From: Brevinematales bacterium
GTDB lineage: Bacteria > Spirochaetota > Brevinematia > Brevinematales > Thermospiraceae
Direction of reading: 5' to 3'
Length of the DNA: 52,975 bases
Assembly: GCA_013177995.1 (NCBI GenBank)
Contig: JABLXN010000017.1
Coordinates: 1-52,975 of the forward strand
The translations under genes and the position numbers were made by a program. Position 1 is the first letter of the stretch. Every line of letters starts with the position of its first letter. Below are positions 1-52,975 of this stretch, one piece after another. The notes below the pieces were generated by a model. The model was given only the letters and a program-made list of their open reading frames with translations, searched no databases and was not told the origin of the DNA.

Positions 1-62
1 AGTGTCTCAAGTTTTGTATCAGGGTAGTCGATAGTCAAAGTGAAGGTAAATTCTTTACGCAT
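1..62 (-). CDS. IS transposase, N-terminal fragment (window edge)
   Basis: The gene starts with ATG at 62-60 on the minus strand, behind the Shine-Dalgarno sequence AAGGAGG, and encodes MRKEFTFTLTIDYPDTKLET before the window ends. The same start exists in the other IS copy at 16723, but there one base is missing and the frame breaks. This fragment therefore shows the intact N-terminus of the transposase. Whether the rest of this copy is intact cannot be seen. Confidence 0.75.
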   Translation of the reverse strand, partial: MRKEFTFTLTIDYPDTKLET

Positions 63-156
63 GGGTTCCTCCTTGTGTCCTATTATCGGCCAGGGAGGAA
101 CTTTTTTTTGCTTTTCCTCATCTTCCCACTGCAGGTCTCCTGAAAAAAACGTTACC
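1..156 (-). mobile_element. End of an insertion sequence running off the left edge
   Basis: These bases match, with only a few differences, the right-hand end of the complete IS at 15312-16816. The shared part runs from the start of the transposase gene to the terminal CGTTACC, so a second copy in the same orientation continues to the left of the window. Sequence similarity stops at about position 156. The next 20 bases differ from the other copy and include GGAAACGTAATC at 165-176, the reverse complement of the first 12 bases of the other copy's left end. The exact boundary on this side is therefore uncertain (156 or 176). Confidence 0.85.
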
Positions 157-188
157 CTTTTTTTGGAAACGTAATCAAAAAAAGACTG

Positions 189-1352
189 GTGACTTTTTTG
201 GGTGAGGGTAACAGGAAGTTTTTTGGAGAAGACGTTTTTCAGGGCAATGAAAAGATTGAGAATGCTTCTTTTCGTGAATTAGTTGAGATTTTAGAAATCC
301 TTTTTGCTCATGTCCAGGAAATGATAGAAAAAGATAAAGAGAAAGAAAAAGAAGTCGTGTTTCTGGTAAAAAACTCTCTCTGCCATGTATGTTTTAGCAG
401 GGAGGTTGCGGCTGAATTTCAGAAAAGGGCTCAACACAAGTTACAATCAGATATGAAAATAGTTATAGAACTTCTTGAGAGAATGAAGACCCAGCAAAAT
501 GAAAATTATCATCGTTTGTTGACTCTTGTTAGAGATTTTTCTGAAGCTGTGGAAAATGGAAAAATCCATGGTAAAAAGAATGATACCAATATCAATGAAT
601 TTTTTGTACGAACAAAGAATTTACAAAAAAATATCGCAGAAGCGCTTCATCGTTATTTTGAACAATTCAAGAAAATTGAAAAGGTTTTTAGAGAAATGGA
701 AGAAATTTTTCAACAGATGAGATTGATTACTCTCAATTTAAGTGTTGAGGCTAATAAGTCACAGAACAGGGTTTTTCATGTAATTGCCCAGGAACTTCAT
801 AATCTTTCTTTGAGAACCCAGAATCTTGCCAGAACAATGATTGCGGATATAAAAAACTCTATTGAAAAAACAGAGGAAGAAAGAGAAGAAAGACTGAAAG
901 AAATAGAAGAAGTGAATCAACAGATCGAGTTGACCCGCGTTATCAATGAGGAATTCTCTGGAACTATTCAGGGGCTATATCGTCTTGTTGGAGATCTCAC
1001 TGAAGTGGTGAATTTCTTTGTGGAGGACAAGAAAGATATTCATCAAAGTTTTCATAATATCCAGAAAGTACAGATTAATAATGAAATCATGGAACATGCT
1101 TTTCGAATAATGAACAAAGTTGTCCTCTTTAGTACTGATCACATACATGGCATATTGGGGGGTAAGAAAGGTGCCTGTATTGATGCCGGTTTCAGGTCTT
1201 TGATTACAAAGCAGATTCTGGAGGAGTTGAAAGGTATAGTGACTACTGAAGACGAAAGGGAATGGCTTAAGGAGCTTTATAAAAAGTATCTTAATGTTGA
1301 AATAAATGTGACTGAGGATTTGCCGGAGGATAGAGTTATTTTGTTTGAGTAA
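189..1352 (+). CDS. Soluble MCP-like coiled-coil chemotaxis protein, possibly 5'-truncated
   Basis: The 387-residue product is almost all charged, helical coiled coil with no membrane segment. Around residues 170-230 it contains a degenerate version of the methyl-accepting chemotaxis protein hairpin: LITLNLSVEANK followed by FHVIAQELHNLSLRT, which resembles the usual ALNAAIEAAR...FAVVAEEVRKLA pattern. It lies 3 bp before cheR in a chemotaxis operon, so a role as a cytoplasmic signalling or adaptor protein is likely. The start is doubtful. GTG at 189 has no ribosome binding site, lies within 35 bp of an IS end, and the frame stays open into the IS back to a TGA at 141-143. I think the IS may have removed the true 5' end. 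The family is clear only in outline. Confidence 0.6.
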   Translation: MTFLGEGNRKFFGEDVFQGNEKIENASFRELVEILEILFAHVQEMIEKDKEKEKEVVFLVKNSLCHVCFSREVAAEFQKRAQHKLQSDMKIVIELLERMKTQQNENYHRLLTLVRDFSEAVENGKIHGKKNDTNINEFFVRTKNLQKNIAEALHRYFEQFKKIEKVFREMEEIFQQMRLITLNLSVEANKSQNRVFHVIAQELHNLSLRTQNLARTMIADIKNSIEKTEEEREERLKEIEEVNQQIELTRVINEEFSGTIQGLYRLVGDLTEVVNFFVEDKKDIHQSFHNIQKVQINNEIMEHAFRIMNKVVLFSTDHIHGILGGKKGACIDAGFRSLITKQILEELKGIVTTEDEREWLKELYKKYLNVEINVTEDLPEDRVILFE

Positions 1353-1355
1353 GGG

Positions 1356-2168
1356 ATGGCAGGTATTATGACGGATGAATTATTTACTCGTTTTTCTGAG
1401 CTTTTTTATAGTTTTTCGGGTATCAAACTCAAAGAGTACAAAAAATATCTAATGGAGTATCGGCTCTCGAAATTTGTCGGGGAGTACAGGCCCTATCAGA
1501 CGTATGAAGAGTTTTATCAGGCTCTTCTTCATGATAGGACGGGAAAACTCAAAAAGCAGTTTGTTGAGGTATTGACCACGAACTATACCTATTTTTTCAG
1601 AGAATCTGTTCATTTTGATTTTCTTGCCCATTATCTCAAAGAATATGTGCCATCCAATGACTATATCAGGCTCTGGAGTGCGGGTTGTGCAAGTGGAGAG
1701 GAGGCATATACCATGGCCATTGTGGCTCTGGAAACCATACCTTCAATTCATCAGTATGATTTCAAAATTTTGGCTACTGATATTTCTCATGCCGTTCTTC
1801 AGGTGGCTCTGCAAGGGGTATATCATTATTCTAAACTAAAAAATATGGACGATGCTCTTATTCGTAAATATTTTGATTTTGATGAGGTGAAGAAAACCTT
1901 TACTGTTAAGGAAAGTGTGAAGAAATTGATTGCCTTTCGATATTTGAATCTTATGGACAATTTCCCTTTCTCTAAACAATTTGATGTTGTTTTTTTACGT
2001 AATGTATTGATATACTTCGATAATAGAGAAAAGGAATATATTCTTCGGAAGATCTATGACTATATGAAACCGGGGGGATATCTCATTTTGGGTTTATCAG
2101 AGAGTTTAGTGGGATTGCAAACGCCTTTTGTTTCTTTGAAAAACTCTATCTATAGGAGGGAGGAATGA
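1356..2168 (+). CDS. cheR: Chemotaxis protein methyltransferase CheR
   Basis: CheR transfers methyl groups from S-adenosylmethionine to glutamates of chemoreceptors during adaptation. The 270-residue length is typical. The N-terminal helical domain is followed by TTNYTYFFR, the SAM-binding motif LWSAGCASGEEAYTMA, the ATDIS motif and DVVFLRNVLIYFD, all in the usual order. No C-terminal TPR or pentapeptide-binding extension is visible. A second ATG 12 bp downstream could also serve as the start. The gene overlaps cheD by 4 bp (ATGA), so the two are translationally coupled. Confidence 0.96.
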   Translation: MAGIMTDELFTRFSELFYSFSGIKLKEYKKYLMEYRLSKFVGEYRPYQTYEEFYQALLHDRTGKLKKQFVEVLTTNYTYFFRESVHFDFLAHYLKEYVPSNDYIRLWSAGCASGEEAYTMAIVALETIPSIHQYDFKILATDISHAVLQVALQGVYHYSKLKNMDDALIRKYFDFDEVKKTFTVKESVKKLIAFRYLNLMDNFPFSKQFDVVFLRNVLIYFDNREKEYILRKIYDYMKPGGYLILGLSESLVGLQTPFVSLKNSIYRREE

Positions 2169-2656
2169 ATACAGAAAAGGAGTACTTTTTGAATCCCGGT
2201 GAACTTATCTTTTCTAAGAAGCCTATAGTCGTGAAAACCGTACTGGGAAGCTGTGTCTCAGTGACCATTTATGATAAAACTCATCAATGGGGAGGGATGT
2301 GTCACTATCTTCTTCCTGTAGCTCCTTCAGAAGAACATCATAGCACGAAGTATGGGAATATTGCCATTTATACGCTTTTGAAAAAGTTTCTCAAAGATCA
2401 TGGCTCTCAGCGTGAAGATCTTGTGGCTACCATTATCGGTGGAGCTTTTATTATCTTTGATGAGAGGGAGATCTTCTTTATAGGGGACAGGAATATTGAT
2501 GTGGCTATGGAAATTCTGCGAAAGGAAAAAATTTATATCAAGCAAATGCATACTGGCGGAGAACATGGTCGAAGAGTTTGGTATCATACAGGAACAAATA
2601 AAATAGTCATTGAGACGCTGGATAAGATGACAGTGGAGGATTTGTACAAACCGTGA
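2165..2656 (+). CDS. cheD: Chemoreceptor glutamine deamidase CheD
   Basis: CheD deamidates specific glutamines on chemoreceptors and, in other bacteria, binds CheC or CheY-P. The 163-residue protein shows the hallmark catalytic segment VLGSCVSVTIYD (cysteine nucleophile), then the histidine in GGMCHYLLP, the threonine-containing stretch before the family's IGGA motif (here TIIGGAF), and a C-terminal GGEHGRRVWYHTGTN. It overlaps cheR by 4 bp and is followed 14 bp later by cheB, so all three receptor-modifying enzymes are made together. Confidence 0.95.
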   Translation: MNTEKEYFLNPGELIFSKKPIVVKTVLGSCVSVTIYDKTHQWGGMCHYLLPVAPSEEHHSTKYGNIAIYTLLKKFLKDHGSQREDLVATIIGGAFIIFDEREIFFIGDRNIDVAMEILRKEKIYIKQMHTGGEHGRRVWYHTGTNKIVIETLDKMTVEDLYKP

Positions 2657-2670
2657 AAGCGGGGTGACAT

Positions 2671-3732
2671 ATGGAAAAAATCAAAGTTTTAATTGTAGAT
2701 GATTCGGCTATTGTGAGGGATGTGCTCTCGACAGAATTGGCAAAAGATCCACAAATTGAAGTCCTTGGAACAGCTCCTGATCCTTATGTGGCTCGAGATA
2801 AGATAGTGAGGCTTAAGCCGGATGTGATCACCCTTGATATTGAAATGCCACGAATGGATGGGCTCACTTTTCTTGAAAAGCTTATGACCTATTTTCCGCT
2901 TCCTGTGATTATTGTGAGTTCGGTGACGAAAAAAGATAATCTTGCTGCTGTGAAAGCTCTTGAACTGGGGGCTTTTGATGTGGTCAATAAACCTGGAGAA
3001 AGTATTACGGTGGAAGAGGTTAAAGATGATATTATTACTAAGATCAAACAAGCTTATGAGAATAGAGAGCTTTTTTTGTCAAAGTGGAATGCCGTGGCTC
3101 GAATATCCGAGAAAAAGACAAAAAAGTATTATCTTTCTGAGATTGTGACTACCGATAAACTCGTAGTTATTGGATCTTCTACTGGGGGAACTGTAGCCCT
3201 GGAATATATTTTCAAGAATTTGCCGAGGAATTTACCCCCTATTGCAGTAGTACAACACATGCCGATTGGGTTTACTGAACAATTTGCGAGAAGGCTCAAT
3301 GAACTTTCAGAATTGTCTATCAAAGAGGCAGAAGAAAACGAAATGCTTGAAATTGGACATGTCTATATTGCACGAGGTGGAACTCATCTTCGTCTTGTTC
3401 GTCGAGGAGAGTTTCTCTATACCCAATTTGATCACTCAGAGAAAGTGAATTTTCAAAAACCTGCTGTTGATGTGTTATTTGATTCTGTAGCTTCTGTGGC
3501 TGGAAAAAATACTTTGGCTATTTTGCTTACTGGTATGGGGAAAGATGGGGCTTCAGGACTTCTCAAAATAAAAGAAGCCGGCGGCTATACGATAGCTCAG
3601 GATGAAAAAACCTCAGTGGTATGGGGAATGCCCAAAGCGGCTATTGATAGAGGAGCGGCAAAGGAAGTGCTTTCTCTTGATGATATTATTCAACGTATCG
3701 TGGATTTTTCATCGGGAAATGTGTCGGTTTAA
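2671..3732 (+). CDS. cheB: Protein-glutamate methylesterase/deamidase CheB
   Basis: CheB removes receptor methyl groups when phosphorylated by CheA. The 353-residue protein has an N-terminal receiver domain (acidic pair D10/D11, phosphoacceptor D56 in ITLDIEMPRMDG, K107 in NKPGE) and a C-terminal esterase. Its catalytic residues fall at S170 (GSSTGGT), H196 (VQHMPIGF) and D292 (TGMGKDGA), each exactly 6 residues later than in the E. coli enzyme. It is the last gene of the operon. CheA and CheW are not in the window and may lie upstream of the IS. Confidence 0.97.
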   Translation: MEKIKVLIVDDSAIVRDVLSTELAKDPQIEVLGTAPDPYVARDKIVRLKPDVITLDIEMPRMDGLTFLEKLMTYFPLPVIIVSSVTKKDNLAAVKALELGAFDVVNKPGESITVEEVKDDIITKIKQAYENRELFLSKWNAVARISEKKTKKYYLSEIVTTDKLVVIGSSTGGTVALEYIFKNLPRNLPPIAVVQHMPIGFTEQFARRLNELSELSIKEAEENEMLEIGHVYIARGGTHLRLVRRGEFLYTQFDHSEKVNFQKPAVDVLFDSVASVAGKNTLAILLTGMGKDGASGLLKIKEAGGYTIAQDEKTSVVWGMPKAAIDRGAAKEVLSLDDIIQRIVDFSSGNVSV

Positions 3733-3928
3733 CTTTGGGTATGTGAAGAGTTTTGGCCTTGTGGTTATACCTCTCATAAACGTCTCTGTGGAACTGTCCT
3801 TAAGAGAGAAGGAGAAACCTCTTTTTGGAAGATTTTTAGAAGGAAAGAAATTCGTATAATTCTTTATCAGTATTAGAATAAAAATTCTCTTTTTTGATCA
3901 ACGAGAGCATGGTTTTTTCGACTAACCT

Positions 3929-3968
3929 GAGAAAAAAGGCTTCTTTTTGCTTTTTTCTCTTTTTTTCT
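3929..3968 (+). terminator. Possible terminator behind cheB, overlapping the hisF promoter
   Basis: GAGAAAAAAG (3929-3938) and CTTTTTTCTC (3950-3959) form a perfect 10-bp inverted repeat with an 11-base loop, followed by a T-run. The stem is A/T-rich, so strength is uncertain. The right arm overlaps the -35 box of hisF. Confidence 0.45.
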
Positions 3969-3975
3969 GTACACT
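3947..3975 (+). promoter_or_regulatory. Promoter of hisF
   Basis: TTGCTT (3947-3952) and TACACT (3970-3975) are separated by exactly 17 bp, and the start codon lies 16 bp downstream behind GGAGG. The spacing and TTGC-type -35 match other promoters in this window. Confidence 0.55.
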
Positions 3976-3991
3976 ATTTTCTGGAGGTTCT

Positions 3992-4762
3992 ATGTACGCT
4001 AAACGTATTATTCCCTGTCTGGATATTCATCAGGGGCGAGTGGTCAAGGGTGTGCAGTTTCAAAACCTTCGAGATGCAGGAGATCCGGTCGAAAATGCGA
4101 AAATTTACGATGAAGCAGGGGCAGACGAACTGGTTTTTTTAGATATCTCTGCTACTCACGAGAAGAGAAATATCATGGTGGATGTGGCCAAAGCGGTGGC
4201 TCGTGAGATTTTTATTCCCTTTACGATTGGAGGGGGGATTCGGAGTCTTGAGGATATTCGAGAGATCCTTTTAGCGGGGGCTGACAAGGTATCTATCAAC
4301 TCAATGGCTGTGAGAAATCCTGATTTTGTTTCTCAGGCGTCAAAGCGTTTTGGGTCTTCGACGATTGTAGTGGCTATTGATGTGAAGCGTGTCGGAGAGG
4401 GAAAATGGCATGTTTTTATCAATGGAGGGAGAATCGATACAGGACGTGAGGCTATTGCGTGGGCTGAAGAGGTCTGCGAACGGGGGGCTGGGGAAATCCT
4501 TCTCACCTCGATGGATAAAGATGGAACTAAGGATGGCTATGATATTGAGATTACAAAACTCATTGCGGAAAGGGTCAGTATTCCTGTGATTGCTTCCGGG
4601 GGAGCCGGGAAAAAGGAACATTTTCTTGAGGTTTTTCAGTCCACAAAGGTAAGTGCCGCCCTTGCGGCTTCACTTTTTCATTTTCGGGAACTGGAGATTA
4701 CGGATCTCAAACGGTATCTTGCTTCAAATGGAGTGAGTGTAAGACTGGATTATGCGGAGTAG
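3992..4762 (+). CDS. hisF: Imidazole glycerol phosphate synthase, cyclase subunit HisF
   Basis: HisF uses ammonia from HisH to form imidazole glycerol phosphate and AICAR in histidine synthesis. The ATG at 3992 behind TGGAGG gives 256 residues, the usual length, and places the catalytic aspartate in the normal N-terminal motif [20 protein letters not shown]. The upstream in-frame ATG at 3947 lies inside the promoter. The second catalytic aspartate is in VVAIDVKR. Phosphate-binding loops GGGIRS and [10 protein letters not shown] complete the barrel. No other his gene is nearby, so the partner HisH must be encoded elsewhere. Confidence 0.96.
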
Positions 4763-4765
4763 GGT

Positions 4766-5662
4766 ATGGTGAAGTATGCGGCTATAGTGTGGGATATGGA
4801 TGGAACATTAGTGGATAGCTTGCCGGTTATTTATGAGGCGTTTTCTGAGATGTTACGTCACTATGGAAGGGAACCGGTCTCTCTTGAGTGGATGCGGGAG
4901 AGAGTGGGATATCCTTTTGGAGAAACCATGAAGTTGGTTGGCCTTGGGGATGATGCCCGTGCGTATTATCGGGATGTCTATTTTTCTCTCTGGGAGAAGC
5001 ATAAACCTTTTGATGGTGTGGTAGAAACCCTCAAGACAATCCATGGAAAGATCCCTATGGTGATTGTTTCTAATAAGAGTCGAGAAGGAATGAAAAGGAC
5101 CCTCGCTCCCTGGGATGGGGAAAAATGGTTTGATCTTCTCATCTGTGAGGATGATGTGGAAAATCCAAAGCCTCATCCCGAGGCTTTTTCGCTTGTGCAA
5201 AATTTCTGGAAAAGAGAGGGAAAGCCTCTTGATCCCTCTGATGTGATTATGGTGGGGGATACACTCATCGATTCTCTCTTTGCAAAGAACGTAGGTATGG
5301 ATTTTGCCTACGCTTCGTGGGGGTACGGGAGGGTGGACGAGCCTCAATACAGGCTCAAAACGCCTTCTGATCTTGTGTCTCTTGTAGGGCTTGATGAAGA
5401 AAGACCTCTCTGTGATGGGCCTGAACTGGATTTACATGGCTTTGCTCCTCAGGATGTGGAAAAGGTGGTGAAAATGTACTTGGAAGAGGCTTCTCAGAAG
5501 GGATATACCTGTGTTCGGCTTATTCCCGGGAAAGGAAAAAGTGTCAAAAAACAACAGGTAGAAAAGGTTCTTTCTCATCATCCTTTGGTGGTATCGTTTC
5601 GAGAGAGTCATCCTTTGTGGGGGGGATGGGGCTCGTATGATGTGTTTTTGAAGGGAGAGTAG
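4766..5662 (+). CDS. HAD-family phosphatase fused to a C-terminal Smr domain
   Basis: Residues 1-205 form a haloacid dehalogenase phosphatase of the phosphoglycolate phosphatase/PGMB type: nucleophile D10 and acid D12 in WDMDGTLVDS, motif II serine in VSNKS, K135 in NPKPHPEA, and D165/D169 in MVGDTLIDS. Residues 220-296 look like a small MutS-related (Smr) domain: LDLHGF, a central helix, then PGKG and FRESHPLWGGWGSYDV. In most Smr domains the glycine loop reads HGxG; here it is P254-G-K-G, so nuclease activity is doubtful. The gene starts 3 bp after hisF and ends 1 bp before an ABC transporter gene. The substrate is unknown. Confidence 0.85.
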   Translation: MVKYAAIVWDMDGTLVDSLPVIYEAFSEMLRHYGREPVSLEWMRERVGYPFGETMKLVGLGDDARAYYRDVYFSLWEKHKPFDGVVETLKTIHGKIPMVIVSNKSREGMKRTLAPWDGEKWFDLLICEDDVENPKPHPEAFSLVQNFWKREGKPLDPSDVIMVGDTLIDSLFAKNVGMDFAYASWGYGRVDEPQYRLKTPSDLVSLVGLDEERPLCDGPELDLHGFAPQDVEKVVKMYLEEASQKGYTCVRLIPGKGKSVKKQQVEKVLSHHPLVVSFRESHPLWGGWGSYDVFLKGE

Positions 5663-5663
5663 G

Positions 5664-7379
5664 ATGAGTTATCGTCGGTTATCGTCTTATGTCGGACGTT
5701 TCTGGTGGCTTGTGGGAGTGATGGTGGTTTTTGCTATTGGCGTAGTCGTAAGTAAACTTACGGCAGTCTATCAGTTAGCGGCTTTTTTTTCAGGGGTCTT
5801 TTTAGAAAAAACCATGGCTGATCCTTTACAAAGTGCTCTTCTTTTGCTTATTTCAGCAACTTCTTGGGCTGTTTCTCATTATGTTATGCTGGTGGCTTCC
5901 AATACGTTGGCTATCAGAGTACTTGCCTCTTTGCGGCAGGATGTTTATGAGAAGGTTCTTATTCTTCCTATTGGATATTTCAAAGCCAAAAGAACAGGAG
6001 ATATTATCAGCCGACTCACCAATGATATTCAGGTGGTGGAAATATTTCTCATGAATGTGCTGATTGAACTGATGGTGCAACCAATGACGGTGGTGGCTAT
6101 TATTCTTATGATGGTGGTAAAACAACCCCTTCTCACCCTGTATTTTTTCTCGGTAGTTCCTGTGCTAGGTATTGTTTTAGGAATTGTAGGAAAATTTGTC
6201 GAACAGGCAAGTCAGAAGGTTCAAAAACATATCTCTGATGTGACCTCGGGTATTCAGGAAACCCTGTATGGTATGGATGTTATCAAGGGGTTTGCTGTTG
6301 AGGAGGTTATGAGGGATAGGTTTCGCCGTTCGAATATGGGATATCTTTCTTCACTGATTCGGGAAGTGAGAATACGATTCTTGAGTACGCCTGTGGCAGA
6401 ATGGTTTGGTTCCTTGGGTATTATTATTATCCTTGTCATAGGTGGGTTTATGGTACGTTCTGGACAGGTGACGAGTGGGGATATTGTCTTTTTTCTTTTG
6501 TTGGCCACTGTACTTTCAGAACCGTTGAGTCTCTCAAGCACCGTCTTTACCACGCTTCGGAAGCTGTCTCCGGCTCTTGCTCGTATTTATGAGGTATTGG
6601 ATTATGAGGTGGTGGACGAAGCTACTCTTCCTGCGATTGGGAAGGTAGAGGGGAGGATTGTGTGTGAAAGTGTGTCTTTTGGATACACTGAGGAAAGGAT
6701 GGTACTTCAGGGGGTTTCTCTTGATATTGCTCCAAAAGAAACTATTGCTATTGTAGGGCTCTCTGGCTCAGGAAAAACAACGCTTGTCTCCCTCATGGCC
6801 GGTTTTTATAAACCTACAGAGGGGAAGGTGCTTATTGATGGAAAGGACCTCTCTCTTTATAGCGGGAAAAGCTATCGTTCTCAACTGGGTATTGTGACGC
6901 AGGAACCTATTCTTTTTTCTGGAACTATTCGGGAGAATATAGCCCTTTCCTGTCCTGAGGCTTCTTTTGAGGAGATTGTAGCAGCGGCAAAAATAGCTCA
7001 TGCTCATCATTTTATTGAGCGGCTACCGCAGGGTTATGATACTCTCCTTGGTGATAAAGGGGCTCAACTTTCGGGCGGGGAAAGACAGAGAGTGGTATTG
7101 GCTCGGGCTATCCTTCGTCGACCGAAAGTGCTCATTCTTGATGAGGCCACCAGTGCGCTGGATGCAGAGTCAGAAACGGCTATTCAGGAGGCTATGGAAA
7201 ATATCTTAGGTCAGCAGACGACGATTATCATTGCTCACAAGCTTGCTACTATCATGCATGCAGATAGGATTGTGGTTCTTCATGAGGGGAAAATCGTCGA
7301 GGTGGGGAAGCACACGGAACTTTTGGCTTCCGGAGGGATGTATGCAAGACTCTTTCAGATGCAGACGGTGGTAGAGTAG
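5664..7379 (+). CDS. ABC exporter, membrane and ATPase domains in one chain (MsbA/LmrA type)
   Basis: This 571-residue half-transporter would work as a homodimer in the inner membrane. An N-terminal six-helix region (about residues 10-310) contains the coupling segment YFKAKRTGDIISRLTNDIQVVE typical of type IV exporters. The ATPase domain has Walker A GLSGSGKTTL, Q-loop VTQEPILFSGTIREN, signature LSGGERQRVVLARAIL, Walker B VLILDEATSALD and the switch histidine in IIIAHKL. The substrate cannot be told: lipid A, other lipids, peptides and drugs are all possible. It is translationally close to the HAD-Smr gene and ends the operon. Confidence 0.92.
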   Translation: MSYRRLSSYVGRFWWLVGVMVVFAIGVVVSKLTAVYQLAAFFSGVFLEKTMADPLQSALLLLISATSWAVSHYVMLVASNTLAIRVLASLRQDVYEKVLILPIGYFKAKRTGDIISRLTNDIQVVEIFLMNVLIELMVQPMTVVAIILMMVVKQPLLTLYFFSVVPVLGIVLGIVGKFVEQASQKVQKHISDVTSGIQETLYGMDVIKGFAVEEVMRDRFRRSNMGYLSSLIREVRIRFLSTPVAEWFGSLGIIIILVIGGFMVRSGQVTSGDIVFFLLLATVLSEPLSLSSTVFTTLRKLSPALARIYEVLDYEVVDEATLPAIGKVEGRIVCESVSFGYTEERMVLQGVSLDIAPKETIAIVGLSGSGKTTLVSLMAGFYKPTEGKVLIDGKDLSLYSGKSYRSQLGIVTQEPILFSGTIRENIALSCPEASFEEIVAAAKIAHAHHFIERLPQGYDTLLGDKGAQLSGGERQRVVLARAILRRPKVLILDEATSALDAESETAIQEAMENILGQQTTIIIAHKLATIMHADRIVVLHEGKIVEVGKHTELLASGGMYARLFQMQTVVE

Positions 7380-7444
7380 TGAGTTATAGAACTTTTTTTG
7401 AGAAAAAAGAAGAGAGCAGAAATCTTCATAACTAAACTCATTTC

Positions 7445-7646
7445 GAGACCCTTGCACGGGTGTTTTCTTTCCCTATTTGGGTCAGGGGCTACGCCCCTGA
7501 AACCCCGCTTTTTCTGTGTACAAGGGCATATTTGTCTTTTTTTATCTAAAAAATAGGCTTGTTTATTAATGGAAAGGAATATTTTTATACTATTTTCTGT
7601 TTTTTATTACTTTCTTGAGACCTTTGCACATTCGTGCAAAGGTCTC
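7445..7646 (-). repeat. MITE-like element, copy 1 (complete, reverse orientation)
   Basis: This 202-bp element is the reverse complement of the copy at 44357-44557. On the plus strand it begins GAGACCCTTGCAC and ends GTGCAAAGGTCTC, giving 13-bp terminal inverted repeats, and it is flanked on both sides by ATTTC (7440-7444 and 7647-7651), a 5-bp target duplication. One end (7617-7646) is itself a perfect hairpin with a 13-bp stem and 4-base loop. An inner hairpin, TCAGGGGC-TAC-GCCCCTGA, lies at 7482-7500. It contains no reading frame and fills most of the 357-bp gap between the ABC exporter and the lipoprotein gene. Confidence 0.9.
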
Positions 7647-7709
7647 ATTTCTCTTTTGTTATAAAATTCTTGAGCCAAAAATTGCTATTTTTTCTTTTTT
7701 TCTTGATAC

Positions 7710-7715
7710 TATAAT
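7710..7715 (+). promoter_or_regulatory. -10 box before the lipoprotein gene
   Basis: A perfect TATAAT lies 21 bp before the start codon. The nearest TTGC-type -35 (TTGCTA, 7682-7687) is 22 bp away, too far for a normal promoter, so only the -10 is convincing. Confidence 0.4.
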
Positions 7716-7736
7716 ACCCTTTGGAAGGAGGTATTT

Positions 7737-8108
7737 ATGAAAAAATACGTGCTTGGAAGTATGGGGATCATGTTTTTAGCCGGGTGTGCTCTTTTTATGC
7801 AAACAGTGGCTACACCTACCTTTTCGCCTGGAAGTGGGGTGTACACGAATAGTGTGACTGTTTCCGTGGATTGTGCTACAGAGGACGCGACTATCAAGAT
7901 AAAACGTTCGGTGGTCTTTTATTCCAATGCGAATCTCTCGCTTCCTCCTGCTGTGACAGTAGAAGATGAGTGGACAGAGTATACCGGTGCCTTGACGTTT
8001 CGTACCAATATTTATGTGGTTGTGAAGGTAACTCTTTCAGCCTACGCTGAGAAAGAGGGCATGAAGCCTTCAGCTACTAATTCTGCTACCTATGAACTGA
8101 GAAAGTAA
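7737..8108 (+). CDS. Small lipoprotein with a chitobiase C-terminal-like domain
   Basis: The 123-residue product starts behind a perfect GGAAGGAGGT site. It has a lipoprotein signal ending in the lipobox LAGC (Cys17). The rest resembles the beta-sandwich CHB_HEX_C domain: PTFSPGSGVYTNSVTVSV near the start and a closing AYAEKEGMKPSATNSATYEL. Such domains decorate surface proteins in several phyla and have no catalytic role here. It is a single-domain version, transcribed alone between the MITE and a structured intergenic region. Its function is unknown. Confidence 0.7.
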   Translation: MKKYVLGSMGIMFLAGCALFMQTVATPTFSPGSGVYTNSVTVSVDCATEDATIKIKRSVVFYSNANLSLPPAVTVEDEWTEYTGALTFRTNIYVVVKVTLSAYAEKEGMKPSATNSATYELRK

Positions 8109-8110
8109 GA

Positions 8111-8212
8111 AGTTTTGGAAGAGGGGATGGCCTTTGGCCAATGTTCTCCCTTTTGATCAAAAGAGAGAGCCAAGCCACACGTACCATTCCCTCTTCTACC
8201 CCTTACCAAAAG
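8111..8212 (+). other. Structured intergenic palindrome (possible RNA element)
   Basis: Nested complementary segments fill most of the gap between the lipoprotein gene and apt. The outer stem pairs GAAGAGGGGATGG (8118-8130) with CCATTCCCTCTTC (8184-8196), which needs only one G-U pair. TTTTGG (8113-8118) can also pair with CCAAAA (8206-8211). Inside, TTGGC (8134-8138) pairs with GCCAA (8169-8173), and a palindrome, CTTTTGATCAAAAG (8150-8163), is flanked by TCTC/GAGA. There is no T-run, so it is not a plain terminator. It may be an RNA-processing or stability element, or a repeat; this is inference. Confidence 0.5.
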
Positions 8213-8252
8213 AGGACATTTCTCTTGAGTTGCGAGAAAAAGCCAATAAAAG

Positions 8253-8281
8253 TTGCTTTATTCTCTCTTTTGTGCTATAAT
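8253..8281 (+). promoter_or_regulatory. Promoter of apt-secG-ispD operon
   Basis: TTGCTT (8253-8258) and TATAAT (8276-8281) are spaced by 17 bp, 28 bp before the apt start. This is one of the clearest promoters in the window. Confidence 0.75.
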
Positions 8282-8309
8282 ACCCTACACTTTCTTTTGA
8301 GGAAGGGAT

Positions 8310-8819
8310 ATGGATTTTAAGGCGTATGTACGGAATGTGCCCGATTTTCCTGTACCCGGTATCCAGTTTAAAGATCTCACTACCCTGTGGAAGGACAAAG
8401 AGGCCTTTCATAAAAGTATTGATGCCCTTGTGGAACACTATCGAGGCAAGAAAATAGACAAAATTGTGGCCGCTGAAGCAAGAGGATTTATTATTGGGGC
8501 ACCCCTTGCGTATGCGTTGGGGGTGGGTTTTGTGCCTGTTCGCAAGGCCGGAAAACTTCCCGCAGAGAAGATCAGCGAAAGTTATGCTCTCGAATATGGA
8601 GTTTCATCCTTGGAAGTCCACCGGGATGCCATTTACCCAGGAGAAAAGGTGGTTGTAGTGGATGATGTTTTAGCCACCGGTGGAACATGTCAGGCGATTA
8701 TCCGCTTGGTAGAGTCGCTTGGAGGCGAGGTACTAGAGTGTGCTTTCTTTGTTGTTCTGGATGCTTTGAAGGGTGAAGAAAAAATCTCGGTTCCTGTGTA
8801 TACGCTTATGCGCTATTGA
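8310..8819 (+). CDS. apt: Adenine phosphoribosyltransferase
   Basis: Apt salvages adenine to AMP using PRPP in the cytoplasm. The 169-residue protein begins with the family's FPVPGIQFKDLTTLW segment, carries the flexible-loop region PLAYALGVGFVPVRKAGKLP and the PRPP-binding motif VVVVDDVLATGGT. The start follows the site GAGGAAGGG. The stop overlaps the upstream region of secG, so apt, secG, ispD and the next lipoprotein appear to be one transcript from the promoter just upstream. Confidence 0.97.
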   Translation: MDFKAYVRNVPDFPVPGIQFKDLTTLWKDKEAFHKSIDALVEHYRGKKIDKIVAAEARGFIIGAPLAYALGVGFVPVRKAGKLPAEKISESYALEYGVSSLEVHRDAIYPGEKVVVVDDVLATGGTCQAIIRLVESLGGEVLECAFFVVLDALKGEEKISVPVYTLMRY

Positions 8820-8842
8820 AAGATGAAGGAGGAAATACACGT

Positions 8843-9184
8843 ATGATAGCTTTTTTGAGTGGACTGCTTTTCTTTATTTTTATCCTCGATGTGATTCTTT
8901 TGATTCCTGTGGTGCTGATGCAATCCGGGAGTGGAGCTCAGGCGGGACTCTTTGGGAGTGATTTTGCTTCAGGAGCTTTTGGTGCCAAAACGAGTGAGGT
9001 GTTGGTCAACTTTACCAAGTGGTTGGTGGCTATCTTTTTCCTGACGGCACTTGGACTTGCTTATCTCCATCTTCCTCGTACGGCAAGAACTCAACCCACC
9101 GTTACCAGTAGTGAGACGGCTCCAGCTGAAGCGGTGCCAGCTCCTCAGGCCTCTGAAAGTACTCCTCCTTCTCCTCAGAAGTAA
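8843..9184 (+). CDS. secG: Preprotein translocase subunit SecG
   Basis: SecG is the small accessory subunit of the SecYEG channel. The ATG at 8843, behind AAGGAGG, gives 113 residues; an earlier in-frame start would overlap apt and lacks a ribosome site. The protein has two membrane helices (about residues 3-24 and 52-72) around the conserved loop VLMQSGSGAQAGLFG...FGAKTSEVL. A Pro/Ala/Thr-rich tail of about 35 residues follows, which is common for SecG. Confidence 0.93.
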   Translation: MIAFLSGLLFFIFILDVILLIPVVLMQSGSGAQAGLFGSDFASGAFGAKTSEVLVNFTKWLVAIFFLTALGLAYLHLPRTARTQPTVTSSETAPAEAVPAPQASESTPPSPQK

Positions 9185-9190
9185 TCTTCG

Positions 9191-9871
9191 GTGAAACGGG
9201 GCGTTGTTCTTTTAGCCGGAGGCATTGGTTCTCGCTTTCAGGGGCAGAAACCAAAACAATTTCTTCCCCTTGCAGGGCGTCCGGTTTTAGACTATAGCCT
9301 TGCGAGATTTCTCGACGAGGATACTCTTGTTTGCGTGGTATGCCATCCAGATTGGAAAGAGGAGCTTTTTTCTCTTCCCCATTGGGATGAACAAATTCTT
9401 GTGGCCGATGGAGGAAAAACGCGACAGGAGTCTGTCTATCAGGGGCTCCTCTGTTTGGAAGCTCATCACATAGACGTGGTGGCTATCCATGATGGAGCAC
9501 GTCCTCTTTTTTCTCGTACTCTTCTTGAAAGGGGATGGAAAAAACTTGTGGAGACTCAGGCGGCGGTTCCAGTTCTTCCCATGACTCAGACATTAGCCTC
9601 TGTGAAAGAGGGAGTGGTTCATCACTATCTTGATCGCTCATCGATAGTTACCATTCAGACCCCACAATTTTTTCGTTTTCAGGAAATATGGCAGGCTCAT
9701 AGAAGGGCTCGTGAGAGAGGAGAAAGAGAAGCGACGGATGATAGCCAACTTCTTCAGAAAGAGGGGATTTCTGTCGATACTATACAAGGTGAACCCTGGA
9801 ATATCAAGATCACAACGCCTGAAGATATGATTCTTGCCGAGGCGTATGTGAAACAAGGAGTTGGGATATGA
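9191..9871 (+). CDS. ispD: 2-C-methyl-D-erythritol 4-phosphate cytidylyltransferase IspD
   Basis: IspD makes CDP-methylerythritol in the non-mevalonate isoprenoid pathway. The 226-residue protein has the nucleotide-binding start LLAGGIGSRFQGQKPKQFLP, the HDGARPL motif, TPQFFRF, ATDDSQLL and the closing IKITTPEDM, matching the family throughout. The start is GTG at 9191, seven bases after secG, without a clear ribosome site; coupling to secG translation is likely. It overlaps the next gene by 4 bp. Confidence 0.95.
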   Translation: MKRGVVLLAGGIGSRFQGQKPKQFLPLAGRPVLDYSLARFLDEDTLVCVVCHPDWKEELFSLPHWDEQILVADGGKTRQESVYQGLLCLEAHHIDVVAIHDGARPLFSRTLLERGWKKLVETQAAVPVLPMTQTLASVKEGVVHHYLDRSSIVTIQTPQFFRFQEIWQAHRRARERGEREATDDSQLLQKEGISVDTIQGEPWNIKITTPEDMILAEAYVKQGVGI

Positions 9872-10377
9872 AAAGGAGTTTTCTCTTTTTTTTCTCTCTG
9901 GTAGCGGTGAGTGCGGTTCTTTTCTCATGTCAAAAGAAGGTAAAACCAGAGGAACCTGTTGTGAAAGAGGTAGGTGAACCTACTCCAGAGGAAGAGGCAA
10001 AGATCAAACTTGTGATCAATTTTGATGGAAAATGGCAAAGGGGTTCGAAGGCTATTATTGTCATTACCGGAAAAAAGGGGCGTATTATTGCACGAAATGG
10101 GGCTGAAATTCCCATTGTGGTTCGCTATTTAAATGAAAAAACAGTGAAAATTCTTGAAGAGGAATATACCGTTGAGTATCTCGTGAACTGGCTACCAAAG
10201 AGGATCGCTCAGCAACTTGTCCAGACGAAGGCTCTTCGGGCCTATTCTATTCTTGAGATTATCGATGAGAATACGCTTAAGGGAACGGTCTACGGCTGGA
10301 ATGTTATCCATAACAATGAAGTGGTGCAGGATATTCAACCGTATGTGAGTGCCGAAGAGTGGAAGCGTATTCCATAA
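9868..10377 (+). CDS. Putative lipoprotein of unknown function
   Basis: The 169-residue product has a signal peptide with lipobox LFSC (Cys21), a short acidic linker rich in Glu and Pro, and then a compact domain of about 130 residues with alternating beta-strand-like segments (IKLVINFDGKW, KAIIVITGKKGRII). I do not recognise the family. It overlaps ispD by an ATGA, so it is co-translated with it, but no functional link is evident. Confidence 0.65.
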   Translation: MKRSFLFFFSLVAVSAVLFSCQKKVKPEEPVVKEVGEPTPEEEAKIKLVINFDGKWQRGSKAIIVITGKKGRIIARNGAEIPIVVRYLNEKTVKILEEEYTVEYLVNWLPKRIAQQLVQTKALRAYSILEIIDENTLKGTVYGWNVIHNNEVVQDIQPYVSAEEWKRIP

Positions 10378-10404
10378 GAGATGAGATTTTCATAAGGGTG
10401 AACT

Positions 10405-11517
10405 ATGAATGACAGAAAACACAGGGTTGTTCAGGAATTTCTCACACAGGTCAAAATTGAAAGTCATTCTTTCAAAGAAAAGAAAATGTTTGACTATCTC
10501 GAAAAGAGGCTTACCGACATAGGGCTTGAGGTAGAACGAATCCCTTATACCACAGAGGAGGGAAATAGTTCTGAGAATCTTGTGGCTCGTCTGAGGGCAA
10601 ATACCTCAGGAAAGAAAACGCTTTTCTTTGATGCTCATGTGGATACTGTGGAACCTGGGGTAGGGATACAGCCTGTTATCGATGGAGAAGTGATTCGTTC
10701 GTCGGGGCAGACTATTTTAGGGGGAGATGACAAAGCCGCTTCCGCAGCTATGGTGGTAGCTGCGGAGGAACTCAAACATAGAGAACATGGAGACATCCTT
10801 TTTGTGTTTACCTCTGCTGAAGAGGTGGGACTCGTTGGAGTAAGGTATCTTGACTTTTCTCGTATTCAGGCTGATTATGGTTTTGTGCTTGATTCTCATG
10901 GTCCTGTTGGAGGAATCATTGTAGCGGCTCCTACGCAATATCAGTATGAGATCTTTGTGACGGGAAAGGCAAGTCATGCAGGGATTGCCCCCGAGGCGGG
11001 GAAAAACGCTATCGTGGCAGCTGGAGAGATCCTCACCCGTCTTCCGCAGGGGCGTATCAACCGTTACACGGTGGCTAATGTGGGTGTGATTGATGGTGGG
11101 AAGGCTACCAATATTGTAGCCGATCTCTGTCATATTCAGGGTGAATTTCGTTCTCACCGGGAAAAGGATTGTGAGAAACTCCAGAGAAAAATCGAAAGGC
11201 TGATTCACAGGAAGTCTTTTGAAAAAAAGATAGAGGATGTGAATGTCTGCTTCAAGAAGGTATATAGCGGTTTTCGCTATGAGAATGATAGCCCCGTGAT
11301 TCAACTGGTTTCAAAGGCCATGGGGGAACTTGGGATTACTCCTCGTCTTGAATGGACAGGTGGAGGGAGTAATACCAATATCTACAATCAGAATGGAATA
11401 CCGGCTGTCAATCTCAGTGTTGGCATGGAAGAGGTGCATTCTCTCCAGGAGTATATCCGTATAGAAGATCTTGATAAACTCACCGCTCTCATCATCAAAA
11501 TCAGTGAACTCTCCTGA
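10405..11517 (+). CDS. M20-family zinc peptidase, PepT-like
   Basis: This 370-residue cytoplasmic protein belongs to the M20 metallopeptidases. Metal and catalytic motifs are in place: FDAHVDTVEP (His ligand and catalytic Asp), GGDDKAA (bridging Asp), TSAEEVGLVG (catalytic Glu and ligand Glu), VLDSHG (Asp ligand) and EEVHSLQEY near the C-terminus (His ligand). The central lid domain has SHAGIAPEAGKNAI. It most resembles PepT-like aminopeptidases, but ArgE- or DapE-type substrates cannot be excluded. The start follows AAGGGTG. Confidence 0.85.
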   Translation: MNDRKHRVVQEFLTQVKIESHSFKEKKMFDYLEKRLTDIGLEVERIPYTTEEGNSSENLVARLRANTSGKKTLFFDAHVDTVEPGVGIQPVIDGEVIRSSGQTILGGDDKAASAAMVVAAEELKHREHGDILFVFTSAEEVGLVGVRYLDFSRIQADYGFVLDSHGPVGGIIVAAPTQYQYEIFVTGKASHAGIAPEAGKNAIVAAGEILTRLPQGRINRYTVANVGVIDGGKATNIVADLCHIQGEFRSHREKDCEKLQRKIERLIHRKSFEKKIEDVNVCFKKVYSGFRYENDSPVIQLVSKAMGELGITPRLEWTGGGSNTNIYNQNGIPAVNLSVGMEEVHSLQEYIRIEDLDKLTALIIKISELS

Positions 11518-11552
11518 AAAGACTCTACAAGGCCTACAGGAGGACAGAAACC

Positions 11553-13127
11553 ATGAAAATGGTCCAGATTGCCGGTCAATACTACTCTTCTGAATCCCGG
11601 GAACTTTTTCTGTCCAACATGGGGCTTACGAAAATTGAGGACATGAGTGTTTTTTATCGTCTGGAGAGGCTCTGGTTAGATCACAATGATATTACTGAGA
11701 TCACAGGGCTTGATAATCTTCCCAATCTCATTGGGTTGAAGCTCTCATATAACAAAATAGACGAAATAAAAAATCTTCGACTTCCCAAATTGAAGTGGTT
11801 GTATTTAGATCACAATCGGATCACTCGTCTTCAGGGGCTGGAATTTCTCCCTTCTCTGGAATTGTTGTACGTGGATGGGAATCCTATCAAAAGTATTGAT
11901 AAAAATACCTACGATTTTCTTTATCAGAAGAGAGTGATTTTTATGAATGACAAAGGAATAGAGATAGGAGATGTGGAGGTTTATGTAAAAAAATACAATA
12001 TTCGTGTAGAAATGCCCAATTCCGTGAAAATCGGCTCCAGAGAATACCCTATTGATGTGACAGAGATTAATCTCATGGATCCTTCCATTGATAGCCTGAA
12101 ACCCGTGGAAAACCTTGTCAATCTCAAGATTCTCAGTCTTTCGAATACCCAGATAGAGAGGATTCAGTATTTAGAAAACCTTGTCAACCTTCGTGTTCTT
12201 AATATTGCCAGTGCGAAGATCACGGAGATAGAGGGGCTTGATACCCTCATCAATCTGGAACGTCTCAGTTTATCGGGAAATCATATCCGTGAAATCAAAG
12301 GCTTGGATACGCTTGTCAATCTCAAAAAGCTTGGTCTTCGACGAAATGAGATCACCCAGATAGAAAACCTTGATAATCTTCTCAAACTTCAAGCCCTGTG
12401 GCTTTCTGAAAATCGTATCAGTCGCATTGAAAATCTCTACAAACTTACCAATCTCAGAGAGTTGTATTTGAGCTATAATCAGATCACCAGGATTGTGAAT
12501 CTTGACAAGCTTACCAATCTTCTCTCCCTTCATCTGGATCACAATCAGATTACCAAGATAGAGAATCTCGATCGTCTCAGAGAACTCCAGGAACTGAATC
12601 TTGCCTTCAATAACATCATTCTCATTGAGGGGCTTGAGAAAAATACCCATTTAGTATGGCTTTCTCTTGCTCATAATCAAATCAATGAGATTGAGGGTCT
12701 TGATAATCAGGTCAATCTTGAATGGCTCGCTTTGAATGATAATGCGATCAGCAAGATAGAAAACCTGCAAAATCTTAAAAGACTTCAGTGTCTTTACCTT
12801 CACGGAAACCATATCCAGAGGATAGAAAATCTTGATGGGCTCAATCAACTTCGTATTCTCTCCCTTTACAATAACCGGATCACAAAAATTGAGAATCTTC
12901 ATCCCCTCAAAAACCTTGAGATTCTCTGGTTGAGTTATAACCAGATCACGCGATTGGCGAATTTAGAGGGGTTGCCCAATCTCAAGAGAATAGATATCTA
13001 TAACAATCCTATCCGGAGTATTGACCGAAAGACCTATACCCATCTCAAGACCAAGAATGTCAAAGTCAATGGGGTCTCTGTTGATGAGTACCTTCTGGAA
13101 AATCATATCAAGATAGACAATGCCTGA
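11553..13127 (+). CDS. SDS22-type leucine-rich repeat protein, about 20 repeats
   Basis: The 524-residue protein consists of 22-residue repeats of the form LxxLxLxxNxIxxIexLdxLxn. There are about five in residues 14-115 and about fifteen in residues 170-505. The two blocks are separated by a linker of about 55 residues. Each block ends in the same cap, NPIKSIDKNTYDFL near residue 111 and NPIRSIDRKTYTHL near residue 490, which suggests duplication of a capped array. No signal peptide or membrane segment is present, so it is probably cytoplasmic. Such arrays bind proteins; the partner is unknown. The start follows CAGGAGG. The next gene is a sensor kinase. Confidence 0.85.
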   Translation: MKMVQIAGQYYSSESRELFLSNMGLTKIEDMSVFYRLERLWLDHNDITEITGLDNLPNLIGLKLSYNKIDEIKNLRLPKLKWLYLDHNRITRLQGLEFLPSLELLYVDGNPIKSIDKNTYDFLYQKRVIFMNDKGIEIGDVEVYVKKYNIRVEMPNSVKIGSREYPIDVTEINLMDPSIDSLKPVENLVNLKILSLSNTQIERIQYLENLVNLRVLNIASAKITEIEGLDTLINLERLSLSGNHIREIKGLDTLVNLKKLGLRRNEITQIENLDNLLKLQALWLSENRISRIENLYKLTNLRELYLSYNQITRIVNLDKLTNLLSLHLDHNQITKIENLDRLRELQELNLAFNNIILIEGLEKNTHLVWLSLAHNQINEIEGLDNQVNLEWLALNDNAISKIENLQNLKRLQCLYLHGNHIQRIENLDGLNQLRILSLYNNRITKIENLHPLKNLEILWLSYNQITRLANLEGLPNLKRIDIYNNPIRSIDRKTYTHLKTKNVKVNGVSVDEYLLENHIKIDNA

Positions 13128-13186
13128 GAGTACTTTCCTGCTCAAGAAAGGGGGTTTCTTCGGCCGATAGAAAGGTGAGGAGTTCT

Positions 13187-15301
13187 ATGGCACGGATTTA
13201 TATCGTTGAGGATGAGGCGGCGGTTCGACTTTTTTTAGAGTCTTTTTTGAAAAAGCACCATGAAGTCGTGGGAAGTTCAGGAAACTTTGACGAGGCCTAT
13301 CAGGAAATCCTTGAAAAACAACCTGATCTGGTGGTTTCGGATATCATTCTTTTGAATAAACAGGGAGATGGTATTACCTTAGCCGAAAAGGTGAACCAGA
13401 AAAGCTGGATTCCTTTTGTCTTTATGACGGCTATACCATTTCCCAAAGAGGATAAGCGTTTTTTTTCTATCCCTGTGTACGGGTATATTCCGAAGCCTAT
13501 TGATGAACAGAGGCTTATCAGTGCGGTCGAGATGGCTCTCTGGAGGATTCATGCCGAAAAGCAACTGGAGGTATTTACTCTCCGTTTACAGAAAGAAATA
13601 GAGAAAAAAAAAGAACTGGAGCAAGAACTCAGACATACCCTTCATCACCATGAACGCTTTCTTGAACAGTTATCAGATGTGGTTTTTGACATGGATGGCG
13701 AGGGAAGAATCCTTTTTGTGAACAAGGCTGTAGAGGTTTTTTTAGGGTATACACCTGAAGAAGTACAAGGAAAGTTTATTTTAGATTTTGTAAGTGAAGA
13801 TTTTTTGTTTTTTTCAAGGGAACTTCTGCACCTCTTTCAGGAGGATATAATTGCCCAAAAAATCTTTGAAGAAAGGGTGTATGAGATTTCCTTTCGGCAC
13901 AAAGCGGGGGGAGTTCGATGGGGGAGGGTAAATATTGTGCCGCTTCTAACCACATCTGAAATTCTCATAGGCGGACGGGGGATAGTGTATGATATTACCC
14001 GGGAAAAAAGACAACAAGAAAGACTCGAGACTCAACTCAAACGTCTTCAACAGGAGAAACACTATCAGGTGATTGTTCGTTATGTTCTTGAGAGAATCAA
14101 TCAAACGGTTGATCCCTTTCCCCTTTTTCCGAGGTTGATTGAGTTTTTGCGTTCGAGTTTGAATATTGATGGAATTCTTCTCTTTCGCAAGACACAAGAG
14201 GGAGACAAATCTTTTTTCAAGAGGCTTTTTTGTGCCTGTTATGAGACGAGGCCATGCCAGAGGTTTTTGAGAGTAGATATTGATGACAGAACGGAATTCA
14301 AACGAATCATATACTGGTGGAAAAGATCTCAGGTACCACAGCCTTTTGTTTCTTATTGGGATGAAGAACGGATACAAAAAGCGGTTATTTGTCCTTTGTT
14401 GTTTGAAGAAAAACTCTTTGGGGCATTGGTCTGTTTTTGGCAAACATCATTTCATTTGGAAAGATCTTTTTTGACCATTCTTCAGATCCTTGCCCATATT
14501 TTTGCCCAGGCTATTCGGCGCCATGATGAATGGGAACAGTACACGTTAGCTCAGAAAGAGGCGTTGGAACAACGGCTTCTGCTTGAAAAGGCTCAGGATA
14601 TGGTGAGTTTTGGGCAGATGATGAGTGCCATTGCCCATGAGGTGAGGCAACCGCTTCAGTCTATCCGTATTCTCAGTGAAAGTCCTTTGTACTGGTATAA
14701 AGAGGGAAAGGCCATTCCTTATGAAAAGCTTCTTCAGAATATGGAGAAGATCACCCAGCGAGTGCAGAGGATTGATGGGATTATTCAGGGGATGCGTCAG
14801 GCGGCTTTGGCTGTGGCTACGGTGAAACCAGAACCTGTTCGTCTCCATGAGGTGATTGATGAGGTTCTGGATACCCTTCAACAAGAGATTGTGCAGGAAA
14901 CGATCACCCTACAGAAGAGTCTCAGTCCTGTAGATATAGTGGTGAGATTTCATACCGCTCAGCTGGTACAGGTCATCTCGAATATTGTGGTGAATGCTAT
15001 CCGTGTCCTCAAAAATCAGCCTCTTCCTCGTGTGATTCGTCTTGAAACGGAGAGGATAAACGACAAAGCCATTTTGAGGGTGAGAGATAACGGCCCAGGA
15101 ATACCTAAGGAAAAGGAAAAATATATCTTTGAACCTTTTTTTACCACTCAACCCGGGGTGGGGATGGGGATTGGTCTCTACGTGGTGAAAAGGCTTTTGT
15201 CTCTCTATGATGCCACTATTGCCTATCGTCGTGAGGGAGAGGAAACGGTTTTCGAAATGGTTTTTCCCTATGAAGAAAAAAACTCATTCGGGAATGGATA
15301 A
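13187..15301 (+). CDS. Receiver-PAS-GAF-histidine kinase
   Basis: The ATG at 13187 is preceded by GAGGAG and gives 704 residues. Order: a receiver domain (residues 1-120, phosphoacceptor in LVVSDIIL, K in YIPKPID), a coiled coil, a PAS domain (about 155-275), a GAF-like domain (about 295-445), a HisKA helix pair with the phosphorylated histidine in AIAHEVRQPLQS, and a HATPase domain with DNGPGIP and GVGMGIGL. Two-component phosphorelay input therefore modulates a soluble kinase. No membrane segment is seen. The stop codon lies 2 bp before the target duplication of an IS, so the insertion spared the gene. The target is unknown. Confidence 0.9.
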   Translation: MARIYIVEDEAAVRLFLESFLKKHHEVVGSSGNFDEAYQEILEKQPDLVVSDIILLNKQGDGITLAEKVNQKSWIPFVFMTAIPFPKEDKRFFSIPVYGYIPKPIDEQRLISAVEMALWRIHAEKQLEVFTLRLQKEIEKKKELEQELRHTLHHHERFLEQLSDVVFDMDGEGRILFVNKAVEVFLGYTPEEVQGKFILDFVSEDFLFFSRELLHLFQEDIIAQKIFEERVYEISFRHKAGGVRWGRVNIVPLLTTSEILIGGRGIVYDITREKRQQERLETQLKRLQQEKHYQVIVRYVLERINQTVDPFPLFPRLIEFLRSSLNIDGILLFRKTQEGDKSFFKRLFCACYETRPCQRFLRVDIDDRTEFKRIIYWWKRSQVPQPFVSYWDEERIQKAVICPLLFEEKLFGALVCFWQTSFHLERSFLTILQILAHIFAQAIRRHDEWEQYTLAQKEALEQRLLLEKAQDMVSFGQMMSAIAHEVRQPLQSIRILSESPLYWYKEGKAIPYEKLLQNMEKITQRVQRIDGIIQGMRQAALAVATVKPEPVRLHEVIDEVLDTLQQEIVQETITLQKSLSPVDIVVRFHTAQLVQVISNIVVNAIRVLKNQPLPRVIRLETERINDKAILRVRDNGPGIPKEKEKYIFEPFFTTQPGVGMGIGLYVVKRLLSLYDATIAYRREGEETVFEMVFPYEEKNSFGNG

Positions 15302-15303
15302 GA

Positions 15304-15311
15304 AAATTTTT
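15304..15311 (+). repeat. Left target-site duplication of the IS
   Basis: AAATTTTT precedes the IS and recurs exactly at 16817-16824. The sequence is low in complexity, so some chance of coincidence remains. Confidence 0.6.
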
Positions 15312-16816
15312 GATTACGTTTCCAACAGGAGACCTGAAAGAGAGAGAAAAGGATAAAGAAGTTACCCCTGGCTCAAAAGATTTTTGTCAACTGTAGTATA
15401 CAGGGAACATTTTAGATAAACAAGTTTTTCTGGGGAAAGTACCCTTTTTAGGCCATAAAACAGGGCAATAAGTACGTACCATCCCTATGTTTTATATCAC
15501 ATCCTGCCAGTAGACACCATCGATAGCCTCATCACGATTATAGTAGTAATGCAAACGCACAGCAAGAACATTGGTTGCCCCTTCTCTTTTCCATACCCCC
15601 ACATCCATTCTCTGGTTTATGGTTCGCATCAGCCGTTCTGCCCTTGAGGTTGTTCCTGGCAAACCATCTTCACTGTCACAGGCGAACATGTCTTTTTGAG
15701 CACGAAGAAGATAATAAAAACAATGTTTGCGCCCTTTTTCGTGAAATAAGTCAAGAAGATTCTGAATATGCTGTCTGCGCTCGCTTTGATAACCAAGTCT
15801 TGTTTGCCAGTCATTTTTGTAACCCAAGAAACAGGCTTTCCCTGTTTCAGCGACAATATTTGTCCACTCAGAAGAACGATATCTCACTCTATCAAGACGA
15901 AGAAAATACTTCAATTGATAACTCACATGCCACAAACATCGTTGAAAAACGATACCGGGATGTTTGCCCTGGTTAATCCCTGTATCTCCATCGACAACAA
16001 GAAAAAACCGAGAAAAAGAGTGTTTTTCTTGAATGGGCTTAAGAAGTTTGTCCCAACCTGCATGGTAATTATCCACAAGAAGGCCTGCTATTCTTGTATT
16101 TTTTCCTGTCAATGGGGAGGCTTGTTGCCTCTCCTGCAAAAGAATTTTAGCTTCTTCTCCTTTTTTCTTGCCCTGAACAGGAATACCCGTCCCATCGGCT
16201 TCTCCACAGGGTTTTTCTTTTTCCGATAGGCTGAAATGTATCTTTTTCCCAATCTCCTGGAGGTTTTTCCAGAGGGTGCTGAGACCTATTTTATAACCTG
16301 TGAAGGAAAGAATCCGGGCAGCTACCCGATAGGTAGTAAGAGCCCCGGCTAAAGCCACTCTGTAGATATCTTTCAGGATTTGCCTTTTTCGCTTTTCTAC
16401 ACCAAGAAGAGATCTTGTGAGAAAAAGTTTTCTTCCACACTTTTTGCATTGAATCTGGAGTTGAGGAAGAGTGATTTTTCCAAAGGGCATCAGAACAAAA
16501 AAGGTGTTTTTTCCATGCTTTGTTTTCCATATGAAGTGATGTTTTTCTCCGCATGTACAGGTGATACGACCTTCTTTTATTTCTTTTTCTGCCACTTCTA
16601 CAGAAATCTGATGAACAAATGACTCAAACACTCCTTTGATGGCCTGGAGAAAAACCACCACTAACGTCTCAAGTTTTGTGTCAGGGTAGTGATAGTCAAA
16701 GTGAAGGTGAATTCTTTACGCATGGGTTCCTCCTTGTGTCCTATTATCGGCCAGGGAGGAACTTTTTTTGCTTTTCCTCATCTTCCCACTGCAGGTCTCC
16801 TGAAAAAAACGTTACC
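15312..16816 (-). mobile_element. Insertion sequence, complete, 1505 bp
   Basis: The ends are imperfect 25-bp inverted repeats: GATTACGTTT....CAGGAGACCTG on the left and, read inward, GGTAACGTTT....CAGGAGACCTG on the right (19 of 25 identical). Direct repeats of AAATTTTT flank it. It holds one transposase gene on the minus strand. A second copy begins at the window's left edge. The 1.5-kb size, 8-bp duplication and GGT terminus resemble the ISH6 group as I remember it; ISLre2 is another possibility. The element sits between a histidine-kinase gene and the glgB promoter without damaging either. Confidence 0.85.
15492..16723 (-). pseudogene. Frameshifted DDE-type IS transposase
   Basis: The 389-codon frame 15492-16661 encodes most of a transposase: N-terminal Cys motifs CTCGEKHH and CKKC suggest a zinc finger, followed by EADGTGIPVQGKKKG (first catalytic Asp), FFLVVDGDTGI (second), RCLWHVSYQLKYFL, and SRAERLMRTINQRMDVGVWKREGATN (likely Glu). 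The natural start is the ATG at 16723-16721 behind AAGGAGG. The other IS copy reads through this region as ...TIDYPDTKLET, but here one C is missing between 16690 and 16691. The frame therefore shifts and hits TAG after 20 codons. Either this copy is inactive or it relies on frameshifting or an internal start. Confidence 0.8.
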
Positions 16817-16824
16817 AAATTTTT
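16817..16824 (+). repeat. Right target-site duplication of the IS
   Basis: AAATTTTT directly follows the right inverted repeat and matches 15304-15311. Confidence 0.6.
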
Positions 16825-16833
16825 TCTAACCTC

Positions 16834-16861
16834 TTGCAGAAAATAAAATTTTCCTTATGAT
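16834..16861 (+). promoter_or_regulatory. Promoter of the glgB-cyclase operon
   Basis: TTGCAG (16834-16839) and TATGAT (16856-16861) are spaced by 16 bp. The IS target duplication ends 9 bp upstream, so the core promoter survived but any upstream regulatory site was displaced. Confidence 0.55.
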
Positions 16862-16894
16862 ATATACAAAAGCAAATACAAAAGTGGAGGCTCT

Positions 16895-19123
16895 ATGCGG
16901 GGTACATTGTCTCATGAGGCTTTGAACAAACTTCTTCATTTTGATCACCATGATCCGTTTGAGGTTCTTGGCTTTCACAAGATTCACTGGGGGGAAAAGA
17001 ACATTTCGGTTATTCGGGTACTGAATCCGTCGGCTAAATCCATTCAGGTTGTTGATCTTTCCGCAAAAGGGAAGAAGGAAACGGTGTATGAGATGCAACC
17101 TGTTCATTACAATGGCATGTTTGAATGGGTGTTTGAAGATGGGAGAGATTTTTTCCCCTATCTTTTGCGGATTGAATATCACAATGGGGTAATCCACGAA
17201 ACAGAAGATCCGTATGTGTTTCCTCCTGTGTTGACGGACTTTGATCTCCACCTTTTCAATGAAGGGAATCACCAGCAGATTTATGAAAAGCTGGGGGCTC
17301 ATATTATGGAGGTCAATGGGGTAAAGGGGGTACTGTTTGCTGTATGGGCCCCGAATGCTCGTGCGGTGGCGGTTGTAGGGGATTTTAACGCCTGGGACAA
17401 TCGTCGTCATCAGATGAGGGTGAGAGGAAGCTCGGGAGTATGGGAGATTTTTGTTCCCCGTATTGGAGAAGGGGAGAATTACAAGTTTCAGATAAAGACC
17501 AAACATCATCATATTCTGGATAAATCCGATCCTTATGGATTCTATGCGGAGGTGAGACCAAAAACGGCTTCGCGGGTGTGGGATATCAACAAGTACACCT
17601 GGCATGATGAGGCTTGGCTCAAGAAAAGGGCCCAGTCCCAGAATCTCCATAAACCGATGAGTATTTATGAGGTACACCTTGGCTCCTGGATGCGTGTGCC
17701 TGAAACCAATGGGTTCTTGACCTACAGGGATTTGGCGGTCAAGCTCGCTGAGTATGTGAAAGAGATGGGTTATACCCATGTGGAACTGCTTCCTGTGGCT
17801 GAACACCCCTTTGATGGGTCGTGGGGGTACCAGGTCACAGGATATTACGCTCCAACCAGTCGTTTTGGAACCCCTGAGGATTTTATGTATTTTGTGGACT
17901 ATATGCATCAAAACAATATTGGGGTTATTTTGGATTGGGTGCCTGGGCATTTTCCCAAGGACGCTCATGGGCTTGCTCGATTTGATGGAACGGCTCTTTA
18001 TGAACATGAAGATCCCCGCAAGGGTGAACACATGGATTGGGGGACCTATATCTTTAACTATGGCCGAAATGAGGTGAGAAATTTCTTGATCGCCAATGCT
18101 CTCTTCTGGCTTGAGAAGTATCATATTGACGGGCTCCGGGTAGATGCGGTGGCCTCCATGTTGTATCTTGATTATTCTCGAAAGGAAGGAGAATGGGTAC
18201 CCAATATCTATGGGGGAAGGGAAAACCTTGAGGCCATTGATTTCATGAAACGGATGAACGAACTGGTATTCAGTAAGTTTCCAGGAACAACGACCATTGC
18301 CGAAGAATCAACGGCTTTTGGGGGGGTGTCAAGACCTACCTATGTGGGGGGACTGGGGTTTGAATTCAAGTGGAACATGGGCTGGATGAATGATACCCTT
18401 GTCTATTTTTCCAAGGAACCCATCTATAGAAAGTATCATCAGGGGACGCTTACCTTTTCCATGGTGTATGCGTATAGTGAGAATTTTATTCTCGTCCTTT
18501 CTCACGATGAGGTGGTGCATGGAAAACGTTCGATTTTGAACAAAATGCCTGGGGATGTATGGCAGAAGTTTGCCAATGTGAGGCTTCTTTATACCTATAT
18601 GTGGACACATCCCGGGAAAAAGCTTTTGTTTATGGGACAGGATTTTGGACAGTGGGATGAATGGAGTGAAGCCAAAAGTATCGACTGGCATCTTACTCAG
18701 TATGAACCTCATGCTAAACTTCAGAGATTGGTGAGGGACCTCAATCATCTCTATGTCCAGGAACCGGCCTTGTATGAACTGGATACTGATCCTTATGGTT
18801 TTGAGTGGATTGATTTTTATGATTCTGATAATTCTATTATCAGCTATCTCAGACGGGATAAAAAGGGTGATTTTGTCGTTGTGGTTCTCAATATGACACC
18901 AGTACCTCGTTATCAGTACCGTATTGGAACTATTGCACGTGGTTTTTACAGAGAGATTTTTAATTCAGATTCAGAAATCTATGGAGGTGCCAATATTGGA
19001 AATGCTGGTGGGGTGTGGTCTGATGATATAGCCTGGCAGGGGAAACCCTATTCTCTCTCACTTACCCTTCCTCCTCTGGCAGGAATTATCCTCAAACTCA
19101 AGAAGGAGGATGAGTCTTCATGA
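16895..19123 (+). CDS. glgB: 1,4-alpha-glucan branching enzyme
   Basis: GlgB cuts alpha-1,4 chains and rejoins them as alpha-1,6 branches during glycogen synthesis. At 742 residues it is full length with two N-terminal CBM48-like modules (about residues 1-105 and 110-220; [23 protein letters not shown] is typical), the GH13 barrel with catalytic Asp in [18 protein letters not shown], acid Glu in TIAEESTAF and the transition-state Asp in [10 protein letters not shown], and a C-terminal beta-domain. Its stop overlaps the first cyclase gene by ATGA, placing glycogen branching and cAMP synthesis in one transcript. No other glg gene is present. Confidence 0.97.
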
Positions 19124-21189
19124 AAAAGTTCAGAAAATTCCTGAAATATGTGGTTGTTTTGGGCTTTGGAACGTTTGTTGTTCTCTTTTCGAGTATTTTG
19201 TACTATGGAGAGGGATCGGGAGGAATCCTGCGGTCGTTTCTCCGTGGATTTGAGGATAGAACCCTTAACTGGCGTTTTCGGGTACGGTACTATCTCGAAT
19301 CCTGGTTTCAGAAGAAGCAGGAACCCTCTCTTTTAGACAGAATAGTGATTGTGGCTATTGATGACAAAGCCATCGCCAAGTTTGGGGGGAGTTTTCCTTT
19401 TGATAGGCAGGTATGGGCGGATTATCTCAATCATTTCGCCCGTTTACCGGAGGAGAAACAACCCGATCTTATCTTTTTTGATATTGTGTTCTCTGATCCT
19501 TCTCGAAACCCTCAAAGTGATACCAATCTTTTTTTGGCGTTTCAAAATTACAAAAAGCCTTTAGCGATAGACTTTATCTTAGAGCTTTCTCAGGCGGCGG
19601 TGAATCTCAGAGCAGAAGACCCTTATTTTCATAAACTTGTGCAAAGGGATGCGATGGAATATAGTCATCCTTCTGTGCAGAGTTTACGACGTTTTGAATA
19701 TGATAGGCCTATTCCTTATGAGGAAGTTTCGCATTACACAAAACAGGTGCTTATTCTTTCTCCTTTGATGGATAGGGTAGAGGCTACCGGAGCGGCTAAT
19801 TTCTTTAGTGATGAAAGTGGGGTTTACCGTTATTTTCCTGGAATGGTGTCTGTGTTCTATAGACAGAAAGGACAGGACATCACCAATGAGGGTATTACCA
19901 ATGTGTACTACTCTTCTATACAGATTGGGATTCTTCTTCAACTTTTGAAGGCAAATCTTTCTCAATTGGTATGGAAGCCAGAGGGGCTTTTGATTACCAA
20001 TGCTGAATACAAAGGAAAAAGAGAGGATTTTTTTGTACCGCATATTCCTGGAAGACGTGGGTATGTGGGAATCAATTATGTGGCTCCTCCTGGGTCTGGT
20101 CGTGTGAGAGTGGTGTCACTTGCGGATATCACCAAGGTAGAACTGCCCAAGGGAGCCATTCTTCTGACAGGTATGTATTCAAAAGGTGGAACACATGATA
20201 TCTGGCGTTCTCCCTTTGGTGAGATGTTTGGGATTGAACATATTGCCTATTCACTTTATACGCTGTATGAAAAGCGCTTTTTGAAGTTTCCTCTTCCCTG
20301 GGTGGAGGTGTTGTACACTTTTCTTTTAGTGATGCTTGTCGCCCTTCTTGCGGTGAGGGGTGGTATGGGCTGGCTCTCTCTTGGAGCTTCGGTGTCTTTT
20401 GTGCCCTTTGTGGTGGGGGTAGCTGGATTTTCCAGGGATTGGCATGTTATTACCTTTGTTCCGTTTCTTGATGCCATTCTTGTCCTGGTTTTTGCCCAGG
20501 TCTATGTTTTGATTACCGAAAGTCGGGAGAAGAGTTTCATTCGCCAAACCTTCTCAAGTTATCTGAATCCAAAGCTCGTTGATCTTCTCATTGAAAATCC
20601 CGATGTCTTGCAGTTGGGTGGAAGTGAAAAGGAGATTACTATCTTTTTCTCTTCTATCAAAAATTTTCACGAGGTAACCGAAGGTTTTACGGCGCGGGAG
20701 ATTGTGGACTTTCTCAATCGATATTTTGGTTTTATGGGGGATATGATTATTGAGGCAAATGGGACACTGGATAAGTATATGGGAGAAATGATCATGGCCT
20801 TCTGGGGTGCTCCTATTGAGGATCCTCAGCATGCCTATTTGGCCTGTAAAACAGCAGTGGAGATGCTGAAGCGGGTGGAACTTTTCAACCAGGAGCAGAA
20901 GAGGCTCGGCTTGAAGCCTGTGGTGGTCAATATTGGGCTGAATACGGGTAGGGCGGTGGTTGGGAATGTGGGTTCGGATAGACAGAAGAATTACACCGCT
21001 ATTGGAGATTCGGTTAACCTGGCTTCTCGTATTAAAGGCCTCAATAAGTTTTATCACACTCAGATTATTATCTCTGAGTTTACCTACGCTCAGGTAAAGG
21101 ATAGGGTGGTGGTTCGTGAACTTGATCTCACACGTGTGAAAGGGAAAAAAGAGCCGGTGAGGGTCTATGAACTGTGGGATATCAAATAA
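19120..21189 (+). CDS. CHASE2 receptor adenylate cyclase, C2-like subunit without metal-binding Asp
   Basis: The 689-residue protein has an N-terminal helix (10-30), an extracytoplasmic CHASE2 sensor (about 40-390; [11 protein letters not shown]...[10 protein letters not shown]), three membrane helices (394-466) and a class III cyclase domain (from 500). In the cyclase domain the two aspartates that hold the catalytic metals are replaced: S512 in FFSSIKNF, where FSDIRGF is usual, and E556 in DKYMGEMIM, where GD is usual. The lysine (K552), the YTxIGD segment, N633 and R637 in VNLASRIKG are kept. Alone it should be weak or inactive; the next gene supplies the missing residues. It overlaps glgB by 4 bp. 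Confidence 0.9.
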
Positions 21190-21201
21190 AAGGGGTCGTC
21201 T

Positions 21202-23190
21202 ATGAAGAAGCCTGGATCAGCCAAAAAAACAGTTATCCTGACGATTATCAATCTTTTGATCTTGTTCTTCTTCGTGGTTATATATTATCTTCCTGAAGGG
21301 ATCTCCTTCTTTGGATGGAGAGATTTTTTACACCAGATAGAAAGGGTATCCCTCAATCTTCGCTATGCGGCTTTTGCCGCTCGGGGTGGGAGTCTGACGG
21401 GAGAGGGAATGGCCCAGCGGCAATCGGCTCAGTCGGAGTTTTATCGTTATATCTATATTGTTTCTGTTGATGAAGAATCTATCAAGTACTATAAGAGTTA
21501 TCCCCTGCCCGGGGCTGTGTGGGCGTCTGTATTGGAGCATTTTCTTTCGATGGAGCCGTCAAAACGACCGGCAACGCTTTTTTTCAATATTCCTTTCTAT
21601 GGGGTAGCGGAGAAAGAACTTCTGACAAAGCTTGAGGGGTATCCTCTTCCTGTGGGTATGGATTTTCGTCTTGAAGAAAAAGGGGAGCCTTTGGATTATG
21701 AGTCTGATGAAGCCAAAGCTATGCGACCCTTTGAGGTGGCTTTTCCTGATCCTTCCCTTTTGAGTGGGTATGCCTCATATACGACTCCCGCTGTTGAGTA
21801 TCTTCAGCGTGTAGGATATATGGGGTATCTCAATCTTGAAGGGGAAGAGGAAATCATGTATAAGGTGCCCCTCTTTGCTGTGGTTTCTTATAAAAGAAAC
21901 GGGGTTCTGACCAATGTGGTGTATCCCTCGGCGGTATTGATGATGACGCTTATGTATACGGGAGTAAAACTTGAGGATCTTCGTATTATGCCGGAAAAGA
22001 TTGTGCTCCCCAAAGCGAAGCTGAGAGACAAAATTGTGGATATTGTTATTCCCGTGGACAAACACTATCGGATGAGAGTTCATTACAAAAGCCAGGGACA
22101 ATATCAGTACCTGAGAACCATTTCTCTCAAGGATATTTTCAGAGCGGGTATTCCAAAACAGAGTATCCTTCTTTTTGGGGTTCGTTCAGAGGGAACAGCA
22201 GCCAATAAGTTTTCTTCTCCGTTGGGGTCTCTTTTTAGTGTGGATCATTTGGCCTATGGGGTGGGAACGATTCTGAACCGTGAGTTTTTAGCGGATGTGC
22301 CCTGGTGGGGAGAATTGGTTTTTCTTGTTCTCTGGCTTTTTGTTTTGCAGATTCTTCTCTCTCGAGGACTGAAAACCACGATTGTAGCTCTTTTTCTTGC
22401 TCTCTTTATGCCCATTGGGGTAGGGCTTCTCTGTTTCAAGATGGGGTGGGTAGTGGTAACGTTTCTCCCACTTGTTGCCGGAGTGCTGTATCTTGTTTTG
22501 GGAGAAGTGTATATTCTCTTGACTGAAGAAAGGGAGAAACGTCTCATAAAATCCACTTTTTCCCGTTATGTGAGTCCGGATCTCGTGAATATTCTTGTTG
22601 AGGATCCTTCTCTGGTGGAATTAGGGGGAGTAGAGAGAGAAGTGACCATGCTTTTTTCTGATATTCGTGGCTTTACCACACTCTCTGAGGGAATGAAACC
22701 AACAGAGTTGATTGAATTCTTGAATCAGTATCTTTCTCAGATGACGGATATTGTCCTTGAAACAAAAGGGTCCTTGGATAAATATATTGGGGATGCTATC
22801 GTGGCGTTTTGGGGAGCTCCGCTTCCCTTGGAAGATCATGCCTTTCAGGCCTGTCTTGCCTCTGTCCGGATGGTGGAGAAACTCAAGGAGTTCAATGCGA
22901 ATCTTATTCGTGAGGGCAAAGAGCCTATCAATATTGGTATTGGATTAAATACAGGGGTGATTACCATTGGAAATATTGGATCTCAGAAAAAGAAAAACTA
23001 CACGGGTATAGGGGAACCTATGATTCTCACTGAAGAGCTGCAGGATGAAAACAAAACCTATAAAACAAACATCATTATCAGTGAGTTTACCTATCAGAAG
23101 GTGAAGGATAGGGTCATTGTGAGGGAACTCGATTTCTATCCTTACCAGGATGGGCGAATTCGTATCTATGAACTCTTGGGGGTGTTATAA
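21202..23190 (+). CDS. CHASE2 receptor adenylate cyclase, C1-like subunit without the Asn/Arg pair
   Basis: A paralogue of the preceding gene, 12 bp downstream, 662 residues, with the same plan: helix (10-30), CHASE2 region (about 40-365), three helices (370-440) and a class III cyclase domain. Here both metal aspartates are present (D487 in LFSDIRGFT, D531 in DKYIGDAIV), as is K527. The segment that should read GDSVNLASR is GEPMILTEE, so the ribose-orienting Asn is I608 and the transition-state Arg is E612. The losses are the mirror image of those in its neighbour, implying a heterodimer with one working site. The stop abuts the stop of the convergent TPR gene. Confidence 0.9.
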   Translation: MKKPGSAKKTVILTIINLLILFFFVVIYYLPEGISFFGWRDFLHQIERVSLNLRYAAFAARGGSLTGEGMAQRQSAQSEFYRYIYIVSVDEESIKYYKSYPLPGAVWASVLEHFLSMEPSKRPATLFFNIPFYGVAEKELLTKLEGYPLPVGMDFRLEEKGEPLDYESDEAKAMRPFEVAFPDPSLLSGYASYTTPAVEYLQRVGYMGYLNLEGEEEIMYKVPLFAVVSYKRNGVLTNVVYPSAVLMMTLMYTGVKLEDLRIMPEKIVLPKAKLRDKIVDIVIPVDKHYRMRVHYKSQGQYQYLRTISLKDIFRAGIPKQSILLFGVRSEGTAANKFSSPLGSLFSVDHLAYGVGTILNREFLADVPWWGELVFLVLWLFVLQILLSRGLKTTIVALFLALFMPIGVGLLCFKMGWVVVTFLPLVAGVLYLVLGEVYILLTEEREKRLIKSTFSRYVSPDLVNILVEDPSLVELGGVEREVTMLFSDIRGFTTLSEGMKPTELIEFLNQYLSQMTDIVLETKGSLDKYIGDAIVAFWGAPLPLEDHAFQACLASVRMVEKLKEFNANLIREGKEPINIGIGLNTGVITIGNIGSQKKKNYTGIGEPMILTEELQDENKTYKTNIIISEFTYQKVKDRVIVRELDFYPYQDGRIRIYELLGVL

Positions 23191-23949
23191 TCAGGGCCAG
23201 TAGTTTTTTGCCCGCAGGGTAAGAACGGCATTGGAAATATCCTTAAAGGCTCTTTTTTCCTCAAGTTCAAATTGACTATTCCAGGGGATATTGGTAAACG
23301 CTACCAGAGCATTGGTGGCAGCGGTGTACTGTTTATTTCTTGTGAGCATATCCACATAGATGCCTACTACGGTTCTTTCAGCAGGAGTTTTTCGAGAAAG
23401 GACAAGAGCCTTTTCAATGTTCTCAAAGGCTTTTTTCTTGTCTCCGAACCAGGGCCAGCCAGGAACAAGGTCATAGACCAGGGCTCTCATGGCCCAGGGA
23501 ACACCGTCGAAATAGTTGGGCTGAAGTTCAATACACCTATTGAGAGCCTCAAGAACATCATCGGCATAAAAGAGGCTATCAAGTATGCCGTTTTCTTTGG
23601 ACCAGAGGGCATATCCTACCGCTAACCAGTAGTATCCCTCTGCTCCATGAGGGTTGATCTGAGTGGCTAAAAGAGCATAGTCTTTGGCCTTGAGAAAGGC
23701 GGCTTTTCGGCTTTCTTTTGTGGTTTTATAAAACTCTCCCTGGTAATAATAAGCCGCAGCGGTAATCCAGAGGCGCTGGTAATTCGTTTTTCCTGAGGCC
23801 AAGAGCACTTCCTGTTCATGGATATAGTCATTTATCGTTTTGAGGCTGAGACGTTTGGGAAAAACTTCGTCGGGAAAGCCATACACATCTCCCCAGAGTC
23901 GTGTCAAAGAAACAAAGGACAAGAGAAGAGCAAGATGATGATGTTTCAT
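23191..23949 (-). CDS. Exported TPR protein, TatT-like
   Basis: The 252-residue product has a signal peptide (about residues 1-20, no clear lipobox) and helical repeats resembling tetratricopeptides: AFLKAKDYALLATQINPHGAEGYYWLAVGYA, ALNRCIELQPNYFDG and KKAFENIEKALVLS. The layout, including a GYYWLA segment and an ELQP-type helix end followed by PGWPWFGDKKKA, recalls the TatT component of spirochaete TRAP-type transporters, but no TRAP genes lie nearby. It overlaps the CCA enzyme gene by 4 bp and has no gap to the convergent cyclase gene. Confidence 0.65.
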   Translation of the reverse strand: MKHHHLALLLSFVSLTRLWGDVYGFPDEVFPKRLSLKTINDYIHEQEVLLASGKTNYQRLWITAAAYYYQGEFYKTTKESRKAAFLKAKDYALLATQINPHGAEGYYWLAVGYALWSKENGILDSLFYADDVLEALNRCIELQPNYFDGVPWAMRALVYDLVPGWPWFGDKKKAFENIEKALVLSRKTPAERTVVGIYVDMLTRNKQYTAATNALVAFTNIPWNSQFELEEKRAFKDISNAVLTLRAKNYWP

Positions 23950-25430
23950 TCTTCTTCCTCCTGGTGTGCCGATGATTCTTCTGAAAGGGCAAACTGAAGA
24001 AGTTTGCCTTCAAGGTAGTCTTTCGTCAATTCTAAAAGTTTATTCTTCTGATTGTAATCAGGGTGTTCTAACACCACCTCTAAAAGATAGTTCAGGATTT
24101 GACCGATAAGAGGGGATGGTTTGAGGTCAAAGTTTTGCATGATATCATACCCATTGATGTCCAAATCCGTTACTTTGAGAGCACTGTCCTGTTCCAGGAC
24201 ACGCTGGATATGCTTTTTGAAATCTTCGAGAATATCGGCTGTCCTTTGCTTGGTGCCACTGGCAAGTCTATCTGCTTCACGGAGAATAAACAAATCTTCT
24301 AAGAAGGCTGTATCCCCATCAAAGCGACGAAGAAACCTTCTCACCGCTCCATCTGTCCATTCATGGGTGTAATAAAACATATGAAGACGAACTAACTTAC
24401 ATACCCATTCAATTTCCTGATTGCTGGCTTTGAGACGTTTGAGAATTCTTCTGGCGATTCTCTCTCCCATGACTTCATGGTTGTAGAAGACGTTTCCATG
24501 CCCGCCCTGTTCAGCAAACTTTTTTGCTCTTGGTTTGGCAATATCATGAAGAAGGGCGGCAAATCTCACAAGGGGTTTATGGGGAGGAACAAAATCACAG
24601 GCATAGAGATTGTGGTAGTACACATCATACCTGTGAAACTCATTCTGGTCTACCCCAATCCCTTCTAACAGTTCCGGCATAAGGTATTCGAGAAGTCCTG
24701 ATTTTCTCATAGCCTCTATACCAAGAGAGGGTTTTTCTGTTTTCAGAAGTTTCATAAACTCATCATGGAAACGTTCCATGGCCACTTTCTTTATGCTTTC
24801 CATGGACTTGGGGATAGCCGAGAAGGTGGCTTCTTCAATCTCAAATTGAAGCTTGGCACTCAATCGGCAGGCTCTCATCGGGCGAAGGCCATCTTCCAAA
24901 AATCGCACTAAAGGATCCCCCACACACCGGATAAGTCGTCTACGAATATCCTCTTCGCCACCGAAAGGGTCAATGAGTTCTCCTTTGAGCGGGTGATAGG
25001 CCATGGCGTTAATGGTAAAGTCTCTTCTTGCAAGATCTTCATGAAGGGAACGTACAAAAATAACACTCTCTGGTCTGCGTCCGTCTTTGTATTCTTCATC
25101 AATACGATAGGTGGTAATCTCAAAACTTTCTACAGGTTCCCTGATGATAAGCGTTACCGTGCCATGTTTGATGCCTGTAGGAACAATGAAATGCTCTTTG
25201 TTTTCTGGATGCTTGGTATGGGAAAAAAGACGCATAATCTCCTGTGGGGTAGCGCTTGTCGCAAAGTCGAAATCAAAATCTTTCTTGCTTTTCTCATAAC
25301 CACCAGCAAGAAGCATATCTCTCACAGCTCCCCCCACCATACTAATTTCATAGCCAGCTTTTTCTACGGTTTCTATAATCCATCGGATAGAAAGGGGAAT
25401 TTTTTCAAAGAGCCAGAGGGTTCGTTTCAT
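23946..25430 (-). CDS. CCA-adding tRNA nucleotidyltransferase / poly(A) polymerase family with HD domain
   Basis: This 494-residue class II nucleotidyltransferase carries the head-domain motifs YEISMVGGAVRDMLLAG and DFDFDFAT (the two metal-binding aspartates), RRDFTINAMAYHP, EDGLRPMRACR, and a C-terminal HD phosphohydrolase domain with LLHDIAKP and FYNHEVMGE. The HD domain is typical of CCA-adding enzymes that also remove 2',3'-cyclic phosphates; poly(A) polymerase activity cannot be ruled out by sequence. It overlaps both neighbours by 4 bp in the minus-strand operon. Confidence 0.88.
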   Translation of the reverse strand: MKRTLWLFEKIPLSIRWIIETVEKAGYEISMVGGAVRDMLLAGGYEKSKKDFDFDFATSATPQEIMRLFSHTKHPENKEHFIVPTGIKHGTVTLIIREPVESFEITTYRIDEEYKDGRRPESVIFVRSLHEDLARRDFTINAMAYHPLKGELIDPFGGEEDIRRRLIRCVGDPLVRFLEDGLRPMRACRLSAKLQFEIEEATFSAIPKSMESIKKVAMERFHDEFMKLLKTEKPSLGIEAMRKSGLLEYLMPELLEGIGVDQNEFHRYDVYYHNLYACDFVPPHKPLVRFAALLHDIAKPRAKKFAEQGGHGNVFYNHEVMGERIARRILKRLKASNQEIEWVCKLVRLHMFYYTHEWTDGAVRRFLRRFDGDTAFLEDLFILREADRLASGTKQRTADILEDFKKHIQRVLEQDSALKVTDLDINGYDIMQNFDLKPSPLIGQILNYLLEVVLEHPDYNQKNKLLELTKDYLEGKLLQFALSEESSAHQEEEE

Positions 25431-26101
25431 CGTGAGGGTGCTCCTGAGAGGGCTTTTTTGACAAGCGAGGCACTGAATTCATACACCGAAGAAAGCTCTT
25501 CAGAAGAAAGACCTGCTCCTAAACCAACGGCTTTCCAGAGCTCAGGGGTGAGAAAATCCCCAATATCATGGGCGTCTGAATTGATCACAAGGGGAGCCTT
25601 GTATTTTTTGGCAAGATCTACAACTCGACCATTCCCAAGACAGTTTCCTTTTCGATAGCTGATTTCAAGGGCAACCCCTTTCTGTGCTGCAAGTTTCACC
25701 TCTTCTTCTGCAATAAGGCCTGGATGGGCGAGGATATCCACTTCAGCTAAAATAGCGGCACGATTGGTTCCTGGTCTTACGGGTTCCACGATGGTTTCTC
25801 CATGAGCCACAACGAGATGGATGCCTTTTCCACGAGCATAGAGGGTGAGTTCCTTGATATCCTCGGGAAGAACATGAGTCAGTTCAATCCCCGCAAGAAC
25901 GGTTATTTCATTTTGTTTTTCGTTCATGGAACGGGCAAAAGGAACTATTTCTTTGCAGAGGAGTTCAATATTGGTGGCATCCGCATGGTCCGTGATGGCA
26001 ATCACCCCGTATCCTTTGACAATAGCCCGCCGGATGTGCTCGGAGGGAATGAGGGTGCCATCACTCCAGAGAGTATGAGAATGAAGATCAATGACGTTCA
26101 T
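25427..26101 (-). CDS. PHP-domain metal-dependent phosphoesterase
   Basis: The 224-residue protein is a stand-alone PHP domain. All metal-binding motifs are visible in order: VIDLHSHTLWSDG, AITDHADA, VLAGIELTH, LVVAHGE, ILAHPGL and VINSDAHD. Relatives include histidinol phosphatases and nucleases or phosphatases of the YcdX type; the substrate cannot be assigned. It overlaps aroB by 14 bp and the CCA gene by 4 bp, so it is certainly co-transcribed. Confidence 0.85.
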   Translation of the reverse strand: MNVIDLHSHTLWSDGTLIPSEHIRRAIVKGYGVIAITDHADATNIELLCKEIVPFARSMNEKQNEITVLAGIELTHVLPEDIKELTLYARGKGIHLVVAHGETIVEPVRPGTNRAAILAEVDILAHPGLIAEEEVKLAAQKGVALEISYRKGNCLGNGRVVDLAKKYKAPLVINSDAHDIGDFLTPELWKAVGLGAGLSSEELSSVYEFSASLVKKALSGAPSR

Positions 26102-27203
26102 GCCTATCCTCCGCTATGTTCTGAAGAAAATTAAACGCTTCCTTGAGAGAAACTTCGTCAAAAGGATGACTATAACGTCCCTGAAAAGGCTTTACCCGGC
26201 CAATTTTGTCAATAAGAACGACATACACAGTATGGCGTTGATTTTTTTTGTCGTGAAGAAGGGGAAGACGGACATCCTCCCAGGAAAGTTTGCTGATTAT
26301 TTCTGGAGAAACAAGAAGCCCTTTGTGTTGAAAATCCCGGATAAGACGCTGAAGCTCGTCCTCAGAAAGAAGCTTTTTTTTCATGGAAAGAAAAGCTTCT
26401 CCTATAATACCCCAGGCGACAGCAAAACCATGAAGAAGAGAATACCCCGCGGCATGTTCAAGCGCATGTCCTAAAGTATGACCGAAGTTGAGGATTTGCC
26501 TGAGATTTTGTTCTTTGGGGTCTTTTTGCACAATCCTTGCCTTGATCTCACAGCTTCTCAAAAGAAGAGATGGCCACTCTTCCTCAGAAAAAGGTCTCAT
26601 CAGTCTTTCATAATAGGTCCCATCGATGATAAGGGCGTGTTTGACCATTTCTACAAAACCATTTTTTCTCTGTTCTTCAGGCAACGTCTGAAGAAACAGG
26701 GTATCAGCAATAACAAGCGAAGGAAAGTGAAAACTCCCCACTAAATTCTTTCCATAAGGGGTATCCACCCCTGTTTTTCCCCCTAGAGAACTATCGACAA
26801 TGGAAAGCACCGTTGTAGGTATCTGCACGTAGGGAATACCTCGCATGTAGATGGAAGCGATAAAACCGCAGAGATCTCCGACCACACCGCCTCCTATAGC
26901 CACGAGGAGGCTTTTCCTATCATACCCTTTTGAGGTGAGTGTGCCAGTGATTTCAATGACCTTATTGATGTTTTTTGAGCTTTCTCCAGAAGGAATGAGA
27001 AGAATATCAGAAGACCCAAAGCTCTCTATTTCTTTGTTCCATGCAGCAAATACCTTCTCATCAACAAGAAATCCCACCTTTGAGAACGTTTTTTTTTCTA
27101 AGAAAGCGCGGAGATGCTTTTGCCAGTGATTTTTTCCAAAGATGACAGGATAGGTGAACACTCCTGAGGAGGGAACTTTCACACGAAGGTTAATTTCTTT
27201 CAT
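26088..27203 (-). CDS. aroB: 3-dehydroquinate synthase
   Basis: AroB converts DAHP to 3-dehydroquinate, the second step of the shikimate pathway. The 371-residue enzyme shows the NAD-binding stretch VAIGGGVVGDLCGFIASIY, the substrate loop VDSSLGGKTGVD...KNLVGSF, and the zinc ligands in FVEMVKHALI (Glu), LNFGHTLGHALEH (His) and LLHGFAVAWG (His). It overlaps skp and the PHP gene by 14 bp each. No other aro gene is present here. Confidence 0.96.
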   Translation of the reverse strand: MKEINLRVKVPSSGVFTYPVIFGKNHWQKHLRAFLEKKTFSKVGFLVDEKVFAAWNKEIESFGSSDILLIPSGESSKNINKVIEITGTLTSKGYDRKSLLVAIGGGVVGDLCGFIASIYMRGIPYVQIPTTVLSIVDSSLGGKTGVDTPYGKNLVGSFHFPSLVIADTLFLQTLPEEQRKNGFVEMVKHALIIDGTYYERLMRPFSEEEWPSLLLRSCEIKARIVQKDPKEQNLRQILNFGHTLGHALEHAAGYSLLHGFAVAWGIIGEAFLSMKKKLLSEDELQRLIRDFQHKGLLVSPEIISKLSWEDVRLPLLHDKKNQRHTVYVVLIDKIGRVKPFQGRYSHPFDEVSLKEAFNFLQNIAEDRHERH

Positions 27204-27741
27204 TGAGGCTTTGCTCCGATTTTATCCTCGCGATAACATCGGCGGTGATATCCACCGTTCTATCGTAGAAAAGCAGTCCAGCTGTTTCTTTGGTCAGAAT
27301 AAGGGTGTATCGTTTTTCATTGCCAATTTTCTGAACGACAACAAGAATCTTATTGTAGATGGTACGGGTGAGTTCGTTACGAAGGGCATCAAGACTCTTG
27401 TTGGCTTCAATCGTAAATTCAGCCAATTCTTGTTTTTTGCTGTCAATTTCAATCTCACGTCGGGTTCTTTCTTCTGCCGAGAGAGAGGTATAGAGCCTTT
27501 TGTATTCTTCTTCAAGGGCAGCAATAGCCTTTTTTCTTTCCTGTATCTGGGCATCATATTCCTGCCGTTTTTTGGAGAGTTCCTGTCGAATATCTTCATA
27601 ACCAGGATAGGACTGGAGAACACGATCAAAGTCCACGACAGCCACCTTGACTAATTTAAGAGCAGCGGCACTCTGCGACCAGAGCGTTATGGTATTCCCC
27701 ATAAGAAGCATGGCCACCATATACCAGAACCATTTTTTCAT
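27190..27741 (-). CDS. Periplasmic chaperone Skp/OmpH family
   Basis: Skp-like chaperones hold unfolded outer-membrane proteins on their way to BamA. The ATG at 27741, behind AAGGAGG, gives 183 residues starting MKKWFWYMVAMLLMG, a signal peptide; the longer frame upstream overlaps bamA and lacks a ribosome site. The mature part has the typical VAVVDFDRVLQSYP start, a long charged coiled coil (about residues 60-130) and a beta-strand return, YTLILTKETAGLLFYD. Its position directly behind bamA supports the assignment. Confidence 0.9.
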   Translation of the reverse strand: MKKWFWYMVAMLLMGNTITLWSQSAAALKLVKVAVVDFDRVLQSYPGYEDIRQELSKKRQEYDAQIQERKKAIAALEEEYKRLYTSLSAEERTRREIEIDSKKQELAEFTIEANKSLDALRNELTRTIYNKILVVVQKIGNEKRYTLILTKETAGLLFYDRTVDITADVIARIKSEQSLNERN

Positions 27742-27752
27742 CTCTAACCTCC

Positions 27753-30182
27753 TTAAAACATTCCTTGAATAGAAAGAACAAACTGCCAATCACTGAAGAG
27801 GTCATCTGTTCTCTCAAGTCTAAAACGGCTTTCTACAGGATCATAGTATCCCCGTCGCACTAAATAAAAGCGAAGAGGAAATCCCGGGATATTAAAGCGA
27901 ATACCTGGACCAAAACTGAACATGGTCCCTTCAGGGTTCAAAGGAGCTATTCCATTGTATGTCGGCCAGAGATTACCAACATCAAGAATAAACGCTCCCC
28001 AGATCCATATCTGATAAATCTGATAACGAAGTTCAAAACTCTGATAAAGTTTTGACTCTCCTCCACGAACAAGTCCCATCCAACCGCGAAGTTCCCAGAT
28101 ACCATCATACCGCAGGATCTCTGAAGAGGAGTACTCGGTTTTTCCATTCATGATTTGAGGAAGCAAAAACTCGGTGGAAATGTTGTAGGCAAGCACAATC
28201 TTCCATATAGGGTTGAAATAGGTACTGAAGAATGTTTTGGTCTTGATAAAATGACTTTCTCCCCCAAGCCATCCTCCATATGAGGTGAGTGTTGCCTGGA
28301 AGACACTCCCACGAGTGGGTTCAAAGGGATTGTCGGTAGAATTTCTGGTAGCGGTGATGCCAAAATAGTTTTTGAAACACCATCCTTTGTTGAGATCATC
28401 TAAAAGTCCTGTATTATTGGTCCAGACGCTGCCGTATATCAGAGGATTCTGGAAATTGGCACCAGTGTCTTGATAAAATGAAGTTCCCAAAGAAATACTT
28501 CCATTCCAGTAGATCCCGAATCGTCTCCCGACGTTCACCCCTATATTGAAGCTGTCTCTATAGTAGTATTTGTCATTGGTGAGTGTAGTAAAGCTATTAC
28601 TGGGATTGTCTCGATAGTTGAAATCGGAACCGTCAATGATGCCATCATTGTTGTCATCGGTAGGAATATTCTTGAACCAGTTTCGACTATAACCCACACT
28701 AAATCCTGCTGAAATTGGCTGATCAAAGAGATAAGGTTCCTGAAACCCAAAGGTAATGGACTGACTATTCTGGGCCCATTCACCGCGGGCAGTTACCGTA
28801 CGGCCAGTACCCAAGAAATTCTTTTCAGAGACCTGAAGATAGGCGGAAAAACCAGACTCAAACCCATAGGTGACACCTATGGTGAAAAGCCCTGTTCTTG
28901 TTTCTTCCACATCAACGTTGAGATTTACCAACCCCTCGGCTGAGCCAGGATAGGTGATAACCTGCACATCAGAGAAGTATTCCAATTGCATGAGCCTGTT
29001 TTTCGTCTGTTCGACCTTTCGGTTAATATACATTTCTCCTTCCTGGAAGATAATCTCTCGTTGAATCACCTTTGTTTTTGTTCTGGTATTGCCTGTGATG
29101 AGAATCTTTTCAATATGGGCTCGTTTTCCTTCATAAAGAAGGAGACGGCTATCAATCACATTGGTATTGGAACGCTTTTCGGGAATGAGGACGACATTTG
29201 CATAGAGGTACCCATTATCAGCGTACTTTGAGTAGATCGCGTATCTCCCCATCTCCATCTGGATGTAGTCGTACACATTTCCTTCCTTGAGGGTAATCAG
29301 CGAACGAAGTTCCTCTGTTTTGTAGATGGTATTATTTTCAATAGAGATGGTACCCGTATAATACTTTTCTCCTTCCTTGATATCAATTTCTACATAGATG
29401 GCCGGATGGTTGTCCTTACCAACATTGGTGATATACCATGTATGTTTGGTGATTTCGACATCAAAGTATCCCTTTTTCTTGTAAAGATACTGGATAAGCT
29501 GTTTATCCTGTTCGAATTCATCTTCTTTGAGAACACCGGAGATGATAAACCAGAATTTTTCCTTGGTTTTCATAGTATTTTTGATTTCACTGGTTTTGAT
29601 GGCCGAATTTCCTGTAATGAGGATTTTTTCCACCACAACCTTCTTTTTTGTATCCACCACAAAGGTAATATCATAGGCATTGGTTTTTTTGGCATCGTAA
29701 GACTCCTTTTTTGCCTCTATCGAGACATCCCGGAATCCTTCTTCGATATATTTCTGTTTCAAAATAGCTACAGACTCTGTAATCATAGATTCTGTGAAAT
29801 ATCCCTCTTCTTTGAGTGGGATAGCGCTTTTGAGGTCTTCGACACTCAGGCTTCCTGCATTTTTGAAGCGTATCCAGCGAAGATAGGGGTTTTCTTTCAC
29901 TTTGAAAATGAGACGATACCCATTGGTAAGTCTTTCCCTTTCCACACGAATATCCTGAATCTTCCCTGTTTGATAGAGAATCTTGATACTTTCATTCACT
30001 TTCTCGCTCGAAAAGGTATCCCCATTTTTCACAGGAAGAAGACTTCGCAGTTCTCTTGCCTGTATATTCTGGAGTCCCTGAAAGGTAATATCCTGAATAG
30101 TAGCAATTTCCTGACCAAAAACAAAGCCCACACACAAGAAACTGGTGAAAATGAAAAACTGCAAGAAAGGTTTACGATGCAT
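27753..30182 (-). CDS. bamA: Outer membrane protein assembly factor BamA
   Basis: BamA inserts beta-barrel proteins into the outer membrane. The 809-residue protein has a signal peptide ending near FVFGQ, five POTRA domains (about residues 25-425; each with repeats such as ITFQGLQNIQARELRSLL and ILITGNSAIKTSEIKNTM), and an Omp85 barrel ending in a phenylalanine (SIQGMF) as barrel proteins do. The barrel includes RGSVFQATLTSYGG and ELRGW segments. It lies between tamB and skp, an envelope-biogenesis operon; the start follows TAGGAG. Confidence 0.95.
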   Translation of the reverse strand: MHRKPFLQFFIFTSFLCVGFVFGQEIATIQDITFQGLQNIQARELRSLLPVKNGDTFSSEKVNESIKILYQTGKIQDIRVERERLTNGYRLIFKVKENPYLRWIRFKNAGSLSVEDLKSAIPLKEEGYFTESMITESVAILKQKYIEEGFRDVSIEAKKESYDAKKTNAYDITFVVDTKKKVVVEKILITGNSAIKTSEIKNTMKTKEKFWFIISGVLKEDEFEQDKQLIQYLYKKKGYFDVEITKHTWYITNVGKDNHPAIYVEIDIKEGEKYYTGTISIENNTIYKTEELRSLITLKEGNVYDYIQMEMGRYAIYSKYADNGYLYANVVLIPEKRSNTNVIDSRLLLYEGKRAHIEKILITGNTRTKTKVIQREIIFQEGEMYINRKVEQTKNRLMQLEYFSDVQVITYPGSAEGLVNLNVDVEETRTGLFTIGVTYGFESGFSAYLQVSEKNFLGTGRTVTARGEWAQNSQSITFGFQEPYLFDQPISAGFSVGYSRNWFKNIPTDDNNDGIIDGSDFNYRDNPSNSFTTLTNDKYYYRDSFNIGVNVGRRFGIYWNGSISLGTSFYQDTGANFQNPLIYGSVWTNNTGLLDDLNKGWCFKNYFGITATRNSTDNPFEPTRGSVFQATLTSYGGWLGGESHFIKTKTFFSTYFNPIWKIVLAYNISTEFLLPQIMNGKTEYSSSEILRYDGIWELRGWMGLVRGGESKLYQSFELRYQIYQIWIWGAFILDVGNLWPTYNGIAPLNPEGTMFSFGPGIRFNIPGFPLRFYLVRRGYYDPVESRFRLERTDDLFSDWQFVLSIQGMF

Positions 30183-30191
30183 GGCCTACTC

Positions 30192-33100
30192 CTAAAATCG
30201 TCTTTTATAGTTGATTTCGATTTTTTGTTCGTACTGGAGGGGTTGGGGAAGGAGAGGTTCTGTAAGTGGTTCATACGACCATCCCACTTCAAATCCCTCA
30301 AAGGAATAACTTACTCCCACACTGTATACTGGTCTAAGCCTCACGGTGTTGCTTTCCTCCATACCTTTGAGAGAAATATCTGCCTCAAGAAAGATATTGG
30401 GGAATATATATCTTCCCAAGGAGACCGAAGATCCTTCTAACAAGGTATTCCAGGAGAGATTGGAAACACTGCCCGTGAGATACTTCGCATAATTCTGGGC
30501 CAAGGCACTTCGGATCACAAACATATCAAGGCCCAGCTGTTGCCGGAGTCGTGCCGAAAGGGGAGAAAGCACAAGAACATCTTCTGCAAGGCCAGCTCCT
30601 GTCGAGAGAAGAGCCTGGGCTGTTTTTGGGGCTATATTGGTGTTGGTAGCCACCTGAGGTAAACCAAGATAGGCGATAATCTCCTCCTGTCGTCTCTCTG
30701 GAATAGAATAAAAATTTACCAGATTTATTTTAGGGAGTTTTCCTCTAAAGGTCAAATAAATATCAATATTTTCCTGAAAATCCCGGTATTTGTATTTTGA
30801 TTGCAATTCTACGGTAGGAAAAAAATCATTCTCAAAGGTAATACTTCCTTCTACAATTTGAAAGTTCTGTGTGAGGTATCGGAGATTTCCAGAAGCCACC
30901 AAGAGTTTCCCTGTGAGAAGTGGGTTACCGATATTTCCTTTTACTTTGAGAGAGGCTCCTGGTTCAAAGACGAAATCAAAAAGCTCACTCTGAACATTCA
31001 CTTTCTGGTCAAAGGAAAGGGTAAGGGTGAGCTGAACCGGCAAAGGAAAATCTTCTTTTTCCCTTTGCCATATATCCTGAAGACTTATCCAGAGACGTGA
31101 TTGACGAAGACGGAGGTTTCCACTGAGAGAGAGGCCATTTTGATTTCCTGTGAGGTTAAGTATTTCAGGTTGCACACTTCCTGTGAAAAGGGCACTTTGA
31201 AAACGAAACACATCAGTAGAACGCTGGCTTCCTAAAAGAAGAGAGAAGAAACCCTCCTGAAAGGGCTTGAAACCACCTTGAATCCAGAAAATTCCAGTGG
31301 AAGTAGTGAGCTTTTGTCTGGGGAGAACAATCTCCTCACCAGAGAAGGTCAGAGAAAGATACTGATTGGTTATTTTTGTGACAAGCCCGGGAAAAGAAAG
31401 AAAAAGGTCTTGAAGCTGAATATTTCCATCTAAAGAGGGAGAGGTTGGATTACCAGCAAGATCGATTTTTGCAAAAAAGGCACCAGAAAGGCGTATCTGT
31501 TGCCATTTATCCAGAAAAGAAAGGGTGCCTCGATGTTGACTTCGGAGATTGATGTTTTTTTCAGAGACTTCTCCCGAAATATTGCCGCTTAAGAAGGGCA
31601 AAAGATATTCTATCAAAAGGTTCTTGGTAGAGAGGTCATAAAAACCGTTGATACCATACAACTGTTTCTTGCTAAAGGTAATGAGAGAGTTCTTTATTAT
31701 TACTTCACCACTCAGCGCGGGTTGTTTCTTTTGGGTGAGAAGCCACTCGGGAATACGATAGGTGACCAAATAGGCATCATCTTTTCTCTCCAAGGAACCG
31801 ATGAGTGAGAGCTGGAATAAATGTTTTTCCTTTGAAGCAAGAAGAAAACTCCATCCCGCATTGGTAGTACTCAGGTCAACAAACCCATCACCCGTGATCT
31901 CCCATCCTCTCCCGTCAACAAAAATCTCTTTAGCTTCAATGCGTTTTCCCTCTTTCCGAAGGTTTCTTACCAGAAATATCGTGTTCTCGTCACTTATTTT
32001 TATCTGTCCCTCTCCATCAAAGGACAATCCTTCTCCTGTGAGTTTTCCTATTCCTTCTACAAAGAAAACACGCTTATCAGGAAGTCGAATGCCCGCTTTT
32101 TTGAGGTCTATAATGCTTTCCCATCGTTCTTTATCCCACCGAATGAGAAAACCTCCTCCACGAATGAAGCCTATACGTAGTTCTCCCCCTTCTGGTTTTG
32201 GAGAAAATTGCCCCTGGCCTATGAGGGTGTCTGCCTGAAGCCCAAGCCAGAAATTGTCAATAAAGAAGTTAGCCTCTTTTGTTCTGCCCTCCATACGAAG
32301 TTCGTAAGGCATACCTTCAATCAGCAAAAGAGAGGAGGTTTTGAGAAAAGAGATGGTATTTTTGTTCCAGGTAAGTATCCCCGAGCTTTGTAATACTGGT
32401 CTTTTGGATATTTTGAGAGGAAGAAGCGAAAGAGAAAGGTTTGAAATCTTCCATTCAAGTTCACCGTCAGTGAGATGATGAGAAAAGACAAGTTGAATAT
32501 TCTGACGAAGATTCAGTGATCCCTCTCCCTTTTCAGCAAGGGCATCCCAGGTATAGGACAACTGAATGGGAGATTGGCCTATGAACGGAAAACGGCCATC
32601 TCCGGCAAGGGAAACATATGTCCATCTCCGATTTGGATACGATGTTTCTATCGTGATATTTCCTCGAATATTTTCCTTGGAAAATGAGAGATTAGAGAGT
32701 TTTGTAATGGCATTGGTTGGAGATAACACCTCAATAGAATAGTCAGCCAAGGCTCGACAACTTCCTCCTGTGAGAAGCCGAAAACCCTCTATTTTTCCAT
32801 TGATTGAAATTTTGCCTTTTTCATCCATGAAAAAACGCCCTTTTGTAGCCAGGGTCATCTTGGCTAAATCAAAACCATCAAACCATATGGTGGTGGTAAG
32901 GGCTGTTCCTTCGATATTTCTTCCCTCAAAATTGACGGTAATATCCCTTCCAATAAATCCATCAAAACCTAAATTGCCACTTTCCTTTACAAAAGAAATA
33001 CCGTTGGTTTCTTTTTGAAAGCGAATCACCGTATTTCCAGCCCTTCCTCTGTTTACTCGAAGGTCTTCAATCTGAAGAAAACCGCCTCGGGAAGATGCCT

Positions 33101-34196
33101 GAAGAGAGGTCTTGCCACTCAGATAAAGAAAATTGGGGATGACCATCAATGATGTGCCATTTCCTTTGAGAGAAAAGCCTTGAGAAGAACATTGCCAGGT
33201 AAACGAAGCCTTTCCTCCTTTTTTGGCTGACATGGCTAACGTTCCACCTTCAGGGTTACAGAAGAGAGAAAGAAATTGTTGTTCTGGACCCTGAAGATGA
33301 AAAGAAAGGGAAGACTGAGCCTTTTTCCACGACGTTTCTAAGGTATATCTCCCTGGAGAGAAATAGTACTCAAAGATACCTTTTTCCTGAAGTTTTCCGT
33401 AGTTGAGAAAAAGCTGTTGAGAGTAGGCAAGACTTTTTTCCGCAAAGTTTACGATGAGACTTTCTCGGGTATTGGTTTGCGAAAGATGATGTTTACGGTA
33501 GAGAGAGAGGTCGGCAGAAAAATTCGTAAAAAGAGAAATGGGGATACCACCAACAGAAAGAGAGAGTTTTGTTTGAACGAGTGTTTCCCACCAGTGAGTT
33601 CCATACAGGTAAAGTTTGAGAGAACCCTTTCCATGGAGATATTCCATGGAATAAACGTCATTTACCTGAAACTCTCCATCATAGGCAGCTTCCCAGCCGA
33701 TGGGGTGGGGGCGAAACATAGCCTCGGAAAGGGAAAAGGTGGCAAAAAAGGTTTGCCAGAAAGAAAAGAGAAATTTACTCTTTTGCATAACAATTTTTGG
33801 GGACATTTTCTTAGAGGAGATATTTTGAGAAAAGGATTCCAGATAGGCCAGTAATTCATTGGGGGCTATCGTACCATCGGCCTCTTGAATAGTGATCTGA
33901 TAAATAGCCTCCATCCCATCCCAGAGAACACTGGGGAGGTAAAAGAATCTTACCTGTTTTATCGATACGCTATTGTGATTCCCAAAAGAGATGACGATAT
34001 CCTTGGCCCCCAGAAATCCAAAGGGAAGGTTATAGAGCCTTCCAATAGAAAGGGTGACACCGGGAAATTCTTTTTCAAAAGCCTTTTCTATGGTGCTTTT
34101 TTGACGATGAAGAAAAAAATCCCCTCCTACCATCAGGAGCACATAAAAAAGGAGAAAAAGGAGCACAGCTATAATGGATCGTTTCAGTGAAAACAT
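30192..34196 (-). CDS. tamB: TamB-like translocation and assembly protein
   Basis: TamB-type proteins bridge inner and outer membranes and are implicated in phospholipid transport and barrel-protein assembly. The 1334-residue product has one N-terminal helix (residues 8-26), a very long beta-rich region without recognisable catalytic motifs, and a C-terminal DUF490-like domain (from about residue 1090; LVASGNLRYLTQNFQIVEGSITFENDFFP and GRYIFPNIFLEADISLKG). It directly precedes bamA and no separate tamA is present, so BamA may be its outer-membrane partner. The ribosome site is weak and the start could be a little off. Confidence 0.88.
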   Translation of the reverse strand: MFSLKRSIIAVLLFLLFYVLLMVGGDFFLHRQKSTIEKAFEKEFPGVTLSIGRLYNLPFGFLGAKDIVISFGNHNSVSIKQVRFFYLPSVLWDGMEAIYQITIQEADGTIAPNELLAYLESFSQNISSKKMSPKIVMQKSKFLFSFWQTFFATFSLSEAMFRPHPIGWEAAYDGEFQVNDVYSMEYLHGKGSLKLYLYGTHWWETLVQTKLSLSVGGIPISLFTNFSADLSLYRKHHLSQTNTRESLIVNFAEKSLAYSQQLFLNYGKLQEKGIFEYYFSPGRYTLETSWKKAQSSLSFHLQGPEQQFLSLFCNPEGGTLAMSAKKGGKASFTWQCSSQGFSLKGNGTSLMVIPNFLYLSGKTSLQASSRGGFLQIEDLRVNRGRAGNTVIRFQKETNGISFVKESGNLGFDGFIGRDITVNFEGRNIEGTALTTTIWFDGFDLAKMTLATKGRFFMDEKGKISINGKIEGFRLLTGGSCRALADYSIEVLSPTNAITKLSNLSFSKENIRGNITIETSYPNRRWTYVSLAGDGRFPFIGQSPIQLSYTWDALAEKGEGSLNLRQNIQLVFSHHLTDGELEWKISNLSLSLLPLKISKRPVLQSSGILTWNKNTISFLKTSSLLLIEGMPYELRMEGRTKEANFFIDNFWLGLQADTLIGQGQFSPKPEGGELRIGFIRGGGFLIRWDKERWESIIDLKKAGIRLPDKRVFFVEGIGKLTGEGLSFDGEGQIKISDENTIFLVRNLRKEGKRIEAKEIFVDGRGWEITGDGFVDLSTTNAGWSFLLASKEKHLFQLSLIGSLERKDDAYLVTYRIPEWLLTQKKQPALSGEVIIKNSLITFSKKQLYGINGFYDLSTKNLLIEYLLPFLSGNISGEVSEKNINLRSQHRGTLSFLDKWQQIRLSGAFFAKIDLAGNPTSPSLDGNIQLQDLFLSFPGLVTKITNQYLSLTFSGEEIVLPRQKLTTSTGIFWIQGGFKPFQEGFFSLLLGSQRSTDVFRFQSALFTGSVQPEILNLTGNQNGLSLSGNLRLRQSRLWISLQDIWQREKEDFPLPVQLTLTLSFDQKVNVQSELFDFVFEPGASLKVKGNIGNPLLTGKLLVASGNLRYLTQNFQIVEGSITFENDFFPTVELQSKYKYRDFQENIDIYLTFRGKLPKINLVNFYSIPERRQEEIIAYLGLPQVATNTNIAPKTAQALLSTGAGLAEDVLVLSPLSARLRQQLGLDMFVIRSALAQNYAKYLTGSVSNLSWNTLLEGSSVSLGRYIFPNIFLEADISLKGMEESNTVRLRPVYSVGVSYSFEGFEVGWSYEPLTEPLLPQPLQYEQKIEINYKRRF

Positions 34197-34229
34197 AAAC
34201 TTTTTTGGTTACCCCTTTGATAGGAGAAC

Positions 34230-35765
34230 TTATTTCTTCTTTGTGGCCTGTTCATCAAGGAAGGATACTAAAGCCCCAATGGCATTTTTGATACCATTCT
34301 GGAGAGCTTGTTCTTCATTCAGGCCTGCTCCCTTTCCCTGGAGGGGTTTTCCTTCTTCTACCTTGTTGGCTACCAGATCAATCCAGCTATAAGAAAGATT
34401 TACCTCACTGACATAGAGACCACTGAGGGCATCCATCTTCACAATATCTCCCGCATTTCCTAACACGTTGCCGCTCATGAGGACATAGAGAAGACGACGA
34501 ATCTCTGGATAACGGGAACGAATATGATTGATGAGCGTTTCTTTGAGTTTCTTCTCGCTGGTAAAATCAAGGTCTGGCATTTCGATTTCTATGACGTTAA
34601 ACCCTTTACTGGCCAATTGAGAAGAGAGGCTGTCATTGGCAGCCTGATCAAAGAGATAAGACTCACTCTTTGTTCCCTGCTTTGTGGTGCGCAAAAGAAC
34701 CACAGCGGTGGGTTGAGCTTTGGTGCGAGGAGCTACTTTGAGTGAAAGTTCAATACGATTCTTTTTCTTCAGATTCAGGATCTGTTCTTCTAACTCTTTA
34801 TCAGCCGCAATGATGTTACTGTAGGCTGAGAAGGAGAAGGAAATAGTGATAGGAAGCGGATTCTTATTTCCAGGTTGAGAGACTTCGTAGGTGATGTTTC
34901 CTTCGTTATCGGTGGTTGTTCCCTTCTTGGCTACCAAGGTTCCCCCATCAGAGATGGCTTCAATCGGAATACCAGAGAGAGGAATCTTTTTTTCTGTGTC
35001 CTGGACTTTCACAACAATAAGATCACTGCCCCCTTCGCTATAGGCATAGGTGGGACTGGAAACCAACTGAAGAGAAAGTCGCTGGTAAACACTCAAAAGC
35101 TGGGTGCGAATCTCCTCATACACATCCTCGTTTTCAGCGGCTTTGCCACTGATGAGAAGACCCTGCCAAAGAGCTTCAAGAGCTGGCTGATAATAGCGCT
35201 GAGCTATGAGCGCTTGAGCATCAGAGAGATATTTTTTTGAAATAGTCCTTTGCTGTTCTACTAATTTTCGCTGGCGTTCTCTTTCGGCTTCCACCCATTT
35301 TTTAGGGAGTTTAATCAGGGTATACATGGTGTATGTGCCATTGTCGTATTTCTCATAGTAGATTTCTGAGACCTCAATACTGACATTGGCATTGCCTTTC
35401 CCTTCTATACTTTCTTCAATCTGTTGGGTGAGGGAAGAAACATTGTCTCCTTCTGTCCCTGTCGCCTTGTATGAGATTTTTCGGGTAACCCGAATACCAA
35501 TATAATCAACCAACTGGCGCGTAGCATCGGCAACAGCGGCTTTTTTGGCTGTTTGAAGTGAGGGTTGATTTTCTGCCCCTCCAACGAAATACACAAAGGT
35601 ATTATCAGGTTTTGGAGGGGTGAGAATCCAGGTGGGGGTTTGAGGGGCGGATTTCTCTACCAGCCGTGGGATAGAAGATGGTTTTGTCGTTGATCCACAC
35701 CCCAGAACACAAAGAAAAAGACAACCCATCGAAAGGAAAATAAGGATATGTTTATATCTCTTCAT
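34230..35765 (-). CDS. Lipoprotein with LPP20-like domain
   Basis: The 511-residue protein has a lipoprotein signal with lipobox LGC (Cys23). Residues 42-160 resemble the LPP20 fold seen in several bacterial surface lipoproteins (PTWILTPPKPDNTFVYFVGG, AKKAAVADATRQLVDYIG, YTMYTLIKLPKKWVEAERER). The middle looks Ig-like (LIVVKVQDTEKKIPLSGIPIEAISDGG...TTTDNEGNITYEVSQPG), and a C-terminal alpha/beta segment follows. It heads the tamB-bamA-skp operon, so a role in envelope assembly or surface structure is likely but unproven. The start follows CTGGAGG. Confidence 0.7.
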   Translation of the reverse strand: MKRYKHILIFLSMGCLFLCVLGCGSTTKPSSIPRLVEKSAPQTPTWILTPPKPDNTFVYFVGGAENQPSLQTAKKAAVADATRQLVDYIGIRVTRKISYKATGTEGDNVSSLTQQIEESIEGKGNANVSIEVSEIYYEKYDNGTYTMYTLIKLPKKWVEAERERQRKLVEQQRTISKKYLSDAQALIAQRYYQPALEALWQGLLISGKAAENEDVYEEIRTQLLSVYQRLSLQLVSSPTYAYSEGGSDLIVVKVQDTEKKIPLSGIPIEAISDGGTLVAKKGTTTDNEGNITYEVSQPGNKNPLPITISFSFSAYSNIIAADKELEEQILNLKKKNRIELSLKVAPRTKAQPTAVVLLRTTKQGTKSESYLFDQAANDSLSSQLASKGFNVIEIEMPDLDFTSEKKLKETLINHIRSRYPEIRRLLYVLMSGNVLGNAGDIVKMDALSGLYVSEVNLSYSWIDLVANKVEEGKPLQGKGAGLNEEQALQNGIKNAIGALVSFLDEQATKKK

Positions 35766-35793
35766 GGCATCCTCCAGGAAATATTCTCTTTAT

Positions 35794-35822
35794 ATTGTAT
35801 ACCCTTTTTCACAAAATATCAA
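35794..35822 (-). promoter_or_regulatory. Promoter of the envelope-biogenesis operon
   Basis: Read on the minus strand, TTGATA (35822-35817) and TACAAT (35799-35794) are 17 bp apart, 28 bp before the lipoprotein start. The divergent gyrB promoter lies about 75 bp away. Confidence 0.65.
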
Positions 35823-35897
35823 CTGAACAGGGGAAATTTTTTTCATCAGTTTTCTTGGTATGATTCCCCTTTTGAGAGAGCATTTTTTTGTAAGGGG

Positions 35898-35926
35898 TTG
35901 TATTTTTTTTCTTTTTGTGGTATAAT
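35898..35926 (+). promoter_or_regulatory. Promoter of the gyrB/parE-leuS operon
   Basis: TTGTAT (35898-35903) and a perfect TATAAT (35921-35926) are spaced by 17 bp, 38 bp before the start codon. Confidence 0.7.
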
Positions 35927-35964
35927 ATGCCAAGTGTTTTTTGGTTTTCACCAGGGGAGGAAGC

Positions 35965-37923
35965 ATGAGTAAAGAATATACGTCTGCATCGATTAGTGTT
36001 CTTCAGTTTCCAGAAAATATCCGTACCCGTCCCGATATGTACATTGGTGATAGGGAGATAGATGGTTATCATCATCTTGCTTTTGAAGTGATTGATAATT
36101 CTGTTGATGAGCACTTGGCTGGTCATGCAAAACACATCACGGTTCGTCTTCTTGCCCAGAATACAGTAGAGATTATCGACGATGGAAGGGGTATTCCTGT
36201 TGACCCTCATCCACAGAAAAAAATACCGGCTATTGAACTTATTCTCACAGAACTTCACTCTGGTGGAAAATTTAACCGGCAGGTGTATGGGGTTTCGGGT
36301 GGACTTCATGGGGTTGGTCTTACGGCGGTCAATGCCCTTTCTTCTTTTCTGGAGATTGAAGTATCCCGTGGGGGAAAACGGTATGCCATTCGCTACGAGA
36401 AGGGTATCAAAAAACAACCTCTCAAGGTGGTAGGAGAGGCTTCTTCTACGGGAACGGTGGTACGTTTCCAGCCAGATGATTCTATCTTTCAGGTTCATAG
36501 TTTCAGCCAGGCTATTCTGAGAGCCAGGCTTCGTGAAGTGGCCTTTCTGAATCCTGGTCTTGAGGTTACCTTTGAAGATCATACGGTGAGCGGTGAACCA
36601 ACAAAAGAGGTTTTTTGTTTTCCCAATGGGATTGTGGACTTTCTCAAGAATGAACTCAACAAAGATGAGGAGCTTCTCTTTGCTGATCCCATTGTTATCT
36701 CCGGGGAAAAAGAAATCGAAGGGGGAACCCTTCGTCTTCAGATAGCCTTCCAGTACCGAAATACCGGTGATGATCCGGAAATCTATAGTTATACCAACTC
36801 TATTCATACCAAATCTCATGGTATTCATGTGGATGGTTTCTGGATGGCCTATGAAAAGATTATGCAGGACTTTGCAGAGAGACTCAATCTTGGACGTAAA
36901 GACGAGAAAATTGATAGAAAAACCCTTTCCTTTGGATTTACCTGTGTGATTAATACCCTGATTCCCAATGCGGAGTTCAAAGGCCAGACAAAAGATAAAC
37001 TCACAGAACCCCTTGCCGCCAGAACGGTCATCAAGGATATTGTTGAAGGAGCTTTGTTTGTCTTTTTTGAGAAGAATCTGGACTTGGCCGAGAAAATCAT
37101 TCAAAAAAGCCTTCTCGAACAACGGGCCCTTGAAGAGGCAGAGAAAGCCAGGCAGGGAGTGCGCAACAATGTTGGTCGAAACAAACGAGAGACAGCCACT
37201 ATCGTCGCCGGGAAGTTGGCTGATTGTACTTCCAGAAAGCGAGAACTTCGTGAACTCTTCATTGTAGAGGGAGATTCAGCTGGTGGATCTGCTAAGCAAG
37301 GCAGAAACCGTGAATTCCAGGCTATTTTGCCTCTTCGTGGAAAAATTCTCAACGTTGAAAAAAAGATTGAACGCCAAAATCTTAACACCATTTTGGCCAA
37401 TGAAGAGATCAAGACCATGATTGCTGTTATAGGCACAGGGTATCACAGCTATTTTGACATTGAGAAACTCAACTACAACAAAATTATCATCATGACAGAT
37501 GCCGATGTGGATGGTTCTCATATTCGGACACTTCTTTTGACTTTCTTTTACCGATTTATGCGTCCTCTCATTGAAGAGGGTCATGTCTATATTGCCCAGC
37601 CACCACTTTATAAGATTACAGCGGGCAAGAAAACCGAATATGCCTATAGTGACCAGGAAAAGGATGAACTTCTTGAAAAGGTTTTCAAAAACACCAAATA
37701 TGAGATACAACGTTACAAAGGTCTTGGAGAAATGAATCCCGAACAACTCTGGGAGACTACCATGAACCCTGAGACAAGAAAGCTTTTGCGGGTGAGTATT
37801 ACAGACTTTGAGGAAGCCAATAATATGGTGAAGGTGCTGATGGGCGAGGATGTCTCAGGCCAGAGAAAGGAATTCATTCTCAAAAACGTGAGTTTTGTCA
37901 CCAATGTTGATGATATTGCATAG
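35965..37923 (+). CDS. Type IIA DNA topoisomerase subunit B (gyrase GyrB or ParE)
   Basis: This ATPase subunit drives supercoiling or decatenation together with GyrA/ParC. The ATG at 35965 follows GGGGAGG and gives 652 residues; the longer upstream frame runs into the promoter. Motifs: EVIDNSVDEHLAG and DDGRGIPVD (ATP site), GGLHGVGLTAVNALS, QTKDKL (ATP-sensing loop), EGDSAGG and DADVDGSHI (TOPRIM metal site), and YKGLGEMNP. The segment that usually reads NNINTxEGGTH is YTNSIHTKSHGIHVDGF, a variant. GyrB and ParE cannot be separated with certainty from this sequence. Confidence 0.93.
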   Translation: MSKEYTSASISVLQFPENIRTRPDMYIGDREIDGYHHLAFEVIDNSVDEHLAGHAKHITVRLLAQNTVEIIDDGRGIPVDPHPQKKIPAIELILTELHSGGKFNRQVYGVSGGLHGVGLTAVNALSSFLEIEVSRGGKRYAIRYEKGIKKQPLKVVGEASSTGTVVRFQPDDSIFQVHSFSQAILRARLREVAFLNPGLEVTFEDHTVSGEPTKEVFCFPNGIVDFLKNELNKDEELLFADPIVISGEKEIEGGTLRLQIAFQYRNTGDDPEIYSYTNSIHTKSHGIHVDGFWMAYEKIMQDFAERLNLGRKDEKIDRKTLSFGFTCVINTLIPNAEFKGQTKDKLTEPLAARTVIKDIVEGALFVFFEKNLDLAEKIIQKSLLEQRALEEAEKARQGVRNNVGRNKRETATIVAGKLADCTSRKRELRELFIVEGDSAGGSAKQGRNREFQAILPLRGKILNVEKKIERQNLNTILANEEIKTMIAVIGTGYHSYFDIEKLNYNKIIIMTDADVDGSHIRTLLLTFFYRFMRPLIEEGHVYIAQPPLYKITAGKKTEYAYSDQEKDELLEKVFKNTKYEIQRYKGLGEMNPEQLWETTMNPETRKLLRVSITDFEEANNMVKVLMGEDVSGQRKEFILKNVSFVTNVDDIA

Positions 37924-37938
37924 AGAAGGGGAGTAGAT

Positions 37939-40359
37939 ATGGCGGCCTACGACTTCACAGCTATTGAAAAGAAATGGAAAGAATACTGGGACAAACACAA
38001 AACCTTTCGAGTAACCGAAGATCCCTCTTACCCTGAGGAGAAGCGCTTGTATGTTCTGGATATGTTTCCGTATCCTTCTGGGTCAGGGCTTCATGTGGGA
38101 CATCCAGAGGGATATACCGCTACGGATATCTATACCCGCTACAAACGGATGAATGGCTTCAATGTGCTTCATCCGATGGGCTTTGATGCCTTTGGTTTGC
38201 CTGCAGAAAACTATGCTATTCAGACAGGCACTCATCCTGCTGATACCACCTACAAAAACATCAATCGTTTTCGTGAACAGATCAAGTCTATCGGTTTTTG
38301 TTATGACTGGGATAGGGAAGTAAGCACCTGTGATCCGGATTATTATAAGTGGACTCAGTGGATATTCCTGCAGATGTTCAAAAAAGGTTTGGCTTATGAG
38401 GCTGAGATGCCTATCAACTGGTGTCCGAGTTGTGGGACAGGTCTTGCCAACGAAGAGGTCCAAGATGGAAAATGTGACCGCTGTGGTACGCCTATTGAAA
38501 GGAAACGTATTCGTCAATGGGTGCTGAAGATTACCGCCTATGCCGAAAGGCTTCTCAAGGATCTTGATCTCCTGGACTGGAGTGAATCGATCAAGCTGAT
38601 GCAGAGGAACTGGATTGGCCGTTCTGAGGGTGCTGAAGTAAAGTTCCCTGTTGATGGAACAAATGAAGTCATCACGGTTTTCACTACCAGGCCTGATACC
38701 CTTTTTGGGGCAACCTATATGGTCCTTGCCCCTGAACACCCCTTGGTGGACAAAATCACTACCGCAGAACAAAGAGAAGCCGTCAAAGCTTATCAGGCAG
38801 AAGCCAACCGGAAGACCGACCTTCAACGAACGGATCTCAACAAAGAGAAGACAGGGGTTTTCACAGGGGCCTACGCTATTAATCCTCTCAATGGCCACAA
38901 GATTCCTATCTGGATCTCCGACTATGTGCTGATGGGTTATGGAACAGGGGCCATCATGGCTGTTCCTGCACACGATAGTCGAGATTTTGAGTTTGCCAAA
39001 AAGTTCAATCTTCCTATCATCCAGGTCGTCAGCAAAGATGGGACTCTTTATGAACTCACAGAGGCTGAAGAAGAGGATGGTATTGCCGTGAACTCCGGTC
39101 CTTTCAACGGGATGAAAACCAGGGAGATGAAAGAGGCCATCATTCGCTACTTAGAGGAAAAGGGGATTGGAAAGAGAACGGTGAACTATAAATTGCGAGA
39201 CTGGATATTTTCCCGTCAGAGGTACTGGGGGGAACCTATTCCTGTGGTACACTGTGAGAAGTGTGGTATCGTTCCCCTTGATGAAAAAGACCTCCCTTTG
39301 ACACTTCCCAATGTCAAGAGCTATAAACCAACAGGAACGGGAGAATCTCCCCTGGCCGCTATTACCGAATGGGTGAATACCACATGTCCCAAATGTGGTG
39401 GTCCAGCCAAACGAGAGACCAATACCATGCCCCAATGGGCAGGGAGTTGTTGGTATTACCTTCGTTATATTGATCCCAAAAATGACAAAGCCCTTGCCGA
39501 TCCGGAAAAGATCAAATACTGGGGACCTGTGGATCTCTATGTGGGTGGAGCCGAGCATGCGGTTTTGCATCTTCTCTATGCCCGTTTTTGGCACAAGTTT
39601 TTGCATGATATTGGGGTGGTAGATTATCCTGAGCCATTCATGGCACTCCGTAACCAGGGGATGATTCTTGGGGAAAACGGGGAGAAGATGTCCAAATCCC
39701 GTGGAAATGTGATCAATCCTGATGATGTGATTGCCGAATACGGCGCTGATACCCTGCGACTTTATGAGATGTTTATGGGACCATTGGCCGCTGATAAGCC
39801 CTGGAACACCAAGGGCATCATGGGAGTGAAGCGTTTCCTTGACAAGGTATGGAAGACATTTGACGAAAAACCTATTGTGGACAAGAAACCTTCCGAAGAA
39901 ATCAATCGGCTCAGACACAAAAGTATCCAGTTTATTTCTGAGAGGATTGAAAATCTGGAATTCAATACCGCTATCAGTCAGCTCATGGTGTTTATCAACG
40001 CCCTGAGTCGTGAAGAAGAACTTTCCCGCGAGGTTGCTGAGGATTTTGTGAAGCTTCTACATCCCTTTGCGCCATTTATCACAGAAGAACTGTGGGAAAA
40101 GTTAGGACACAAACCTTCGATTCTTTTTGAAAAGTGGCCTACGTATGATCCCGCCTATCTTGTTGAAGATACCATTACCGTGGTGTTACAGGTGAATGGA
40201 AAGGTGAGGGATAACATCCAGGTGAGCCGTGGCCTTTCTCAGGAAGAAATGGAAAAGAAGGCTTTTGCCAGCGAGAAGATAAAACCCTGGATAGAAGGCA
40301 AAACCGTGGTGAAAGTGATTGTGGTACCCGATAAGTTAGTCAACATCGTGGTGAAATAA
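37939..40359 (+). CDS. leuS: Leucyl-tRNA synthetase
   Basis: LeuRS charges tRNA-Leu and edits mischarged products. At 806 residues it has the class I signatures HVGH (in [20 protein letters not shown]) and KMSKS ([11 protein letters not shown]), the bacterial zinc-type motif [13 protein letters not shown]...CDRCGTP, an inserted editing domain ([33 protein letters not shown]), the CP region [18 protein letters not shown], and a C-terminal domain ending in [11 protein letters not shown]. It follows the topoisomerase gene by 15 bp and is co-transcribed with it. Confidence 0.98.
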
Positions 40360-40375
40360 TCCAAAGGGGGAGGGT

Positions 40376-40834
40376 ATGACCTTAGAGGATCTCCACCTCT
40401 CACCAGTGGGGAAACGGCTTCTGAAAGAGGCTTTGAACTATGTGAAATCGGAATACAAAAAGTATCAGCGTATTCGAACCCGTTTCTACCACCCACAAGG
40501 GGAGGATAGTGTTGGGTTTATTGAACTGCGGAGTTTTATTGACGAGATTATCAAAACCCACAACCTTGCTTTTCCTTTTAACGATAGGGATTCGGATTAT
40601 GCCATTCTGGTGAATGAGAAGTTTTTTCAGGTTATCATGATGCAGATTCACCGGTTATATCCCAAGTCCTACCTGTTAGTGACACAAAGGGATCCGCTTA
40701 CCGTTATTTTTGTGATACGGGATGCTACCGAATACCAGACAGAAAACATCAAACTTGTCTGGAACCCCGAACATCCATCGCTTCCTGAAGTGTCCACTAT
40801 TGCCATGCATTTTACCCTGCGAGATTTAGCGTAA
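40376..40834 (+). CDS. Conserved-looking cytoplasmic protein of unknown function
   Basis: The 152-residue product begins behind GGGGGAGGG, 16 bp after leuS. It has no signal peptide or membrane segment. The sequence is mixed alpha/beta: basic N-terminal helices (LLKEALNYVKSEYKKYQRIRTRFYHP) and later strands (SYLLVTQRDPLTVIFVIRDA). I do not recognise the family. Good ribosome binding and tight spacing argue that it is a real gene of the leuS operon. Confidence 0.6.
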   Translation: MTLEDLHLSPVGKRLLKEALNYVKSEYKKYQRIRTRFYHPQGEDSVGFIELRSFIDEIIKTHNLAFPFNDRDSDYAILVNEKFFQVIMMQIHRLYPKSYLLVTQRDPLTVIFVIRDATEYQTENIKLVWNPEHPSLPEVSTIAMHFTLRDLA

Positions 40835-40870
40835 GAGACTCATAAAATCAGAGAAAAAAGGAGGTCTTGT

Positions 40871-41278
40871 ATGAGTTTTTTTGTATGGACGGAAAGTATG
40901 AGTGTTGGAGTAGAAGAATTTAATAATCATCATAAAAAACTTATTGAACTTATTAACAAGCTTTTTGATGCCATGAGTGAAGGTCAGGGGAAAACAGTCA
41001 TAGGGGATATTCTTCAGGAGCTTCTCAAATACACCGAGTACCACTTCAGTGCCGAAGAAGCCAAAATGAAGGAACTTGGCTATCCTGCTTATCCCGGCCA
41101 TCAGGCTGAACATCAGAAGTTTGTTGAAGAGGTCACCAAACTCTACCGAAAGTATCAGGGTGGGGATCTCTTTCTCTCTGTGGATACCCTCAATTTTTTG
41201 AAGGATTGGCTCAATAAACATATCCTGCAAACAGATATGGCTTACAAGCCATTTTTCACCAATAAAGGGATAAAATAA
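40871..41278 (+). CDS. Bacteriohemerythrin
   Basis: Hemerythrins bind oxygen at a di-iron site and serve as oxygen sensors or buffers. The 135-residue single-domain protein shows every iron ligand in order: the His in FNNHHKKL, HxxxE in YHFSAEEA, HxxxH in GHQAEHQKF, and HxxxxD in NKHILQTDMAY, with the opening WTESMSVGVEEFNNHH typical of the family. It starts behind AAAGGAGG. A di-iron oxygen protein together with the DJ-1 gene downstream suggests coping with oxygen exposure, but this is inference. Confidence 0.95.
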   Translation: MSFFVWTESMSVGVEEFNNHHKKLIELINKLFDAMSEGQGKTVIGDILQELLKYTEYHFSAEEAKMKELGYPAYPGHQAEHQKFVEEVTKLYRKYQGGDLFLSVDTLNFLKDWLNKHILQTDMAYKPFFTNKGIK

Positions 41279-41293
41279 AGTCGGGAGGGGCGT

Positions 41294-41848
41294 ATGAGGG
41301 TAGCCCTTATCTTGGGCAAAAATTTTGAGGAGATTGAAGCTATTACCCCTATTGATATCCTTCGTCGGGCTCAAATCGAGGTAGTCACCTACGGGGTAGG
41401 CACAAAAGAAGTGACGGGCAGTCACCAGATAACAGTACAGGCTGATGAACTCTTTGAAAAAACAGAGGATATTGATATTGAGGATTTTGATGGTCTTCTT
41501 CTTCCTGGTGGGCCTGGAGTGCAGGAACTGGTCAAAAACGAGGCCCTTCTTGAACTTATTCGCCGGTTTGTGAAGGCAGAAAAATGGGTTTACGCTGTGT
41601 GTGCGGCTCCCCTTCTTTTAGAGAGAGCAGGGGTTTTGAAAAACAAAAACTTTACCTGCTATCCCGGGACGGTTTCTTCTATCACTTCTGGTCATCACAA
41701 AAACGAACCTGTGGTGGTGGATGGCAAAATAGTGACATCGCAAGGGGTTGGAACGTCTTTGTTAGCTTCTCTGAAACTGGTGGAACTCTGGGTATCAGAC
41801 GAAGAGGCAAGACAGTTAGCTGAGAGGGTGGTGTTTCAGGGGAAGTAG
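41294..41848 (+). CDS. DJ-1/PfpI family protein
   Basis: The 184-residue protein belongs to the DJ-1/YajL branch. It shows the family start VALILGKNFEEIEAITPIDILRRA, LLLPGGPGVQEL, the nucleophile elbow VYAVCAAPLLLERAG with the reactive Cys, and TSQGVGTSLLASLKLVE near the end. Members act as redox sensors, chaperones or glyoxal-detoxifying enzymes; no choice can be made here. It starts behind GGGAGGGG, 15 bp after the hemerythrin gene. Confidence 0.9.
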   Translation: MRVALILGKNFEEIEAITPIDILRRAQIEVVTYGVGTKEVTGSHQITVQADELFEKTEDIDIEDFDGLLLPGGPGVQELVKNEALLELIRRFVKAEKWVYAVCAAPLLLERAGVLKNKNFTCYPGTVSSITSGHHKNEPVVVDGKIVTSQGVGTSLLASLKLVELWVSDEEARQLAERVVFQGK

Positions 41849-41865
41849 TACTCAGTACTCCTTCC
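41841..41865. terminator. Bidirectional hairpin spanning two convergent stop codons
   Basis: GGAAGTAGTACT and AGTACTCCTTCC form a 12-bp stem with one mismatch and a single unpaired base between the arms (in practice a slightly larger loop). The TAG of the DJ-1 gene and the TGA of ndk both lie inside it. T-rich sequence follows on the plus strand. It probably ends transcription from both sides. Confidence 0.5.
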
Positions 41866-42304
41866 CATTTCTTTTTTCTGTTGAGGGGATGGAAGCAAAC
41901 TCACCAAAAAAGATGGTAATCTCTCTTTTGGCGCTTTCCCGCGAATCTGAGCCGTGAATGGCGTTGGCGGGCATTTCTGTTCCATAGGTATGTCGAATGG
42001 TTCCTTTGGCGGCCTTCTTGGGATCGGTAGCGCCCATGAGTTTTCGAAGATCTTCAATGGCGTTTTCTTTCTCCAGGACCATAGCCACAACTTTGCCCGA
42101 GAGGGTAAACTCTAAAAGTGAAGGGAAAAAAGGCTTCTCCACATGTTCGGCATAGAAGAGGCGCACCGATTTTTCTGTGAGTTTGAGCATCTGAAGGTGA
42201 ATAATCTTGAATCCATTTTTTTCAAGAATGCTGATAATTTCCCCAATGTGCCCCTCTTGACAGGCATCTGGCTTGATCATGGCAAAAGTTCTCTCTAACG
42301 CCAT
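41852..42304 (-). CDS. ndk: Nucleoside diphosphate kinase
   Basis: Ndk transfers the terminal phosphate of ATP to nucleoside diphosphates. The ATG at 42304, behind GAGGAG, gives 150 residues; the longer frame upstream reaches into the opposite promoter. Motifs: ERTFAMIKPDACQEGHIGEI at the start, LRKLMGATDPKKAAKGTIR, and the phosphorylated histidine in NAIHGSDSRESAKREI. The normal order and length indicate a functional enzyme with a short C-terminal extension. Confidence 0.95.
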   Translation of the reverse strand: MALERTFAMIKPDACQEGHIGEIISILEKNGFKIIHLQMLKLTEKSVRLFYAEHVEKPFFPSLLEFTLSGKVVAMVLEKENAIEDLRKLMGATDPKKAAKGTIRHTYGTEMPANAIHGSDSRESAKREITIFFGEFASIPSTEKRNGKEY

Positions 42305-42448
42305 ACCAGGCTCCTCATCGTATTCCTTTTTATTTTCGGAAGAAAAAGGGATTTTCTTGAAAATATGAGGGATATTTCGCTGGATTTTTCTTGTGAGAGA
42401 AGAGATTACTTTAAAAAAATTTGGAGGTGAGGTATGGGGGTATGGTAT

Positions 42449-42477
42449 TTGCATTTTTCTCAGGAAAGGAATATAAT
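42449..42477 (+). promoter_or_regulatory. Promoter of the DUF362 gene
   Basis: TTGCAT (42449-42454) and TATAAT (42472-42477) are spaced by exactly 17 bp, 28 bp before the chosen start codon. This supports the start at 42506, since an earlier ATG at 42434 would lie upstream of the promoter. Confidence 0.7.
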
Positions 42478-42505
42478 AAACCCATACCAAAAAAGCGAGG
42501 CAAAT

Positions 42506-43618
42506 ATGGCATCTTCTGTTTATTTTATTGATTTTCGTTCAAGAGGAAAAAGTATCTTAGAAAAACTTGAGAAACTCATTCTCAAGGCGGGTCTTGAGGA
42601 GATCCCCATGGAGAAGAAGTTTGTGGCTATCAAGGTGCATTTTGGAGAGCCTGGAAATGTGGCCTATATTCGGCCAAACTATACCCGTCGTGTGGTTGAA
42701 GTCGTCAAGAGGTTAGGGGGGCTTCCTTTTCTCACCGATTGTAATACGCTCTACAAGGGACGGCGCTCCAATGCGGTGGATCATCTTCGTTCGGCTCATG
42801 AGAATGGCTTTACTCCAGAAACCGTAGGGTGTGATATTATTATTGCCGATGGTCTTCGGGGAACAGACTATCGGGAGATAGAGGTTAATCTCAGGCATGT
42901 CAAAAAAGCCAAAATCGGAACGGCTATTGCTGAGGCAGATGTATTCATTTCTATTAACCATTTCAAGGGACATGAGATGACGGGTTTTGGAGGGGCGCTG
43001 AAAAATATTGGAATGGGATGCGGGGCTGTCCCCGGAAAACTGGAAATGCATTCCAATTCAAAACCGAAGGTGAAAGAAGAAAAATGTATTGGATGCAAGG
43101 CCTGTGAGGTCAATTGTAATTATGGGGCTATTAAGGTTGGGCCAAATAGAAAAGCGGTGATCAACTATGATCTCTGTGTAGGATGTGGCCAGTGTGTGGC
43201 GGTATGTCGCTATGATGCGGCACAGGTTGTCTGGAACGAAGGGGGAAACAGTGCCTGGGAAAAGATTGATGAGTACACCTTCGCGGTGTTGAAAGACAAG
43301 CCCCATTTTCATATCAATTTTCTTATGGATATCTCACCGGATTGTGATTGCTGGAGTAGTCATGATGCTCCTATTGTCCCGGATATTGGGATTCTTGCTT
43401 CTCGTGATCCTGTGGCTTTAGACCAGGCCAGTGCTGACCTTGTCAATCAGGCTCCTGTGCTTGGTGGGTGTAAGATTACCGACAACCATCCGCATTATGA
43501 TCCGGCAAGTGATCGTTTCTTTCTCATTCACCCTCATACCAACTGGCGAGAGGGGCTTGCGTATGCCGAAGCCATTGGGTTAGGGACAAGACAATACGAT
43601 CTCATTCGCTTGGAATAA
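42506..43618 (+). CDS. DUF362 protein with two 4Fe-4S clusters
   Basis: The 370-residue protein combines a DUF362 domain (VAIKVHFGEPGNVAYIRPNYTRRVVEVVK; FISINHFKGHEMTGFGGALKNIGMG) with an inserted ferredoxin domain: CIGCKACEVNC and CVGCGQCVAVC. The family is widespread in anaerobes and probably moves electrons, but its reaction is not established. An alternative start at 42434 has a good GGAGG site, yet it precedes the promoter and adds residues untypical of the family. The stop overlaps the metallophosphatase start by one base (TAATG). Confidence 0.85.
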   Translation: MASSVYFIDFRSRGKSILEKLEKLILKAGLEEIPMEKKFVAIKVHFGEPGNVAYIRPNYTRRVVEVVKRLGGLPFLTDCNTLYKGRRSNAVDHLRSAHENGFTPETVGCDIIIADGLRGTDYREIEVNLRHVKKAKIGTAIAEADVFISINHFKGHEMTGFGGALKNIGMGCGAVPGKLEMHSNSKPKVKEEKCIGCKACEVNCNYGAIKVGPNRKAVINYDLCVGCGQCVAVCRYDAAQVVWNEGGNSAWEKIDEYTFAVLKDKPHFHINFLMDISPDCDCWSSHDAPIVPDIGILASRDPVALDQASADLVNQAPVLGGCKITDNHPHYDPASDRFFLIHPHTNWREGLAYAEAIGLGTRQYDLIRLE

Positions 43619-44322
43619 TGAAAATCCTTGTTTTCTCAGACTGGCACCTTGATGCCGGGGATCCATTAGGCTGGTTTGGCTGGGACGAACAGAGATTTAT
43701 TGAGAGACTTGAAAAGACCATTGCCTATTACCAGCCTGATAAGATTATTCTCAATGGAGATATTTTTGAACTCTACAGGTACCGAAAGGCCGAGATTGCT
43801 CGTATGTATCAAAACTTACTACGCTTTCTTCAGCGATATTCGGTGGTTTTTATTCGGGGGAATCATGATAGTATCAGCCATAGTGGATTAGATTACTATG
43901 AGATTTCCTATGAAGGAAAGCGTGTACTGGTCCTTCATGGTCACCAGGCCGATTTTTTGAATGGAAACAGCCTGATGAGATTTCTTGTCAGGATGGGAAT
44001 GAAGATTCTCCGTCTTTTTTCTCATATCACCTTTATCAGGGAATGGTATATTCGTGTGTACAAACTCTTGGACACCAAGCCCTTAGATTCGAGAAGGGAA
44101 AACGACTTCAAATATCTTGCCTACGCTATTCGTCTTTTGGATAGAAAATATGATGCGGTGATTTTGGGACACACGCATCAACAAGAGGATCTAGTTTTGT
44201 ATCAAAGAGGAAGGAAAAAATATTATCTCAACTCTGGAACCTGTTCCCGGGGTCGTTTTCAGGGGATCTTTTTTGATATTGAGAGATGGACATATACCTT
44301 GGTCAATGAGGGAGAAAACTAG
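43618..44322 (+). CDS. Calcineurin-like metallophosphoesterase
   Basis: The 234-residue protein has the standard dinuclear metal motifs: FSDWHLD, LNGDIFEL, RGNHD, LHGHQADF and LGHTHQQ. The length and the YYEISYEGKRVLVLHGHQ region recall UDP-2,3-diacylglucosamine pyrophosphatases (LpxH/LpxI-like) and related phosphoesterases, but the substrate is not clear. It is translationally coupled to the DUF362 gene and is followed by a MITE copy. Confidence 0.82.
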   Translation: MKILVFSDWHLDAGDPLGWFGWDEQRFIERLEKTIAYYQPDKIILNGDIFELYRYRKAEIARMYQNLLRFLQRYSVVFIRGNHDSISHSGLDYYEISYEGKRVLVLHGHQADFLNGNSLMRFLVRMGMKILRLFSHITFIREWYIRVYKLLDTKPLDSRRENDFKYLAYAIRLLDRKYDAVILGHTHQQEDLVLYQRGRKKYYLNSGTCSRGRFQGIFFDIERWTYTLVNEGEN

Positions 44323-44356
44323 CCTGAAAAAGGGAAGGGGAAGAGTTTTTCAAAAG

Positions 44357-44557
44357 GAGACCTTTGCACATTCGTGCAAAGGTCTCAAGAAAGTAATAGA
44401 AAATAGAAAGTAGTATAAAAATATTTCTTTACATAATAAACAAGCCTATTTTTTAGATAAAAAAAGACAAATAAGCCTTTGTAAACAGAAAAAGCGGGGT
44501 TTCAGGGGCGTAGCCCCTGACCTAAACAGGGGAAGAAAATACCCGTGCAAGGGTCTC
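44357..44557 (+). repeat. MITE-like element, copy 2 (complete)
   Basis: This 201-bp copy begins GAGACCTTTGCAC and ends GTGCAAGGGTCTC. It is flanked by AAAAG on both sides (44352-44356 and 44558-44562), a 5-bp target duplication. The left end is a perfect hairpin (44357-44386: 13-bp stem, loop ATTC), and the inner hairpin TCAGGGGC-GTA-GCCCCTGA is at 44502-44520. Relative to the body, the loop is inverted compared with copies 1 and 3. It occupies most of the 286-bp gap before the CarD-like gene and has no coding capacity. Confidence 0.92.
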
Positions 44558-44562
44558 AAAAG

Positions 44563-44591
44563 TGGATTTTTTTGCTTTTGTGCTCTATACT
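44563..44591 (+). promoter_or_regulatory. Possible promoter of the CarD-like gene
   Basis: TGGATT (44563-44568) and TATACT (44586-44591) are 17 bp apart, just right of the MITE target duplication. The -35 is poor; only the -10 and the spacing support it. Confidence 0.35.
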
Positions 44592-44608
44592 ATAAAAGAG
44601 AGGTAAGA

Positions 44609-45094
44609 ATGTTTCGGATTGGTGATAAGGTTTTTTATCCCTACCATGGTGCAGGAGAGATTACCGGCATAGAAGAGAAAGAAATCCTTGGAGAAAAGAA
44701 GGTTTATTATATTATTCGCTTTCCTTTGACCGAAACCACGGTGATGTTACCAGCTGAGAATATTGAACAGTTGGGACTCAGGACGCTTGCCACTCCCTTG
44801 GAAATCAAATATTGTCTTGAAAAGCTGAGAACATTGAAGATTGCTGTGGATGATGACTGGAAAATCCGCTACAAGAAAAACCAGGATCTTTTGAAATCCG
44901 GGAGTATAGATGACGTGGCCCTTGTGGTGAAAACGCTCTATACACGAAATCAATACAAAGAACTCTCAACCACAGAGAAAAAGCTCTATCAGAATGCCCT
45001 GAGTATCCTGATCAGCGAGATTGCCTTAGCTCTGGATAAGCCTACTGAGGAAGTGAAAGCGGAGATTCTCCGTCTGATGGAAGAAGGAAAATAA
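44609..45094 (+). CDS. CarD/CdnL-like transcription regulator
   Basis: CarD-type proteins bind RNA polymerase beta and stabilise open complexes at promoters. The 161-residue protein has the N-terminal RNA-polymerase-interacting fold (MFRIGDKVFYPYHGAGEITGIEEKEILGEKKVYYIIRF) and a C-terminal helical domain with LVVKTLYTRNQYKELSTTEKKLYQNALSILISEIA, matching the family's plan and length. The start follows GAGAGG. Its neighbours are unrelated. Confidence 0.92.
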   Translation: MFRIGDKVFYPYHGAGEITGIEEKEILGEKKVYYIIRFPLTETTVMLPAENIEQLGLRTLATPLEIKYCLEKLRTLKIAVDDDWKIRYKKNQDLLKSGSIDDVALVVKTLYTRNQYKELSTTEKKLYQNALSILISEIALALDKPTEEVKAEILRLMEEGK

Positions 45095-45238
45095 AAAACA
45101 TGTTCTTGAAAGAATAAGTATTTTCTGGGAGTAAGAATAGGTCAAACGTATTTTATTTAACTTAACATAATATATATTATAGGAAGTTTTATTTTTGTGC
45201 TATGTTGAATTTTTCTATCAAAAACTAGAAACTAAAAA

Positions 45239-45268
45239 TTGGAAAAAAATGTTTTTTGTCCTTATAAT
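45239..45268 (+). promoter_or_regulatory. Promoter of the CDF transporter gene
   Basis: TTGGAA (45239-45244) and TATAAT (45263-45268) are separated by 18 bp. The AT-rich 207-bp gap behind the CarD-like gene shows no other gene. Confidence 0.5.
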
Positions 45269-45301
45269 TACTTTATTCTATTTATCTTGAGGAGAAGATC
45301 T

Positions 45302-46192
45302 ATGACAAACATTATTCGACGTTCCAAGATGGTTACCTGGGTTGGTTTCTGGGTAAATATTGTTCTATCTCTATTCAAATATATTGCTGGTTTTGTCGGT
45401 CATAGTCAGACCATGATTGCTGATGCTACCCATAGCCTTTCGGATCTTATTACGGATGTCGCTGTTCTCCTCGGAATCAATTACTGGTCAAAGCCAGCGG
45501 ATGCCACTCATCCCTATGGCCATAAACGCATTGAAACCTTGGTTACCGGACTTATTGCTTTCTTATTGGGTGTTGTGGGAATTGGTATAGGCTATGAAGG
45601 CCTGATCAGTCTGAGAGAACCAGATACTTCTCAGGTTGGAGGTATTGCCCTTATTATGGCTCTGGTTTCTATCGTATCAAAGGAGATCTTGTACAGGTGG
45701 ACAGTGATTCAGGGGAAAAAGCTTGAATCTCCCGCCATTATTGCCAATGCCTGGCATCATCGCTCGGACGCTCTGAGTTCTCTACCGGCTTTTATTGCTA
45801 TTGGGCTTTCTCTGATTGATAAAAGGCTTTCGTATTTTGACCATATTGGGGCTGTGGTGGTATCTCTTTTTATTCTCAAGACAAGCTGGGATTTGCTTCT
45901 TCCTGTTTTGCAGGAACTCTCAGACAAAGGAGCCAGTGATAATGACGTGATGATGATCATCAAAATAGCTGAATCTATTGAAGGGGTTCGCGAGGTTCAT
46001 GCCGTAAGGACACGCAAACATGGTCATGCTATGTTCGTCGATCTTCACGTGTTAGTAGATGGGGATCTCAGTGTGACAATGGGACATGCTATTGCTGGAG
46101 AGGTAAAACACAAACTGCTTGAATATGGTCCAAGTGTTCAGGATGTGATTATCCATATTGAACCGTATGAAACAGCCTCCAGAAACAAGTAG
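45302..46192 (+). CDS. Cation diffusion facilitator metal transporter
   Basis: CDF proteins export divalent metals such as zinc, iron or manganese in exchange for protons. The ATG at 45302 follows GAGGAG and gives 296 residues. Motifs: MIADATHSLSDLITD in helix 2, HPYGHKRIETL, and AWHHRSDALSS in helix 5, giving the HxxxD metal site, plus a C-terminal cytoplasmic domain (VREVHAVRTRKHGHAMFVDLHVLVD). The opening Asp/His set DxxxD-HxxxD fits zinc/iron-type members. It appears to be a single-gene unit. Confidence 0.92.
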   Translation: MTNIIRRSKMVTWVGFWVNIVLSLFKYIAGFVGHSQTMIADATHSLSDLITDVAVLLGINYWSKPADATHPYGHKRIETLVTGLIAFLLGVVGIGIGYEGLISLREPDTSQVGGIALIMALVSIVSKEILYRWTVIQGKKLESPAIIANAWHHRSDALSSLPAFIAIGLSLIDKRLSYFDHIGAVVVSLFILKTSWDLLLPVLQELSDKGASDNDVMMIIKIAESIEGVREVHAVRTRKHGHAMFVDLHVLVDGDLSVTMGHAIAGEVKHKLLEYGPSVQDVIIHIEPYETASRNK

Positions 46193-46219
46193 GTAGTTTC
46201 CCCTACTCCTTCATAATGG

Positions 46220-46248
46220 TTGCAAAAAAAACAAAGCTATGCTACAAT
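46220..46248 (+). promoter_or_regulatory. Promoter of the RnfB-like/MoxR genes
   Basis: TTGCAA (46220-46225) and TACAAT (46243-46248) are spaced by 17 bp, 25 bp before the start codon. Confidence 0.65.
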
Positions 46249-46273
46249 AACCTATCCTGATGAGGAGGCTTTC

Positions 46274-46582
46274 ATGAATACAGGCGAACTTGTGCTTCGG
46301 GCTGTTCTTTTCATGGCAGGGCTGAGTACTCTTTTGGGTATTTTGATTTTAGTTTTTTCCAAGGTTTTTGAGGTGAAACTTGATCCTCGTATCGAAGCTA
46401 TTAATGGTGTTCTTCCCGCCTATAACTGTGGCTCCTGTGGGTATCCTGGATGTATTCAGTATGCCACGGCGATTGTGAACGAAGGGATTTCTCCAGCCAA
46501 ATGTACCCCTGGTGGACAGGAAGTCAGCCACAAAATCAGGGAGATTCTTGAACAGGGGAATACCACGCCTCCTTCAGCATAG
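46274..46582 (+). CDS. Short RnfB-like Fe-S membrane protein
   Basis: The ATG at 46274, behind GAGGAGG, gives 102 residues: one membrane helix (about 10-30), then a Fe-S motif, YNCGSCGYPGCIQYATAIV...CTPGG, the four-cysteine signature of the RnfB N-terminal domain. Full RnfB proteins continue with two ferredoxin domains; this one stops after the first cluster, and no other rnf gene is nearby. It could be a membrane electron carrier or a stand-alone relative. The moxR gene follows after 26 bp. Confidence 0.8.
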   Translation: MNTGELVLRAVLFMAGLSTLLGILILVFSKVFEVKLDPRIEAINGVLPAYNCGSCGYPGCIQYATAIVNEGISPAKCTPGGQEVSHKIREILEQGNTTPPSA

Positions 46583-46608
46583 AAAGCGTATCTTACAAGG
46601 AGACCAGC

Positions 46609-47577
46609 ATGGATGAAGAAATCAAAGCTCTCACAGAAGAAATTGTTGACCATGCCCCTACCCTTCAGAAAATTGTCACAGAGTTTGAAAAGGTCATTGT
46701 TGGTCAGGAACATCTGCTGAAGCGAATGATTTCAGCCCTGTTAACAGGTGGGCATCTTTTAGTTGAAGGAGCCCCTGGACTTGCCAAAACCCTTTCTATT
46801 AGTACTCTCGCCAGGCTCTTCGATATGGATTTCAAGAGAATTCAGTTTACTCCGGATCTTTTACCTGCGGATATCAGGGGAACAATGATTTACAATGTTC
46901 AAACCGGCCAATTTGATGTGAAAAAAGGTCCTATTTTCACCAATTTTGTGTTAGCAGATGAAATTAACCGGGCTCCGGCCAAGGTACAATCTGCTCTTCT
47001 GGAAGCCATGCAGGAGAGAACAGTCACCCTTGGAGAAACCACCTACGATCTTCCCTCACCCTTTTTTGTGATGGCAACCCAAAATCCCATTGAACATGAG
47101 GGCACCTACCCTCTCCCTGAGGCTCAGATTGATCGTTTTTATATGAAAATTCTTGTCTCCTATCCCTCTCCAAAAGAAGAGAAGCGAATCCTCCACAGAA
47201 TGACAGGCACCATAGAACCCTCTGTGAAAAAGGTAGCCAGCAAAAGCGATATTCAGAAAATGCAAAAACTCGTCTCTCGTATCTATGTAGATGAGAAGAT
47301 TTATGACTATGTGGTAAATCTTGTCCAGGCAACAAGAAATACCCACAAGGATTATATCCGGTATGGAGCCTCCCCACGAGCGGCTATTGCCTGGGTAAAA
47401 GCCGCCAAGGTAGAGGCCTTGATGGATGAGCGTGGATATGTGATCCCTGAGGATGTGAAACATACCGCCCATGATATTCTCCGTCATAGACTTATCCTGA
47501 ATTTTGAAGCCGAGGCGGAGGGTATAACCCCTGATCAGGTGATTGACACCCTTCTCCAGGAGGTGGAAATACCGTAA
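46609..47577 (+). CDS. MoxR-family AAA+ ATPase
   Basis: MoxR ATPases act as chaperones that help assemble or activate metal-containing or surface complexes. The 322-residue protein has Walker A GAPGLAKTL, Walker B VLADEINRAP, the sensor region FVMATQNPIEHEGTYPLPEAQIDRF and a C-terminal lid. In most genomes moxR is followed by DUF58 and von Willebrand factor A genes; here it is followed by an outer-membrane protein gene instead, so those partners are missing or elsewhere. The start follows AAGGAG. Confidence 0.93.
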   Translation: MDEEIKALTEEIVDHAPTLQKIVTEFEKVIVGQEHLLKRMISALLTGGHLLVEGAPGLAKTLSISTLARLFDMDFKRIQFTPDLLPADIRGTMIYNVQTGQFDVKKGPIFTNFVLADEINRAPAKVQSALLEAMQERTVTLGETTYDLPSPFFVMATQNPIEHEGTYPLPEAQIDRFYMKILVSYPSPKEEKRILHRMTGTIEPSVKKVASKSDIQKMQKLVSRIYVDEKIYDYVVNLVQATRNTHKDYIRYGASPRAAIAWVKAAKVEALMDERGYVIPEDVKHTAHDILRHRLILNFEAEAEGITPDQVIDTLLQEVEIP

Positions 47578-47646
47578 AAATAAAAATAAATATTTCACTT
47601 TTTTTAAAAATAAACGTATTAAAAATAAAACACTAAGGAGGATTCT

Positions 47647-49077
47647 ATGAAGAAGGTCTGGTGGATTTTGGTGGTGAGTTGTGTTTTCGATGGTATGTAT
47701 GGGTCTCTTTCAAGGCTCGGAGGCATGGCTCTTTATTATCCCGGTATCAATTTGCGGGAATATCTTTGGATAGCAGATGATCCGATTGGAATAAGTGTGA
47801 ACGGAAGCCTCATCTATCGGCTCTCCAATGAGGTAGGGTTTGAACCGTATGCTTCTATTTATTCAACTGACTGGAAAAGTGCCTTTGGCTATGCGGTGAT
47901 ACATCAGGATATTTTCTCTCTCGGAGTTTTTGTGAATGATCAACCCGAATCTGAGGATTATCTTTCTTATTATCCCGATGCAAATCTCGTAAATACCCCA
48001 ACTTATCCTGCAGGAAATAATCCAAATGATTATAATACTATTACTTCTCTCGATAGAAAACCATGGTTTGATATCATCTTGGGTAGTCAGAAGATCCCCT
48101 TTTCCCCTTATATAGGTCTCTCTCTTACAGCAGCAGCTTATTCTACCAACTATGAGCATATTCCCAATCCTGTAGATCCTACGAAGGCTCTTATTCATGG
48201 AGAGGAATCTGCTTTTCTCTGGAAGATACGAACAGGGGCTACGGTTGATATCCTCAAACCCTTTGTAATCGATGCCTCGGTAGGTGTTTGGATTCCCTCA
48301 TTTACGATTCAAACCAAAACTACGATGACAGAAATCCAAAACTACAAAAACGAAGAAAAACATATCAGTGAAGGAAACTTTGGGGTGGAGGTCAGGGTAT
48401 TCCCAAAATGGAAACTTTCTCCTCGCCTTGAGTGGAAGAGTATGCTTGCTTACCGTTATCTCAACCTGAATAGTACCCATACGGTAACCATGGATCTCAA
48501 TGGTGATGGAGATTTTGTTGACGCAGGAGAACTCAAAAGCAAAAATACCCACCCCTATTCAGTTCAGCAAATTGAAGTAGGAACAGGTATTACCTACTCA
48601 GAGGGTAACCTCTTGGCTTTTGGTTCTCTCAACAATCTCACCCTTCTCTCCAGTGAGGAGTGGTTTACGGTAAACCAGAGTACGGGGACAGATGTTTATA
48701 TGGATAAAGAAAACGGAAGTAGAACACAAAATTATACCATTCTCAATGGAGGGATAGAGCTTGGCCTAAAAAAATGGTTATCACTCCGAATGGGAGTTGC
48801 TAACTGGTATCACCTTGAAACCACAACTACATCATCCTTTACCTACGCCGGCACCACTGAGACAGCAAGGAATACGTTGACAGAATTTCAGTTGGATACG
48901 ATGTTTCTTCCTCAATTAGGCTTGAGTATCCATTTTGGTGGGTTTTCTATAGACTGGATGATAAGTGATGCCTTTATCTGGACAGTCATAGGCCAGGGAC
49001 GCCTTCCCTATCTCATCAGTGGAAATAATCTCTTTGATAACTTTTCTTTCATAGCGAGTCTCAGATATAACTTTTAG
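47647..49077 (+). CDS. Putative outer-membrane beta-barrel protein
   Basis: The 476-residue product has a signal peptide (about residues 1-19), then many alternating amphipathic strands with aromatic ends, and finishes in ...ASLRYNF, a C-terminal Phe typical of proteins inserted by BamA. One surface-loop segment, DLNGDGDFVDAGEL, looks like a calcium-binding EF-hand-like loop. I do not recognise the family. It starts behind AAGGAGG, 69 bp after moxR in an AT-rich gap, and is closed by a strong terminator. Confidence 0.75.
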   Translation: MKKVWWILVVSCVFDGMYGSLSRLGGMALYYPGINLREYLWIADDPIGISVNGSLIYRLSNEVGFEPYASIYSTDWKSAFGYAVIHQDIFSLGVFVNDQPESEDYLSYYPDANLVNTPTYPAGNNPNDYNTITSLDRKPWFDIILGSQKIPFSPYIGLSLTAAAYSTNYEHIPNPVDPTKALIHGEESAFLWKIRTGATVDILKPFVIDASVGVWIPSFTIQTKTTMTEIQNYKNEEKHISEGNFGVEVRVFPKWKLSPRLEWKSMLAYRYLNLNSTHTVTMDLNGDGDFVDAGELKSKNTHPYSVQQIEVGTGITYSEGNLLAFGSLNNLTLLSSEEWFTVNQSTGTDVYMDKENGSRTQNYTILNGGIELGLKKWLSLRMGVANWYHLETTTTSSFTYAGTTETARNTLTEFQLDTMFLPQLGLSIHFGGFSIDWMISDAFIWTVIGQGRLPYLISGNNLFDNFSFIASLRYNF

Positions 49078-49093
49078 GGAAAAAGTTTCGAAA

Positions 49094-49119
49094 GGGTGTC
49101 CAGTCGGGCACCCTTTTTT
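49094..49119 (+). terminator. Rho-independent terminator after the outer-membrane protein gene
   Basis: GGGTGTCC and GGGCACCC form an 8-bp stem (one G-U pair) with a 4-base loop, followed by TTTTTT. Confidence 0.85.
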
Positions 49120-49120
49120 C

Positions 49121-49149
49121 TTGAAAAAATCTTTTTTTTTTCTTACAGT
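49121..49149 (+). promoter_or_regulatory. Promoter of the yggS-nth operon
   Basis: TTGAAA (49121-49126) and TACAGT (49144-49149) are 17 bp apart, 17 bp before the start codon and immediately behind the preceding terminator. Confidence 0.55.
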
Positions 49150-49166
49150 ATATTCTGGAGGAAGGT

Positions 49167-49835
49167 ATGTCTATCAAGGAAAACTATCAACGCATCATGG
49201 AACAGATTGAAGATCTGAAGGCAAAAAAGCATATATCGTATCCTATTACCATTGTGGCTGTGACCAAAACCTTTGGCCCAGAAGTCGTCAAAGAGGCTGT
49301 AGAAGCGGGTATCCATCACATTGGAGAAAACCGTGTCCAGGAAGCAGAAGAAAAGTTTTCTAAGCTACAAGATCTTTCTTTTACCCGTCATCTTATCGGC
49401 TCTCTTCAATCCAACAAAATCAATAAGGCTCTTCAATGGTTTGATGTCATTCAGTCGGTGGAGAGTGTCTCTCTTGCCGAGGGGATATCCAAGCGACTTC
49501 AAAGAACCCTCCCTATCTTCGTTGAGGTCAATACCTCTTTTGAAACCTCCAAACATGGAGCAAGGCCTGATGAGGCTTTGGATCTCATAGCCCAGATCAA
49601 AGAACTCCCAAATCTTTTTATTACTGGTCTCATGACGGTTGGTCCACTTACCGAGGATGAGAAAAAGATACGAGAGGCTTTTCGTCTTCTGAGAAAACTT
49701 CGGGATGATGCCCAGAAATGGTTTTCTCATCCGCTTCAACTTTCTATGGGGATGAGTGATGATTTTCTTGTGGCCATCGAAGAGGGAAGCACCATGGTGC
49801 GATTGGGGAGAGTCCTTTTTGGAAGCCGAAGGTAA
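49167..49835 (+). CDS. yggS: Pyridoxal-phosphate homeostasis protein YggS
   Basis: YggS/PLPBP proteins bind PLP and keep its free level in balance; they have no known catalytic turnover. The 222-residue protein has the PLP lysine in IVAVTKTF, IGENRVQEAEEKF, RHLIGSLQSNKINKAL, GLMTVGPLTED and LSMGMSDDFLVAIEEGSTMVRLGRVLFG, all family hallmarks. It starts behind GGAGGAAGG. The endonuclease III gene follows by 24 bp and is probably co-transcribed. Confidence 0.95.
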   Translation: MSIKENYQRIMEQIEDLKAKKHISYPITIVAVTKTFGPEVVKEAVEAGIHHIGENRVQEAEEKFSKLQDLSFTRHLIGSLQSNKINKALQWFDVIQSVESVSLAEGISKRLQRTLPIFVEVNTSFETSKHGARPDEALDLIAQIKELPNLFITGLMTVGPLTEDEKKIREAFRLLRKLRDDAQKWFSHPLQLSMGMSDDFLVAIEEGSTMVRLGRVLFGSRR

Positions 49836-49859
49836 CTTCAGAAAAGCAAGGATAACAGG

Positions 49860-50519
49860 ATGACCACAGAAGAGGTATTGCAGGCCCTCACTATCCTCAA
49901 GAGCCACTATCCCACGTGGCAGGCGCCGGTGGTGACGTTTGTCGCAGTGTCAAAAGGTACCCCCTATCAGGTCCTTATAGCCACCTTGTTATCCCTGAGA
50001 ACAAAGGACGAGACCACAAGAGAGGCCACAAAACGACTTTTTACGAGGGCTCACACGCCGGAAAAGATGCTCACTCTCTCTGAGGAAGAGATAGCCCGTC
50101 TCATTTACCCCGTGGGTTTTTATAGGATGAAGGCTAAACGGATCAAAGAGATCACCCAGATCCTTCTCGAAAAATACAACGGCATTGTTCCAGATACCAT
50201 CGAAGAGCTTTTGACTCTCCCTGGAGTGGGACGAAAGACAGCCAACCTTGTGATCACCTTGGGATACCATAAACCAGGTATCTGTGTGGATACCCATGTT
50301 CATCGTATTTCGAATAGATGGGACTATGTCCGGACCAAAACACCGGAAGAAACAGAATTTGCCCTCAGAGAGAAACTCCCTGTTTCAGAGTGGATAACGT
50401 ATAATGATATTCTTGTTGCCTTTGGCCAGACTATTTGCAAACCCGTCTCTCCTCTCTGCAAAAGTCGGTGTCCCGTCAACCACCTTTGCCCTCAAAGAGG
50501 GGTTGAGAGACATCGCTAA
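49860..50519 (+). CDS. nth: Endonuclease III-type DNA glycosylase
   Basis: Nth removes oxidised pyrimidines and cuts at abasic sites. The 219-residue protein contains the helix-hairpin-helix [15 protein letters not shown] with the catalytic lysine, and [12 protein letters not shown] with the catalytic aspartate. The C-terminal cysteines read C-x6-C-x3-C-x5-C instead of the usual C-x6-C-x2-C-x5-C, one extra residue in the 4Fe-4S loop. It could bind a cluster anyway. The stop overlaps the convergent nifU gene by 4 bp. Confidence 0.92.
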
Positions 50520-51478
50520 ATGGGATAGACGACAATATTCTCATCTACTTTGCGGTTCAAATAACCCTGGATGGCATAGAGGGTTCCTGTCATAGCACTG
50601 GCACACCCATTGCACGCTCCAAGGTAGCGGATATACACAAGGGTTTTGCCATTGTCCGTGCTCTGAATATCCACAATCTCAAGACTTCCCCCATCAGCGG
50701 CTAACATAGGCCGAATCTCTTCGTCAATAATCTTTTCCAGGATCTTGTGTTTCTGGACAATGGTCATGTCGCTAAATTTGGTCTCTTCTGTCATGGTCTT
50801 CTCCTTTACCATTTCTTCTCGAACCTCTCGTAATATATCGACAAGATAGTACTTTCTCTTTTCATGTCCTCCAGGCTGAATACAGGATTTACAAAACGCC
50901 CCTGCTTTGGTGTATTGAGTGATTTCTTCCACTGTTTTGAGGTCATTTATACGAATAACGTCTCGAATAGTTCGGAGAGAAACGCGAGCACATTCGCAAA
51001 CTATTTCTTCTTCCTCTAATGACTCTCTATCCACCCCTTTGTAAATGGCTACAGCTTGTTTAATAACATCATAAGCCATCACGCTACAATGCATTTTTTG
51101 GGACGGTACAGCTGGGATATCTGGTGCATCTCGAAGAGCTCTTTCCACATCAAGATTGGTGATTTTTACAGCCTCATCGACAGTTTTCCCTATACAGAGT
51201 TCCGCCATCATATCACTTGAAGCAATAGCTGTTCCACATCCAAAGCTTTTGAACCTCGCATCAAGGATGGTATCCGTCTTGGGATCAACAATCCAGTAGA
51301 GTCTCACTGCATCTCCACAGCTCTCTGCCCCCCAATCAGCAATAACAAGTTTACCTCCCATGCGTTTTGCATCTTCTTCGGTGAGTTCTCCTCTATAGAA
51401 AGGGTTATCCATTCTCTCGGCTACTTTTCGTGAGTAATTTTCCCACAATGCTCCACCAATAAGCTGATTTTTAGCCAT
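50516..51478 (-). CDS. nifU: Three-domain Fe-S scaffold NifU
   Basis: NifU builds Fe-S clusters on sulfur from NifS. The 320-residue protein has an IscU-like N-domain (about residues 1-145; [32 protein letters not shown]), a BFD-like 2Fe-2S domain (about 155-205; [21 protein letters not shown]) and an Nfu-type C-domain (about 235-320; [24 protein letters not shown]). All cluster cysteines are present. No nitrogenase genes are nearby, so it probably serves general cluster assembly. It follows nifS by 2 bp and starts behind GAGGAG. Confidence 0.96.
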
Positions 51479-51480
51479 AA

Positions 51481-52674
<1,194 letters not shown>

Positions 52675-52686
52675 TTAGTGTATTTT

Positions 52687-52716
52687 ATTATACAAACAAA
52701 AGCAGAGTATTGTCAA
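52687..52716 (-). promoter_or_regulatory. Promoter of nifS-nifU
   Basis: On the minus strand, a perfect TTGACA (52716-52711) and a perfect TATAAT (52692-52687) are 18 bp apart, 27 bp before the start codon. No Fe-S-type operator was recognised. Between here and the MITE at 52827 nothing else was seen. Confidence 0.8.
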
Positions 52717-52826
52717 ATTTTAGCAAAGAACCCCTTCCCTGTGTATTTTTCAGGGAAAAGATTTCAAAAAATTTTCCTTATATCATTTCCATTTTTCTTC
52801 TTGAGAATGGTATATAAAAGTGAAAG

Positions 52827-52975
52827 GAGACCTTTGCACGAATGTGCAAAGGTCTCAAAAAGTAATAAAAAATAAAAAATAGTATAAAAATATTTCTTTT
52901 CGTAATCAATAATTCTATTTTTTTGAACAGAAAAGACAAGTGAGCCCCTGTAAACAGAAAAAGCGGGGAAGAGGG
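52827..52975 (+). repeat. MITE-like element, copy 3 (cut by window edge)
   Basis: The hairpin end (52827-52856) has the same 13-bp stem with loop GAAT, and the body up to AAACAGAAAAAGCGGGG matches copy 2. After GCGGGG it reads AAGAGGG, where copy 2 has the second hairpin. This looks like a deletion between two GGGG stretches (copy 2 has CAGGGGAAGA after that hairpin). The far end and its target duplication lie outside the window. Confidence 0.85.

Follow-up and report, generated by a model that had tools for sequence, protein, structure and literature searches.

A high-copy MITE with a mutable palindromic right end in a Brevinematales genome, and its probable IS5-family partner

What kind of DNA is a repeat of some 200 bp that recurs in both orientations within a single contig, is bounded by inverted ends and encodes no protein, and which enzyme could have moved it? 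The window analysed here is the whole contig of 52975 bases. A sequence-only reading of it had described a MITE-like element of 202 bp between exact ATTTC repeats, with 13 bp inverted ends differing at one base, a reversed copy with its own AAAAG duplication at 44352-44562, and a third copy from 52827. Re-examination found each of these structures in place, and delimited them together with further parts as follows.

7440-7444, unstranded: left target duplication ATTTC of copy 1 (from the sequence, with statistics over 113 copies)
7445-7646, plus strand: MITE copy 1, 202 bp, with 93.5% identity to the consensus of the family
7445-7457, plus strand: left terminal inverted repeat of copy 1, GAGACCCTTGCAC
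7483-7499, plus strand: internal G+C-rich hairpin of copy 1, CAGGGGCTACGCCCCTG (from the sequence and folding)
7617-7646, plus strand: right-end 30 bp palindrome of copy 1, GAGACCTTTGCAC-ATTC-GTGCAAAGGTCTC (inner and outer terminal repeat)
7647-7651, unstranded: right target duplication ATTTC of copy 1 (from the sequence)
44352-44356, unstranded: target duplication AAAAG of copy 2 (from the sequence; both congeners have an element-free AAAAG-like single site)
44357-44557, minus strand: MITE copy 2, 201 bp, reversed, with the palindrome loop inverted (GAAT in element orientation)
44357-44386, minus strand: right-end palindrome of copy 2 (from the sequence)
44545-44557, minus strand: left terminal repeat of copy 2, GAGACCCTTGCAC (from the sequence)
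44558-44562, unstranded: other target duplication AAAAG of copy 2 (from the sequence)
52827-52975, minus strand: MITE copy 3, cut by the contig end

Copy 3 is incomplete because the window, being the whole contig, ends within the repeat. The terminal repeats GAGACCCTTGCAC (left) and GAGACCTTTGCAC (right) differ at a single base, and no recognizable gene or transposase was found inside the MITE (consensus ~201 bp), in keeping with its earlier description as gene-less.

The family extends far beyond the window. Its end GAGACCNTTGCAC was counted 316 times across the 2.38 Mb genome, against a single occurrence of the reversed control pattern. With up to two mismatches allowed, right-end palindromes number 159 and left ends 144; the family comprises about 160 copies. 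From stretches of the genome, 166 matches were extracted, of which 114 are full length (~201 bp) and occupy 28.2 kb, or 1.2% of the genome, so that the family total is at least that and the counts given here are lower bounds. Many contigs end within a MITE or within an ISH6-like insertion sequence described below (the window at 52827-52975, and C6, C11, C26, C27, C34, C36 and C56), and such repeats therefore fragment the assembly, which again makes the copy numbers lower bounds. The median identity of MITE copies is 85.5% between pairs, 91.5% to the consensus and 95% to the nearest neighbour, and amplification was therefore spread over time. Two copies, at C21:6092-6292 and C18:23552-23751, have both flanks in common and thus indicate duplication of a larger segment there.

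With the element boundary placed at GAGACC...GGTCTC, exact 5 bp duplications were found at 61 of the 113 full copies with both flanks, where 1.8 were expected and the maximum in 500 shuffles was 7. The duplicated sequences are of 41 different kinds, a further 14 copies match at four of five positions, and 5 bp is the duplication length with by far the greatest excess. Transposition, as proposed from the window copies, is thus borne out by other copies of the family, which do carry such duplications. The target preference is weakly palindromic (C-AWWWT-G), with C immediately outside the left duplication in 38/113 copies (background 16%) and G immediately outside the right one in 39/113 (background 17%; p about 1e-5 in each case). 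Insertion would favour A+T-rich intergenic targets of this form, the 5 bp duplication being made in the process. One copy (C18:11061) is nested within another at 10908-11315 and is flanked by its own duplication, ATTTT. At the locus of copy 2 both congeners carry the same two genes, separated by 248 bp here and by 52 and 32 bp there, and the orthologous site is empty in both, with one AAAAG-like target. The interval holding copy 1 measures 424 bp here and 121 bp in one congener, with a spacer too diverged for the target to be placed. The repeat is a true MITE, in which all the tested defining features of MITEs were found.

The same repeat might be read as a conserved structural RNA, or as REP-type palindromes spread by some other mechanism, rather than as mobile DNA; its predicted folding is strong (z = -5.7 and -6.6), its right end is palindromic and its roughly 160 copies are mostly intergenic. 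However, Rfam returned no match at gathering score across the window, so that the known structural RNA which the sequence-only reading had envisaged as a rival did not appear, and the exact 5 bp duplications, the nested insertion and the empty site show transposition. The family is moreover absent from both genomes of the same genus, unlike a conserved RNA, and we regard this interpretation as very improbable. REP and REPIN sequences are also short, intergenic, palindromic and of high copy number, but Y1-type transposases move them and leave no target duplication, whereas the MITE has DDE-type ends with 5 bp duplications. Among 100 relatives, the search for MITE homologues gave nothing but isolated chance-like 13-mers and, for the body, chance alignments of A+T-rich sequence. 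Searches of plasmids, of viral contigs and of the literature brought to light no MITE of this sequence; in the literature the end sequence led to the study of Porphyromonas cited below and to an unrelated paper.

Joined empty sites lie in frames open over at least 600 bases in 3.7% of cases, against 64% of random window positions, and MITE copies therefore avoid genes. By crude open reading frame calls, full copies flanked on both sides seem to occur more often upstream of both neighbouring genes (34/75) than between convergent genes (9/75). It could be argued that copies persist through their use to the host, for instance by carrying transcription terminators or promoters to new sites. In copy 1 the hairpin at the right end is followed by T-rich DNA and resembles a terminator, and five or more T stand among the nine bases after the hairpin in 36 of the 113 copies. 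The likeness depends on the target, however, since it is the variable target, not the element, that supplies the T-run. By the same crude calls, both neighbouring genes are often downstream of a copy, and copies diverge freely, as the median pairwise identity indicates. Retention for host use thus seems improbable to us.

As to the enzyme, GAGACCNTTGCAC ends outside the MITE copies were sought, and four sites remained. Three proved to be MITE ends with other insertions, and the fourth marked the left end of a 1366 bp insertion sequence (G000:C27:24319-25684), the sole intact copy found in the genome. The genome-wide search for a transposase-bearing element with matching ends, which had been suggested from the window, thus led to one on another contig. 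Its left end is GAGACCCTTGCACGGGTA and its right end GAGACCCTTGCACGACTC (in longer form GAGACCCTTGCACGGGTAGCG and, read from the other side, GAGACCCTTGCACGACTCTTT); the left ends of the MITE and of this element have 17 bp in common (GAGACCCTTGCACGGGT), the right ends 13 of 14 bp. Its open reading frame of 346 aa is open and scores 283.7 bits against the NCBIfam IS5 model NF033581 (cut-off 140), with a complete Pfam DDE_Tnp_1 domain (PF01609, E=3e-34, positions 5-200 of 200). On sequence grounds the probable partner on C27 is accordingly classed as an IS5-family element with a DDE transposase. Its flanks, AGAAA and AAAAA, match at 4/5 positions in this single copy, and a remnant of a second copy lies on C12 beside a MITE (91% identity over 96 bp). 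IS5-family elements are usually credited with duplications of other lengths, which counts against this element as mover of the MITE. Transposases of Candidatus Ruthturnera, distant relatives which are 37% identical in protein sequence to that on C27, belong to elements with GAGACCTTTGCA ends, and 8 of the 17 copies are flanked by exact 5 bp duplications; the kind of end and the length of the duplication therefore travel with the transposase clade. Among insertion sequence relatives from the spirochaete phylum (L196-L204), a simple pattern search detected no GAGACC ends, apart from one right-end GGTCTC.

The C27 element is very probably the MITE's missing transposase source. Beyond about 17 bp on the left and about 13-15 bp on the right the two have no sequence in common, and the MITE is therefore not a simple deletion derivative of this insertion sequence; moreover, about 160 MITEs stand beside one intact insertion sequence, and the family may owe its amplification to a lost relative. 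The transposase, which the sequence-only reading had called unknown, is largely accounted for by this IS5-family element with the same ends, whose role in moving the MITE we infer on good grounds. The C27 enzyme, or a lost close relative, would recognize, cut and rejoin the MITE ends, an IS5-family DDE transposase supplied in trans thus acting on their GAGACC(Y)TTGCA sequences. We hold it to be highly probable that the MITE (~201 bp) is a non-autonomous DNA transposon and depends for its movement on a DDE transposase acting in trans, one that belongs to the IS5-family clade with GAGACC(Y)TTGCA ends and 5 bp duplications.

A second candidate mover resides in the window itself, where a complete ISH6-like insertion sequence of 1505 bp (15312-16816) is flanked by the 8 bp duplication AAATTTTT; its transposase reading frame (15492-16661, minus strand) scores 133.7 bits against a 240-bit cut-off. 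Many more copies occur in the genome, several of them inside MITEs and many at contig ends. Its ends likewise include GAGACCT, with CAGGAGACCTG found within them, and the abundance of copies, some inside MITEs, might also suggest that it moves the MITE. Its inverted repeats, however, start GATTACGTTT / GGTAACGTTT, and its match to the MITE end is limited to seven bases, the remainder being absent from the MITE. The ISH6-like element differs from the MITE both in its ends and in its duplication length (8 bp as opposed to 5 bp) and was rejected; we thus consider it a most implausible mover, and the IS5-family element on C27 is preferred.

The family is new, but of a known kind, and it stands out by its copy number and its mutable palindromic end. 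The Correia element of Neisseria has ends that differ from those of the present MITE, and its target is TA. According to a review it is likewise a MITE of high copy number (over 120), and its 204 bp make it about as long as the present one (PMC10969869). Two IS5-family elements, ISNme1 (ends GAGACCTTTGCAAAA) and ISPg1 (GAGACCATTGCA), have ends that match those of the MITEs ATR and BrickBuilt and have been proposed as their parents (PMC4596501). The MITE ATR of Neisseria meningitidis thus resembles the present case in its ends, which match those of an IS5-family element (PMC4596501); it has about 19 copies in Neisseria as compared with about 160 here, and a palindromic right end was not found described for it. 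BrickBuilt and MITEPgRS of Porphyromonas gingivalis, with ISPg1, ISPg4 and ISPg9 of the IS5 family, have GAGACCTTTGCA or nearly identical ends, and there too a parent in the same genome was named through common ends (PMC4596501); they contain internal tandem repeats, with few both-ended copies and unclear duplication lengths, whereas 5 bp is seen here over 113 copies. The IS5-family element of Candidatus Ruthturnera (CP125320.1) resembles the C27 element in its end type and its 37% identical transposase, shows 5 bp duplications as the MITE does, and is autonomous. A well-documented high-copy MITE family, of a sequence not found described, is thereby added together with a probable parent element, and the GAGACC-type IS5 clade is seen with 5 bp duplications in two unrelated hosts.

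A feature absent from the first description is that the right end of the MITE forms a perfect 30 bp palindrome, in which two copies of the terminal repeat enclose a four-base loop. Among 112 copies, seven sites are altered identically in both arms, where 0.54 would be expected if changes were independent and none of 2000 shuffles reached seven; the control pair of left end and outer right end showed no identical paired changes. The loop is ATTC or a point variant in 99 of 114 copies and the inverse (GAAT, GAAA or GAAC) in 15. Descent of the inverted loops as a single inherited subfamily was ruled out, since the 15 copies require 15 changes on a tree built from the element bodies, no fewer than with shuffled labels; the supported branches alone force four. 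The three closest relatives of each inverted copy all have an uninverted loop (identity up to 98.8%), which together with the tree indicates that the loop inversions are individual in-place events. The closest relative of the sole GAAA copy has the exact inverse, TTTC, and the copy at C6:40569 combines two arm changes with an altered, inverted-type loop.

Loop inversions and concerted arm changes have been proposed as signatures of template switching at hairpins (PMC8794818), and their joint occurrence here is most likely the footprint of in-place template switching, although palindromes may also invert during library preparation or assembly. After insertion, the right-end palindrome would go on mutating in place, both by inversion of its loop and by concerted changes in its arms, with template switching during replication as the most likely cause. 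Such events are usually inferred from single rare cases, whereas a single hairpin present in many copies within the same genome allows in-place loop inversion and arm correction to be counted directly. On balance we lean towards regarding the ~115 copies as a natural replicate experiment for template switching, with footprints enough for relative rates.

Nine solo 30 bp palindromes were also found, five of them flanked by exact 5 bp duplications. These duplications might suggest that the palindrome is a minimal mobile unit, its two facing 13 bp repeats being cut and inserted without the 170 bp body. However, the left end and the inner right repeat are 13 bp direct repeats, and loss of the body between them gives an identical product and duplication; three solos carry at position 7 the C of the left-end type, which never occurs in a palindrome arm of a full-length copy; at least these three therefore arose by body deletion between end repeats. 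Ends only 4 bp apart may in addition be too close for a transposase synapse, and we judge independent mobility of the palindrome to be rather unlikely. Body deletion, the preferred explanation, would thus turn some MITE copies into solo palindromes.

Further repeats were encountered at or near MITE loci. The MITE at C3:36016 harbours a 1.1 kb insert (L050, about 334-1485) with ends TGTCGTTCCACAT, which shows an apparent 19 bp duplication of the MITE end (AACACCCGTGCAAGGGTCT) and whose ends recur in a MITE on C22 (L119); it was first considered as an autonomous version of the MITE but is another mobile element, marked by its long duplication. Finally, short repeats such as GCTGAAACAGGGTAATAGCC and CTGAAACATGGTGATAGC recur near MITE loci (L041, L050) and look like another repeat family.
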